Assembly: GCA_947570615.1 (NCBI GenBank)
Contig: CANOVJ010000025.1
Coordinates: 1-49,077, forward strand
Origin: an uncultured Lachnospiraceae bacterium
GTDB lineage: Bacteria; Bacillota; Clostridia; Lachnospirales; Lachnospiraceae
DNA: 49,077 nucleotides
Direction: 5' to 3'
Shown here: positions 1-49,077 of the stretch, piece after piece
Layout: the number at the start of each line of letters is the position of its first letter
How positions within the stretch are numbered: the first letter of the stretch is position 1
The notes under the pieces: generated by a model
Seen by the model: the letters and a program-made list of their open reading frames with translations, nothing else
Databases searched by the model: none
What the model was told of the DNA's origin: nothing
Position numbers and translations under genes: made by a program

Positions 1-130
1 CGGACAGCTGCCATTAGGCAGCGTATGCTAAATTATCTTCAGCGTTTATATTTAGTTTTGCGATTTGACGCATCGCCTGCGGATAGCTTCTCCAGCTGCA
101 GAACCCCTGTCGAAACCTTTACTATCCCGT
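1..130 (-). ncRNA. ssrA: tmRNA (transfer-messenger RNA), 5' part, cut by the window edge
   Basis: Rescues stalled ribosomes together with SmpB by acting first as tRNA and then as mRNA for a degradation tag. On the minus strand the RNA opens with GGGATAGTAAAGGTTTCGAC, typical of tmRNA 5' ends. The tag frame starts at a GCA resume codon (59-61) and stops at TAA (14-16), giving AKLNINAEDNLAYAA, which ends in the usual hydrophobic AA degron. The 3' tRNA-like half lies beyond position 1. It sits just downstream of smpB, its protein partner, but has its own promoter. The exact 5' end is uncertain by a few bases. Confidence 0.93.
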
Positions 131-142
131 GTTTTCATTTTT

Positions 143-170
143 ATTATATCAAAAATCACTCAAAATGCAA
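143..170 (-). promoter_or_regulatory. sigma-A promoter of ssrA
   Basis: On the minus strand a -35 TTGCAT (165-170) and a perfect -10 TATAAT (143-148) are separated by 16 nt. They lie 13 nt upstream of the predicted tmRNA 5' end, so tmRNA can be transcribed independently of smpB. Confidence 0.7.
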
Positions 171-209
171 CCTGTGCATAAAAATTTAATGAAACTTTAA
201 TGGTATCTG

Positions 210-677
210 TCAAAGGCGCAGTCTGACCTTGAGCTCCTTCTCCGCCTCTCTGCGCTGATCCTTCCGGGCAATGTCCTGCCGCTTGTCGTAGAGCTTTTTC
301 CCTCTGGCCAGTCCGATCTCGATCTTGGCCCTGCCGTCCTTAAAGTAGACCTGAAGAGGAACGATGGTGTAGCCCTTCTCAGCGCTGTCTCCGATGAGTT
401 TGCGGATCTGGGATCTGTGCAGGAGAAGCTTTTTTACCCGCAGAGGATCCTTGTTGAAAATATTCCCTTTTTCGTAGGGGCTGACGTGCATGCCGTAGAT
501 AAAGACCTCGCCCTTTTCCACCCGGATGAAAGCCTCCTTAATACTGCACTTCCCCATGCGCAGGGACTTTACCTCCGTCCCGTGAAGCACCAGCCCGGCC
601 TCGTATTTTTCCTCTATAAAATAGTCGTGGTAGGCCTTTTTGTTGTTGGCTACCAGCTTCATATCCCCTTTTGCCAT
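210..677 (-). CDS. smpB: SsrA-binding protein SmpB
   Basis: Binds the tRNA-like domain of tmRNA and carries it into stalled ribosomes for trans-translation. The 155-residue protein has the family length. It starts [19 protein letters not shown], contains the conserved core [13 protein letters not shown], and ends in the basic tail expected to become helical in the mRNA channel ([20 protein letters not shown]). The ATG at 675-677 was chosen because GGAGG lies 9 nt upstream. A longer frame to 710 lacks a ribosome site and adds residues foreign to the family. It lies between rnr and ssrA, a conserved Firmicute order, and is very probably cotranscribed with rnr. Nothing unusual is seen. Confidence 0.97.
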
Positions 678-756
678 CCTGTCTGTCCTCCTGTCCGCAG
701 CGACACGCATTCAATCGTTGTCCGAATCCCGGGATTTCATATCATAAACCGGGCTT

Positions 757-2880
757 TTATTCCTCCGCCAGGATAAAGTCGATGCTTTTCCGGAAAAAGT
801 CCACCCCGTCCACTTCGATTCGGATCTTCTGGCCCAGCTTAAAGCTCCTGCCTGTATCCCTGCCGATCATCTCGCAGGTTTCCTCATTGTAATAATAGTA
901 GTCTCCCGTCAGCTCCGACACATGGACCAGCCCCTCCACCGTATTGGGCAGCTCCACGTAAAGTCCCCAGGAGGTAACCCCTGAGATGACGCCCTCGTAA
1001 ACCTGACCCAGCCTCTGCTCCATATACTGCACTTTTTTCAGCTTATCCGTTTCCCGCTCGGCCTCGTCCGCCCTGCGCTCGGTCTCGGAGGAATGCCTGG
1101 CCACCTCCGAAAGGATTTCCCGATAGTGAGCCGAACGCTCCTCCAGGAGCCGTCCCCGGAGCTGTTCTTTGATGATGCGATGGATCTGCAAATCAGGATA
1201 TCTCCTGATGGGGGAGGTAAAGTGGCAGTAATACTGGCAGGCCAGCCCGAAATGGCCGGTGCAGTCCACGCTGTAGCGCGCCTTTTTCATGCTCCGCAGA
1301 GCCATACGGCTGATCAGCGCCTCCTCCCCGGTCCCCTCGATCCGGCCAAGGAGCTTCTGAATCTCCTTGGGATGGATCTCGTTGTCACCGCTCTTCACTT
1401 TAATATGATAACCGAAATTGTTGATGAAGGTTCCCAGCTTTAAGATCTTTTCCGTGTCGGGCTTATCATGGGTCCTGTACACAAAGGGAGCCTCCAGCCA
1501 GTAAAAATGCTGGGCTACGGTCTCATTTGCAAGAAGCATGAAATCCTCGATGAGCCTTGTGGCGGCGTTTCTCTCATAGGGCTCGATGGAAAGGGGAACG
1601 CCCTTTTCATCCAGGACGATTTTGCTCTCCGGGAAGTCAAAGTCAATGGAGCCCCGCAGCTTTCTCTTTTCCCTGACGATATCGGCCAGCTCCTTCATCT
1701 GGAAAAACATGGGGACGAGCTCCTTAAACTGTGCGGCAGTCTGATCGTCTCCCTCCAGGATTCGGTTCACCTGGGTGTAGGACATGCGGCGGTTCACATT
1801 GATGACGCTCTCCACGATCTCATAGTCCACCACCTCGCCCTTTGTATTCAGAGTCATAAGGCAGCTCAGCGCCAGCCGGTCCTGCCCCATATTCAGGGAA
1901 CAGATCCCGTTGGAGAGCGCATGGGGAAGCATGGGAATCACCCGGTCCACCAGATATACGCTGGTTCCTCTTTTGAGGGCCTCCCGGTCCAGGGCCGAAT
2001 TCTCCTGCACATAGTTGGTCACATCCGCGATATGGACGCCCAGAAAATAGCGATCTCCCTCCTTCTTAAGGCTCACCGCGTCGTCCAGGTCTTTGGCGTC
2101 CTCCCCGTCTATGGTAACCATGAGCACATCCCGCAGATCCCTCCGGCCCACCCGGTCCGCGTCGCTCACATCGCGGGCAACCCGTCCGGCCTGGTTTAAG
2201 ACTTTTTCAGGGAACTCCATGGGAAGATCAAACCCTCTTACGATGGAAAGAATGTCCACTCCCGGATCGTTTGCGTGGCCCAGGATCTCCAGAATCCTGC
2301 CCTCGGGCTTATGCCTGTGATCCCCGTAATCGGTGATCTCCGCCACCACCTTATGTCCGTTCACGGCTCCTTTTGAGCGCTCCTTCGGTATGAAAATATC
2401 CACCGGGATCTTATCATTGTCCGGGATCACAAAGCCGTACGCCCCCGCATTGTCATAGGTTCCCACTACCTGCGTGATTCCATGTCCGATTATGGCGGTA
2501 ATCCTGGCCTCCTGACGCTTACCGGCGCGCGCTCCGAGAAGCTCCACCTGCACCTGATCCTGATGGAACGCGCCGTTTACCTCCTCCTGGGGGATGAAAA
2601 GATCCTGATCATTCCCCTTGATCTCCACAAAGCCAAATCCCCTGGAATTGCTGATAAAGGTTCCCACCAGCGCCGCCGGGACGTTGTCCCCCTTCATATA
2701 CTTCCCGCGTCTGGTAAGGGTCAGCTTCCCTTCCTTAACCAGTTCAGCCAGAATCTCCTGAAGCTCCTGTCTCTGAGCATCCTCCACCTGCATGAACGCG
2801 GCCAGCTCCTTCTCCTTCATGGGGACGTAGCACTCATCCTCCATCAGCTGACAGATTAATTCTTTTCTTTTTTCTCTCAT
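757..2880 (-). CDS. rnr: Ribonuclease R (3'-5' exoribonuclease)
   Basis: Processive, Mg-dependent 3'-5' exoribonuclease that degrades structured RNA and non-stop mRNA; in several bacteria it cooperates with SmpB/tmRNA. From the N-terminus there is a winged-helix/cold-shock OB region (GTFISNSRGFGFVEIKG), the RNB catalytic domain with the metal-binding Asp run (GEDAKDLDDAVSL) and the motif TSPIRRYPDLQIHR, and a C-terminal S1 domain (GVISGVTSWGLYVELPN). The start is uncertain. The furthest ATG (2940) lies inside a hairpin, with AGGAGG 15 nt upstream. The ATG at 2880 (MREKRKELICQLM) matches where family members begin, and 2904 is a third option. It lies downstream of secG and upstream of smpB. 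Confidence 0.95.
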   Translation of the reverse strand: MREKRKELICQLMEDECYVPMKEKELAAFMQVEDAQRQELQEILAELVKEGKLTLTRRGKYMKGDNVPAALVGTFISNSRGFGFVEIKGNDQDLFIPQEEVNGAFHQDQVQVELLGARAGKRQEARITAIIGHGITQVVGTYDNAGAYGFVIPDNDKIPVDIFIPKERSKGAVNGHKVVAEITDYGDHRHKPEGRILEILGHANDPGVDILSIVRGFDLPMEFPEKVLNQAGRVARDVSDADRVGRRDLRDVLMVTIDGEDAKDLDDAVSLKKEGDRYFLGVHIADVTNYVQENSALDREALKRGTSVYLVDRVIPMLPHALSNGICSLNMGQDRLALSCLMTLNTKGEVVDYEIVESVINVNRRMSYTQVNRILEGDDQTAAQFKELVPMFFQMKELADIVREKRKLRGSIDFDFPESKIVLDEKGVPLSIEPYERNAATRLIEDFMLLANETVAQHFYWLEAPFVYRTHDKPDTEKILKLGTFINNFGYHIKVKSGDNEIHPKEIQKLLGRIEGTGEEALISRMALRSMKKARYSVDCTGHFGLACQYYCHFTSPIRRYPDLQIHRIIKEQLRGRLLEERSAHYREILSEVARHSSETERRADEAERETDKLKKVQYMEQRLGQVYEGVISGVTSWGLYVELPNTVEGLVHVSELTGDYYYYNEETCEMIGRDTGRSFKLGQKIRIEVDGVDFFRKSIDFILAEE

Positions 2881-2929
2881 ATCCTGATTTCTCTCTGATT
2901 TCATTTTTCGCAGGTCGCCTTCCCGTAAA

Positions 2930-2958
2930 GGAAAAGGCATCCTTTTGCAAGAATGCCT
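2930..2958 (-). terminator. Weak intrinsic terminator or attenuator between secG and rnr
   Basis: On the minus strand AGGCAT (2953-2958) pairs with ATGCCT (2935-2940) across a 12-nt loop, followed by TTTTCC. The six-pair stem is modest, so partial read-through into rnr is likely. The hairpin occludes the furthest-upstream ATG of rnr, which supports an internal start. Confidence 0.4.
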
Positions 2959-2964
2959 CCTGTA

Positions 2965-3204
2965 CTAAAACACATTCAGATTTAAGATGACGGCCAGCGC
3001 CATAAAGCCGATTGCCAGATACTTCGTAAACTTAACCAGCTTCCCCTCCATGGAGCGTCCCTTATTCTTGCCCCAGTAGGTTTCCGCCGCGCCGCTTATG
3101 GCTCCAAGACCTGCCGACTTTCCCTCCTGCATCAGTACCAGCACCGTAAGCGCGATACACAATATGATGAAAACAACCTGAATGATAATTCTCAATACAG
3201 CCAT
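2965..3204 (-). CDS. secG: Preprotein translocase subunit SecG
   Basis: Small membrane subunit of the SecYEG channel that assists SecA-driven protein export. The 79-residue protein has two hydrophobic segments (about residues 3-21 and 61-78) around a cytoplasmic loop with the family signature VLVLMQEGKSAGLGAISG, then the conserved region ETYWGKNKGRS. Length and layout are normal for Firmicute SecG. AGGAGG (3210-3215) lies 5 nt upstream of the ATG. The gene heads the secG-rnr-smpB set, a common arrangement in Firmicutes. Confidence 0.96.
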   Translation of the reverse strand: MAVLRIIIQVVFIILCIALTVLVLMQEGKSAGLGAISGAAETYWGKNKGRSMEGKLVKFTKYLAIGFMALAVILNLNVF

Positions 3205-3250
3205 CCGTACCTCCTGCCGCCCGAAAAGGGCGATTTACACAAATATTCTT

Positions 3251-3280
3251 TCTATAACAAAAGCAAGTGTAACACATCAA
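3251..3280 (-). promoter_or_regulatory. Candidate promoter of secG
   Basis: Minus strand TTGATG (3275-3280), an 18-nt spacer and TATAGA (3251-3256). It lies about 45 nt upstream of the secG start. Matches are moderate, so this is only a candidate. The rest of 3217-3389 holds a 12-bp palindrome TTTGTTAACAAA (3299-3310) and no gene. Confidence 0.35.
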
Positions 3281-3389
3281 TCTGTATATTTCAAGGGGTT
3301 TGTTAACAAAATATGGTATGCGTGCCGCAGGGCAGGGGCCGGTACGGCTTTATGAACGGCGCGGGCCGCAGGGCTGCGCCGTCTGTATG

Positions 3390-4841
3390 TCAGGCGGCCG
3401 GAGCCGTCTGCGCCGCGCTCTGCTCCGGGGCGCCCTCCGCAGGGATTACTTCTGCGGGGATTACCTCCGTAAGGATTCCCTCCGGAGATGATGTATAGGT
3501 TTTTCCGTTCAGCTCCAGGGTCTGATTCCTGATCAGGGCGCCTGTCTCATCAAAAAAGTAAAGCTGCTTCTCAATCTCATAAAGTCCTGTCACCACATGA
3601 CCTGCGGCGTCCGCAAAGCAGGTTTTCCCCGCGGTCTCAAACCAGCCTCTCACCATCTGTCCGCTGGCCGGGTCGTAGTAGTAGCTTCCGTCCGCCGCAG
3701 CGATCATTCCGCTCATACGGATTCCCTCGGGACTGAACATGTAATTTGCCCCGTCGATCACCTGCGCGCCGGTCAGCATGAATCCCTGCGCCCGGTCAAA
3801 GAAGTAGAAGTTGCCGGACTCGTCGCTGTACCAGTCCGTCTTCATGGCCCCGTTGCCTGCCGGGTCATAAAAATACTTCTTATCCTCCAGAACCACCCAT
3901 CCGGCCGTCTTCACGCCCTCCGCCGTGAAATAGTAGTTTGCTCCGTCCACCGCGCACTGCCCTCTGGCGATGCTGCCATCCTGCGGAGATAAGTAATAGA
4001 TCCTGCCGTCCGCGTCCGTCAGCCAGCCGCTCACCAGATTTCCTGCGCCGTCCAGATAATAGCGGGTGTTATTGTAATCCACCCAGCCCTTCTGCATCTT
4101 CCAGTTCCGGTAAAAGCGCACGCTCCCGTTATGTCCGATAAAGCCCTCCGGGATGATAAGCTGGCTGTAGTCCTTGTACTGATAGTTCACATCCACTCTT
4201 CCGCCCACGCCGTTCACGCTACCATGGCTGGAATACTGCCAGAAACATACGTTATTATTGTAGTCGCAGGCGTCGTCGTACTGAGCCACCCATTTGTCCC
4301 AGCCCACATTGCTGAGCTTGCCCGTGAACATGTTTTTGTAGGAGTACACCATGGGATAGTATCCCGCCGCATCGATGGCCGTGCAGAAGGCGTTGATGAT
4401 GTCGATCAGCTCCTGACTGGAAAGGTTTTTGTGACATTTGTCCTCGATGTCGAACACAATGGGATAGTTCACCGTATAGGGCTCAATCCACTGCAATACC
4501 AGCCTGGCCTCCTCGGCCGCCTGCTCCGGGGTTACCGCATAGGAGTAGAGATATACGCCCGTGCGAAGGCCCGCCGCCTGGGCGCCCGTAATGTTGGCGG
4601 CAAACTGAGGATCCACACCGCTTTTGGTGCTCCCCACCTTGATAAAGGTAAAGTTTATCCCTGTTCCCGCTACCTGTCCCCAGTTTACCGCTCCGTTGTG
4701 TTTGGATACGTCGATCCCCCGGGCGATGGCCCCGTTCGCCGTCACCGCCTGCGCCGAAACCCCCGGCGTCATCGCCAGTACCGCCGCCGCGGTGAGCAGG
4801 GCGCAGAGCCTTCTGCCCGCCGTCTGTAATTTTCTTATCAT
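3390..4841 (-). CDS. Secreted GH25 lysozyme (muramidase) with cell-wall-binding repeats
   Basis: Predicted to hydrolyse the MurNAc-GlcNAc bond of peptidoglycan outside the cell. Residues 1-30 form a signal peptide with a likely cut after GVSA. Residues about 40-235 are the GH25 barrel: GIDVSKHNG holds the first acidic residue (Asp44), and IVFDIED holds the Asp131/Glu133 pair typical of the active site. The rest is a series of aromatic repeats of about 20 residues (GWVDYNNTRYYLDGAGNLVS, GWVVLEDKKYFYDPAGN and others), resembling choline/cell-wall-binding repeats. A short Ala/Pro-rich tail carries a duplicated EVIPA. The ribosome site is GGAAGG. It stands alone between eno and secG. It could serve in wall remodelling or in competition with other bacteria. 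Confidence 0.92.
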   Translation of the reverse strand: MIRKLQTAGRRLCALLTAAAVLAMTPGVSAQAVTANGAIARGIDVSKHNGAVNWGQVAGTGINFTFIKVGSTKSGVDPQFAANITGAQAAGLRTGVYLYSYAVTPEQAAEEARLVLQWIEPYTVNYPIVFDIEDKCHKNLSSQELIDIINAFCTAIDAAGYYPMVYSYKNMFTGKLSNVGWDKWVAQYDDACDYNNNVCFWQYSSHGSVNGVGGRVDVNYQYKDYSQLIIPEGFIGHNGSVRFYRNWKMQKGWVDYNNTRYYLDGAGNLVSGWLTDADGRIYYLSPQDGSIARGQCAVDGANYYFTAEGVKTAGWVVLEDKKYFYDPAGNGAMKTDWYSDESGNFYFFDRAQGFMLTGAQVIDGANYMFSPEGIRMSGMIAAADGSYYYDPASGQMVRGWFETAGKTCFADAAGHVVTGLYEIEKQLYFFDETGALIRNQTLELNGKTYTSSPEGILTEVIPAEVIPAEGAPEQSAAQTAPAA

Positions 4842-4868
4842 TCGCTGCTTTCCTTCCTTTTCCAGTGT

Positions 4869-4894
4869 ATTTTAAAGTGAAGTCTGTTCTTCAC
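4869..4894 (-). terminator. Possible weak terminator after eno
   Basis: On the minus strand GTGAAG (4889-4894) and CTTCAC (4877-4882) form a 6-bp stem with a 6-nt loop, followed by TTTAAAAT. It lies between the eno stop and the lysozyme start. The short stem makes this tentative. Confidence 0.35.
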
Positions 4895-4959
4895 CGGCTT
4901 TTATCTGTCCCCGCGGACAAATGGTATTTTCCCATGGCCTTCCGGTCACAGCTTTCCGC

Positions 4960-6279
4960 TCAGATCTTGTTAAAGGGCTCCTTATAGGCCGCAACCGTCC
5001 CCAACTCCTCCTCGATTCGCACAAGCCGGTTGTATTTGGCCACCCGCTCGCCCCGGCAGGGTGCGCCCGTCTTAATCTGCCCGGCGTTCACCGCCACCGC
5101 AAGATCCGCGATAAAGGTATCCTCCGTCTCTCCTGAACGATGGGAGATCACCGTCTTATAACCGTTTTTCTGTGCCGTCTCGATGGCCTCCATGGCCTCG
5201 GACACCGTGCCGATCTGATTCACCTTCACCAAAATGGCGTTCGCCACGTGAAGCTTGATTCCCGCGTCCAGCCGTTTGGTATTGGTCACAAAAAGATCGT
5301 CCCCCACAAGCTGTACCTTTTCGCCCAGCCTGTCCGTGAGAAGCTTCCAGCCGTCCCAGTCGTCCTCCGCCAGTCCGTCCTCTATGGAAAGAATCGGGTA
5401 ATCTGAGATCAGCTCCTCATAGTAAGCGATCATCTCGGCGGTATCCCGCACCACCTCGCCGCCCTTTAATGCGCTCTCCCCGGGAAAATGATACATGCCG
5501 GTTTTTTCATTGTATAATTCGCTGGATGCCGCGTCAAGTGCAATCTTGATATCCTGCCCTGGAAAATAATTACTTTTCTCCACGGCCGCCACGATTAAGT
5601 CCAGCACGGCCCTGGCGTCCGGAAGGTCCGGCGCAAAGCCCCCCTCGTCCCCGATACCGGTGGAAAGCCCCTTTTCCTCCAGAAGCTTTTTCAGGAAATG
5701 ATAGATCTCCGCACAGATGCGAAGCCCGTCGGAGAAGCTCTCCGCCTGCACAGGCATGATCATGAATTCCTGGAAATCCACCGTGTTGGCCGCATGCCGT
5801 CCGCCGTTTAAGATATTCATCATGGGAACCGGCATCAGCCTTGTGTAGGCCCCGCCCAGATACTGATAGAGAGGTATGTGAAGAGAGCAGGCCGCCGCCC
5901 TGGCCACAGCCATGGACACCGCCAGCGTGGCGTTCGCCCCCAGACTGCCCTTGTTGTCGGTTCCGTCCGTCTCCATCAGGATCCGGTCGATCTCCACCTG
6001 GTTTAACCCGTTGCGCCCCGTAACCGCATCCTTAATCTTCGTGTTGACATTGTTAACCGCCTTTTTCACCCCCAGCCCAAAATACCGTGTCTCGCCGTCC
6101 CGCAGCTCCACCGCCTCAAAACGTCCGGTACTTGCGCCGGAGGGAACCGACGCGCGCCCCGCATACCGCTCTCCCGTCATGGTATCCGTCAGGACAATCT
6201 CCGCCTCCACCGTGGGATTGCCCCTGGAGTCCAGCACCTCCCGTCCGCGGACATTCGTAATCTGCATATATCTCTTCAT
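4960..6279 (-). CDS. eno: Enolase (phosphopyruvate hydratase)
   Basis: Glycolytic enzyme that interconverts 2-phosphoglycerate and phosphoenolpyruvate; it needs Mg and acts in the cytosol. The 439-residue protein is close to the usual 430. It shows the N-terminal [17 protein letters not shown], the loop [16 protein letters not shown], the metal ligands in [15 protein letters not shown] and LVGDDLF, the catalytic-lysine segment [10 protein letters not shown] and the motif [15 protein letters not shown]. The start at 6279 has GAGGAG 7 nt upstream, whereas the ATG at 6297 has no good site. It is divergent from the PMT-like gene and is followed by a possible weak terminator. Confidence 0.97.
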
Positions 6280-6315
6280 CTGACCACTCCTCTTCATATT
6301 TATTATTCCTGACTA

Positions 6316-6344
6316 TTGTAACCATTTCCCGAACTTGCTATACT
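6316..6344 (+). promoter_or_regulatory. Sigma-A promoter of the PMT-like gene
   Basis: TTGTAA (6316-6321), a 17-nt spacer and TATACT (6339-6344). It lies about 50 nt upstream of the glycosyltransferase start and inside the eno divergent region, so the two genes may compete for polymerase. Confidence 0.6.
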
Positions 6345-6393
6345 GAAGCGGAGAAAAATACCAGGAGGTATGATCAGAAAGGGTTTCTGTCCT

Positions 6394-8142
6394 ATGAAGC
6401 ATTTCCTTACACATTATAAAAAGGACTGTCTTTATCTGTCCGCGCTGACTTTTATTTTCGCCGTGCTGGCCTTTTTCAGGCTGGGCAATACATACGCCCC
6501 TCAGAGCTTTTATTCAGCCACGCCCGAAAACCGGGATATCGTCCTGGATTTCGGGGAGTATCTGGATATCGGCTCCGTCCAGGTCTTTCTGGGGCCCTAC
6601 AACACAAGACATTTCTCCATCTCCGCCTTTAACGAGGTCACGGGAGCCTGGGAGATCATAAACGGGGAGGCGGTGGCGGAGTCGGTCTTTGCCTGGAACC
6701 GGATCGATTTAAACTACAGTCTCAGATATCTGGGAATCGTGGCCACGGACGAGGAATGTATGCTGGGCGAAATGGCGGTGACGGGCTGTGACGGGCGCAC
6801 GCTCCTGCCCGTCAACGCGCAGGAGTATCCCGCCCTGTTCGATGAACAGGATACCTTTTCCCCTGTAAAGAGCTATATGACGGGAACCATGTTCGACGAG
6901 GTCTACCACGGCCGCACCGCCTATGAGTTTCTCCACGGGCTGCCCGCCTATGAGACCACCCATCCCCACCTGGGAAAGGAGCTGATCGCGGCGGGGATCG
7001 CGCTCTTTGGCATGACGCCCTTTGGCTGGCGGTTTATGACGGTCCTTTTCGGCATCCTGATGATCCCGGCGATGTATCTCTTTGCCAGAGCGCTCTCCGG
7101 CAAACCCTTTTTCGCGGCGGCCACAGCGGCGCTGCTTGCCTTTGACTGTATGCACTACAATCTCTCCCGGATCGCCACCATCGACATCTTTGCGGCGTTC
7201 TTTATCCTGTTGATGTACTACTTTATGTACCGGTATTTTGCGGCGGATCTCGCCCTGCGGCGTTTTGACGGGATGGCCCAGGCCCTGCCGGAAAAGGCGG
7301 GCCGGAGCGCCGCGGCCGCGGGCGAACGTGCCGGAAAGGGATTCCTGCCCGGGCCAAGCGCCCTTCCCCTCGCCCTGAGCGGGATCTCCATGGCCCTCGC
7401 CGTCGCCACCAAGTGGACCGGGGTCTATGCGGGTCTGGGCCTGGGGATCCTTTTCATCTGGTATACTCTCACCCATTTTCCCAAAAAACAGGTGTTACGT
7501 CTGTTGGGCTTCTGCTGCGTGTTCTTCATCCTGATCCCGCTGGCGGTATACACCCTGTGCTTTATTCCCGTGGTGGGATATACCCCTTATAACGGCCTGA
7601 TCGATAAGGCCATCAGGGGAACCTGGTCCATGTTCGACTATCATTCCAACCTGGTGGCGGAGCACTATTACAGCTCCCCCTTCTATGAGTGGCCCGTGAT
7701 CTGGATGCCTCTGCTGGACGCCAACGACGAGGTGGGAGGAAATCTGGTCAGCTCCATAAGCTGTATGGGCAATCCTGCCATCTGGTGGGTGGGGATCCCC
7801 TGTCAGCTCTATGTGTTCTTCCGGTGGATCTTTCGGAGGGATAAAAAGGCCGGCTTTCTGTGCATCTCCTGGCTGGCGCAGTATGTGCCCTGGATGTCCA
7901 TAAGCCGGATTACCTTTATCTATCACTATTTTCCCGCCGTTTTGTTCGTGTTCCTCATGATGGGATATACCATAGAGCGGATTTGCGGGCGGTTTTCCTG
8001 GGGGAAAAAGGCGGTATGCGTCTATCTGGCCGCGGCCATCGCCTGCTTTTTTCTCTTTTTCCCCGTGGTGTCCGGGCTTCCTGTCCCCAAAGAATACGGG
8101 CTTGGCCTGCGATGGCTGAAAGACTGGATCCTGGTGCTGTGA
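6394..8142 (+). CDS. PMT/GT39-family membrane glycosyltransferase with an inserted beta-rich domain
   Basis: GT-C fold enzyme resembling dolichyl-phosphate-mannose protein mannosyltransferases, which move a sugar from a polyprenyl-phosphate donor to an acceptor outside the membrane. After a first membrane helix comes an extracytoplasmic stretch of about 120 residues, rich in beta patterns and resembling a discoidin (F5/8C-like) fold. Then come the catalytic-type motif FDEVYHGRTAYEFL and the family motif THPHLGKELIA, followed by about ten more membrane helices. The ATG at 6394 (MKHFLTHYKK) has AAAGGG upstream; the in-frame ATG at 6370 sits only 1 nt after AGGAGG, which is too close. It has its own promoter. 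Acceptor and sugar cannot be read from sequence. Confidence 0.8.
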   Translation: MKHFLTHYKKDCLYLSALTFIFAVLAFFRLGNTYAPQSFYSATPENRDIVLDFGEYLDIGSVQVFLGPYNTRHFSISAFNEVTGAWEIINGEAVAESVFAWNRIDLNYSLRYLGIVATDEECMLGEMAVTGCDGRTLLPVNAQEYPALFDEQDTFSPVKSYMTGTMFDEVYHGRTAYEFLHGLPAYETTHPHLGKELIAAGIALFGMTPFGWRFMTVLFGILMIPAMYLFARALSGKPFFAAATAALLAFDCMHYNLSRIATIDIFAAFFILLMYYFMYRYFAADLALRRFDGMAQALPEKAGRSAAAAGERAGKGFLPGPSALPLALSGISMALAVATKWTGVYAGLGLGILFIWYTLTHFPKKQVLRLLGFCCVFFILIPLAVYTLCFIPVVGYTPYNGLIDKAIRGTWSMFDYHSNLVAEHYYSSPFYEWPVIWMPLLDANDEVGGNLVSSISCMGNPAIWWVGIPCQLYVFFRWIFRRDKKAGFLCISWLAQYVPWMSISRITFIYHYFPAVLFVFLMMGYTIERICGRFSWGKKAVCVYLAAAIACFFLFFPVVSGLPVPKEYGLGLRWLKDWILVL

Positions 8143-8149
8143 GCAATTC

Positions 8150-9310
8150 CTACATCACCTGTTTCCAGCTATAGTAGCCGATCATGTAGAGCGTCATCAG
8201 CATGGATGAGAAAACAATAACAGGCGTCTTCCATTTTTCATGCCTGGATACCCACTCTCCCCCCAGCATGAAAACCGGAAGAGCGCTCAGGGTATAGCGT
8301 CCGGCGCTCATCAGCCATGTGGAGGAGTAGGTGAGCAGGAAAAACACGACCAGATACATCAGATACATGGGACGCATTCTCCGGCGCAGGCCATATCCAA
8401 TCATGATCAGAAAGACGAAAAACAGCGCCAGCTCAGGCGCCCACATACTCATTCCCTCCGAGGTGTGCCAGCCGCCCAGGGCATAGTTTTTTACGTATGT
8501 AAATGTCTGCCATATGGGACATAAGCTGTTGTGCCAGTGATTCCTCTGATAGTACATGAACCGGAAGGGATCCCCCTCCACATGCCAGTTGATCAGCAGA
8601 TAGAGTCCAAACCCCAGAAGCATGAGGGAACAGATACAGCCGGGGAGGATGACCCTTTTCCAGAAATCCTTCCACCTTCCGGTAAGGAGCAGACGGATTC
8701 CTCTCTGAGAGTGAAAAATCTCTGCCAGCACCGCAAAGGCCAGCACAAGTCCCTGCACCTTGCAAAGGCAGGCCAGAAAGCCCAGAAGCGCCGTCTTTGG
8801 CCACTGCGCCCGTCCGAGATAATAAAAGAATGCCGCCGCCAGGAAAAAGAACAGCGATTCCGTGGCGATGGAGCCGAAAAAGAAGCCGAAGGGGAAAACG
8901 CTGATCAGAACCAGCGCATTCTGCGCCGCCCGCTCCCCGAATTCCCGCTCCGTGATCCGGTAAAAGAAAACGCATCCAGCCCCGTAACAGACCAGGGAGA
9001 TCAGGATCCCGCAGAGCCGATAATCATGGAAAAGCAGGGCCAGCGTCCGCATTATCCAGGGGTACAGGGGGTAAAACACCAGAAATATGTGCTCTCCATT
9101 CTCGATGGCCCCCATATATCCGTTTTCCGCTATGTTGATATAGTGGGCGGAATCCCATCTTTTCCATGCCTCCAGAAAATCCGAAAAATGAATCCCCCCG
9201 GGGTAATCCCCCGTCATGGCCATCACGCAGACCGAGAGGGCGTACACCGCCGCCCGGAAGGCCAGCGCCAGCAAAAAAATCCGAATTTCCTTCCTGAGCG
9301 TCTTTTTCAT
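8150..9310 (-). CDS. PIG-V-like GT-C membrane mannosyltransferase
   Basis: Multi-spanning membrane protein (386 residues, about ten hydrophobic segments) with the early extracytoplasmic motif WDSAHYINIAENGY and then FYPLYPWIMR. Together these resemble the WD...HY and FPLYP motifs of the PIG-V family (GPI mannosyltransferase II and its bacterial relatives). Family members use polyprenyl-phosphate sugars; the product here is unknown. The start overlaps the stop of the upstream GT-C gene by 4 nt (ATGA), so the two are translationally coupled. It is convergent with the PMT-like gene, only 7 nt away. Confidence 0.75.
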   Translation of the reverse strand: MKKTLRKEIRIFLLALAFRAAVYALSVCVMAMTGDYPGGIHFSDFLEAWKRWDSAHYINIAENGYMGAIENGEHIFLVFYPLYPWIMRTLALLFHDYRLCGILISLVCYGAGCVFFYRITEREFGERAAQNALVLISVFPFGFFFGSIATESLFFFLAAAFFYYLGRAQWPKTALLGFLACLCKVQGLVLAFAVLAEIFHSQRGIRLLLTGRWKDFWKRVILPGCICSLMLLGFGLYLLINWHVEGDPFRFMYYQRNHWHNSLCPIWQTFTYVKNYALGGWHTSEGMSMWAPELALFFVFLIMIGYGLRRRMRPMYLMYLVVFFLLTYSSTWLMSAGRYTLSALPVFMLGGEWVSRHEKWKTPVIVFSSMLMTLYMIGYYSWKQVM

Positions 9311-10518
9311 TCTGTCTGTCCCTCCTGTGAGAGCCTGTACAGATCCAGCCCTACGAGAACGATCAGTCCAAGCTGGGCCATGGCCAGATACGGCAGCGGT
9401 ACGATATGCACCGCGATCAGATAAGGCATGAAGGCAAGCACGGATACCAGCATAAAGCCACAGGCCACGGGAAGCCTTCTCACCCGCATAAGCCCGTAGG
9501 GAATGGCCAGCAGATCCACCAGAAATCCGTACCGCTCATGCATATGGGGCAGAGAGTATACGATGAGGGCTACTGTGAACAGGGCCAGCGTGACCAGAAA
9601 ATTCCCGGTCAGCTCAATCTCCTTCGTATACAGGTAATAGGCCAGGCACCCCAGAAGAATCACCGTCATCCAGGTTCCCGCCCCGGCCACCTCCCCGGCA
9701 TGCCGCAGATCCGGCATGGCCTCCCCCAGAAGGGCATAGATGTTAGGATATTCCAGCGTCCCCCAGGGATACGTGTTCGTCTGGTCAAAGTAGACCCAAA
9801 GCACCTCCTTCAGACCGCGCCCCGCCGCCCAGGCGGGCAGCGCGCCGACCACATAAGCAACCGGTATCCACAGAAAATCCCGCAGTCGCACCGTCCTTTC
9901 CTTCAGCCACATGATCAGAAGAAATGGGAGAAAGAAAACCGCCTGGAGCTTAAAGGCAAAGGAAATCCCCACAAACAGGAGGCAGTAACTGCTATTATTT
10001 TTCAGAAAAAAGTAAAAGGCCAGCAAAAGAAAGGACGTATAGATCATATCGCACTGACACCAGTATGCGCCGTCCAGAATCACAGTGGGCGAGATCAGCA
10101 CAGCGGCCATACCCAGAACCGCCTTCCTCACATTGCCGCTCAGCTCATAGACAATGAGAAACATGGCGGCGCTCCCCAGATAATCGAAGGCCACAGAGAG
10201 CAGCTTCAGCCCGTACAGATCGTTGTCCGTCAGATATGAGACCAGACACATCAGGACCATATAGGGCGTGGAGTAGTTGGAGATCTCATGGCCCAGAGAG
10301 GAAAACCCTCCCCCGCTTCGGATCTGTTCCATCCACCCTTCCAGAAATCCAAAATAATCCGCCGACTCGATGGGCATCAGCTGCCATCTGATCAGAAACG
10401 CAAGCGCCAGGAGGCACAGGATGAACGCAGCATCCACTGCCCGAAACCCCACCCTTCCCATCGGAATCTCCCGGAACATGATCCGGTCCAGAAGCCGCTT
10501 CCTTCTCTCTCCCTCCAT
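9307..10518 (-). CDS. GT-C-type multi-spanning glycosyltransferase
   Basis: A 403-residue integral membrane protein with about ten hydrophobic helices. The first extracytoplasmic loop carries acidic residues after helix 1 (PIESADYFGFLEGWMEQI), as in GT-C enzymes that use lipid-phosphate sugars, and LPHMHERYGF occurs late in the protein, a segment common in such bacterial enzymes. The ATG at 10518 has GAGGAG 10 nt upstream; an in-frame GTG at 10539 has no ribosome site. It is coupled by a 4-nt overlap to the PIG-V-like gene. The exact family is not recognised with certainty. Confidence 0.65.
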   Translation of the reverse strand: MEGERRKRLLDRIMFREIPMGRVGFRAVDAAFILCLLALAFLIRWQLMPIESADYFGFLEGWMEQIRSGGGFSSLGHEISNYSTPYMVLMCLVSYLTDNDLYGLKLLSVAFDYLGSAAMFLIVYELSGNVRKAVLGMAAVLISPTVILDGAYWCQCDMIYTSFLLLAFYFFLKNNSSYCLLFVGISFAFKLQAVFFLPFLLIMWLKERTVRLRDFLWIPVAYVVGALPAWAAGRGLKEVLWVYFDQTNTYPWGTLEYPNIYALLGEAMPDLRHAGEVAGAGTWMTVILLGCLAYYLYTKEIELTGNFLVTLALFTVALIVYSLPHMHERYGFLVDLLAIPYGLMRVRRLPVACGFMLVSVLAFMPYLIAVHIVPLPYLAMAQLGLIVLVGLDLYRLSQEGQTE

Positions 10519-10593
10519 CTGTCCTTTTCTCCTCTCCACTGATAAGTTTAAATTAAATTCAGTTTACCACACCCCCTCACAAAGTTCCACAAA

Positions 10594-10637
10594 AAACAAC
10601 GGATGCCAGGCTTCCGCCGGACATCCTTATGTCAACA
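10594..10637 (-). repeat. Repeated terminator-like element, copy 1
   Basis: A 44-bp element that recurs at 15995-16037 with three differences. Read on the minus strand, GGATG and CATCC arms (10622-10626 and 10601-10605) enclose an inner GGC/GCC stem, followed by GTTGTTTTTT. It therefore looks like an intrinsic terminator for the leftward ABC transporter operon. A second hairpin (10638-10666, GCGGGCAG pairing with CTGCCCGC) adjoins it. Confidence 0.6.
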
Positions 10638-10666
10638 GCGGGCAGTCCTGCCTGTGAACTGCCCGC
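10638..10666. terminator. Second hairpin after the ABC transporter operon
   Basis: Perfect 8-bp arms GCGGGCAG and CTGCCCGC with a 13-nt loop, 22 nt after the permease stop. It lacks its own T-run and probably acts together with the adjoining repeated terminator. Confidence 0.45.
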
Positions 10667-10687
10667 ATGCTCCTGTCAGGAGATATT

Positions 10688-12979
10688 TTATTTGCCGGAT
10701 CTCCAGGCCGTATCCTTTGCTACGAAGTCAGGGACTTCTCCCTGGGCAAACCCGTACACCGCGCTGGTTCCAAAGCGTCTGGTCAGATCGCTCTCCGCCC
10801 TGAAATACACATAGACCCTGTATTCCCCATCCAGCTTCTTCCCTCTGTCCCAGTCCCAGTTGTCCACAAAGTCCTCGGGATAAGAGCAGGATGCAATCTG
10901 CTGAATCTCCTCGGGCCGGGAATACTCCGCATAGCTGCGCGTGTCAATATCCTCCCCGTCGTCCATCAGCATCCCGGCCGCCTGTTCCTCCACCGAAAGA
11001 TCGGCGCTTTGCTGCCGTTTTTCTATCAGCTCTCTGGCGGCCTGCGAATTCCTGTTCATCACCTGAATGTAAGAAATATCCTCCGGATCGAACTGATATT
11101 CCATATAGTAGCCCTTTTCTTTCAGAAAGTCCATGCACTTTTCGTTGAAGGAATAGATGTTCACATCCACATACCAGCTTCTGGTGGCCCTTTCATAACC
11201 TCTGTAGCTTTCTGACTGCGGCAAATCCTGGGAGAGCTGAAGACGCAGCACCCCTTCCGGGATGTTATCCCGGATCCTGCTGAAGCTGGCCGCTTCCAGA
11301 TCCTCCCGGTAGATCGCAAGAAGTCTCTCCGCGTCCTCACGGCTCATATCCTCATTGTATACCATATTTCCATAAGAGGCCCTGACCTGATACTCTCCGC
11401 TCTCGAGCAGTGCCTGCAGTTGAGTGGAGGCTCCGGGCATATACCCCTCTTTAAACTCCCCGCTGCCCATGACCCTGTCAAGGAACGCCACCGTTTCCTC
11501 ATCATTTACATTCACCAGAAGCTTTCGGCAGACCTGCTTTCCGTTTTTGAGCCGGTAGAGGACCTTTGCCGTGGACCAGCTTCCCCATTTTTCCTCATCG
11601 TAGTCCTTAAAGTAATTCTCAGCCACCTGCTCATACCCGTCGATGGAGTGCCTGGCCAGATCGCACAGTGTCTCCACATCGCGCAGATACATGTACCGGT
11701 CGGCATATTCCATGGCGGAAACAGAACGGCCCTCCTGGTCAAAACAGGTGTCGCCTCTGTTTTCCTCGTAATTATCCGGAACAAAGGCCGCGCTCTCCAC
11801 CTGCTCCGGCGCAGGCACCCAGGAGTCGAACCCCGTCAGATCATAACGGAACGCCGCGAAGATCAGGGCGCAGAGCGCGCCGCTTACCAGCATCTCCCGC
11901 TTTCTGTGAACCGCTCCCTTAATGTCAAATTCATAGATCACCTGGATCAGGCCGCTTCCCAGCACCACCACCAGCAAAATGGCGAAGATCATGTATCCCA
12001 TCCCCTTATCAGGATCCATCTTCGGCTGATAGTTCACCGCCTGCGCCATCAGGATTCCCGCGATCAGGGAAGCCGGGACCGTCAGAAGGATCTTGATCGC
12101 CGGACGGGTGACTGCGAAGGTCATGGAGCTTCCCGCCGCCTCCGCCGGACGCTTTAAATAGCAGAAAAAGGCAAGGGCTCCCACTCCCAGGGCAAAAGCC
12201 GCAAGGCCCGCCAGATGACCTGGCGCAAGGGTATTTTCATAGTGGAATCCCTCCGCCAGCTTCATGTACATACTGAACGGGGACAGAAGCGGCGCCTCGG
12301 AGGCCCTGTAGCCGGTATAAAAATCCAGGAAAAAAGAGCTGTATCCCATACGGAGCGATCTCACCGCGTATTCATACAGAAACAAAACCGCCAGTCCAAA
12401 GCAGGTGATAATTACATTTCCCGTGAGCATCACCGCCAGAATCGCTGTGTGGTAGACGCCCAGATAGAAAAGCAGACGCACCGCGCAGGCGGCCAGCGCG
12501 CTCAGGATCACCGTCTTATCCAGCGCCCCGTTCCCGGCGGCGATCAGCGCCTCGATCATAAGCCCAAGCAGAGCCGGAACAAGCCAGATGAGAATGCCAT
12601 TCAACCAGATAATAAAGAAACGCTTTTTTCTTTTTACCGGCATCCCCATATAAAAATCCACCTTTTTCCTGCTGTAGAGCCAGGAAAAGCCCTGCAGGGC
12701 GCTGACAATGGCAAGCAGCGCCGTGGTCAGCATCTTCAGAGTGGAGAAGCCAAGCTCTCTGCTCATGGCCCCCACCAGCCGGGCGTGAATGATGGCCCGG
12801 GCAGCCTCCTGCCCGTAGGAATCCGCCCAGGAGTTCGCGCCGTTTCGGATCTGGCTCACCGTCATTGCCGCCAGCACCGGAAACGCCAGCATGAGAATCA
12901 GCGCCGAGAGCACCCATACCCAGAGCCGTCTTTTGTTGTTTTCCTTCAGATTAACCAAGAATGAGCTTTTTGACGTCAT
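10688..12979 (-). CDS. ABC transporter permease with a large extracytoplasmic domain
   Basis: Membrane component of the ABC transporter encoded with the upstream ATPase. The 763-residue protein has about ten hydrophobic segments in its first 380 residues, including SALQGFSWLYSRKKVDFYMG, a region common in Firmicute ABC-2 type permeases. A soluble C-terminal part of about 370 residues is rich in charged residues (resembling DUF6449 as I recall it). It overlaps the ATPase gene by 29 nt, indicating coupling. The YtrA-type regulator suggests a role in response to envelope stress or antibiotics; the substrate is unknown. Confidence 0.8.
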   Translation of the reverse strand: MTSKSSFLVNLKENNKRRLWVWVLSALILMLAFPVLAAMTVSQIRNGANSWADSYGQEAARAIIHARLVGAMSRELGFSTLKMLTTALLAIVSALQGFSWLYSRKKVDFYMGMPVKRKKRFFIIWLNGILIWLVPALLGLMIEALIAAGNGALDKTVILSALAACAVRLLFYLGVYHTAILAVMLTGNVIITCFGLAVLFLYEYAVRSLRMGYSSFFLDFYTGYRASEAPLLSPFSMYMKLAEGFHYENTLAPGHLAGLAAFALGVGALAFFCYLKRPAEAAGSSMTFAVTRPAIKILLTVPASLIAGILMAQAVNYQPKMDPDKGMGYMIFAILLVVVLGSGLIQVIYEFDIKGAVHRKREMLVSGALCALIFAAFRYDLTGFDSWVPAPEQVESAAFVPDNYEENRGDTCFDQEGRSVSAMEYADRYMYLRDVETLCDLARHSIDGYEQVAENYFKDYDEEKWGSWSTAKVLYRLKNGKQVCRKLLVNVNDEETVAFLDRVMGSGEFKEGYMPGASTQLQALLESGEYQVRASYGNMVYNEDMSREDAERLLAIYREDLEAASFSRIRDNIPEGVLRLQLSQDLPQSESYRGYERATRSWYVDVNIYSFNEKCMDFLKEKGYYMEYQFDPEDISYIQVMNRNSQAARELIEKRQQSADLSVEEQAAGMLMDDGEDIDTRSYAEYSRPEEIQQIASCSYPEDFVDNWDWDRGKKLDGEYRVYVYFRAESDLTRRFGTSAVYGFAQGEVPDFVAKDTAWRSGK

Positions 12980-13856
12980 ACCCCACTACCTCCGTTTCAC
13001 TGATAAATATCTCCTCAAGGGAAAGAGGCAGCGCCTCAAAAAAGATGGTGTTCACCGTGGCAAAAATGGCCAGAATCTCCGCCTTGCTCCCCCTCACCGT
13101 CAGTACGTTTAAGGACCCTCTCTTTTCATTCTTCATGATATCCAGGGCGCTGATGGCTTTGGATTCATCCTCCGCGGTCTTAAACACACACTGCACCTTC
13201 TGGATATTGCACTTCATGTCCTCCAGATCCCTGGAGAGCAGAACCCCGCCCTTGTGAAGAAGTCCCACATGGTCGCAGATATCCTCCAGCTCCCGCAGAT
13301 TGTGGGAGGCGATCACCGGCGTCATTCCCCTGCGCTCGATCTCGCTGGCAAAGATACTCTTGATCCCCTGGCGCATTACCGGGTCCAGGCCGTCGAAGGT
13401 CTCGTCGCAGAGAAGATACCTGGCTCCGCTGCACACCCCGCAGATCAGGGCAAGCTGTTTTTTCATTCCCTTGGAGTAGGTGTTCACCTTTCTCTTTTTG
13501 TCCAGTCCGAAGTTCATCAGATAGTTATAAAAATCCGTCACCGCGAACTCGGGATAAACGCCGGTTAAATATTTCTGCATGTCCACCGCGTTACAGTTGG
13601 CGAAAAAATAAGGCTCGTCGGCAATGAAATACAGATTCCTTTTGGCCTTCATGTTGTCAAATACCGGCATGTTGTCCACGGTGATTTCCCCGCTTTCCGG
13701 CCGCAGAACCCCCGCTATCATCCGAAGCACCGTGCTCTTGCCCGCTCCGTTGGTACCGATCAGTCCAAACACCGTATTTTCTCTGATGGTCACGCTCACA
13801 TCGTCCACGGCCTTCACTCCGTCGTAAGACCTGGTCACATTTTTCATCTCAATCAT
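12951..13856 (-). CDS. ABC transporter ATP-binding protein (YtrB-like)
   Basis: Hydrolyses ATP to drive the adjacent permease. The 301-residue protein shows Walker A GTNGAGKST (about residue 35), the signature YSKGMKKQLAL, Walker B YLLCDETFDGLDP and the H-loop ASHNLRELED. Length and the short C-terminal extension fit the exporter-type ATPases found with GntR/YtrA regulators. It overlaps the regulator gene by 8 nt and the permease by 29 nt, so the three form one operon. AGAGG lies just before the ATG. Confidence 0.93.
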   Translation of the reverse strand: MIEMKNVTRSYDGVKAVDDVSVTIRENTVFGLIGTNGAGKSTVLRMIAGVLRPESGEITVDNMPVFDNMKAKRNLYFIADEPYFFANCNAVDMQKYLTGVYPEFAVTDFYNYLMNFGLDKKRKVNTYSKGMKKQLALICGVCSGARYLLCDETFDGLDPVMRQGIKSIFASEIERRGMTPVIASHNLRELEDICDHVGLLHKGGVLLSRDLEDMKCNIQKVQCVFKTAEDESKAISALDIMKNEKRGSLNVLTVRGSKAEILAIFATVNTIFFEALPLSLEEIFISETEVVGYDVKKLILG

Positions 13857-14214
13857 CAGCCTCTCCCCCTCTTATACTCGCAATAATCTCCTCCTGCGTA
13901 ATCCCCGCCTCCCGGGCCGTCTTACAGAGGCTTTTCAGTCCGGCAAAGATTTCTTCCTTATATCGCAGGAAAAGCTCCTGATCTCCCGCCACAAAGTTCC
14001 CCTTCCCCTTCACCGTGTAGATATAGCCCTGCCGCTCCAGCTCCGAGTAGGCGCGCTGGATGGTGTTGGGATTGATGGACAGATCCACCGCCAGATTGCG
14101 CACGGAGGGGATCTTTTCGTCCGGGCCTAAAACGCCGCGCAGGATCAGCAGCTTGAAGCGCTCCGTCACCTGTTCATAGATGGGCCTGGTGTCTCGATAA
14201 TCTATGAAAATCAT
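13849..14214 (-). CDS. GntR-family transcriptional regulator, YtrA subfamily
   Basis: A 121-residue regulator with an N-terminal winged helix (PIYEQVTERFKLLILRG, then LSINPNTIQRAYSELERQG as the recognition region) and only a short helical tail, which defines the YtrA subgroup. Such proteins usually repress their own operon, which encodes ABC transporters. The ATG at 14214 has AAGGAG 8 nt upstream; the GTG at 14220 lies too close to the site. A 21-bp dyad in the upstream region (14256-14276) is the likely binding site. It overlaps the ATPase gene by 8 nt. Confidence 0.93.
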   Translation of the reverse strand: MIFIDYRDTRPIYEQVTERFKLLILRGVLGPDEKIPSVRNLAVDLSINPNTIQRAYSELERQGYIYTVKGKGNFVAGDQELFLRYKEEIFAGLKSLCKTAREAGITQEEIIASIRGGEADD

Positions 14215-14255
14215 ACACACGGCTCCTTTCCGCCAGTTATCATGGCTTTTCCAAG

Positions 14256-14276
14256 TGTACTAATATTATTAATACA
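14256..14276. promoter_or_regulatory. Candidate operator of the YtrA-type regulator
   Basis: Dyad TGTACTAAT, 3-nt spacer, ATTAATACA, with 8 of 9 positions symmetrical. It lies about 40 nt upstream of the regulator start, in an AT-rich promoter region. GntR/YtrA proteins bind such dyads over their own promoters. Binding by this protein is inferred. Confidence 0.55.
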
Positions 14277-14355
14277 GTTATAATACTATAAGATATCGGG
14301 AGCGTCAATGCGGTGACAGGGAGATTAATAAAATCTTAGGAAGGGTATATTATCA

Positions 14356-14384
14356 TTGAAAATATTGTCTGCACACGGTAAGAT
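14356..14384 (+). promoter_or_regulatory. Candidate promoter of the sulfite/nitrite reductase gene
   Basis: TTGAAA (14356-14361), a 17-nt spacer and TAAGAT (14379-14384), 33 nt before the ATG. The ribosome site AAGGAG is at 14401-14406. Confidence 0.45.
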
Positions 14385-14417
14385 AAAGGAAACATCTGTA
14401 AAGGAGAAAAGAATTCT

Positions 14418-15995
14418 ATGCCGAAGGATTATCTGACTGAATTTTTACCGGATCTCGCACAGTTTCGGGACAAAACCATGAAGTTCCGGGACGGGGAGAT
14501 CACCGTCCCGGAGTATAAGGGCTTTTCAGGCGGTTTTGGGAGCTATGCCCAGAGGGGCGGCAAAAAGCACATGCTGCGGCTACGCATGGCCGGAGGAAGA
14601 CTTACGAAAGAGCGGCTGAAATTCATCGTGGAGAGCTGCGAAAAGTACGGGATCGGAAGGCTGAAAATAACCACCTGCCAGTCCATCCAGCTTCACGACC
14701 TGGAGGCGGAGCAGCTCTGTGAGCTCATTGAAAAGGCCTGGATGGCCGGCATGATCTCCCGGGGCGGCGGCGGGGATTTTCCCCGGAACGTGATGGCCTC
14801 TCCCCTCTCCGGCGTACAGAGGGAAGAATATTTCGATGTGATGCCCTTTGCCGTGGCTGCGGGGGAATATCTCATGAGCTTTATCAAAGCAGTGAAATTC
14901 CCCAGAAAGCTGAAGGTGTGCTTCTCCGCCTCCCCGCAGAACGAGACCCACGCCACCTTCCGCGACCTGGGCTTTGTGGCCCGTCCCGACCATACCTTCG
15001 ACGTCTACGCCGCAGGAGGCCTTGGCATTAAGCCCAGCCTGGGCGTCTGCGTGGCCCAGGGCGCAGCGCCGGAAAAGATCCTCTACTATATCAAAGCCAT
15101 GGTGGACACCTTTGTGGCCCATGGCAATTATGAGAACCGCTCCAAAGCCAGAACCCGCTTTATGGTGGAGGCGCTGGGGGAGGAGGGCTTTAAGAAGGCC
15201 TACGAAGAAAAGCTGGCGGCCGTGTTCGCTGCGCCGGGAAATAACCTGGAGCTCTCACAATACCAGGATTCGCCTGAATATCAAAAGCTCGTCCGTCCCG
15301 TGACGAAGCAGGGCAGTGGACAGGCCCCCTCCCACAGGCGCATCATTTCCCAGAAGCAGGAAGGACTCTACGCCGTATTTTACCAGCCCCTGGGCGGCGC
15401 GCTCACCCCTTCAAAAGCGGCGCAGCTAAATGAGCTGATCGCGCCCATGGAGGATGTGGAGATCCGTCTTACCCCGGGTGAAGGGCTCTACGTGATCAAC
15501 TGCAACGCGCAGGAGGCGGAAAAGGTGCTCAGAGCAACGGACGACGGCGCGAATACTCTCTTTGAGACCTCCGTGGCATGTATCGGCGCATCCGTCTGCC
15601 AGGTTGGGATCGGCGACTCCCAGGCTCTCCTTGACGCCTGCATTCAGAGAGTCCGCAGGGAGAACTTCGCGGACGGCATCCTGCCCAGGATCCACATCTC
15701 CGGCTGTCCCTCCTCCTGTGGAACCCATCAGGTGGGAAGCATCGGCCTGCGCGGCGGCATCCGTCAGACTCCGGACGGGCCCAGGCCCGCTTTCGCCATC
15801 TTTGAGGGCGGATGCCCGATTCAGGGGAAGGAGGTTCTGGCAGATATGGGCAAGGCCATTCTGGCGGAGGAGATTCCCGAGTTTCTGGCAGAGCTGGGAA
15901 AGATGGTGGAACGCTCCGGGGCGAAGGGATATGAGGAATGGGCAGCCGAACATCACGGGGAGCTGGAAGAGTTGATTGGGAGGTATACGGGATAA
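14418..15995 (+). CDS. Siroheme/[4Fe-4S] sulfite or nitrite reductase
   Basis: Hemoprotein of the nitrite/sulfite reductase family, which performs six-electron reduction to ammonia or sulfide in the cytosol. The 525-residue protein has the cofactor motif in two parts: Cys388 and Cys394 (CIGASVC), and Cys430 and Cys434 (SGCPSSCGTHQ). The substrate-side basic segments are RLRMAGGRLTKE and KITTCQSIQLHD, and PQNETHATFRDLGF sits in the middle. The length fits single-gene ferredoxin-dependent enzymes. There is no neighbouring flavoprotein or assimilation gene, so sulfite or nitrite specificity cannot be decided. It is divergent from the YtrA operon and has its own promoter. Confidence 0.88.
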   Translation: MPKDYLTEFLPDLAQFRDKTMKFRDGEITVPEYKGFSGGFGSYAQRGGKKHMLRLRMAGGRLTKERLKFIVESCEKYGIGRLKITTCQSIQLHDLEAEQLCELIEKAWMAGMISRGGGGDFPRNVMASPLSGVQREEYFDVMPFAVAAGEYLMSFIKAVKFPRKLKVCFSASPQNETHATFRDLGFVARPDHTFDVYAAGGLGIKPSLGVCVAQGAAPEKILYYIKAMVDTFVAHGNYENRSKARTRFMVEALGEEGFKKAYEEKLAAVFAAPGNNLELSQYQDSPEYQKLVRPVTKQGSGQAPSHRRIISQKQEGLYAVFYQPLGGALTPSKAAQLNELIAPMEDVEIRLTPGEGLYVINCNAQEAEKVLRATDDGANTLFETSVACIGASVCQVGIGDSQALLDACIQRVRRENFADGILPRIHISGCPSSCGTHQVGSIGLRGGIRQTPDGPRPAFAIFEGGCPIQGKEVLADMGKAILAEEIPEFLAELGKMVERSGAKGYEEWAAEHHGELEELIGRYTG

Positions 15996-16037
15996 AACAA
16001 CGGATGCCTGGCTCCGCCGGACATCCTTATGTTAACA
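15995..16037 (-). repeat. Repeated terminator-like element, copy 2
   Basis: Nearly identical to 10594-10637 (two substitutions and one deletion). The GGATG/CATCC arms are at 16002-16006 and 16022-16026. On the minus strand the hairpin is followed by GTTGTTTTAT, so it can back up the terminator of the long leftward glycan operon. It starts at the last base of the reductase stop codon. A further AAGGAC/GTCCTT hairpin (16038-16059) follows, in the place of the second hairpin in copy 1. Confidence 0.6.
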
Positions 16038-16055
16038 AAGGACAGCGCGAACCGT

Positions 16056-16101
16056 CCTTATATTAAACGGCCCTCCTTCGGATTTTATCCGATGGGAGGG
16101 C
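16056..16101 (-). terminator. Terminator of the leftward pel/glycan operon
   Basis: Minus strand arms GCCCTCC (16095-16101) and GGAGGGC (16070-16076) enclose an inner CGGAT/ATCCG stem with a 3-nt loop, followed by CGTTTAATAT. The stem overlaps the last codons of the GT4 gene. The strong stem and its location at the end of the operon support termination, despite a short T-run. Confidence 0.6.
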
Positions 16102-17266
16102 GTCTTTGCGTCGTCTCCTCAAATATCCTCTCCCACTGGTCGAGAATCCCCTCCGGTTCAAAGCGTTTCACCGACTCCGCGGCCCTCTCCCCCATTCTTC
16201 TTCGCAGCGCTCCGTCCTTCATGAGCAGCTCCATTTTTTCTGCAAACCCGGCCACATCCCCCGGCTCCACAAGAAAACCGTCCCCGCCGTCGGTGATGAT
16301 TTCCCGGGGACCGGCTTTACAGGCATAGCTCACTACGGGACAGGCGAAGTGCATGGCTTCTATGAGGACCATCCCGAATCCCTCGTCCCTGGAGGAGAGC
16401 GCAAAAAATGCCGCCTCCCGGTAGCAGGCCTTCATGTGGGAGACTGTACCGGCCAGCCTCACCCCCGTAAGCCCTGCGTCGCGGATTCTGCGTTCCAGAG
16501 CCCTTCGCTGTTCTCCCTCTCCCACGATCACCAGCTCCCACCGGGGATATTTTTTCTCCAACAGCTCCCAGCTCTCAAGAAGCAGATCGAATCCCTTCTC
16601 CGGGGTCAGCCGTCCCGCCGCCAGGACGATTTCTCTCCCGCTCCGCTCCTCATCCTCACGCGCCAGGACCAGCCGGGCGCCCCGTCTCTCCTCCCCCTCC
16701 TCTTCCTCCTTCCCGGCAAAGGGATCCGGATTATAGATCTGATCAGCCCTGCATTTCAGACGCCCGCTTTTCTCATAATATCCTTTATCCTCCCTGGTCA
16801 GCACCACCAGACGATCCGAAAATCTGCATGTCAGTTCTCTTGCGATCCTTCTTAAAAGCCGGTTTGTGCGAAAATGGTAATAATAGTTGAAATGCTCCCA
16901 GGAGATCCAGCGCATCTGCGGAATCCGTCTCCTGAGCAGGAGTCTCCTGAGCAGAAAAGAGTACAGTCCCAGAATAATGTCCACATCCACCAGAAACACC
17001 GGCCTCTCTCTGCTGAGAATCCGCTCCAGGGCACGGATATTCCCGATCACCCCCCGTCCCGGATTCTCCTTCTCGATCCAGTACACCTTTATCGCCCCGT
17101 CCAGCGAAAAAAAGGATTCCCCCTTTCCCCACAGACTCATAATGGAGACAGGAAATCCTCTTCCGGCCAGCCCGTTGGCCAGAACGCAAAGAACCCTCTC
17201 CGTTCCGCCGCCGTGACTCATATTTCCGATAAAAAAAACAATACCGTCTTTTCCTTCCCTTTTCAA
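16085..17266 (-). CDS. Glycosyltransferase family 4
   Basis: Retaining GT-B glycosyltransferase of about 393 residues and the last gene of the long leftward operon. The N-terminal domain opens with IVFFIGNMSHGGGTERV, the glycine-rich loop of GT4 enzymes. The C-terminal nucleotide-sugar domain has VLAAGRLTPEKGFDLLLESW and the EX7E motif in SSRDEGFGMVLIEAMHFACP. No ATG fits: the chosen TTG at 17266 has AGGGAG 4 nt upstream and gives the expected N-terminus, and a GTG at 17281 is the alternative. Longer versions run into the reading frame of the preceding DUF4832 gene. The sugar is unknown. Confidence 0.87.
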   Translation of the reverse strand: MKREGKDGIVFFIGNMSHGGGTERVLCVLANGLAGRGFPVSIMSLWGKGESFFSLDGAIKVYWIEKENPGRGVIGNIRALERILSRERPVFLVDVDIILGLYSFLLRRLLLRRRIPQMRWISWEHFNYYYHFRTNRLLRRIARELTCRFSDRLVVLTREDKGYYEKSGRLKCRADQIYNPDPFAGKEEEEGEERRGARLVLAREDEERSGREIVLAAGRLTPEKGFDLLLESWELLEKKYPRWELVIVGEGEQRRALERRIRDAGLTGVRLAGTVSHMKACYREAAFFALSSRDEGFGMVLIEAMHFACPVVSYACKAGPREIITDGGDGFLVEPGDVAGFAEKMELLMKDGALRRRMGERAAESVKRFEPEGILDQWERIFEETTQRRPPIG

Positions 17267-17333
17267 ACCGCTCCCTTCCACAGGCAATCTGCCGGCTGCC
17301 CGCCAGGCAGACAGCCAAAGCCCATACCTGCGT

Positions 17334-18839
17334 CTATGGCAGCTCCACCGTACCGATGCAGTATCCGTACTGTGTGTCATAGACTTCGCCAAACGCCTTT
17401 TCATCCTCCTGGTTGGCCAGCAGGATATGCCTGCCGCTGGCGGGATCCACGATGGAGAAATAAAGAGAATATTTCGTTTTGGGCAGCTCCCGGAGGGCGA
17501 TATCCGCACTCAGCGTCAGCGTTTTCTCCGCCTCGTTTCCCCCCGCAAGCTCGCACAGATTCCCCTCCATCTCATAAAAAAACATCCGGTTTTCCTTTTC
17601 CTCGTGGAGAACCAGCCTGACCTGCGGCGCTCTGTAAACAGGAGCAAAGCCCACATTTTTCAGTACAATATCCACAGAAAGGCTGTTTCTGAGCTTGTCC
17701 TCCAGAATCCCTGTATCCGTGATCAGCAGACGGTATCCCAGATGCCTCTCCATATAGGTAAGGCCATCCATCCCCTGAAAGCATCCCTCCCCCTGAAACG
17801 TCTCCCTGGCCCACTTGTCAAGCACCGCCTGGTCATAGCCGTCGTTGAGATAGGTGACATGCATCCTGGAAAAATCCTCAATCGCTTCAGATAAATCATT
17901 ATACGGGTTGTCATTTAATACCTCTCCCCCGTTTGGAACCACGCTGCACAGCGTCTGCTGAATCGCCAGCTCCTCCTCCCGGCGGAAAACCCCGGCCCCG
18001 CCATATTCCTCCGTCCCATAGGTTCCGCCGTCGCTCTCATCGCTCAGCATGGAATCATTAAAGAGAGAAAGACGTCTGGCCACCGGATCGCTCAGGATAT
18101 CCTTCCTGCGCAGCTCCCTGCCCCTGAGCCTCTCATCCGTCATGATCCTGCGCCACTGGGAAGGCATCCTCACCGCCAGATAAGTGGATTCATCCGTCAC
18201 CTCCATCAGCTTCCCGGTAAGCTCCCGCAGATGATCCGCCCGGGAATACTGTGTGCCGTTCATCTCTCCCCAGTTTCCCGTAAACATCCCCTGCACGATA
18301 AAAATCTGATCCCGGTGTCTGCGCAGTATGACCTCCAGCTGCTCCATGTGCATCAGAATAATATCCAGATTCTCCGGCTCGTACTTCTCGATCTCCCCGT
18401 CCCAGTCATACAGAAACCGCACAATCAGGCCCTTCTCAAGGCTCTCCAGCTCCTCGAAGAGGGCGTCGATATTGTCAAGGCCCTCCTCACTGATGGCGCC
18501 CTCACGGTAATTACGCAGATTGACCTCGATCAGAGAAAGATCTGTCTGTATATCGTCCTGAAACTGATCAGCAATTACCTTTTTGTAGTTGACTTTTTTG
18601 TCTGTGATCTCATACATATAAATCCGGTAAAAACCACGGTTGGGGTTGTGAAGCTCCCGGGAGGACTCTGTAAATGTACGCAGTCTGATATTGTCCTTTC
18701 CAATCTGCTCCGCAGCCAGAAAGATGCAGATCAGAACAAGCAGCACTCCCACCGAAAAGAGCAGAACCATCGGGAAAATTATTCTGTTTAACATAAGGGC
18801 ATTGCACGGAGCATGCTGCCCGTTATTTCTTTTTTCCAT
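17334..18839 (-). CDS. Membrane-anchored DUF4832/DUF4874-type protein, paralog 1
   Basis: A 501-residue protein with one N-terminal membrane helix (about residues 19-43) and an extracytoplasmic body. NPNRGFYRIY near the start, then ALFEELESLEKGLIVRFLYD, IVQGMFTGNWGEMNG and MHVTYLNDGY are the pattern of the DUF4874-DUF4832 families. These are thought to be (beta/alpha)-barrel, glycoside-hydrolase-like proteins of glycan loci. A C-terminal beta domain follows. A paralog lies at 21337-22641, with the ~820-residue membrane protein between them. Its start is 2 nt after the stop of that gene and the ribosome site is weak. A role in trimming or modifying the exported glycan is inferred only. Confidence 0.78.
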   Translation of the reverse strand: MEKRNNGQHAPCNALMLNRIIFPMVLLFSVGVLLVLICIFLAAEQIGKDNIRLRTFTESSRELHNPNRGFYRIYMYEITDKKVNYKKVIADQFQDDIQTDLSLIEVNLRNYREGAISEEGLDNIDALFEELESLEKGLIVRFLYDWDGEIEKYEPENLDIILMHMEQLEVILRRHRDQIFIVQGMFTGNWGEMNGTQYSRADHLRELTGKLMEVTDESTYLAVRMPSQWRRIMTDERLRGRELRRKDILSDPVARRLSLFNDSMLSDESDGGTYGTEEYGGAGVFRREEELAIQQTLCSVVPNGGEVLNDNPYNDLSEAIEDFSRMHVTYLNDGYDQAVLDKWARETFQGEGCFQGMDGLTYMERHLGYRLLITDTGILEDKLRNSLSVDIVLKNVGFAPVYRAPQVRLVLHEEKENRMFFYEMEGNLCELAGGNEAEKTLTLSADIALRELPKTKYSLYFSIVDPASGRHILLANQEDEKAFGEVYDTQYGYCIGTVELP

Positions 18840-18841
18840 AA

Positions 18842-21310
18842 TTACTGTCCAATACTCAGATTGTAGGGAGAATAAGTTTCCTGCCTGAAATAGTAGCAGA
18901 TAAAATCGTCATCCTCATAATAGACCTTCATCTCAAAAGGATAGAGCTCCTTGAATCGCCTGCACCAGTCATAAGCCCTGGACTCCACCACAGCCCGGTC
19001 ATTGCAGCTCACGTACTGCAGCCATGGCTCCGTCAAATCTCTCCCGGCCGCCTCCTCCGAAATCTCCGAGGCCACAATCTGCGGCCCCTGACTCACGCTC
19101 TGAATATCCGGATTTAAGTCCCTTTTTTCCTTCCAGAGTCCATTCCCCGGCAGGCTGGCAAGATTTAAATACAGCTTCGGGTACTTCTCCTTCCCCAGCC
19201 ACCCGGGTCCCTGGGCGAATTGAAACTGTTCGTACTGGATGGGCCTTTTCTCCACATACACAAATACATACTCCGTGGAAAGCATGAAATCCTCCCAGTC
19301 CTCCTTCTGAATAAACTCCAGCAGCCCCTGATGGTTTCCATGCTGAAGGATCTGATACATATTATCGTCCGGCGCAATGATGGTATAACTGTACCGTGGG
19401 AACGTTTTCATGATCGAACTGGTCACCATCACCTCCGCGTTGTAGCGCGGAAGCTGATGATACAGAAATCCGTGAAAGCTGCCGCTGACCAGCATCAGCA
19501 GATAGATTCCCGCCGTGCAGGATACGGATATCACCTGTAAAAGAGAATCCCTGCAGACCACGCTCAGCACCGTGAACAGAACATCCACCGGTATCGCCAG
19601 AATCATCAGATGTATAAGCTGCACGTCCCCGCGCACCTCAAGGGCATCCTCAATCTGCCAGAGCCCCATATGGGACGCGGTAAAAGCAATCATAAAAACG
19701 ACGGACGAAATGACAACCGGCAGATACCGCAGCATGAATTTCTTCAGTTTTCCGGAGGGAGACACGCACAGAATGATGCACAGCCCGATCACCACCTCCG
19801 TCATCCAGAACATCAGCCGGGCCCGGGAAGCCCCGTACACCGCCACATATCCCTTCTGATAGAGAGCCGTAAGCTTTTCTCCGATCAGACGGATGACTCC
19901 TGTCTTTTCCTCCTGCCCATTCTGTGAGGCTGCATCCTCCGCAGCCGCACCCTCCTGCGCCGCCTCGTCATATGCCCCGCTCTCCGCTGCCCTGAGGGGC
20001 AGCTCAAAGGAATCGTGGAGAGGCGTTCCCAGCATGCCGGCTGCGAGCATGGGAAGCGCTCCGATCAGAATCCCCCCTGCCATGGCTGCCAGCGTGGGAA
20101 GAACCCGCTCCCGCCAGAGACGCTTTCCGGAAAAGCGTTTCTTCCTGGGGGGTACCGCCTCCCCCTGCGGCTCTGTATTCTTTTCGGCTCCTGAATTCAC
20201 AGCGGCGCGCTCATCCACAGCGGAAAACAGCCCGAACACCACAGAGAGGAAAACCGCCATCATTCCCGCGTACACATGCGTGGCCGTCGCCGCGGCAAGG
20301 GCCATCACAAACAGAAGCAAGTTCTGTTCCGGAAACAAGTTCTGTTCCGGAAGCAGCTTTCGATTGGAAAACAGCTTACGATTCAAAAACACCTTACGCC
20401 CCGGAAGACGAAGCGCGCTTATCCCATCCTTTCCGTCACGAGTGCGACGGCTCTTCAACCAGCGCAGCAGATACAACGGGGCCAGAAACTGTGCGTACAT
20501 TCCAAATTCACGGGGAAGCGTCCACTGCAGACGGGCCATGCCCTCCACCGCGTCCACATATCTCGCATCCATCATCAGAAACAGCGCCAGTACAAACAGC
20601 GCCGTATAACGCCACCGGAAGATTTCCCTCATCAGGAAATACGCGGCAATGAGAAAAACCGCCACATGGATTCCGCCCAGAAACAGCATGGCGTTGTAAA
20701 CCTTTATTCCAAAGAGGGCATAAAGGCAGTATACAAAGCAGTGCATCGCCTCCGGGTACACGCCGCCTGCAAAAACAGTTCCCTCCACCAGGGCGTTGAT
20801 CCTTGTGTGATGAACGCTCAGCTCCCTGATCCCGTAGGAATAATTCTGGAACGCCCCCCAGGAGAAATAAATCACGCCAAAGACTGCAAGCACGAGAAGG
20901 AGCGCATACTCCGCCAGATGGGTACGGCGGATCTGTTTCACATATTCGATCTGTCTTTTAACCGCGTTTTTTACAGACCGCAGCAAAAGGGATTTGACGC
21001 CATAGCTTCCGGTCGCGATACGCCGCAGCTGCTCCGCCTTCTGCTGGTTGAACCGCAGAAGGAGAACCGCAAGCAATATCCCGTAAAAAACGAAAGCCAC
21101 CGTCCATCGGTTCAGGATATGAAAAAGCCCAAGCGTCAGAACCACCGTATTAATCAACACATTCTGCACAATCACGCAGAAGCCGAATCTGTAACTGCGC
21201 CGCTTTTCGGACAGATGCCTCCCAAACACCACGGACGGCCATACGAACATCAGTAACAGATAGCCGATCATCACTTTTCCATATTCCAGTATCCAATATA
21301 AAGTAGTCAT
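18842..21310 (-). CDS. Large multi-spanning membrane protein, paralog A, function unknown
   Basis: An 822-residue protein with about 13-15 hydrophobic helices. Early segments are LYWILEYGKVMIGYLLLMFV and FVWPSVVFGRHL. A conserved loop has HHTRINALVEGTVF and VYPEAMHCFVYCLYALFG. A C-terminal soluble part of about 200 residues ends in DWCRRFKELYPFEMKVYYED. It is clearly paralogous to 32954-35341 along its whole length. The topology, with a large loop after the first helices and a soluble tail, recalls GT-C transferases or Wzy/ligase-type proteins, but no catalytic motif is certain. GGAGG is 7 nt before the ATG. An 18-bp tandem repeat lies inside the gene (20313-20402). Confidence 0.7.
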   Translation of the reverse strand: MTTLYWILEYGKVMIGYLLLMFVWPSVVFGRHLSEKRRSYRFGFCVIVQNVLINTVVLTLGLFHILNRWTVAFVFYGILLAVLLLRFNQQKAEQLRRIATGSYGVKSLLLRSVKNAVKRQIEYVKQIRRTHLAEYALLLVLAVFGVIYFSWGAFQNYSYGIRELSVHHTRINALVEGTVFAGGVYPEAMHCFVYCLYALFGIKVYNAMLFLGGIHVAVFLIAAYFLMREIFRWRYTALFVLALFLMMDARYVDAVEGMARLQWTLPREFGMYAQFLAPLYLLRWLKSRRTRDGKDGISALRLPGRKVFLNRKLFSNRKLLPEQNLFPEQNLLLFVMALAAATATHVYAGMMAVFLSVVFGLFSAVDERAAVNSGAEKNTEPQGEAVPPRKKRFSGKRLWRERVLPTLAAMAGGILIGALPMLAAGMLGTPLHDSFELPLRAAESGAYDEAAQEGAAAEDAASQNGQEEKTGVIRLIGEKLTALYQKGYVAVYGASRARLMFWMTEVVIGLCIILCVSPSGKLKKFMLRYLPVVISSVVFMIAFTASHMGLWQIEDALEVRGDVQLIHLMILAIPVDVLFTVLSVVCRDSLLQVISVSCTAGIYLLMLVSGSFHGFLYHQLPRYNAEVMVTSSIMKTFPRYSYTIIAPDDNMYQILQHGNHQGLLEFIQKEDWEDFMLSTEYVFVYVEKRPIQYEQFQFAQGPGWLGKEKYPKLYLNLASLPGNGLWKEKRDLNPDIQSVSQGPQIVASEISEEAAGRDLTEPWLQYVSCNDRAVVESRAYDWCRRFKELYPFEMKVYYEDDDFICYYFRQETYSPYNLSIGQ
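20313..20402. repeat. In-frame 18-bp minisatellite, five degenerate units
   Basis: Five successive 18-bp units, two of them identical over 15 or more bases, encode six-residue repeats (KVFLNR, KLFSNR, KLLPEQ, NLFPEQ, then NLLLF) in a cytoplasmic linker of the membrane protein. Paralog A carries this expansion and paralog B (32954-35341) does not. Because each unit is a multiple of three, changes in copy number would keep the frame. Confidence 0.75.
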
Positions 21311-21336
21311 CTCTGCGCCTCCGTCTTATATGAATT

Positions 21337-22641
21337 TCAACTGATTTCTCCCAACAGCACCCTTTCATCCGCTCCCCGGTTGGCGAATCTTAAAATCCTG
21401 CCGTCCCCTTTTCTTCGCAGCTCCAGAAACAGCTTATGCGCTTTTTTCTCTGCGCTGCGGCCGGCGATACGGCCTGTCTTTTCGTCCGCCGGCATCCCCC
21501 GGGGACCGGGGAGGCCGATCCGCAGAAGCGTCCGCTTTCCGCTTTTCCATTCGCGCGGATCCGTATCCAGAACCGCTCTGCTCACCCGGCCGCTTTCATC
21601 CTCCGTCACCAGCAGACACTCCGCCTCCACACATAATCCCGCAAAGCCGCAGTTCTCTATCAGAACGTTCAGTGCGTTCCCCCGGGCCGGACTGACTGCC
21701 TGCACCACGAACCGGTATCCCAGATGGCCTCCGATATAATCGTATCCGCTCATCCCCTGCCAGCATCCCGGCTCTCTGACCCTCTCCTGTCTCCAGTATG
21801 AGAGCAGTCGGGGATGGTAGGCGCTGTTTAAATAGCTCACATGCATCCTTTTCATATCCTGCGCCGCCGCCATATATCCTGTGGGCGTCCCGCTCCAGAG
21901 CGCCTCCCCGCCGCAGGGTACGGATTCCATATGTCCGCTCTGCCATTCCAGCTCCCGCGCTCTCTCGGCCTCCTGTTCCCGCTCGTCCGTACCGCCGTAT
22001 GTCCCCAGATCTGTGACAGAGCCAAACATTCCGTCGTTGAAAAGGGCGAGCCTCTTTCCTGGCACAGCCTCCCCGCCCGCATCTGCCGCAATCTCCCTCC
22101 ACTGCGCCGGTGTGCGCACGGCCAGGCAGCAGCTTTCTCCGGTGGTGCGCCACAGGCCCGCGGCCAGCTCTCTCATCTGCTCCCTTCCCAGAAATTTAGA
22201 GCCGTGCATTTCTCCCCAGCTCCCCACAAAAATCCCCTGGATCACCAGAATATCCTCTGTATAATCGCAGATGACGCTCCCCGCCTGCTCCATATGTCTT
22301 CTGACCAGGGACAGAGCGCCGGGCTCCCTTTCCGGTCCCTTTCCTGCCGTATCATAGGCAAACCGGAGAATCATCTGCTTCCCGTTTTCATGGAAAAAAT
22401 CGAAAATCTGCCGGATATGGGACAGCGCCGTCTCTGAAAGCTCCTCCGCCCGGAACGCCCCTATATCGATGAGCGCAAGCGCAAGCTCCTCCTCCGGTTC
22501 GATTTCCGCCGGCAGCGCAGGCGCCTTCTGCGCCGCGAAGGTATGAATATGATACCATCCGCACCCGGGGTTATTCAGCCTCCGGCTGCTCTCCTCATAT
22601 TCCGCTTTCCGAAAACTCCTTTTCCTGACCGCACTCCACAT
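21337..22641 (-). CDS. DUF4832/DUF4874-type protein, paralog 2 (no membrane anchor)
   Basis: A 434-residue paralog of 17334-18839, sharing LNNPGCGWYHI, ILVIQGIFVGSWGEMHGSKF, LALFNDGMFGSVTDLGTYGG and MHVSYLNSAYHP. Unlike paralog 1 it has no hydrophobic N-terminus, so it appears cytosolic unless exported by another route. The ATG at 22641 has a partial ribosome site (CAGG, 8 nt). It overlaps the end of the GT2 gene by 47 nt, an unusually long overlap. Glycan binding or hydrolysis is inferred from the family only. Confidence 0.75.
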   Translation of the reverse strand: MWSAVRKRSFRKAEYEESSRRLNNPGCGWYHIHTFAAQKAPALPAEIEPEEELALALIDIGAFRAEELSETALSHIRQIFDFFHENGKQMILRFAYDTAGKGPEREPGALSLVRRHMEQAGSVICDYTEDILVIQGIFVGSWGEMHGSKFLGREQMRELAAGLWRTTGESCCLAVRTPAQWREIAADAGGEAVPGKRLALFNDGMFGSVTDLGTYGGTDEREQEAERARELEWQSGHMESVPCGGEALWSGTPTGYMAAAQDMKRMHVSYLNSAYHPRLLSYWRQERVREPGCWQGMSGYDYIGGHLGYRFVVQAVSPARGNALNVLIENCGFAGLCVEAECLLVTEDESGRVSRAVLDTDPREWKSGKRTLLRIGLPGPRGMPADEKTGRIAGRSAEKKAHKLFLELRRKGDGRILRFANRGADERVLLGEIS

Positions 22642-23404
22642 CCTTAAGACCTGCTCCCGCATCCTTTTTCAGAACCTTAATCCGCACCGTCACTGCCAGT
22701 ACGCTTAAAACCATACGAATCATATACCAGGCGGGCTCCAGCCCCGCATGCATACTCTTTCCGTCCTCCCTGGCATGCATCACCGCCGGCTGCTCCACCA
22801 CACAGAACTGCAAAAGCAGCATCTGCAATACCATATTGGCGTCAGGGTATCTGTCGTCAAAATGCCCGTCGACGGCATACCAGGCAAAGGCTCTTCTGCC
22901 AAGTCCCTGTAATCCCGTGGTGGGATCCGCTATCCTGCGTCCCGTGGCCAGAAAAATCATGGCCCGGAACAGGGCGAAGGCAAATTTCCGAACCGGAGAA
23001 ACCGGGAAGTCCGAGCTTCCGGCCATAAACCTGGAGGCCAGTACAAGATCCGGCTCTCTCCCCTGGTCTGTCCTTTCCTTCAGTCTCCGGTAAATGACCG
23101 GGATATTACACGGATCATGCTGTCCATCCGCATCCATCTGAATCACATACCGATACCCTCTTTGCAGCGCATACTGATAGCCGGAACGCAGTGCCCTGCC
23201 GTAACCGAGCCTGCGGGGATGGGTGATCAGATTACAGCCCCGTTTTCGGACAATCTCGCCGGAATGATCCCTGGAAGCGTCGTCCACCACCAGGACATCT
23301 GCAATCTCCATGATTTCCGGCCGCAGAAGCGCTTCAAGTACCCTGCGGATATTTTTTTCTTCGTTATAAACCGGTATCACAATCAACAAATCCTTCTGTT
23401 TCAT
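22595..23404 (-). CDS. GT2 glycosyltransferase, polyprenyl-phosphate sugar synthase-like
   Basis: A 269-residue GT-A enzyme resembling dolichyl-phosphate mannose synthase: LIVIPVYNEEKNIRRVLEAL, VLVVDDASRDHSGEIV, RLGYGRALRSGYQYAL, the metal-binding QMDADGQHDP and a late GLQGLGRRAF. It has no C-terminal membrane pair, although residues near 235-255 are hydrophobic. Such enzymes make the lipid-phosphate sugar donors used by GT-C transferases, and the GT-C proteins at 6.4-10.5 kb could be users. GAGGG is 6 nt upstream of the ATG. Confidence 0.88.
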   Translation of the reverse strand: MKQKDLLIVIPVYNEEKNIRRVLEALLRPEIMEIADVLVVDDASRDHSGEIVRKRGCNLITHPRRLGYGRALRSGYQYALQRGYRYVIQMDADGQHDPCNIPVIYRRLKERTDQGREPDLVLASRFMAGSSDFPVSPVRKFAFALFRAMIFLATGRRIADPTTGLQGLGRRAFAWYAVDGHFDDRYPDANMVLQMLLLQFCVVEQPAVMHAREDGKSMHAGLEPAWYMIRMVLSVLAVTVRIKVLKKDAGAGLKDVECGQEKEFSESGI

Positions 23405-23414
23405 TGCATACCCT

Positions 23415-24629
23415 CTATGATAACAGACCGAAAAGCGTCTGATCGTCCTGCTCCTGGATCATTTCCCTTTCTTTCGCTGCGCGCCCCAGCTCCCTGCGCC
23501 TTTTCTCATCCTCAAGCAGTGCCGCCACCGCCTGCGCCAGGTCCGGAGCCGAAAGTCTGCACAGAACGCCGTTTTCTCCATCCTCAATCAGTCCACGGTT
23601 GCCGTCGCAGTCGGAGGCAACCACCGCACAGCCCAGAATGAGCGCCTCCTCCAGGGCAATACTGCGTCCCTCATATCTGGTAGCATGCACGTACAGATCC
23701 GCCTGTACATACCAGGGATACGGATTCTCCACTGCGCCCGGGAGAAGAAAATCCTCCTCCAGTCCCAGCTCCGCCGCTTTTTTCTCCAGCGCCCTTCTCC
23801 GGCTCCCCTCCCCAAGCACATACCACCTGGCATGGTATCCCGCATCCTTTAAAAGCTTCATGGCGTCCATGGCCACATCGACGGCCTTCTGCCAGGTAAG
23901 TCTTCCCACTGTCAGAATACGCATTCCGTCGTATTCGTCAGAAAATCCTCCCGGCTCCCCGGCCCTTCTCCGGACGGCTTTCCTGTCGATCATATTGTGA
24001 AAAATACTGACCTTCGAGGCATATTCCGGATAACACCGGCAAAAGGACTCTTTTCCTTCCCGGGAAACTGCGAAAATCCTGTCATATTCCCTCCAGCAGT
24101 CTCGATCCATCCCTCTGGTGTAGCCCGCCTTTTCATAATCGATATGAATGATTGCGGCCTTCCTGCGGGCCTTCACATGCTCCGCAACATAATAGGCGGA
24201 ACCGCCCTCCAGCCACGCCAGGGCCAGATCAAAGGTCTGCTCAAATCGCCGCGCCCCGTCGGAGACCGCCCGCCAGAGCAGCTTATCCGTCTGAAGCCTG
24301 CGGGACTTTATCATATCTGCAAGATTCCCGGCTGCCCCCGAGAGCTTTCTCACAATTCCACCATTTCGAAAAAACGCTCTCAGGACGGTTCCGGCCATCA
24401 TCCGCCTTCCCTCCCCGGACAGAACGCTTCCGGCGCTGAAACGGGTATTGAGCAGCTTCACGTAAGGAGGAAGCAGATCAATCATTTCTCCCTGCGCCAT
24501 GAGCACATAGAGATAAATTTCATATTCGCCCTCCTCCGTCCGGGGGCCCAGCCTCCTGAGAAACTCCACCAGCGCGGCTTCCGCGCCGGCCCGCCCCATG
24601 GTGTTAATCACAAACAGTATCCGCTTCAT
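23415..24629 (-). CDS. Glycosyltransferase family 4
   Basis: A 404-residue GT-B enzyme. The N-terminal glycine loop is FVINTMGRAGAEAALVEFL, the donor domain has LTVGRLTWQKAVDVAMDAM, and the EX7E motif is in ATRYEGRSIALEEALILGCA. The start overlaps the pelG stop by 4 nt (ATGA), so it is translated with pelG. It may add a side sugar or cap to the Pel-like polymer; the sugar is unknown. The last residues (EREMIQEQDDQTLFGLLS) are acidic and unremarkable. Confidence 0.9.
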   Translation of the reverse strand: MKRILFVINTMGRAGAEAALVEFLRRLGPRTEEGEYEIYLYVLMAQGEMIDLLPPYVKLLNTRFSAGSVLSGEGRRMMAGTVLRAFFRNGGIVRKLSGAAGNLADMIKSRRLQTDKLLWRAVSDGARRFEQTFDLALAWLEGGSAYYVAEHVKARRKAAIIHIDYEKAGYTRGMDRDCWREYDRIFAVSREGKESFCRCYPEYASKVSIFHNMIDRKAVRRRAGEPGGFSDEYDGMRILTVGRLTWQKAVDVAMDAMKLLKDAGYHARWYVLGEGSRRRALEKKAAELGLEEDFLLPGAVENPYPWYVQADLYVHATRYEGRSIALEEALILGCAVVASDCDGNRGLIEDGENGVLCRLSAPDLAQAVAALLEDEKRRRELGRAAKEREMIQEQDDQTLFGLLS

Positions 24630-26107
24630 TTCTGCTGTTTTCTTTTTTGCTTTTTGTCCTGCGTCCCGTCGTCTCTCATATATACCACAGGTGACGGCTT
24701 CGGGCCGATTCCTCTCCTCAGCAGAAGGCCTTTACAGAAAATATGCGTATTGAGATTCTTTTCCACCCAGCGCAGCCGCAGAAAAGCCACGCTCCAGCCG
24801 GTAAACGCTCCCAGCACAACGCCGATCCCGTACCAGATTTCAGACAGGCGGGTTGCAAAAATACTTCCCACCAGGGTTACCAGACAGAAAGCCGCCGTGG
24901 TCAGCACTGCCCCTGTCATATCGTTAAAATAGTACAGAAAAAGGATGGCCGCATACATCAGGAACAGGACGAAATACCCGGCCGCAAGGCAGGGATAAAT
25001 ATGCATGACCGACCCCGCGAAGCCAAACCTGGGAAGCAGAACAATACACAGAAGATAAATCACCGCCGATATGATAAACTGCACGCGCACCAGATTCATC
25101 AGCTCACTGACAATCTGACGGAACATCCTGGACTGGGTGTTTTCAATATCAGATCGTTTTCCGCCGATGACCGCCTCCGAGTAGGCTCTGTACTTTTCGT
25201 GAAAATACATCTCGATCCTGGCGATAAAAATAATCGTGGCGGATATATTGGTAAACATGGCCAGGCATGTGGCCATGTCATAGGGCTGGTTGCAGACAAA
25301 GCTTTTCACCACCACGATTCTCATGTCCGTAGTCCAGAAAACAAAATTGTGGATATACAGCCCCAGGATATACAGGAAATTGGTCACCACAAGCTGCCAC
25401 CATTTTCCAAAATAGGCGATCACCGGTTTATATCGGTTGCTGTTTTTGATGAAATAACGCTTAATCGTGGCGAATTCCATCACCGCGATCAGCAAAAAGC
25501 CCACCATCAGCGAAAACAGCATACTGATCGTGACCTCCCACTTAAAGAGCCAGTTCAGGATCACGGAGAGCACAAAGGTCACCGCCATTCCGATCAGGAA
25601 ATAGACGGAGATCCTCTGGTAGTCCTTACAGATGGAGAGATAGATCATGGAATAAAACACAATCATCAACGACATATAACCGCAGAAGCTGATAAACACA
25701 TAAAAAACATCTACCCCACCCACGAAATGCTCCCAGAGACTGAACGGAATTCCAACCAGGGCGCTGAGCAGCACGTTCAGCGCAAGCCCCAGATAATAGC
25801 AGGGCAGAATATCCTGGTATCGCTCCTCAAAGATCGCGTCCTGCACGTACTTCGACAGCACCGCGTTAAAGGGCGACGAGGTCAGAAGGGCGAATATAAA
25901 GGTGTAGAGAATCGTACAGAATAACAGCTCCTTTGCCTGATATCCCATTTTGTTCAGTCCCAGCACAAAGCCCATCAGCTGGATCACCAGAATCACCAGA
26001 AAGATAGGAGCCACTGTGGCCACCGTGCTGTACACAAATCCCACCAGGCTTGCCAGAACGGACTTCTTCTCAAAAATTCGGTTTAGCTTAACGCCTATTC
26101 CAGCCAT
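24626..26107 (-). CDS. pelG: PelG, Wzx-like exporter of Pel polysaccharide
   Basis: A 493-residue membrane protein with about 12 hydrophobic helices that starts MAGIGVKLNRIFEKKSVLA, the very characteristic PelG N-terminus. In the Pel system PelG forms a membrane complex with PelD, PelE and PelF and moves the growing polymer across the membrane. The ATG follows the pelF stop directly (TAAATG), with GAGGAG 8 nt upstream. The C-terminus is a basic tail (DKKQKRKQQK). Neighbours pelF, pelE and pelD make the assignment firm. Confidence 0.92.
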   Translation of the reverse strand: MAGIGVKLNRIFEKKSVLASLVGFVYSTVATVAPIFLVILVIQLMGFVLGLNKMGYQAKELLFCTILYTFIFALLTSSPFNAVLSKYVQDAIFEERYQDILPCYYLGLALNVLLSALVGIPFSLWEHFVGGVDVFYVFISFCGYMSLMIVFYSMIYLSICKDYQRISVYFLIGMAVTFVLSVILNWLFKWEVTISMLFSLMVGFLLIAVMEFATIKRYFIKNSNRYKPVIAYFGKWWQLVVTNFLYILGLYIHNFVFWTTDMRIVVVKSFVCNQPYDMATCLAMFTNISATIIFIARIEMYFHEKYRAYSEAVIGGKRSDIENTQSRMFRQIVSELMNLVRVQFIISAVIYLLCIVLLPRFGFAGSVMHIYPCLAAGYFVLFLMYAAILFLYYFNDMTGAVLTTAAFCLVTLVGSIFATRLSEIWYGIGVVLGAFTGWSVAFLRLRWVEKNLNTHIFCKGLLLRRGIGPKPSPVVYMRDDGTQDKKQKRKQQK

Positions 26108-27694
26108 TTATTCCACTCCTCTCATCTCACTCGTGCGGTTATCCTCCTGTGCGGCCGCAGGCTGAGCGTTCTCCTTCGCAGCCTCACCGGCCTGCGGGGG
26201 CGCTTCCTCCTCCACGGCCGGCCCGGCTGCCTCCGGCTCCTGTTCCAGCGGCGGCTGCGCGGTTTTCTCCTCCCAGACCAGCCACATACTGTCCGCAAAA
26301 TCCTTATAAATATTCCTGTAGGTCTTCTGCATCTGATCAAACCGGTACCCGGCGGACACTCTCTTATATCCATTTTCTCCCATCTCAAGCCGGAGTCTCT
26401 CGTCTCTTGCCAGCTTCACCATGGCACGGGCGATTTCCTCCACATTCATGATATGGGTGATGATGCCGGCCTCCCCGAAATCATCGTTTTCGCCAAGGAT
26501 CAGCCCCTTACAGTTTCCCACATCCGTGGCGATTACCGGCTTATGGGCCGCCAGGCTCTCCATGATCGTAAGCGGCTGTCCTTCGCTGATACTGGTCAGA
26601 AGCGTCATATCCATCCTGCCGTAATACTCCCGCACATCCACTTCCCCTGTAAAGACGATATCCGTTATCCCAAGGACCTCCGCCAGCTCAAAGCACTCTC
26701 CGGCATATTCCTCCTCCTCCTTCCAGGGCCCCATAATCCAGAGCTTTAAGGACGGCTCCCACTCTCTGGCAAAGGCGAAGGCCTGGATCATGGTCTTGAT
26801 ATCCTTGATCTGCGCTATGCGGACCACCGCGCCCACATTGATTTTTCCTTCATCCTCCTGGGTCTTTCCGGGAAGATCCGCAAAGCGCTCCACCGAAATC
26901 CCGTTGGGCGTCACCATGGTTTTTTCCACCGGACAGGAAAGCTCAAGCTGGAGCTTTCTCGCCTCCTCATACAGGCTGGTGACCAGATCCGCCCTCTCAT
27001 AGGCAAGAGAGGACATTTTATAAAACTGCTCAATCCAGATATTTTTGTAGATTCCCTCCACCCAGTCGGAACGGATCAGCTCCTCCTCCCGCTCCCGGGT
27101 ATAGATCCCGTGCTCCGAGATCATAAGACGTCCGCCATGGATATATTTCGCCATGCTTCCCAGTATTCCGGCATAACCGGTTGACAGACAGTGATAGAGA
27201 TCCGCCTTTGGGATTTCCATCTGAAGGGTGACGAACAGCGGCAGATAAATCGAGCGCATGGTCCACAAAAAGTCGGTAAACACGATCTGGCTGTAGTTGA
27301 GCTTATAGTATTCCGTAACCGCGCTTAAAAAATCCTCACCCATCAGCAGATCGTTCAGAGAACGGCTCTTTTTCTGAAAAAAGTCAAAGAGCCTCTCCCA
27401 TTCCACCTGTTCGCCCAGAAGAAGGCTCCGCAGGGCCTGATACTCCTCCCTGCTCATCCTGCTTTTGCGGCGTCTCCTTCTGCCCCAGTCCGCGTCGTCC
27501 AGATACAGCTCATGAACCTCCGTCACATTCTCCGGAAGCTCAAGGGCAAACTTTCCACGCAGAGAACGGTTCGCCACGATCGCGAGTATAATAAACTCCT
27601 GCTCCGGAAAGGAGCGTATCAGGCTGTCCACCCAGCTTGACATACCTCCTACCGAATAGGGATAACATCCCTCCGCTACGATACAAATTTTCAT
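26108..27694 (-). CDS. pelF: PelF, cytosolic GT4 polymerase of Pel polysaccharide
   Basis: A retaining glycosyltransferase of 528 residues that, in characterised Pel systems, polymerises N-acetylated hexosamines from UDP-sugars. It starts KICIVAEGCYPYSVGGMSSW, the diagnostic PelF N-terminus. It has VVRIAQIKDIKTMIQAFAFA in the donor domain and the EX7E motif in ISEGQPLTIMESLAAHKP. The protein is extended at its C-terminus by about 50 Pro/Ala/Glu-rich residues that look disordered. Ribosome site GGGGG, 6 nt upstream. It lies between the DUF2194 gene and pelG. Confidence 0.92.
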   Translation of the reverse strand: MKICIVAEGCYPYSVGGMSSWVDSLIRSFPEQEFIILAIVANRSLRGKFALELPENVTEVHELYLDDADWGRRRRRKSRMSREEYQALRSLLLGEQVEWERLFDFFQKKSRSLNDLLMGEDFLSAVTEYYKLNYSQIVFTDFLWTMRSIYLPLFVTLQMEIPKADLYHCLSTGYAGILGSMAKYIHGGRLMISEHGIYTREREEELIRSDWVEGIYKNIWIEQFYKMSSLAYERADLVTSLYEEARKLQLELSCPVEKTMVTPNGISVERFADLPGKTQEDEGKINVGAVVRIAQIKDIKTMIQAFAFAREWEPSLKLWIMGPWKEEEEYAGECFELAEVLGITDIVFTGEVDVREYYGRMDMTLLTSISEGQPLTIMESLAAHKPVIATDVGNCKGLILGENDDFGEAGIITHIMNVEEIARAMVKLARDERLRLEMGENGYKRVSAGYRFDQMQKTYRNIYKDFADSMWLVWEEKTAQPPLEQEPEAAGPAVEEEAPPQAGEAAKENAQPAAAQEDNRTSEMRGVE

Positions 27695-27704
27695 CCTTAT
27701 CCCC

Positions 27705-29567
27705 CTAATAGATATAACGGAAAGCTACGGACGGCTTAAGCGCGATCTCAACCTGCGCGCTGTCAGCCTCGATCAGATAAGCGTCCTCCTCCAGCTTCCG
27801 GAAAGCGCCGCCATCCACATGATCAATGGTCTCCCCGTGGGTCCGCAGGATAAACCAGACCGGTTCATCCGTCTTACTGACCTCAAGACAAACCGTGTCC
27901 TGCTCCCTCTCATCCCTGTAATCCAGGGCGAGGAAATTGCGGATTCTGCCATCACACTCCGAGACTGTCGTTCCGTCAAACGCCCGGAAGTTCCCGTAAT
28001 AGCGCTCCGCATTCCAGCTGAACACATCCGCAAGCATCTTCCAGTCCGCGTCATTTTCTCCCGGCCATGCGACATAAAGCATGTTGACCATAAAGCTGGT
28101 ATAGCCAAGGGCTGTCTCCACACTCTTTACCCGTAAATCCTGCTGATAGGTGTGTCTGAGTCCATCCACCACGCCGCCCTGCCTGGTCACATCCTCCGTC
28201 TCATAGCCTATCAGATCACTGCTCCCGTCATAATCCTTTACCACCGTTCTGACCGCCAGGAGCAGATCGTCCGAGAGCGCCTGCCTGACCTCCTGCGCCG
28301 CCATATTTCCCGCATAGAAGGAGGAAAACTGGTAATCGGGAACCGCCTCCATCATGAACTCATTATCCTCCATCAGCTTCTGGGCGATGGGCGTGCCGGA
28401 AATGCTGATTCCCGAAAGCCCCGCCTCCGCCTTCTGCTCATTGATCAGCTTCATATCCCGCAGAAGAGTTTCCGTTTCGGGATAATTGTAATCCGTATAG
28501 TCGAACTGCGGCGAAAGCATACAGGAAAGACCCAGCTCATTTTCCCGATACACCGTAACGATATCGGGCCAGATCACATCCCGCATAAGCTCCGGCAGCG
28601 GCTGGTTATAGCGGGAGCGTATCACATCGTCATTCTCCGCAGCCATGCCCGGATAGTTGACAAATACCATATTCTGCGCGTTAACCACCGGATAGATCTC
28701 ATAGGGGCTCATCTCCGCAGCCATGGCTGAGAGAATCCCCAGTCCCGCGGCATCCTCCAGATATCCCCCGTTTACCGCGAACACAAACGCCGTTCCGCAT
28801 CCCTTCCTCCAGATCACGGCCGGATAATCGATTACTCCCGGACGCTCATCCTCAATCATCCCCCGCATGTATATCTTTGTCCCCACCCCGAGCGTATACC
28901 AGGGAAAGGTCAGCTCCAAATCCTGAATCCCGCTCTGTGTTTCTTCCTTATAAAGCATCTCGCCTCCCAGCAGAAATCCCTTAAAAAGATGGAGCCCGGA
29001 CACAGTGGTCTGCTCCTGCCGCACCTGCGTGATCCCCAGAAGCTCCTTAAGGCCCGGATGGGCGTCAACCACAGACACGTCCGGCAGCTTTAAGAAGACC
29101 AGATTGATCCCCGCCTCCACACAGTCCTTAAGACGCTCATATTCCTTTTCCTTATCCCAGTCGATTCCCGAAGGGTCGATCAGAAGCATCTGCGGAAGAA
29201 AGCGGGCCTGCATCCATCCGGCGGCCTCGAACTGATCCAGCGTCTCATAGCTCCTGATATCCCGTTTGGTGTAAACCGTCCAGGCATTGACCACCTGCGC
29301 GGACGCCTCCCCCTCAGAGCCGATGTACACTGCCAGTTTCCGGGTATCGTCGGCCACACTCTCCGGCCCGCCCTGCAGGGCAATTCCTTCCCCGTTTTGC
29401 GCGGGTCTCCATGCGCTGCTGCTGTCAGGGAGGTTCTCCATATTCACCACATACGAATTTTCCTCATAATCGTTCCATTTTTCCAGCGCAACATTGGAAA
29501 ACTGAAAGAGGAAAAATATAATAAGCATGACTATCGTTATTGTAAAATAATCCCGACGTGATACCAT
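27705..29567 (-). CDS. DUF2194 protein, in the place of PelA deacetylase
   Basis: A 620-residue protein with one N-terminal membrane helix (about residues 8-27) and a large extracytoplasmic body. I recognise it as DUF2194-type. The second half starts near LGLSCMLSPQFDYTDYNYPE, where an acidic segment could correspond to the first metal motif of NodB-like deacetylases. The canonical TFDD and HxxxH motifs are not seen, so activity is uncertain. In the described Bacillus pel operon this slot holds a PelA deacetylase-domain protein. GAGGAG is 9 nt before the ATG. It is cotranscribed with pelE and pelF. Confidence 0.72.
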   Translation of the reverse strand: MVSRRDYFTITIVMLIIFFLFQFSNVALEKWNDYEENSYVVNMENLPDSSSAWRPAQNGEGIALQGGPESVADDTRKLAVYIGSEGEASAQVVNAWTVYTKRDIRSYETLDQFEAAGWMQARFLPQMLLIDPSGIDWDKEKEYERLKDCVEAGINLVFLKLPDVSVVDAHPGLKELLGITQVRQEQTTVSGLHLFKGFLLGGEMLYKEETQSGIQDLELTFPWYTLGVGTKIYMRGMIEDERPGVIDYPAVIWRKGCGTAFVFAVNGGYLEDAAGLGILSAMAAEMSPYEIYPVVNAQNMVFVNYPGMAAENDDVIRSRYNQPLPELMRDVIWPDIVTVYRENELGLSCMLSPQFDYTDYNYPETETLLRDMKLINEQKAEAGLSGISISGTPIAQKLMEDNEFMMEAVPDYQFSSFYAGNMAAQEVRQALSDDLLLAVRTVVKDYDGSSDLIGYETEDVTRQGGVVDGLRHTYQQDLRVKSVETALGYTSFMVNMLYVAWPGENDADWKMLADVFSWNAERYYGNFRAFDGTTVSECDGRIRNFLALDYRDEREQDTVCLEVSKTDEPVWFILRTHGETIDHVDGGAFRKLEEDAYLIEADSAQVEIALKPSVAFRYIY

Positions 29568-29580
29568 CTTGCGTCTCTCC

Positions 29581-30540
29581 TCAGCTAAAAATCCGGATCA
29601 GTTCCAGAGTCTCATTGTCAATTACAATATCGGAGCTTTTCAGTGCGTCGAGGGTCTGGAAAAAGGCTTCCCTGTTCTTCGACGTGAAATAGAGCTTCAG
29701 CCTGCAGGTGTAAGAGATCAGCTCCTGTGGATACTGCTGCGAGAGCCGGATACACCACTTTTCGGAAAGGGCATAATCCTTCAGCTCCATCAGACGAAGG
29801 GCCACCCCTTCATACTGCTCCGGCGCAATCTTTTCGGGGGCTTTCTTATAAAGGCTCTCCGCCGCCTCCTCCATCATCCGGACAAACTTCTCCTGCTCAG
29901 GGTCCGTAAACACCTTCTGCTTTAAAACATCATCCATAAATCCCAGCAGCTCTTCCTCGCAGCCGGTCTCATCCTCTTCCTGCTCCTTCATCCGGACAGC
30001 GAGCCTCTGCACCCTCATGCGGAACCGACTCAGCTCATCGCTTAAGATGGAAGCCGCATAGTGGGCCGACTCGGAATCCTCCGTATCCAGCGCCAGCGCA
30101 ATGGAGGAGAGCGACTGGTCGATCTTTCCCCGCAGAGCGCTGAGCATGGCCGTGCGGAGATTTTTCTTATCTCCCACAGCGATGGCCTCCTCAATGGAGA
30201 CCACGTTCCGCTCTCTCTCCTCGTCCGCCTTAAGCTGTGTCCTCACACGCTCCTTACTGAAAATAACGTCCTCAATATCCATCTGAAAACGGAAGATGGT
30301 GAGATAGAGAAGATGCGCCGTGAAAAAGAACACCGGCCCGATCACCGGGCAGAACACCATCACAAGAAACCGGAGCAGATAACTTCTCCGGTTATCGCGC
30401 AGAATCTCCGCCTCGCCCTCCTTCTTCCTGTGCCGCACCGGCACAATAATCAGCACGCCGCACAGAAGATAGAGGAGCGCTACCAGCAGATTGATCAGAA
30501 ATACCACCACAAAAATATGCTCCTGCCCCGTCAGCGTCAT
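29581..30540 (-). CDS. pelE: PelE-like membrane/helical-repeat protein
   Basis: A 319-residue protein with two N-terminal membrane helices (about residues 9-32 and 52-80) and an all-helical cytosolic part. This contains RNVVSIEEAIAVGDKKNLR and TPR-like helices near the end (RLMELKDYALSEKWCIRLSQ). The layout and the conserved RNVVSIEEA segment match PelE of Gram-positive pel loci, where PelE bridges PelD and PelF in the membrane complex. The start overlaps the pelD stop by 4 nt (ATGA). The assignment rests on architecture and context. Confidence 0.8.
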   Translation of the reverse strand: MTLTGQEHIFVVVFLINLLVALLYLLCGVLIIVPVRHRKKEGEAEILRDNRRSYLLRFLVMVFCPVIGPVFFFTAHLLYLTIFRFQMDIEDVIFSKERVRTQLKADEERERNVVSIEEAIAVGDKKNLRTAMLSALRGKIDQSLSSIALALDTEDSESAHYAASILSDELSRFRMRVQRLAVRMKEQEEDETGCEEELLGFMDDVLKQKVFTDPEQEKFVRMMEEAAESLYKKAPEKIAPEQYEGVALRLMELKDYALSEKWCIRLSQQYPQELISYTCRLKLYFTSKNREAFFQTLDALKSSDIVIDNETLELIRIFS

Positions 30541-32717
30541 ATCTGCGCCCCCTCTCTCGGACTGCTCTCAAGGCCTGACTTCCTGAAACGCTCCATCACG
30601 CCCCTGGCGTTCTCCTCATCCGTGTTGGAGAGAAGGACATAGAGCCTGCCGTCCTTTGAGATTCCCATATAGTCTGTCTGACGGATGCCGCCTCCAAGTA
30701 TCTTCACCGCCTGCTTTATGCCCACTGCCTGCGTATGGATTTCCAGCAGGGTACACTCGGTGAGCCCCTCGCTTCTGGCCTCGAAGAAGGCTTTCACCAG
30801 AACGGCGAAGGCATCCCTGGCGAGCACGTTGGTTCCCTCCAGATAACGCTGGCTGGTGAGCACCTCCAGATAGCGATTGGAACGCACCACCGCGTTCTGG
30901 ATCAGAGAGCCCACGATGGTCAGACGATTGGCCTCCCCCAGCGTCATACGCTGCCACGGGATTCCCCAGATCATCAGAATCAGTTCCATCTTGTCTTCTG
31001 TGTAAACGGCCCCTGCCATCAGGGGCAGCTTATCGTCCATATCCTTATTAATGAAAACGTGACGCTCCTTAAGCTCCGTGTACATTTTCTCCATGGCGGT
31101 ATATTTGATGGAATTTCCCAGCTTCCTGGCCTCCCTGGAGGTAAAGGAAAAAAGTCTGGCATAGTCCGCGTTTGCCACGGTATAGACCGCCACGTCCCGG
31201 CTGTCCATCAGCTCCCCCAACACTCTCGCCGCGTAAAAGAGCACCTCCTCCGGCGCATACAGCTCCAGACTGGAGGTAATATCGTAAATCTTCCCCAGAC
31301 TGTCACGCTGGCTCACAAGCTGCGACTCAAAGCCCTGCTTCATCCTGACATTGCTGTCGTTGATGTCGGAGATATCCTCCACCCGCCTCTGGAGATAACG
31401 GATCTCCTCCTCGTCATCCTTTTTTAACTGGTAAAGCTGATCCCTCATATAGCCTACCGCCATACCCACGATGAAAAGCTGCGCCATCCAGACATAGGTA
31501 TTGTGATCCAGTAAGATCTCAAAGCCGCTGTTTCCTCCCATCTCTCTGTAGCAATATCCCGCTATGGCCAGCAGAGAGGAAAACACCGCCTGACGCTGCC
31601 CGTGTACGATGGCAAACAAAAGCACATAGAGAAGATAAAAGTCCAGCCGGGCAAAATACTCGCTTCCGGCAGTGCTGTTATTCAGGATAAAAAACGGGAT
31701 AAAGCAGATCATATTTTCCACAAACGGGAACAGACTTCCCAGCACCCCCTTAAGGGTATGCCATATCCTTCCCATAGTCCCGCCGCCCTTATCCTCCGCA
31801 TGAATAAAGGAATCCTTATACCGGTTTATGTAATGGACCACATTCTCCACACCGGTCTCACAGTGGGTGAAGATCTGTTGCGTGTACTCCTGCTCATAGC
31901 TGCCCGTATCGAGTATCACCCGGCGTTTCTCCCCCACGGAATTATTGACCACCTGGACGCCTGCTCCCAGCCCCTTTGCCACCAGATCCGCAAGCTTCAT
32001 CTCGCTGATCTCCTCCCCGGAGGAAATGTGATAGCAGGAGCGCGCCGTCTTCTCCTTCTCCATCACTCTGTAGGCCAGCTCCACGGCGTCGTTTAAGTAG
32101 ATCATGGAAAAAATATTCCGGTCGCTTGCAGAAATCTTCCCGGTTTTGAGTCCCTCAAGGCAGAGTCTGAAGCAGGGATTGCTCTCCTCCTGCCCCTTCA
32201 GGGGAATCCCGTAAAGATGGTCAAACCGGAGAATAACCGTATCCAGCCCCTGCATCCTCCTGTAGTTGTCGCAGATCTCCTCCCCCTGCGCCAGGGCCAG
32301 CGCCTTAAAGCCGCTGGGCGATACGCTCTCGCTCTCGGGGATATTGTCCTGATAGGAACGGCTGTACACCTCATGGGAGGAAAAATACACGAAACGTCCC
32401 TTTCCCACCACGGAGTATGCCGACATGATATTCATCAGCGCGGACGCATACCGGGTGGATTCCTGCCGGGCCCTGCGCCAGTCGAAATTCGTGTCGAACG
32501 CACCCATAAACACCACCATGTCCGGGCTCACGCTCTCGAATACATCCTTGACGCTCTCGTCCTCGTAGGGAAAATCGTATCTCTCAAAGACACGCTTATA
32601 AGAAAAACGCTTATCCCTGCGCCCCGTCAAAAGATAAATGCGATGACCACTCTTATTCAATTTGTCAATCACGGCATCCGTCATCCTGCTGCCGCCGCCA
32701 ATTAATAATACATTCAC
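30537..32717 (-). CDS. pelD: PelD c-di-GMP receptor fused to an N-terminal SDR (epimerase-like) domain
   Basis: A 726-residue fusion. Residues 1-305 are an extended-SDR Rossmann domain beginning VNVLLIGGGSRM, with the late LRFDHLYGIPLKGQ. The usual YxxxK catalytic pair is not found after YFSSHEVYSRSYQ, so catalysis is doubtful. Four membrane helices (about 328-426) are followed by a coiled coil, a GAF domain and a degenerate GGDEF. The GGDEF keeps the inhibitory c-di-GMP site RQTD (679-682), while GGDEF itself reads KDGRL (688-692), as expected of a receptor without cyclase activity. The GTG start was chosen because SDR proteins begin at this point; a TTG at 32762 is possible but lacks a ribosome site. 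First gene of the pel operon. Confidence 0.88.
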   Translation of the reverse strand: MNVLLIGGGSRMTDAVIDKLNKSGHRIYLLTGRRDKRFSYKRVFERYDFPYEDESVKDVFESVSPDMVVFMGAFDTNFDWRRARQESTRYASALMNIMSAYSVVGKGRFVYFSSHEVYSRSYQDNIPESESVSPSGFKALALAQGEEICDNYRRMQGLDTVILRFDHLYGIPLKGQEESNPCFRLCLEGLKTGKISASDRNIFSMIYLNDAVELAYRVMEKEKTARSCYHISSGEEISEMKLADLVAKGLGAGVQVVNNSVGEKRRVILDTGSYEQEYTQQIFTHCETGVENVVHYINRYKDSFIHAEDKGGGTMGRIWHTLKGVLGSLFPFVENMICFIPFFILNNSTAGSEYFARLDFYLLYVLLFAIVHGQRQAVFSSLLAIAGYCYREMGGNSGFEILLDHNTYVWMAQLFIVGMAVGYMRDQLYQLKKDDEEEIRYLQRRVEDISDINDSNVRMKQGFESQLVSQRDSLGKIYDITSSLELYAPEEVLFYAARVLGELMDSRDVAVYTVANADYARLFSFTSREARKLGNSIKYTAMEKMYTELKERHVFINKDMDDKLPLMAGAVYTEDKMELILMIWGIPWQRMTLGEANRLTIVGSLIQNAVVRSNRYLEVLTSQRYLEGTNVLARDAFAVLVKAFFEARSEGLTECTLLEIHTQAVGIKQAVKILGGGIRQTDYMGISKDGRLYVLLSNTDEENARGVMERFRKSGLESSPREGAQI

Positions 32718-32852
32718 CGTCGTTTTTCCATCCTTTATAATATTTTCCGATTTTTCAGGCAATCCCGGACGATGACAGTGCTCTCCATCGCCGCGGAAAA
32801 TTGTACGAAATCAGAATTATGTCCAGTGTCAGAAAAATCTCTAATATTACTT

Positions 32853-32881
32853 ATTATACACATACAGGGATGTAATTGCAA
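32853..32881 (-). promoter_or_regulatory. Sigma-A promoter of the pel operon
   Basis: Minus strand TTGCAA (32876-32881), a 17-nt spacer and a perfect TATAAT (32853-32858). The leader to the pelD start is about 130 nt. No known c-di-GMP riboswitch pattern was recognised in it, so c-di-GMP control is probably at the protein level through PelD. Confidence 0.75.
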
Positions 32882-32909
32882 CGTTAAAACCGAATATGGC
32901 ATCGTATAT

Positions 32910-32924
32910 TTCCATATAATGGAA
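32910..32924. promoter_or_regulatory. Palindrome upstream of the pel promoter
   Basis: TTCCAT, 3-nt spacer, ATGGAA, a perfect dyad inside an AT-rich extended imperfect palindrome, 29 nt upstream of the -35 box. It could be an activator site or the weak end of the upstream gene's transcript; there is no T-run. Confidence 0.35.
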
Positions 32925-32953
32925 TATATACTTATTGTTCTTTTTTCATAAAC

Positions 32954-35341
32954 CTAAAATACGCCAATATCCTGTTTCAGACAGTAACAGACGAAATTTT
33001 CGTCCTCATAATAGACCTGCATCTCCCAGGGATGGCTCTGCATATAGTCCTGGCACCAGTAATATGCTCTGGACTCCAGGATGGTACGGTTGTCGAAATC
33101 CTTGTAGGCGGACCAGGGATTGATGTACGCGTAGTTTACCTCTCCCCCGGCGGCCTGCTCTGAAACCTCCGACACGGTGATCCCGCCGCGCCTGCTCACA
33201 CCGGGAACGCCGGGATAGCGCTCCTCCCATGCGGCAGAGCCCTGGGGCACGGCCGGGTCGTCAAACAGCTCCGGATATTTATCCTCCGCCAGCCATGCAG
33301 GGCCGTCATAAAAACAGAACTGGCCATACTGAATCGGCTTTTTTTCTACATATATATAGACATACTCCGTGGGAATTCTGTAATTCTCATCCGCCAATGC
33401 CCGGACAAAATCCTGCAATTCCTCATGATACCCGTACCCCAGAACCTGACTTCGGTCATCCGTGGGGGATACGACCGTATACGTGTAGGCGGGAAGCGTT
33501 CTGATAATCGAGTCCGTCACCATCACCGCCGCCTCATAGCGGGAAACCTCGTCATACAGATATCCATGATAATTTCCCGTGATCACCGTCGCTCCGCAGA
33601 TGCCCGCCGCCGTCCAGACCGATAACCCCTGCAGGACACTGTCTCTGAATATAACAGCCAGCCCCAGAAACAGCACATCCAACGGCATCGCCGCAACAGC
33701 CAGCAGAAGCATGTGGCCGGTGGAGCACAGCCGCGGCGCATCCACAAGCTGGGGAAGTCCCAGTTCGGACGCCGCAAATGCCGTCACAAAAAGAACCGAG
33801 GCCAGAATCACCGGCGGATAGCCGCCCACGGCTTCCCTGAAACGTCCGTGGAAAGCCAGCCGCAGAAGAAACCACAGCAACAGGGAAACGAGTGTCAGCC
33901 CCGCAAACCGAAATCCCCTTTTCTCTCCGTATAAGGTTACATATCCCTCCCGGTAAAGCGCTCCCGCCTTCTGCCTGACATAGCCCGAAATTTTCCCGGC
34001 GCTTTGGGCCGCCTTCGCAAACGCCGCACTGTTTCCCGCCCCTTGCCGGCCGGCCTGCTTTCGGTTCAGCTCTTTGGTGTTTCGCGCACAGGCGATATCC
34101 ATCCTCCTCTGCTCCTGATACACCTCCATGCCGTCCTGATTCCAGGAAGCGCTCGCCGTAGGCCTTCCCGGATCATCCTCGCCCCGTATCACCTTAACCG
34201 CCCATTCCATGGAATCCTGAAAGGGAATGCCGGACGCAAATGCCGCTCCCATGGGAATCACCGCAACCGCCAGACCGGCCAGGGCCGCCGCGATCAGCGC
34301 AGGAAAATGCTCTCTTCTGAAAACCCTTCTGATCCGGAACAGGGCAAAGCAGACGCACACAAAGATGGCCATAATCGTCGTATAAAAATGCGTGGCAACA
34401 GACGCGGTAACCGACATCATGAACAGAAACAGATTCTCATCCAGATATAATCCGGATTTCCTCTCCTTCTCCTCTCCGGATCTTCCCGCCCTCAAATAAC
34501 GCGTCATGTAAAGGGCACAGAGAAACTCCGTATGCAGGCCAAATTCCATGGGCAGCGTCCACTGCAGGCGGGATATACTTGCCAGCGCTTCGGTGTTCTT
34601 TATATCCAGGAACAAAAACGCCCCCAGGACAAACAGCGGCACACAGCGCCAGTGAAATACCTCCCGCATCAGAAAATATGCCGCGGTCAGAAATACGATT
34701 ACATGTATGGGCTGCAGAAACAGCAGGATACTGTAAATCCGGACGCCCGTCAGCGTGTGCAGACTGTAGACAAAGCAGTGCATCGCCTCCGGATAGATCC
34801 CGTCGTAAAATATCTGTCCCTCCACCAGTCCATAGATCCAGGCGTGATGGGTATACAGATCCCCGAATCCATACATGTAATTCTGAAATGCGGAATGAGA
34901 AAAATAAACCATCGCAAAAAGCAGCAGGAGGGCGAACAGGGCATACTCCGCAAGGCGCGGACGCATTTTCCGCCGGATCCGGGACAGATATCCTCCGGCC
35001 CTGCCTGCGGCGTCCGCCCAGGTAAACTCCTCCCCGAGAAGATATTCTGCCAGGTTCTGAAGCCGGAAGATATATCTTCGCCCAAAATTACCGGCCAGCG
35101 CAGCCAGAAAAACGCCGTAAAAAGCGCAGAAGACCACCCTCTGATTGAGAAGATGAAATACGCCGGGTATGAGAATCGCCGTGTTTACAATGACGATCTG
35201 CACGGTAACGCAGAAGCCAAACCGGTATCCTGCGCTCTTCCTCCTCAGATGAGCGCCAAAGACCACCGACGGCCACACGAACATCAGAAACACATAGCCT
35301 CCCAGTACCTTCAGATATTCCAGTATCCAGTATAATGTCAC
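32954..35341 (-). CDS. Large multi-spanning membrane protein, paralog B, function unknown
   Basis: A 795-residue paralog of 18842-21310. It shares LYWILEYLKVLGGYVFLMFV, VWPSVVFGAHL, LVEGQIFYDGIYPEAMHCFV, the central helices and the soluble tail ending WEMQVYYEDENFVCY. The GTG start (35339-35341) is supported by GGAGG 7 nt upstream and by alignment with the paralog start. A linker of about 70 residues (RPTASASWNQDGMEVYQEQR and onward) replaces the shorter linker of paralog A. Last gene of the second glycan operon, 4 nt after the GT2 gene. A GT-C or polymerase/ligase role is possible but unproven. Confidence 0.7.
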   Translation of the reverse strand: MTLYWILEYLKVLGGYVFLMFVWPSVVFGAHLRRKSAGYRFGFCVTVQIVIVNTAILIPGVFHLLNQRVVFCAFYGVFLAALAGNFGRRYIFRLQNLAEYLLGEEFTWADAAGRAGGYLSRIRRKMRPRLAEYALFALLLLFAMVYFSHSAFQNYMYGFGDLYTHHAWIYGLVEGQIFYDGIYPEAMHCFVYSLHTLTGVRIYSILLFLQPIHVIVFLTAAYFLMREVFHWRCVPLFVLGAFLFLDIKNTEALASISRLQWTLPMEFGLHTEFLCALYMTRYLRAGRSGEEKERKSGLYLDENLFLFMMSVTASVATHFYTTIMAIFVCVCFALFRIRRVFRREHFPALIAAALAGLAVAVIPMGAAFASGIPFQDSMEWAVKVIRGEDDPGRPTASASWNQDGMEVYQEQRRMDIACARNTKELNRKQAGRQGAGNSAAFAKAAQSAGKISGYVRQKAGALYREGYVTLYGEKRGFRFAGLTLVSLLLWFLLRLAFHGRFREAVGGYPPVILASVLFVTAFAASELGLPQLVDAPRLCSTGHMLLLAVAAMPLDVLFLGLAVIFRDSVLQGLSVWTAAGICGATVITGNYHGYLYDEVSRYEAAVMVTDSIIRTLPAYTYTVVSPTDDRSQVLGYGYHEELQDFVRALADENYRIPTEYVYIYVEKKPIQYGQFCFYDGPAWLAEDKYPELFDDPAVPQGSAAWEERYPGVPGVSRRGGITVSEVSEQAAGGEVNYAYINPWSAYKDFDNRTILESRAYYWCQDYMQSHPWEMQVYYEDENFVCYCLKQDIGVF

Positions 35342-35345
35342 TCTC

Positions 35346-36440
35346 CTACCTCCTGACGCTTCCCCGCTGTCTCTCCAGAACAACAAACGCTGCCCGGCAG
35401 ATCAGAGCGGCAATCCCATAGCATTCCCGGCTCCAGAAAAAGAGAAGCGCTCTTCTGGCCATTCTCCCGCATCTCCGGTTATAACGCAGAGCCCGCCTGT
35501 AAATCTCATCCCTCTGCATGATCTGACAAAATTCATATTTCGTCCATTTTTTCAGGCCGTTGCCGGGTCTGAAGATCCCCTTCACCAGCACATCCGCCAT
35601 GGCGGAGAGCACATTCTCATAATATGCCTCCTTAAGCCGTCCCCAAACGCCGTATTCCTTCAGAATATCCCGCAATTTTCTCCGGAACCGGCGATCCTGC
35701 CGGGGATAATCCGGGTGAAAGCAATGGGTGGCCGAGTCCCCGCGGCTTTCCACATAATATACGGTCTTTGGAATATATGCGCAGGCCCCCGTCTCCAGAA
35801 AATACCGGGCGTTAAAAATCCTGTCCTCGCAGATTTCCAGATCGGAAGGAAAGGTAATTCCCTTCTCTTTTACAAGGGCGCTTCTGTAAGCTCTGCCACA
35901 GGGAGAGCACAGATTCGTGTTCGCTCCCCTTACAGGCTGACGCATGCACAGCATGGCCTCCAGAACAGAGACCATATCCTTCTTTTTACAGTATAATGCC
36001 TTTCGCCCGCTCCCGTCACTGTGAAAATCCCTGATCCGCCGCTGCTTCCCGCGCTCCTTCCTCTGGCCCGCAAAGTCGAACAACAGCAGATCCTGTCCCT
36101 GAAACCGCTCCTGTGCCACCAGCCCCAGGAAATCCCGGGAAACCACATCGTCAGAATCCACAAAGACAAGCCATTTTCCACGGCTTGCGGCGATCCCATG
36201 ATTTCTGGCCGCGGACACCCCCGCGTGCTCCTGCCGGATCAGCCTGGCACGGCCCTCCCTCAGGCAGAAGCGACGGCAGATATCGGCGCTTTCATCTGTG
36301 GAGCCGTCGTCCACCAGGATGATCTCAAAATCCCGGTATGTGGAGCGCCTGATGGAGGAAAGGCATCGCGCAAGCCAGGGGGCCGTGTTGTAGACGGGGA
36401 TAATGACCGAGATCATGACGCCGGCCGTGACTGCGTTCAT
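35346..36440 (-). CDS. GT2 glycosyltransferase
   Basis: A 364-residue GT-A enzyme with ISVIIPVYNTAPWLARCLSS, IILVDDGSTDESADICRRF, HAGVSAARNHGIAASRG and the DXD-type VDSDDVVS. The C-terminal 130 residues are basic and partly hydrophobic, as in capsule and teichoic-acid transferases. The ATG at 36440 overlaps the upstream stop by 4 nt (ATGA) and has GGGAGG 9 nt upstream; the longer frame extends into the upstream gene. The sugar is unknown. Confidence 0.9.
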   Translation of the reverse strand: MNAVTAGVMISVIIPVYNTAPWLARCLSSIRRSTYRDFEIILVDDGSTDESADICRRFCLREGRARLIRQEHAGVSAARNHGIAASRGKWLVFVDSDDVVSRDFLGLVAQERFQGQDLLLFDFAGQRKERGKQRRIRDFHSDGSGRKALYCKKKDMVSVLEAMLCMRQPVRGANTNLCSPCGRAYRSALVKEKGITFPSDLEICEDRIFNARYFLETGACAYIPKTVYYVESRGDSATHCFHPDYPRQDRRFRRKLRDILKEYGVWGRLKEAYYENVLSAMADVLVKGIFRPGNGLKKWTKYEFCQIMQRDEIYRRALRYNRRCGRMARRALLFFWSRECYGIAALICRAAFVVLERQRGSVRR

Positions 36441-37393
36441 GCTCTGCGTCCTCCCGCTATACAGCTCAGAGAATCCTGAAGCATTTTCCGGAAGGGAAAT
36501 CTTCCGCATCTGTACAGCTGATACAGCGCTCCCACGGTCCTGGCCCTGCGCTTATATTTCACGGCGATCTGATATCTGCGATTCGCCTTCCAGTACAGAA
36601 TCCGCTTTTTTGACTCTCTGTCCCTTATTCCGCATATTCCGGCGATCTCATCCACCAGATCCTCATAGTCCCGATATTTCTTTTCCTCCTGCTGCTGCGT
36701 CAGCTTTCTTCTCGAATGGCTCCCCTCCCTGGCGCAGACCCTGTAGAGCTTTTCCCGGATGGTGGGGCATCTGTGGAAGAACATAAAGGGCAGCAGCATC
36801 TGGAAGTTCTGTCCCACATCGTATTCCGGTATATGGCGATCCGGATAGATCTCGAAAAAGGGGGCCGTTCTCAGCATATAGCACCCGCAGCACACAAAGG
36901 TCCGGATCTCCAGGATCTCCCAGAACAGATCCTCCCTGGAAAGATCCCCTGTCTTTTCGTCCGCCCGCTCCAGAATTTTTCCAGTTTTTTCATCGAAGTA
37001 GGAGGAAAGGGATCTGACGCACTGATACCGGGGATTTTCCTGCAAAAACGCTACCCGCCTTTTCACAGATTCCGGCTCGAGAATATCATCGCTGTCCGGC
37101 CAGATCAGAAATTCTCCTCTCACATATGGCAGCCCGCAGTTGATGGCGGCGGAAGCGTTCCGGTGCTGCGCCTGCACGATGTGGTACTCATATCCCCGCT
37201 CCTTAAACCTTTCCCGGTAGCTTCGCGCCACCTCTAACGTACCGTCCCGGGAGCCGTCGTCCACCAGAATCATCTCGATCTGATCCCAGGTCTGATTCAG
37301 GACGGAATCCAGCATCCAGGATAAATGATGTTCCCCGTTGTACACCGGCGTAACCACAGATACCAGTCCTTCACAATATTCCTTCTTCTCCAT
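36437..37393 (-). CDS. GT2 glycosyltransferase
   Basis: A 318-residue GT-A enzyme: SVVTPVYNGEHHLSWMLDSV, MILVDDGSRDGTLEVARSY, QHRNASAAINCGLPYVRG and the metal motif WPDSDDILEPESVK. The acceptor part has IRTFVCCGCYMLRTAPFFE, more Cys than usual, and a basic C-terminus. The ATG at 37393 has GGAGG 9 nt upstream. It is coupled by 4 nt to the next GT2 gene and follows the pyruvyl transferase gene by 25 nt. Confidence 0.9.
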   Translation of the reverse strand: MEKKEYCEGLVSVVTPVYNGEHHLSWMLDSVLNQTWDQIEMILVDDGSRDGTLEVARSYRERFKERGYEYHIVQAQHRNASAAINCGLPYVRGEFLIWPDSDDILEPESVKRRVAFLQENPRYQCVRSLSSYFDEKTGKILERADEKTGDLSREDLFWEILEIRTFVCCGCYMLRTAPFFEIYPDRHIPEYDVGQNFQMLLPFMFFHRCPTIREKLYRVCAREGSHSRRKLTQQQEEKKYRDYEDLVDEIAGICGIRDRESKKRILYWKANRRYQIAVKYKRRARTVGALYQLYRCGRFPFRKMLQDSLSCIAGGRRA

Positions 37394-37418
37394 ATCCCGG
37401 CTCCTCCCTGTCCGCGCG

Positions 37419-38525
37419 TCAGGACAGATTCCTCCGCAGGAATTCCTCCGACCTTGTGATGCTCTGTGCGGTTTTTTCTCTGACCTTCCCCCAGTCCGTG
37501 CCGGCATCTATCATATCATCCCTTCCCGGTTGGTGCAACCTGCTCTCAAGCCCGTGGATCCGCAGCACATTTTTAATCCTTGCCCCCAGGCTGCTGTGCA
37601 GAAACACCAGAAACTGCTTCTGGTAAATGATGCTGAACGCCACGGCGTGAAAGGAATTTGTCACCACATAGTCGGCCTTATGGATATATCCCAGAAACTG
37701 TGCCGGCCCTGCCGTGTAATCCACCGTAAATCCGGCGTCCTGCTCCCTTCTGGCGACCCGCAGCTCCACCACCGGAAGGCTCTTCTCCTCAGAGAGCCTT
37801 TGGGCATACGCGGTCATCTCAGGATTGTTTTCCGTGGTATATACCAGAATATATCCTTCCCGCCGGGGCGGATCCTCCACCCTCTCCCAGGCCTCCCTTT
37901 CCAGAAAAAACACGGGATCCAGAACCGCCTCCACCTCCCCCGGATAAAAGCGCCTCACATAGGCAGCCGCCTCCTCCTCGCGCACGGATATGGCGTCCAG
38001 ATGCCGCACCAGCTCCGAAAATTTCCCGTCATACTTCGCCGCCAGAGCCGGGCCTCCCATACTCGCCGCGTAGGCGATCACCCTTTCCTTTCGCCTGGAT
38101 TCAAAGGCTCCGAAATAGACCCTGCGCAGGCCGCAGGTGATGTCGGGATTCCAGATCTGATCGCTCCCCACAATATAATATCGACAGGGAAGCCATTTAA
38201 GCCAGGGCGCGAACAGCAATTTCCCCCACTGGCCGCAGGTGAGATATCTTTTTCTGAAACGGCGCATGTTGGCCCTCTGCCGGAAAAAATCCGCCCCTAG
38301 GCTTATGTGGGCCTTTCCCCTGCGCCAGGCCAGCCATCGTATCCTGGAAATATTCCCCATGGGCACGTAGGGGATCAGCCAGTGCCTGCCCGTCATAAAG
38401 GGCGGCTCATAGCGCACAATATCCGCCTGTACGCCCTGGCCTCTCAGATACGTTTTCAGCCCGTATGCCTGAAGCATTGCTCCATAATTGTCCGCACAGT
38501 GAAATGTGAGGATTCCCACCTTCAT
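37419..38525 (-). CDS. Polysaccharide pyruvyl transferase family protein
   Basis: A 368-residue protein with the family pattern: KVGILTFHCADNYGAMLQAY at the start, YIVGSDQIWNPDITCGLRRV in the middle, YAASMGGPAL, ISVREEEAAAYVRRF and the C-terminal YVVTNSFHAVAFSIIYQKQF. Members such as CsaB transfer pyruvate from phosphoenolpyruvate as a ketal onto a sugar of exported glycans, adding negative charge. It sits next to an FrhB-type Fe-S protein, a pairing seen repeatedly in capsule loci. GAGG lies 7 nt before the ATG. Confidence 0.9.
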   Translation of the reverse strand: MKVGILTFHCADNYGAMLQAYGLKTYLRGQGVQADIVRYEPPFMTGRHWLIPYVPMGNISRIRWLAWRRGKAHISLGADFFRQRANMRRFRKRYLTCGQWGKLLFAPWLKWLPCRYYIVGSDQIWNPDITCGLRRVYFGAFESRRKERVIAYAASMGGPALAAKYDGKFSELVRHLDAISVREEEAAAYVRRFYPGEVEAVLDPVFFLEREAWERVEDPPRREGYILVYTTENNPEMTAYAQRLSEEKSLPVVELRVARREQDAGFTVDYTAGPAQFLGYIHKADYVVTNSFHAVAFSIIYQKQFLVFLHSSLGARIKNVLRIHGLESRLHQPGRDDMIDAGTDWGKVREKTAQSITRSEEFLRRNLS

Positions 38526-38552
38526 ATCCCCGCCTCTTTTCCCTTCCGGGCC

Positions 38553-39671
38553 TCAGCCCCTCCTGCGTCTCCAGACCGCCCTTACTCCCGCCCCGCCCGG
38601 CATCAGCTTAAGCAGAAGGGAAAACGGCAGAATCCGCTGCAGCATCATAAATACGCCGCGCCCTCCGGCCGCCTCGGTGGGGCCCTGCAGGCGGGGCTGG
38701 AGAATGTCCTGCTGCTCACAGCCAAACCAGAGCGCCTCCCGCTTTACTTCCTCCCACACCTGCGCCGCCCTGTCCGTGTGAAGGATGACCAGAGAATTTC
38801 CCATCCCGTCGTCCCAGTCCGGCCTTACACGCTCAATTCCCCAGAAATCGCCGATGGTAAAATCGCTCCCCCGCTCCACCGTACAGAAGCTGCAGCTGTG
38901 GCAGGAGGGCCGCAGGGTAAAATTTTTAAAATACAGCTTACAGAAGGCGTCCTGGTGAAGCGAGTGTACATATTCCACTCCCTCTATCCGGTAAGAGCAG
39001 GTATGCCCATTGTCCCCGTTTCTCTTGTCGCGGAAGGAGAAATCCGTCATCCGCCCGCCGTGCCTGCCCTCAAGATCTTTTACAAAGGAACGCCAGAGGC
39101 CGGGGGAGGGAACGCCATAGCAGACAAGATCCGCGACGATCAGCCTGGGGTATTCCCTCTTCAGAAAGAGCAAAAGCGCCTGAGCCTGGCAGGGGGTTCC
39201 ACAGAATAGAACCCACCTTTCCTCCTGCAGGTATTTCTCAATTCTGCGATAAATCCCTTCCATATTACTCTGCACATATTTTGTCCTGTTCAGCCTGGAA
39301 AGCCCCTCCATATCAAAGGCCTGTGTGTGCAGCACTTCCATCCGCTCATTGTATGCGGCTCCAAAAACCACGCCCCGGCGTCGGAAAACATACTGTGCCA
39401 GAAGGGAAAACATTCCCCCCGAGGAGCCGGAGGCTCTGAGCCCGGGCTCCTTTGCACGAACGCCAAAATACAGATTGCCACTCTTTTCCCTGGCCGGATT
39501 TCTCACGGGGCAGACTTCCCGGCACCGACCGCAGCCGCAGCATCGCTTCCGGTCGATTACCGGATAGTCAAACCCCTCCCCGTCCCGCGCCATACGGATC
39601 GCCCCTTTCGGACATACGTCCACGCAGGCGCCGCAGCCGCAGCACGCTTCTTTCTTTCCAAATGGTTTCAT
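38553..39671 (-). CDS. FrhB-type Fe-S protein (F420 hydrogenase/dehydrogenase beta family)
   Basis: A 372-residue protein with two N-terminal [4Fe-4S] motifs (CCGCGACVDVCP and CCGCGRCREVCP), the core ASGSSGGMFSLLAQYV, FCGTPCQAQALLLFLK, VCYGVPSPGLWRSF and a third Cys group CHSCSFCTVERGSDFTIGDFW. These match the FrhB/FdhB N- and C-terminal domains, which bind flavin and Fe-S. In glycan loci such proteins travel with pyruvyl transferases; their exact redox step is unknown. The start overlaps the upstream GT2 stop by 4 nt. A coenzyme F420 hydrogenase role is unlikely here. Confidence 0.88.
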   Translation of the reverse strand: MKPFGKKEACCGCGACVDVCPKGAIRMARDGEGFDYPVIDRKRCCGCGRCREVCPVRNPAREKSGNLYFGVRAKEPGLRASGSSGGMFSLLAQYVFRRRGVVFGAAYNERMEVLHTQAFDMEGLSRLNRTKYVQSNMEGIYRRIEKYLQEERWVLFCGTPCQAQALLLFLKREYPRLIVADLVCYGVPSPGLWRSFVKDLEGRHGGRMTDFSFRDKRNGDNGHTCSYRIEGVEYVHSLHQDAFCKLYFKNFTLRPSCHSCSFCTVERGSDFTIGDFWGIERVRPDWDDGMGNSLVILHTDRAAQVWEEVKREALWFGCEQQDILQPRLQGPTEAAGGRGVFMMLQRILPFSLLLKLMPGGAGVRAVWRRRRG

Positions 39672-40843
39672 ATCGTTTCCTTCTCGCGAAGCCTTCTGAT
39701 CAGCCTGGAAATCTTTTCTTTCTTACCCCTCCTGAACAGGAACAACCGAAAGAACCACAGATATCTGCCAAGGGTGTCTGTGGACGCGAGCCTTCGTCTG
39801 ACCAGCCAGCAGATCCGCTGTACGATCCATATCATTTTCCAGAAAAACCCTTTCGGATCTTTTTGAAAGAGCCTTTCCAGGAAAAAATACAGCGGCCTGC
39901 AGAAGAAACAGCTCAGAAACAGCAGGCGCATGCTCACCGGAACCATGGCAAATAACGGATGCTCCTTTTCGGCCAGCGCCCTTGCCCTCAGTCTCCGGCA
40001 ACCCTCCCGGTCTTTCGCCTCTCTCCTGGCCAGATAATGACGCTGCATCTGGACGAGAAGCAGTCTCTCCCACGCAAGCGCAAATTCCGTCTCTCCCCTG
40101 CGGTATTCCCTGTCCCTGATCGCCTGGCCGGAGAGAAAGTAATTCTTTCCGGCCACCATCCTCAGAGAGTGGGTGGTGCTCTCAGAATAACGCCTGTAAT
40201 AATACCACCCGCGCCGCAGATACGCAATCCGTATCCCCGCGCAGACCAGACCGTGGAGAAACAGCGTATCCTCCCCGTTAATCAGCTTCGGATGAAACCG
40301 CCTGTTTCCGATCAGCTCCCTGCGGATCAGCTTGCCTCCTATCCCTGCCAGCACGCCCCTGTACGTGATGTGGAACCACTCCCGGGCCTGGTCCGCCGAA
40401 GCCACGCTCACCGGGCGCGCGGACGAAGCGGCGGGGCAATCCGCTATATTTCGCAGAATTCTGTCCATCTGGCCGGAGCTTACCTGTCTGTAGTCGCACA
40501 TCGCCAGCCCGGCCCCGTTTTCCTCCAGAGCCTCTGCCAGCTCTTCCAGCAAAAGGGGGTGGATGGCGTCATCGCTGTCCAGAAAAAATACATACTCCCC
40601 CCGCGCCTTTTCAAGGCCGCGGTTTCGGGCCGCTGAGACGCCCCTGTTTTCCTGATGGAAAACCCGGATGCGTCCATCCTGCGCGCAGAGTCCGTTGCAG
40701 ATTGCCAGACTCCCGTCCTGCGAACCGTCGTCCACCGCCAGAATCTCCAGATTGCGATAGGTCTGGCAAAGGACCGAGGAAATACACTGCCTTACAAACT
40801 GTTCCGAATTATAAACAGGAATAATAACCGATATCTTTTTCAT
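39668..40843 (-). CDS. GT2 glycosyltransferase, first gene of the second glycan operon
   Basis: A 391-residue GT-A enzyme: KKISVIIPVYNSEQFVRQCI, ILAVDDGSQDGSLAICNGL, ENRGVSAARNRGLEKARGE, the metal motif FFLDSDDAIHPLL and GIGGKLIRRELIGNRRF. It is a paralog of 46543-47598, with the same DSDDAIHPLL and GIGGKLIRR blocks. The ATG at 40843 has AAGGA 6 nt upstream. Upstream in-frame codons run through the promoter and are not coding. It is coupled to the FrhB-type gene by 4 nt. Confidence 0.92.
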   Translation of the reverse strand: MKKISVIIPVYNSEQFVRQCISSVLCQTYRNLEILAVDDGSQDGSLAICNGLCAQDGRIRVFHQENRGVSAARNRGLEKARGEYVFFLDSDDAIHPLLLEELAEALEENGAGLAMCDYRQVSSGQMDRILRNIADCPAASSARPVSVASADQAREWFHITYRGVLAGIGGKLIRRELIGNRRFHPKLINGEDTLFLHGLVCAGIRIAYLRRGWYYYRRYSESTTHSLRMVAGKNYFLSGQAIRDREYRRGETEFALAWERLLLVQMQRHYLARREAKDREGCRRLRARALAEKEHPLFAMVPVSMRLLFLSCFFCRPLYFFLERLFQKDPKGFFWKMIWIVQRICWLVRRRLASTDTLGRYLWFFRLFLFRRGKKEKISRLIRRLREKETI

Positions 40844-40871
40844 CTGTGTTCCTTTTCTGCTCAAATAAGGA

Positions 40872-40893
40872 CGCAGGCGGCTGCAGGCCTGCG
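40872..40893 (-). promoter_or_regulatory. GC-rich leader hairpin of the second glycan operon
   Basis: CGCAGGC (40872-40878) and GCCTGCG (40887-40893) form a 7-bp stem with an 8-nt loop in the short 5' leader, about 30 nt before the first gene. It may affect stability or early elongation; it has no T-run. Confidence 0.4.
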
Positions 40894-40944
40894 CCCTGGC
40901 CTGAGTATACCATAACGGGAATCCCAAGTCTATTCGGCCAGGGC
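40893..40944 (-). promoter_or_regulatory. Promoter of the second glycan operon framed by a 9-bp inverted repeat
   Basis: On the minus strand TGGTATACT (extended -10, 40904-40912) lies inside a perfect inverted repeat GCCCTGGCC (40893-40901) and GGCCAGGGC (40936-40944), with 34 nt between the arms. No good -35 box is visible, so the promoter may need an activator or depend on the extended -10. Read rightward, the second arm is followed by ATCTTTTTCTG, so the same repeat could terminate incoming rightward transcripts. Confidence 0.5.
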
Positions 40945-41044
40945 ATCTTTTTCTGTTTTCCTTATGTGATTGAGAAATTGCCATAGACAAAGTATTCGGG
41001 AATAATCAGCAGCTATCTGCATAAAATTTTAAGGGGAAGTTCTA

Positions 41045-41073
41045 TTGACTTTCCTCTTTGTGCCTGCTAGTAT
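41045..41073 (+). promoter_or_regulatory. Promoter of the type III antitoxin-like RNA
   Basis: TTGACT (41045-41050), a 17-nt spacer and TAGTAT (41068-41073); the following bases (AAAG) also allow TATAAA at a longer spacing. Transcription would start near 41080, directly before the tandem repeats. Confidence 0.7.
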
Positions 41074-41085
41074 AAAGATACAGGC

Positions 41086-41175
41086 AAAGTTTACCACTGA
41101 CCGATAGGTGGTATATAAATGGTCAGGTTGAAAGTTTACCGCTGACCAATATGCGGTATATAAATGGTTGGGTCG
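41086..41175 (+). repeat. Two tandem 45-bp repeats (antitoxin units)
   Basis: Units 41086-41130 and 41131-41175 match at 38 of 45 positions with no gaps. Both begin AAAGTTTACC and share GGTATATAAATGGT. Only two units without spacers exist, so this is not CRISPR. Confidence 0.95.
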
Positions 41176-41182
41176 AAAGTAT

Positions 41183-41213
41183 AGTCCTTCGCCGTAAGGT
41201 GGAGGACTTTTTC
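41183..41213 (+). terminator. Intrinsic terminator between antitoxin repeats and toxin remnant
   Basis: AGTCCTTCGCC pairs over 11 positions (two G-U) with GGTGGAGGACT around a GTAA loop, then TTTTT. Its placement between antitoxin repeats and toxin start is the standard type III arrangement, which sets the ratio of antitoxin RNA to toxin mRNA by partial read-through. Confidence 0.85.
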
Positions 41214-41231
41214 CATAATGAGGACAGTCAA

Positions 41232-41427
41232 ATGAAGAAAACGGGGTTTTATATTATAAAGGACAAGTTTTTTGGGGACATGGCTGATCCGTATCTTAAA
41301 GGTAACAAAGCAGGGAACAGACCGCATTATTATTGTGCTGACAAGCGAGCATACAGCTAAAGAGATTGAACAGAAAGCGAAAAAGGTTATGGATATAAAA
41401 AACCTTCAAAAGCAATCAAATATTTAA
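41232..41427 (+). pseudogene. Remnant of a type III toxin gene (CptN/ToxN-AbiQ-like endoribonuclease)
   Basis: The N-terminal frame (41232-41360, 42 codons) reads MKKTGFYIIKDKFFGDMADP and continues YLKGNKAGNRPHYYC, then loses sense. In the +1 frame from about 41338 the sequence reads LTSEHTAKEIEQKAKKVM, ending at TAA 41425-41427. I recall both blocks as the beginning and the late part of one toxin family of about 150-170 residues in Clostridia. The middle, roughly 80-100 codons including the catalytic region, is missing at the junction near 41330-41340. GAGGA lies 7 nt before the ATG. Full-length relatives cleave RNA and are held by the antitoxin pseudoknots. This copy should be inactive. Confidence 0.75.
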
Positions 41428-41433
41428 CAATTA

Positions 41434-41442
41434 TGTTATAGT
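41434..41442 (+). promoter_or_regulatory. Possible extended -10 promoter of the ABC exporter
   Basis: TGTTATAGT (TG, one base, TATAGT) about 50 nt before the permease gene, without a clear -35 box. Weak evidence; the exporter could also be transcribed from the antitoxin promoter by read-through. Confidence 0.3.
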
Positions 41443-41494
41443 TACAGAGAGACAGAATAAAAAGAAATCCGGCGAGAAAGGGCAGAGGTTAAAA

Positions 41495-42295
41495 ATGCGG
41501 TTCATACAGGACACACGCTCCTTTTACAGAGATATGCGGAAATATTACAGATACGCGCTACGCCTGGCAAAGGCCGATCTGGAGACAGAGGTGATCAACT
41601 CCTATCTGGACTGGCTCTGGTGGCTGCTCGAGCCGCTGGGCATGATGCTCGTCTACATTTTCATATACGGCGTCGTATTCAATGTAATCGAAGAATATTT
41701 TTCGGTATTTATTTTCATCGGCCTGACCATGTGGTCCTTTTTTGCCGGTAATATCATGGAGAGCATCTTTACCGTGCGGAAAAACAGCGGCATCATCAGC
41801 AGGATCTACATTCCGAAATATATCCTGCTGTTTTCCAGAATGCTGGTCAACGGCTTTAAGATGCTGATCTCCTTCGGCATCGTAGCCCTGATGATGCTCA
41901 TATACCGTATCCCGGTTTCCGTCCACATTTTGTACATCATCCCGATCCTGTTCGACCTTTTCCTGATCACCTTCGCCTGCGGGACCATTCTGCTCCACTA
42001 CGGCGTTTTTGTGAGGGATCTGTCCTATGTCACCAATATCGCCCTGCGGATGATGATGTACTTAAGCGGCATTTTTTATGCCGTGGGGAAGCGCATCCCG
42101 CCTCCATACGGAGAGATTATGGAAAAAGCGAACCCCATCGCCTGGCTGCTGGCGGCGGCCAGAGACGCCCTGATCTACAAAACGGCGGTATCCTGGGAGC
42201 TTCTTGTGCTGTGGGCCGTGATCGGCTCTCTCATCCTGCTCTTTGGCATATCGCTTATCTACCGGAACGAAAATTCCTACATGAGGAGCATCTGA
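41495..42295 (+). CDS. Polysaccharide ABC exporter permease (Wzm/TagG-like)
   Basis: A 266-residue ABC-2 type membrane protein with six hydrophobic segments after an amphipathic N-terminus. EVINSYLDWLWWLLEPLGMM and the final helices with NPIAWLLAAARDAL are typical of O-antigen and teichoic-acid exporter permeases. GAGG is 6 nt before the ATG. Its stop overlaps the ATPase start by 1 nt. With the ATPase it should export a lipid-linked glycan assembled by the surrounding glycosyltransferases. This is separate from the PelG route. Confidence 0.9.
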   Translation: MRFIQDTRSFYRDMRKYYRYALRLAKADLETEVINSYLDWLWWLLEPLGMMLVYIFIYGVVFNVIEEYFSVFIFIGLTMWSFFAGNIMESIFTVRKNSGIISRIYIPKYILLFSRMLVNGFKMLISFGIVALMMLIYRIPVSVHILYIIPILFDLFLITFACGTILLHYGVFVRDLSYVTNIALRMMMYLSGIFYAVGKRIPPPYGEIMEKANPIAWLLAAARDALIYKTAVSWELLVLWAVIGSLILLFGISLIYRNENSYMRSI

Positions 42296-43056
42296 TGGAA
42301 AAGAATGATTCAGTAATCATGACAGAACAACCCGATATCGCCATCGAGGTGAAGGACGTCTGTATCAGCTACAGGCTGCTTCCCAATATCACCATGAAGC
42401 ACTCCGTTTTTGAGGAGAAAGGAGGCCATGAGGTTTTTGAGGCCGTAAAGAATGTTTCCTTTTCCGTCCGTGAGGGAGAAATTCTTGGAATTGTGGGGGA
42501 AAACGGCAGCGGAAAATCCACCCTGCTTCGCTCCATCGGCGGGATTTTTTCGCCCAACTCCGGCAGTATCGACTTAAAGGGCCACTCCGTTTCTCTCATG
42601 GCTCTGGGAATCGGCTTCAAGGACACGCTCTCCGGCCGGGAGAACATCATCCTCTCGGGAATGCTCCTGGGCTTCTCTGAAAAGGAGATCATGCAGAGAA
42701 TGGACGAAATCATCGAATTTTCCGAGCTGGGGGAATTCATCGACATGCCCCTTCGAACGTATTCCAGCGGCATGCACTCAAAGCTGGCCTTCTCCATCAC
42801 CGCCCTGCTGGAATCAGATATCATCCTGATCGACGAGGTATTCAGCGTCGGGGACGAACGCTTTGGCAGGAAAAGCTTCGCCAAAATGCAGGAGCTGATC
42901 AGCGACAAAAAGCACACGGTGATCATGGTATCCCACAATATCAGGATGATGCTAAAGATCTGTAACGAGGTGCTCTGGCTCCACGAAGGGCGGGTGCGGG
43001 AAATCGGACGGCCTATGAGCGTGCTCAAGCACTATTACTTTTTCATGACCGAATGA
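42295..43056 (+). CDS. Polysaccharide ABC exporter ATP-binding protein (Wzt/TagH-like)
   Basis: A 253-residue ATPase: Walker A GIVGENGSGKSTLLRS, the family-specific LMALGIGFKDTLSGRENIIL, the signature RTYSSGMHSKLAFSITALLE, Walker B ILIDEVFSVGDERF and the H-loop MVSHNIRMML. There is no C-terminal carbohydrate-binding domain, so it is the short TagH-core/KpsT-like type rather than full Wzt. GAGGAG is 6 nt before the ATG at 42295. It ends 17 nt from the convergent PP-loop gene; the intervening bases form only imperfect hairpins. Confidence 0.93.
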   Translation: MEKNDSVIMTEQPDIAIEVKDVCISYRLLPNITMKHSVFEEKGGHEVFEAVKNVSFSVREGEILGIVGENGSGKSTLLRSIGGIFSPNSGSIDLKGHSVSLMALGIGFKDTLSGRENIILSGMLLGFSEKEIMQRMDEIIEFSELGEFIDMPLRTYSSGMHSKLAFSITALLESDIILIDEVFSVGDERFGRKSFAKMQELISDKKHTVIMVSHNIRMMLKICNEVLWLHEGRVREIGRPMSVLKHYYFFMTE

Positions 43057-43073
43057 TTCATTCCTGAGAAGAC

Positions 43074-44213
43074 TCAGTCTTCTGAAGAGTCTGACTCTTT
43101 TTCCTCACGCGCCTTCTTCCACATGGCTCTCATGCGTTTTACATAGGGTATATTAACCCCCTTTTGGGCAAAAGCATAAACCAGAAAAGGATCCTTCAGA
43201 TCGACGGCCCGGGCAAAATACCAGTCCTTCTTCTGCTTAAATTCCTCCACGTCGAACACCTGTGAAAAACGCTCCAGCTTATCCATGACATAGAGCATGG
43301 ACTCGGCCCAGACGCACTTTTTACACCTGCCGCAATTATCTCCCTTCACCATAATACAGGGATGCAGATACTTCCAGGCCGGCGGAAAGTCTGCCAGATG
43401 CGCCAGCTTTTCGGCCCGGGGATAAGCGCCCCCGGCGGAATAAAACGCCGTATTATCTGTTTCAAAGAAGCGCAGCACCGCCAGCTCATAAAAGCTGAAG
43501 CAATAATCCGGAAACCGGAATTCATCGAAGGAGTAGGAGGAGGACTGCAGATAGACGCCAAAGAGCTTTTGGAGCGCCAGCACGGCGCTGGCAAGACGAA
43601 AGCCCTGGAAAGACATGAAATCCTCCGGAAACAGCTCCTGTATATTGCTGTCCACGCCGACTACCTCAAGTCCGTCCAGATCAGTGGCAATCCCCTCTCT
43701 GGCCTTCGCCACCTGTTCCCTAAGTATCTCTGTCTTTTTCCAGGGCAAAAACGTGCCGCTGCTGGTGATCAGCAGATGGGTCAGCTTATAATGGCCCTCC
43801 CCGGGGGAGAGATGCTCCATCACCGTATACATACTGTCAACGCCCCCTGTCCAGCCCGTTCCCACTGCTCCCGCACAGGAAAGCGCCCCCTCCTGAGCCC
43901 GGGCGCGGACGCTTATCCGATGGAGCTCTGGCAGATTATCTGCAAGCATGGGAATCAGGTAATGGTTAATCTGATACAGCAGACGCTTCGTCACCGTCCC
44001 CTCACAGAGCAGGTCGGCCCCTTCCCTCATGGCGGTGGGCAGAAGCGCCACCAGGAAAGCGTCAGCGCGCTCCGCGGTCAGATAAACGCCATATTCCTTT
44101 TCTGCCGAAAACCAGATCGTCTCTCCCTGTCCCTGCCTGTCAACCTCTGCACACAGCCGGATTTCATCGGTTGTTTCCATCAGATACGGCTGTTTCAGTC
44201 TGATTTTGTCCAT
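43074..44213 (-). CDS. PP-loop ATPase-like protein with QueC-like Cys cluster, function unknown
   Basis: A 379-residue protein. An N-terminal domain of about 115 residues (ERADAFLVALLPTAMREG) precedes a PP-loop GTGWTGGVDSMYTVMEH (TGGVDS at 122-127, compare SGGxDS), a later GLEVVGVDSNIQELFPEDF, and a Cys cluster at 286, 294, 297 and 300 (CX7CX2CX2C). PP-loop enzymes adenylate carbonyl or phosphate groups, and the Cys spacing recalls the zinc site of QueC. The ATG at 44213 has AAGGAG 8 nt upstream and aligns with the paralog start. It overlaps that paralog by 50 nt. Its target, possibly a sugar acid, a base or a protein, is not evident. Confidence 0.65.
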   Translation of the reverse strand: MDKIRLKQPYLMETTDEIRLCAEVDRQGQGETIWFSAEKEYGVYLTAERADAFLVALLPTAMREGADLLCEGTVTKRLLYQINHYLIPMLADNLPELHRISVRARAQEGALSCAGAVGTGWTGGVDSMYTVMEHLSPGEGHYKLTHLLITSSGTFLPWKKTEILREQVAKAREGIATDLDGLEVVGVDSNIQELFPEDFMSFQGFRLASAVLALQKLFGVYLQSSSYSFDEFRFPDYCFSFYELAVLRFFETDNTAFYSAGGAYPRAEKLAHLADFPPAWKYLHPCIMVKGDNCGRCKKCVWAESMLYVMDKLERFSQVFDVEEFKQKKDWYFARAVDLKDPFLVYAFAQKGVNIPYVKRMRAMWKKAREEKESDSSED

Positions 44214-45153
44214 CCCATTCTCTCCTTTTCCGCTGCCAGTGCCGACACAGCCCTTTCCTTCCAAATCGTTCCTCCCAGGTCAGCGTATCCGTCGGCACAG
44301 GCACATCCCGCTCGTCCACATGAAGCCACCGCTGCGCCTCACGCCAGCCCTTCAACGCCGTGCGCTTTTTCCAACGCTTCTCCTCCACCCCTGAGGGATA
44401 AAGGGCGAGGCTTTCTGTAGAAACACACATTGCTGTCAACAGATTGAAGCTGGCGGCCTCGCTTCTGTTCATCCTGAAATGGGCCACATCGTACCCGCAG
44501 CTGAGCAGATACACAGAAAACAGGCCCTGCAGCGTCAGAGCACAGGCCATTTCCCGAAAGGGGTACACCTGATAAAAGCGCTCCGAAAGCATCTCCTGCA
44601 AATTGGTATCGACCCCCACCACCTCCAGATGGTTCTTTTTGGCAAAACGCCTGGCCCGCCAAAGCCTTTTCTGAAAAGCTTTCCTTCCCGCCGCTCCTTC
44701 AAAGACGCCGGCATTCAGAACAAGGATATGGGTCAGAGGGTATTCGCTTGCCCGGCCATGTCCCATAACAGTATACAGGGAATCGACAGAACCCGAAAAA
44801 GCGGCTCCCACCGCCCTGCAATTGCGAACGGGTTCCCTCGCCAGCGGGGCGTCGATGGCGATCCCTCGATATTTTGCCCGGCCGAAGGACAGCGCCGGGA
44901 TCAGATAATGGATCAGCTGGTAACAAAGCCGCTCCGATATGGGATCTGCGCATCTCACCTCTTGCCCTCCCCTCATGGCATAAGGCAGAAGCGCCATGAG
45001 AAAGGCGTCAGCCCGGCCGGGAGTAAAGTATTCTTCCTGGGCACAGTCCACAGCGAACCATAAGGTAAATTCTCTCTCATCCGTCGCAATATCGGCGCAC
45101 AGGCGTATGTTTTCTTTTTGAAGATCCAGATATGTCTTTCCTATTTCAAGCAT
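44164..45153 (-). CDS. PP-loop ATPase-like paralog lacking the Cys cluster
   Basis: A 329-residue paralog of 43074-44213, sharing ENIRLCADI, GRADAFLMALLPYAMRGG, RLCYQLIHYLIPAL, the PP-loop AAFSGSVDSLYTVMGH (SGSVDS at 120-125, one Gly replaced by Ser) and HLEVVGVDTNLQEMLSERFY. It ends about 50 residues earlier and has no CX7CX2CX2C cluster. Its C-terminal tail is basic (RHWQRKRREW) and runs into the next gene by 50 nt. GAGGA is 9 nt before the ATG. The pair may form a heterodimer with one zinc-bearing and one degenerate partner; this is inference. Confidence 0.65.
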   Translation of the reverse strand: MLEIGKTYLDLQKENIRLCADIATDEREFTLWFAVDCAQEEYFTPGRADAFLMALLPYAMRGGQEVRCADPISERLCYQLIHYLIPALSFGRAKYRGIAIDAPLAREPVRNCRAVGAAFSGSVDSLYTVMGHGRASEYPLTHILVLNAGVFEGAAGRKAFQKRLWRARRFAKKNHLEVVGVDTNLQEMLSERFYQVYPFREMACALTLQGLFSVYLLSCGYDVAHFRMNRSEAASFNLLTAMCVSTESLALYPSGVEEKRWKKRTALKGWREAQRWLHVDERDVPVPTDTLTWEERFGRKGLCRHWQRKRREWDGQNQTETAVSDGNNR

Positions 45154-45222
45154 ATATTTTTCTTTCCTCGTATCAGCTTTTAAGTTCCATGGAGGAGGAT
45201 TTCGGAATATAATATATCAGGC

Positions 45223-45262
45223 CGCGGGAAAGGGAGCGACACAGAAAAAATGATTTCCCGCG
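45223..45262. promoter_or_regulatory. Long inverted repeat between divergent genes
   Basis: CGCGGGAAA (45223-45231) and TTTCCCGCG (45254-45262) are perfect 9-bp arms with 22 nt between. An octamer GCGACACA also occurs twice, at 45236-45243 and 45260-45267. The site lies upstream of the PP-loop pair and could be an operator. A TGATATATT extended -10 (minus strand) follows it on the PP-loop side. Confidence 0.4.
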
Positions 45263-45364
45263 ACACAGGCGTATCCGTATACTTCCTGTCATAGCATGTT
45301 ATATTCAGCGGTTCTGCCACGTTTCTTTTCCTTCATTTCGTGTACTTTTATTTATTCGGAAAGA

Positions 45365-45393
45365 TTGACAAAGCGCTGAATATATTATAGTAT
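45365..45393 (+). promoter_or_regulatory. Sigma-A promoter of the acidic Ser/Asp/Gly-rich protein gene
   Basis: A perfect TTGACA (45365-45370), a 17-nt spacer and TAGTAT (45388-45393), with alternative TATTAT and TATAAA hexamers nearby. The leader is about 80 nt. The 45154-45480 gap also holds the inverted repeat at 45223-45262 and a leader hairpin, and no gene. Confidence 0.7.
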
Positions 45394-45422
45394 AAAATTG
45401 GAATATATAGAAGGATATGTTT

Positions 45423-45442
45423 TACAAAATACATATTTTGTA
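45423..45442 (+). promoter_or_regulatory. AT-rich hairpin in the leader
   Basis: TACAAAAT and ATTTTGTA are perfect 8-bp arms around ACAT. A second smaller dyad (TTAAAT, TTAT, ATTTAA) ends just at the AAGGAGG ribosome site. These could affect mRNA stability or translation. Confidence 0.4.
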
Positions 45443-45480
45443 GATGAACACTTTAAATTTATATTTAAGGAGGGATTGAT

Positions 45481-46509
45481 ATGGCGACAGGTGCAGATGG
45501 TGCTGCTTCCGCCGGCACTTATACATTGTATAATTTTTTGGGTCAGCCATTGCAGTTTAGTGATGAATCGGCTTTTCTTGCGTGGTATAATGATAACTAT
45601 AAAGATGTTTATGACGCAGATAATATTAAATGGGGAACGGGTGTAAACGGGCAGCTTTATGTTAGTTTCTATGCAATATATGATGTTGATGACCAGAAAG
45701 TATATTATTTCGATTCCCCGGAGAAGATCTGGGATCACGTTAACACATCCGGCCATATACTCCAAACCAGCAAAAACAGTACTGGTTATCATATTTTAGG
45801 CGACTATAATAATCCTGTATATAAGGACGGAAAACCATTAATATTTGAAAACCTGAATGAATATCTTGATGCCCGCGAAAAAGATGACTGGAACGACAGC
45901 TGGACAATGGTACCTCACGGTAAGGTGGATGGGCAGGATGTAATTACTCCTCTCAGCCTCGATGTAGATGACTACGAAGACCTGGGCGATTTTTTCACCA
46001 GTACGGAGCCATACTACGACGAGGCCGGAAATCTGATCGCCACTCCTTCACCGGATACCGGGAATAATGAATCAGCGGATGGGACTCCTTCCGCCGATAA
46101 GGATACAGATTCCTTAACTCCCGGCGGAGAAACTCCTGATTCCGTTGATCCCTCCACTGGCAACGGTTCCTCCGATCAAAAAGAGGATTCCGGTTTCCAG
46201 CCCGAGAGCGGCAACGGTTCGACAGGAAACAGTGGTTCCGGCAATGACAGCTCCAACCCAGCGGAAGGAACCACAGACAGCGGCAGCAGTGATACGCCCG
46301 TTGAAGATAACAATACCGACAATACCGATTCCGGAAGCACAGACGACAGCAGTGACGGGGGAGATTTCTCCAGCGGCGATGACAGTAGCTCTTCCGGTTC
46401 CGGCGAGAGCAGCTCCGGATCGGACAATGGCGGCGATACCTCTTCCAGCCCTGAGAGTACAGACAGTTCTGCAGACGCTTCTCCTGAGCCGCAGACTCCA
46501 GTTGAATAG
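45481..46509 (+). CDS. Acidic low-complexity Ser/Asp/Gly-rich protein, function unknown
   Basis: A 342-residue protein in two parts. Residues 1-165 form a plausible folded domain rich in Tyr, Asp and Asn (TLYNFLGQPLQFSDESAFLA, GKVDGQDVITPLSLDVDDYE). Residues about 185-342 are almost only Ser, Asp, Gly, Thr, Glu, Pro and Asn (SSSSGSGESSSGSDNGGDT). No signal peptide, membrane helix or sorting motif is visible, although such tails are usual in surface proteins. AAGGAGG is 7 nt before the ATG. The gene has its own promoter and a strong terminator, and its first half is more AT-rich than its neighbours, which may mean acquisition. No family is recognised. Confidence 0.75.
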   Translation: MATGADGAASAGTYTLYNFLGQPLQFSDESAFLAWYNDNYKDVYDADNIKWGTGVNGQLYVSFYAIYDVDDQKVYYFDSPEKIWDHVNTSGHILQTSKNSTGYHILGDYNNPVYKDGKPLIFENLNEYLDAREKDDWNDSWTMVPHGKVDGQDVITPLSLDVDDYEDLGDFFTSTEPYYDEAGNLIATPSPDTGNNESADGTPSADKDTDSLTPGGETPDSVDPSTGNGSSDQKEDSGFQPESGNGSTGNSGSGNDSSNPAEGTTDSGSSDTPVEDNNTDNTDSGSTDDSSDGGDFSSGDDSSSSGSGESSSGSDNGGDTSSSPESTDSSADASPEPQTPVE

Positions 46510-46520
46510 ATATGAGATGA

Positions 46521-46552
46521 AAGCTCCTGACAGTCGGTTCTGTCAGGAGCTT
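46521..46552. terminator. Bidirectional intrinsic terminator
   Basis: Perfect 13-bp arms AAGCTCCTGACAG and CTGTCAGGAGCTT around TCGGTT, with TTTT on the right. It lies between convergent genes and overlaps the last codons of the GT2 gene, so it can stop both transcripts. Confidence 0.9.
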
Positions 46553-47598
46553 TTCAGCTTCTGTATTCCCAGTACCGTTTTCCAGACCCGTTCCTTCATT
46601 GCCAGATATGCCAGCAGAACCTGACAGGGATATCTGTCCGAAAAAATCAGCTCAAACCAGCGCTTTCTGCGTCCTTCCAGCTTCCGGAACAGGGGATGCG
46701 CCCTTTCTCCGCCGGCCAGCTCCGTGAGCCTTTGGCATTCGTCTTTTCGTTTGGCCTTCTTCATCAGTAAAAACGATTTTTCCAGATGATAAATGAGCCA
46801 TCCTTCCCAGATCAGGGAGTAAGTGGTATTCCCCTTTCGAAATTCGTGATCCCGGATCGTTTTACAACATTCAAAATAATGGCAGTTTCTCGTCCCATCA
46901 GCCAGATGGCTCAGACTCTTATCATGCTGCCTGTAATAATACCACTTCACCGGAGAATATGCCATGCAGATCTGTCTGCCTGTCAGATAATACATAAACA
47001 GCGTATCCTCTCCACAGGTCAGTCTCTCGTCAAATCTCAGATCCTCTGTCGCATTTCGCCGGATCAGCTTACCGCCAATTCCTGACATCTGCTCCAGATA
47101 CGCTGTGTGGAACCACTCCGCCGGCTTCTCTCCCTCTCCGATTTGCCATTCAGGCTTTTCATCGCCTTCCAGCGTCCGGTTTAACACCTTTTTCATCCGG
47201 CGGTTATTTAATTTTCTGTAATCGCACATCACTGCCACGGCATGAACGCGTTCAGCCTGCCTGACAAAATGCTCCATCAGCAACGGGTGGATCGCATCGT
47301 CGCTGTCCAGAAAGAACACAAAATCTCCCACAGCAAGATCCAGACCATAATTTCTTGCCGCCGAAACGCCCTTGTGATTCTGTGATACCAGTTTAATTCT
47401 GCCATCCTCAGCGCTTAACCCTCTGCATATTTCCGCACTCCGGTCCGCAGACCCGTCATCTATGATCAGTATCTCCAGATTTTTGTAAGTCTGATCTGTT
47501 ACCGACTGAACGCACTGCTCTATAAATAATTCTGAGTTATACACGGGAATAATGACAGAGACCTTTTTCACCGGATTCTCCGGTTTTGTCCCGCTCAA
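46543..47598 (-). CDS. GT2 glycosyltransferase, paralog of the gene at 39668-40843
   Basis: A 351-residue GT-A enzyme: KKVSVIIPVYNSELFIEQCV, ILIIDDGSADRSAEICRGL, KGVSAARNYGLDLAVGD, FFLDSDDAIHPLLMEHFV, MSGIGGKLIRRNATEDLRF and CGEDTLFMYYLTG. No ATG fits the N-terminus. The TTG at 47598 has AAAGGAG 6 nt upstream and is preferred over a GTG at 47631. It follows the DUF1919 gene and is probably cotranscribed with it. It is clearly related to the first GT2 of the other operon, suggesting duplication. Confidence 0.88.
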   Translation of the reverse strand: MSGTKPENPVKKVSVIIPVYNSELFIEQCVQSVTDQTYKNLEILIIDDGSADRSAEICRGLSAEDGRIKLVSQNHKGVSAARNYGLDLAVGDFVFFLDSDDAIHPLLMEHFVRQAERVHAVAVMCDYRKLNNRRMKKVLNRTLEGDEKPEWQIGEGEKPAEWFHTAYLEQMSGIGGKLIRRNATEDLRFDERLTCGEDTLFMYYLTGRQICMAYSPVKWYYYRQHDKSLSHLADGTRNCHYFECCKTIRDHEFRKGNTTYSLIWEGWLIYHLEKSFLLMKKAKRKDECQRLTELAGGERAHPLFRKLEGRRKRWFELIFSDRYPCQVLLAYLAMKERVWKTVLGIQKLKSS

Positions 47599-47632
47599 TA
47601 TGATCTCCTTTCCTGCTTTTCCAGTCAGCACT

Positions 47633-48280
47633 TTACGACCTGTTAAGAAAGGTCACATAATCAAAATCATCCACAGGACGTCTTTTCAGGAGCTGTTTTT
47701 TATACACCGGCAAACAACACAATCCCCCCTTCTGCTCATAGCCCTTTATATGGAAGGAAGACTTAAATTCCGGATAGGTCTTATGGGTGAAAATCACCTT
47801 ATCAGGGTACGGAAGACGTTCGAACCGCGCCAGCGTCTCACGGGTACAGGTATCTGTCCCCATTCCCACAATGAACATATTATTCCGATTTATACGCCTT
47901 TTCCGCTCCTCCCACTTCGACACCCCCTCAGAAAAGGTATCATAATGCACAAAATAAATCTTAATATCCCCCAACAGGCCTACGGGGCATCTGTCGCTTT
48001 CCCCTTCCAGCTCCGCAATCTCCTGAGACATGTACCACTCCAGGTTTTCCACCATTTTCACAAAATCGTTGATTTCAATATTCAGATTAATGGTCGGTGA
48101 CAAAAAAGGGACTTTCAGGTCATAATACATAAAAGTCCCCGTACAGTTTGAGGCGATAATGGTAAAGTCTGTATTCTTAAGCCGCTGACGCTTTCTGATC
48201 TTATATAATCCATATTCGACATTCCGGAATTTTTCATAAACAGCCATGCCCTTATTGTATAAAGTCTTAAACATCTCCAT
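47633..48280 (-). CDS. DUF1919 family glycan-locus protein
   Basis: A 215-residue protein with the DUF1919 pattern: IIASNCTGTFMYYDLKVPFL, SPTINLNIEINDFVKMVENL, CPVGLLGDIKIYFVHYDTF, KWEERKRRINRNNMFIVGMG and LPYPDKVIFTH. The family is common in exopolysaccharide and capsule loci and resembles small sugar- or acyl-modifying enzymes, but no reaction is established as far as I know. Two adjacent ATGs (48280 and 48274) follow GGAGG; the second has better spacing. It precedes the GT2 gene by about 35 nt. Confidence 0.8.
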   Translation of the reverse strand: MEMFKTLYNKGMAVYEKFRNVEYGLYKIRKRQRLKNTDFTIIASNCTGTFMYYDLKVPFLSPTINLNIEINDFVKMVENLEWYMSQEIAELEGESDRCPVGLLGDIKIYFVHYDTFSEGVSKWEERKRRINRNNMFIVGMGTDTCTRETLARFERLPYPDKVIFTHKTYPEFKSSFHIKGYEQKGGLCCLPVYKKQLLKRRPVDDFDYVTFLNRS

Positions 48281-48321
48281 ATACCTCCGGCAATCCGATT
48301 AATCCGCTTCATTTTGTGATA

Positions 48322-48354
48322 AAAGCATCTGGATTTTCATTTTCCAAATGCTTT
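48322..48354 (-). terminator. Intrinsic terminator after the Uma2-family gene
   Basis: Minus strand AAAGCATTTGGA and TCCAGATGCTTT form a 12-position stem with one G-U and a 9-nt loop, followed by TATC; U residues are part of the stem end (CTTTTATC). Confidence 0.65.
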
Positions 48355-48381
48355 CATTAACACTCTGTTTATACCTGTATT

Positions 48382-48915
48382 CTACTGTATTTTTATAGTA
48401 AAATCCTCATATATTCCAACCAGTATATTTTCATCAAAAGAATATTGTTCCATTGTTTCCTTTTCAAATCTGTATACCGTGACCATTTCTTTTTCCGGAT
48501 CAACAATCCAATACTCCCTGACGCCTGCCGTCCGGTACTTAAACAGTTTTGTAAAATAATCCATCGATTTATTTCCAGGAGAAACAATTTCTATAACCCA
48601 ATCCGGAGCGCCATAACACCCTTTATCCGTTATCCTGTTTTTATCGCAAATGACAGATATGTCCGGTTCTACATAATTGGTATCATCCTCATTCAAAAAT
48701 ACTGCAAACGGGGCCGGAAACACCTCGCAATCTCCATTATTTTTCCTGATATATATATTAATTTCTGTATTAAGAAAATTTAATAATCTCTGATGCTTTG
48801 TACTCGGAGGAGCCATATAATAAAGTTTTCCATCAATCAACTCGGCCCTCTCACCATCTGGCAAGGCATAAATATCATCTATTATATATACTTCCTCTTT
48901 TCTCAATGCATCCAT
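48382..48915 (-). CDS. Uma2 family (DUF820) PD-(D/E)XK nuclease-like protein
   Basis: A 177-residue protein with the Uma2 pattern: AELIDGKLYYMAPPSTKHQR, the acidic NYVEPDISVICDKNRI, the PD-(D/E)XK-like GAPDWVIEIVSPGNKSMDYF and KLFKYRTAGVREYWIVDPEK. The role of this widespread family is not established. The ATG at 48915 is supported by GGAGG 10 nt upstream and by a promoter starting transcription near 48934, which excludes longer versions. It has its own promoter and terminator and shows no link to the glycan genes. Confidence 0.88.
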   Translation of the reverse strand: MDALRKEEVYIIDDIYALPDGERAELIDGKLYYMAPPSTKHQRLLNFLNTEINIYIRKNNGDCEVFPAPFAVFLNEDDTNYVEPDISVICDKNRITDKGCYGAPDWVIEIVSPGNKSMDYFTKLFKYRTAGVREYWIVDPEKEMVTVYRFEKETMEQYSFDENILVGIYEDFTIKIQ

Positions 48916-48940
48916 ACTTCTTCCACCTCCAGTCAATATC

Positions 48941-48969
48941 ATTATATCCTGCGGCCTGTAGAAATACAA
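48941..48969 (-). promoter_or_regulatory. Sigma-A promoter of the Uma2-family gene
   Basis: Minus strand TTGTAT (48964-48969), a 17-nt spacer and a perfect TATAAT (48941-48946), about 25 nt upstream of the start codon. Confidence 0.75.
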
Positions 48970-48991
48970 TCAAATTTTCTTCTTTACATTA

Positions 48992-49021
48992 AGAAGAACA
49001 CCGCAAATACGGTGTTCTTCT
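48992..49021 (-). terminator. Intrinsic terminator after tRNA-Pro
   Basis: AGAAGAACACCG and CGGTGTTCTTCT are perfect 12-bp arms with a 6-nt loop, immediately downstream of the tRNA 3' end. The T-run is interrupted (TTCTTAATG). Confidence 0.75.
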
Positions 49022-49024
49022 CCA

Positions 49025-49077
49025 TCGGAGTGACAAGACTTGAACTTGCGGCCTCTACTTCCCTAAAGTAGCGCTCT
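49025..49077 (-). tRNA. tRNA-Pro (anticodon AGG), 3' part, cut by the window edge
   Basis: On the minus strand there is the end of the D arm (AGAGCGC), an anticodon stem CTACT/AGTAG with loop TTAGGGA (anticodon AGG), a T arm with loop TTCAAGT, the acceptor strand CACTCCG and a discriminator A. No CCA is encoded. The 5' acceptor strand lies beyond the window. Confidence 0.8.

What the first reader, a model, noticed from the sequence alone, without database searches (positions are those of the whole stretch)
41045..41213. Hidden type III antitoxin RNA: two tandem pseudoknots with covariation, in an intergenic gap
Promoter, two 45-nt repeats, intrinsic terminator, then a toxin-like start: this is the genetic layout of ToxIN/CptIN/TenpIN systems. 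Each repeat can fold as an interleaved pseudoknot (92-97/108-113 and 98-102/121-125, counted from 41000). Of seven differences between the repeats, two form a compensatory A-U to G-C change, two leave G-U pairs and three lie in loops, so every change is compatible with the fold. The two-unit, 45-nt size agrees with what I recall of CptI. The RNA would be missed by protein-based annotation.
Basis: partly seen in the sequence, partly recalled or inferred. Interest (0 to 1): 0.9.

Follow-up and report, generated by a model that had tools for sequence, protein, structure and literature searches.

The report
Antitoxin RNA left without its toxin
The gap holds a nearly intact copy of CptI, a known knotted RNA that gut bacteria use to hold a self-poisoning enzyme in check, but the enzyme gene behind it has been destroyed by deletions, so the antidote stands alone.

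Summary
Two 45-nt repeats (41087-41131, 41132-41176) match the crystallised Eubacterium rectale CptI antitoxin at 43/45 and 40/45 bases, behind a promoter-like site and before a terminator. The next ORF is the N-terminus of the CptN toxin (PDB 4RMO, E=3.7e-16). Two corrections. First, stem 2 was read in the wrong register; the register inferred from the published loop limits (15-19/36-40 of the repeat) covaries more, and in it repeat 1 has one broken pair. Second, the toxin is dead: a 227-bp frameshifting deletion at 41335/41336 and a second of about 218 bp. About 34 codons remain in frame, and no other CptN is seen in the 95%-complete genome. So this is a solitary CptI RNA, not a working CptIN system. 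Rfam gives no hit even for an E. rectale-identical repeat, so the proposed Rfam test could not work. Toxin loss is common: 43 of 97 similar CptI arrays lack an intact CptN. The likeliest reading is toxin-first decay; a decoy kept by selection is possible, unproven.

The parts
41019..41460 (+). extent of the CptIN-derived cassette in the window (limits inferred from where similarity to relatives in other surroundings ends)
   Evidence: window alignments to relatives begin near 41019 and end near 41460; in 760 of 1670 pairwise alignments among 53 loci the left end falls 65-74 nt upstream of the first repeat; flanks differ between relatives
41045..41073 (+). promoter-like site: TTGACT, 17 nt, TAGTAT with TG before it
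   Evidence: consensus only; 2 of 67 leader sites carry a state private to the window
41087..41131 (+). CptI repeat 1 (frame of the E. rectale unit); stem 1 41093-41097/41108-41112, stem 2 41101-41105/41122-41126; one broken pair through A at 41125
   Evidence: 43 of 45 identical to E. rectale CptI; A at 41125 is private to the window, 37 of 37 intact relatives have G
41132..41176 (+). CptI repeat 2; stem 1 41138-41142/41153-41157, stem 2 41146-41150/41167-41171; all pairs standard (one G-U)
   Evidence: 40 of 45 identical to E. rectale CptI, four of the five differences form two compensatory pairs; no state private to the window
41183..41212 (+). intrinsic terminator: 11-pair stem 41183-41208 and T run
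41232..41335 (+). start of the CptN toxin gene (34 codons and 2 nt); the open frame runs on to a stop at 41358-41360 outside the toxin's frame
   Evidence: 4RMO CptN E=3.7e-16 over residues 3-41; NF047359 E=1e-9, profile 2-37 of 150, below the family cut-off
41335..41336 (+). junction of the first deletion: 227 bp missing relative to relative L019, frame lost
41336..41396 (+). out-of-frame piece of the 3' part of cptN
   Evidence: 93% identical over 61 nt to L019 and to L017
41388..41396 (+). junction of the second deletion, about 218 bp relative to L017 (arithmetic), inside a 9-nt overlap
   Evidence: overlapping alignments, sequences printed
41397..41460 (+). tail of the cassette downstream of cptN
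   Evidence: 82-91% identical to L011, L018 and L017

Best explanation
This is the remnant of a chromosomal type III toxin-antitoxin cassette of the CptIN family, in a genome whose genus also holds Parablautia muri (family Lachnospiraceae; inferred from shared DNA). Shown from sequence: both CptI pseudoknot repeats and the terminator are nearly intact behind a promoter-like site, while the CptN ribonuclease gene has lost most of its codons, its frame and, by the published residue numbers, its active site. Inferred: the toxin died first and recently, because losing a toxin is tolerated while losing its antidote is not; the RNA is still transcribed; with no CptN to cut it after A45 it stays an uncut two-unit precursor. 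Should a free CptN of the E. rectale type enter, it would be expected to cut this RNA and be trapped by it; without such a toxin the RNA is idle and will slowly decay.
For: CptI identity 43/45 and 40/45. CptN fragment. Relatives with the repeats-then-toxin order: 28 of 30 fetched CptN loci carry CptI just upstream (the model was trained on units from many of them). Two deletions in the toxin. No other CptN or CptI matched in the own genome. Few private changes: 4 in 317 sites against 37 intact relatives, so the loss looks recent. Toxin loss is widespread: of 97 E. rectale-type arrays with at least 600 nt downstream, 54 have an intact, 26 a broken and 17 no recognisable CptN. Two good repeats are found in 37 of 49 intact, 14 of 24 broken and 2 of 17 toxin-less loci, as expected if the RNA decays after the toxin. 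In the window's genus none of the 9 E. rectale-type CptI loci inspected has an intact toxin.
Against: Transcription is not shown, and the promoter is a consensus match; the leader varies at 45 of 67 sites among intact relatives. The minimum-energy fold of a single unit is no better than shuffles (z -0.61 and -0.35), though such folding cannot represent a pseudoknot. The toxin fragment scores below the NCBIfam cut-off (38 against 90 bits) and has no Pfam hit. The genome is 94.8% complete, so a CptN elsewhere or on a plasmid is not wholly excluded.
Confidence: 0.85

Rival explanations
1. The solitary CptI RNA is kept by selection as a decoy (anti-addiction): it protects the cell from CptIN cassettes or from mobile elements that carry E. 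rectale-type CptN.
For: Repeat 2 and the terminator carry no change private to the window. The 9 E. rectale-type CptI loci inspected in the genus are toxin-less or toxin-broken in mostly different surroundings, yet keep at least one recognisable repeat. Solitary units also occur on mobile DNA: behind a tRNA-Asn in a 150-kb SPbeta-like phage contig (L215) and near recombinase-like ORFs (L216, L185). A single repeat suffices for antitoxicity in E. coli (PMC4627078).
Against: Between intact and toxin-less loci rare states rise in leader and repeats alike (0.025 to 0.054 and 0.011 to 0.027 per site; ratio 0.45 and 0.49), and in the genus set the repeats change almost as fast as the leader (0.020 and 0.023; ratio 0.88); standard pairs fall from 99.0% to 96.7% and 97.5%. 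Only 2 of 17 toxin-less loci keep two good repeats. In the window one private change breaks a stem-2 pair of repeat 1 and another alters the base equivalent to G44 before the first unit (41085). Detection by pattern or model favours well-kept repeats.
Confidence: 0.15
2. The element is a cis-acting leader of the ABC-2 transporter genes that start at 41495, not an antitoxin.
For: It lies upstream of, and in the same direction as, the transporter genes.
Against: Near identity to crystallised CptI, a CptN start behind it, and relatives in unrelated surroundings.
Confidence: 0.02
3. The locus is a working type III system whose 42-residue ORF or out-of-frame piece still makes an active toxin.
For: A GAGGA and ATG are kept (by eye).
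Against: The in-frame part ends before residues 81, 85 and 104 that PMC4627078 names in the active site; two deletions.
Confidence: 0.01

Closest known systems
CptI of CptIN from Eubacterium rectale (type III toxin-antitoxin; PDB 4RMO; PMC4627078, parts 1-4 of 6 read)
   Same: Two tandem 45-nt repeats, 43/45 and 40/45 identical; same stems; loop 2 with A29 and U30 kept; repeats, then terminator, then toxin start
   Different: The toxin gene is cut down to about 34 codons in frame; repeat 1 has one broken stem-2 pair; the base equivalent to G44 before the first unit is C
ToxI of ToxIN and tenpI of TenpIN
   Same: General layout of type III systems (recalled, and PMC5086642 passages)
   Different: No match: Rfam gives no type III antitoxin hit (that Rfam holds a ToxI model is recalled), and the toxin fragment matches CptN only
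Orphan antitoxins of type II systems proposed as anti-addiction modules (review PMC7354431, passages read)
   Same: An antitoxin without its toxin, with remnant or decoy as the two readings
   Different: Here the antitoxin is an RNA that the toxin itself processes
Pseudo-ToxI of phage PhiTE (PMC3475682, abstract read)
   Same: An antitoxin-like RNA encoded without the toxin
   Different: Phage-borne and tested as counter-defence; the window locus is chromosomal and untested. The solitary CptI of phage contig L215 is the closer parallel

Membership tests
CptI antitoxin RNA | Tandem repeats of about 45 nt with the CptI sequence | tested here: met
   43/45 and 40/45 identity to E. rectale CptI
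CptI antitoxin RNA | H-type pseudoknot with stem 1 and stem 2, one-base loop 1, A-rich loop 2 | tested here: met
Register inferred from the text of PMC4627078 (figure not seen). Repeat 1 of the window has one broken pair; single-unit energy folding gives no support
CptI antitoxin RNA | Own promoter upstream and terminator downstream | tested here: inconclusive
   Terminator and promoter-like site by consensus; no expression data
CptIN toxin-antitoxin system | A full-length CptN ribonuclease gene downstream | tested here: not met
   Profile positions 2-37 of 150 only; 227-bp and about 218-bp deletions
CptIN toxin-antitoxin system | CptN cuts the RNA into 45-nt units and forms a heterotetramer with them | not testable with these tools
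   Needs RNA-seq or biochemistry
CptIN toxin-antitoxin system | Toxin kills and the cognate RNA rescues | not testable with these tools
   Bench test; no CptN found in this genome
ToxIN or TenpIN | Toxin similarity to ToxN/AbiQ or TenpN, or an Rfam type III antitoxin match | tested here: not met
   Only CptIN matched; the only Rfam match of the window at gathering score is a partial tRNA

The most novel reading that the evidence does not exclude
CptI RNAs without toxin are a recurrent class of stand-alone RNA antidotes: left behind or picked up by chromosomes, phages and integrative elements, they neutralise CptN of incoming or resident CptIN cassettes. The window would be a chromosomal example, and the SPbeta-like phage contig L215, with one CptI unit set directly behind a tRNA-Asn so that tRNA-processing enzymes rather than CptN could free it, a counter-defence example.
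Probability: 0.15. Interest if true: 0.7.

Novelty: new member of a known kind. Interest (0 to 1): 0.4.

Why it matters
It shows that a reader of raw sequence can find a structured antitoxin RNA that Rfam 15 did not report (control). It yields a set of relatives on which the CptI pseudoknot is supported by covariation, and indicates that in this family the toxin is often lost while the antidote RNA remains (43 of 97 arrays). If solitary CptI RNAs act as antidotes in trans, they would be RNA anti-addiction or counter-defence elements, testable with CptN plasmids already described for E. coli (PMC4627078).

Tried and rejected
Rfam search of the window at gathering score and of 311 nt at a relaxed threshold: only chance-level hits at the locus (ncr1575 20 bits, SNORD42 17 bits). 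The control (four CptIN loci, one with an E. rectale-identical repeat) gave no hit to a type III antitoxin family either, so this is no evidence against CptI.

Minimum-energy folding of 41080-41213 (z -3.60) is dominated by the terminator and by pairing between the repeats; single units are not better than shuffles. Not used as support.

Streptococcus phage matches to a 48-nt CptI query (11 records): one inspected (Javan25); the match lies in an ORF that looks like an HNH endonuclease (by eye), and the covariance model gives no hit there. Taken as chance. Two plasmid records matched at E=10, not followed.

Serine recombinases near toxin-less CptI: no enrichment (3 of 53 intact, 1 of 26 broken, 1 of 17 toxin-less loci, the last being L216, the source of the query; 3 of the 17 loci L063-L079).

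Selection on solitary repeats: the comparison of rare states gave no sign of special constraint after toxin loss; it is weak and biased by how loci were found.

CptN relatives of the E. rectale type: none confirmed in viral contigs, none in GenBank phages, 6 plasmid records. One search then brought in a viral contig (L227) with CptI and a CptN-like frame (by eye) that one search had not confirmed, so that zero is not complete.

First toxin classification (49 intact, 31 broken, 17 none, 25 near an end) counted natural stop codons as breaks in five arrays; corrected.

Papers: five searches; in the parts listed (30 of 44, 20 of 61, 8 of 84, 12 of 36, 20 of 1,087) I saw no paper on solitary CptI. 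The first survey of type III systems (doi 10.1093/nar/gks231) is not held, so I cannot say that toxin-less CptI loci are unreported.

Full report
WHAT WAS CHECKED. The window has two adjacent 45-nt repeats 84% identical, a promoter-like TTGACT-17-TAGTAT with TG at 41045-41073 and an 11-pair terminator stem at 41183-41208 (3 promoter-like and 2 terminator-like sites in the 681 nt scanned, against means of 1.2 and 0.6 in shuffles). A tandem of this quality is expected about 4e-12 times by chance in 49 kb with equal base frequencies. The repeats lie between a glycosyltransferase gene on the minus strand and an ABC-2 transporter permease starting at 41495.

WHAT IT IS. PMC4627078 (parts 1-4 of 6 read) reports the crystal structure of the E. 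rectale CptIN complex and prints the repeat in a primer. In that frame window repeat 1 (41087-41131) is identical at 43 of 45 positions and repeat 2 (41132-41176) at 40 of 45; a 45-mer within two mismatches is expected 7e-19 times in the window by chance. The ORF at 41232 matches CptN of 4RMO over residues 3-41 (E=3.7e-16) and the NCBIfam CptIN toxin over profile positions 2-37 of 150 (E=1e-9, 38 bits against a cut-off of 90). Pfam gives nothing for the fragment. Rfam gives nothing useful, but a control locus whose repeat equals that of E. rectale (L025) also gets no hit at its CptI, so Rfam 15 does not recognise this RNA.

STRUCTURE. From the paper's text (loop 1 = G13, loop 2 = A27-G35, cleavage after A45; the figure was not seen) I infer stem 1 as 7-11/22-26 and stem 2 as 15-19/36-40. 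On 24 distinct units that I chose from 36 distinct ones this structure, with one further outer pair, pairs in 82% of cells, with double changes at 10 of 11 pairs and a covariation score of 0.421. Both exceed their shuffles in paired cells and score; relatedness inflates such counts. In the better register the window's seven repeat differences are two compensatory pairs (10/23 and 17/38), two unpaired positions (21, 43) and one broken pair (position 39, 41125). The two forms of the repeats (A10/G17 first, G10/A17 second) are shared by relatives L011, L017, L018, L019, L021 and L030, so this covariation is ancestral and not specific to the window. A29 and U30, needed for antitoxicity in E. coli, are kept in both repeats.

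THE TOXIN IS BROKEN. Alignment to relatives shows about 88% identity to L018 and L019 from 41019 to 41335, then a jump of 227 bp in L019, then 61 nt at 93% identity, then a second jump of about 218 bp in L017 with a 9-nt overlap. The first deletion shifts the frame; the ORF stops at 41358-41360. Residues 81, 85 and 104, named for the E. rectale active site, lie beyond the remaining 34 codons. In the own genome (4.05 Mb, 94.8% complete) no other CptN (E up to 10) and no other CptI matched. Against 37 intact relatives the 317 nt up to the deletion hold four states private to the window: 41083 and 41085 in the leader, 41125 in repeat 1 and 41275 in the toxin piece. The loss therefore looks recent. 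41085 lies two bases before the first unit, at the place of G44, which stacks on Tyr104 in the crystal, so release of the first unit may be affected (inference).

RELATIVES. Of 299 genomes of the family, 52 have a CptN match and 42 exceed the family cut-off. CptI lies just upstream in 28 of the 30 best-scoring CptN loci (exceptions L007 and L031; two of the 30, L016 and L027, have a stop inside the toxin; the model was trained on units from many of these loci). With the covariance model 56 of the 299 genomes have CptI at E<=0.01. Seventeen fetched places, L063-L079, show no CptN in the stretch held (L072 lies at a contig edge; L074-L079 are weak matches of 26-33 bits), nor do L087 and L088, both at contig edges.

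TOXIN LOSS SURVEY. They hold 122 arrays. With a corrected stop rule, 97 arrays have at least 600 nt downstream: 54 intact (53 loci, L145 counted twice), 26 broken, 17 without recognisable CptN (one of them viral, L216); 25 arrays near a stretch end were set aside. Many are draft or metagenome assemblies, so some frameshifts may be errors. Two repeats matching the pattern are present in 37 of 49 intact, 14 of 24 broken and 2 of 17 toxin-less loci with at least 60 nt upstream (one of the two L145 arrays left out; intact against toxin-less p=5e-6, broken against toxin-less p=0.003, intact against broken p=0.18; not corrected for kinship). This fits a toxin lost first and an RNA that decays after it. 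Rare states per site rise from 0.025 (intact) over 0.031 (broken) to 0.054 (toxin-less) in leaders and from 0.011 over 0.011 to 0.027 in repeats; in the genus set they are 0.023 and 0.020; standard pairs make up 99.0, 98.8, 96.7 and 97.5%. This gives no sign that the repeats are specially kept.

THE GENUS. Of 37 genomes of the window's genus, 21 have CptI at E<=0.001 and 23 a CptN match at E<=0.01 (17 over the cut-off). Of seven loci from it, four share a 300-nt stretch with named records: Parablautia muri (L151), Lachnospiraceae bacterium IMSAGC_005 (L155) and two unnamed Lachnospiraceae (L178, L209), hence the genus statement (inference). Nine E. rectale-type CptI loci were read (window, L241-L244, L246-L249; L245 proved to be another type): none has an intact toxin, though in L246 the damage includes a single listed stop; each keeps one or two repeats and a terminator (by eye), and except for L244 and L247 their flanks do not match. 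One more, weaker, G305:C23, was seen only in tables. Against the pattern, G316:C19 has a full-length toxin of this kind at a contig edge where the RNA is cut off. Of 21 CptI places of other types in these genomes, 13 have a full-length CptN without stop beside them (my reading). The deficit of intact toxin against the survey (0 of 9 against 54 of 97, p=0.001) uses overlapping loci and ignores kinship.

HOW IT MOST LIKELY WORKS. Shown: a well-kept CptI gene and a destroyed toxin. Inferred: transcription from the site at 41045-41073 to the terminator yields an uncut two-unit RNA, since CptN is the enzyme that cuts it. It could bind an incoming CptN of this type. CptI recognition is specific, toxins 35-44% identical not being cross-inhibited, while near-identical repeats sit before intact CptN in relatives. 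Whether this happens, or matters, is unknown. I put 0.85 on a toxin-dead remnant and 0.15 on a decoy kept by selection; the two overlap, since a decoy would also be a remnant.

SOLITARY CptI ON MOBILE DNA. Contig L215 (IMG/VR, 150,785 bp) has one CptI unit (44.8 bits) starting at the end of a tRNA-Asn and followed by a tRNA-like sequence with CAU in anticodon position (by eye), which ARAGORN did not call. Its 920-aa protein matches proteins of SPbeta-like Bacillus phages, annotated yonO or RNA polymerase in some, at about 41%, and six Enterocloster phages are among the 35 records matched; an anti-repressor-like gene lies on the same contig. Its unit has U in place of A45. L216 has one unit with promoter and terminator (by eye) and two recombinase-like ORFs, one of which was tested and matches phage integrases. 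L185 has an E. rectale-type unit behind a further, weak CptI-like unit (E=0.25) beside a recombinase-like ORF (by eye); that stretch folds no better than shuffles. Phage-borne antitoxin mimicry is known for PhiTE and ToxI (PMC3475682, abstract). Three more viral stretches with CptI-like units turned up: L225 and L226 and L227, which seems to hold a whole CptIN.

Noticed in passing
L215 14654-14697 (IMGVR_UViG_2910649936_000002): One CptI unit without a toxin in the 189 nt held behind it sits directly behind a tRNA-Asn in a tRNA-rich stretch of a 150-kb SPbeta-like phage contig; a candidate RNA counter-defence element that tRNA processing could release.
   Followed up: partly
L216 4778-4815 (IMGVR_UViG_3300035520_001099): Single CptI unit with what look like its own promoter and terminator, no CptN, on a contig with two recombinase-like ORFs.
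   Followed up: partly
L185 187-335 (CAOKLQ010000005.1): E. rectale-type CptI unit behind one or two further stretches that look CptI-like but differ in sequence, next to a recombinase-like ORF; possibly a mixed antitoxin array, weak evidence.
   Followed up: partly
L068, L069, L071, L074; also L225, L226: A two-unit CptI-like element without CptN directly upstream of a 61-residue ORF and, in the four genomes (four genera), a 202-residue acetyltransferase-like ORF (name by eye); similarity covers about 1.7 kb, repeats partly decayed (by eye).
   Followed up: partly
window 41019 and 41460; Similarity between CptIN loci in unrelated surroundings often ends at the same place upstream (760 of 1670 pairwise alignments within 65-74 nt of the first repeat), as if the cassette moved as a unit; no target-site duplication or recombinase was recognised.
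   Followed up: partly
L227 3099-3700 (IMGVR_UViG_3300006143_000020): A viral contig of 49 kb carries two CptI units followed by a long CptN-like frame (by eye) that the protein search did not confirm.
   Followed up: no
L007 and L031: Long CptN genes without a recognisable CptI upstream; the antitoxin may be of a type the model does not see.
   Followed up: no
window 49025-49077: Partial tRNA at the end of the contig, minus strand.
   Followed up: no
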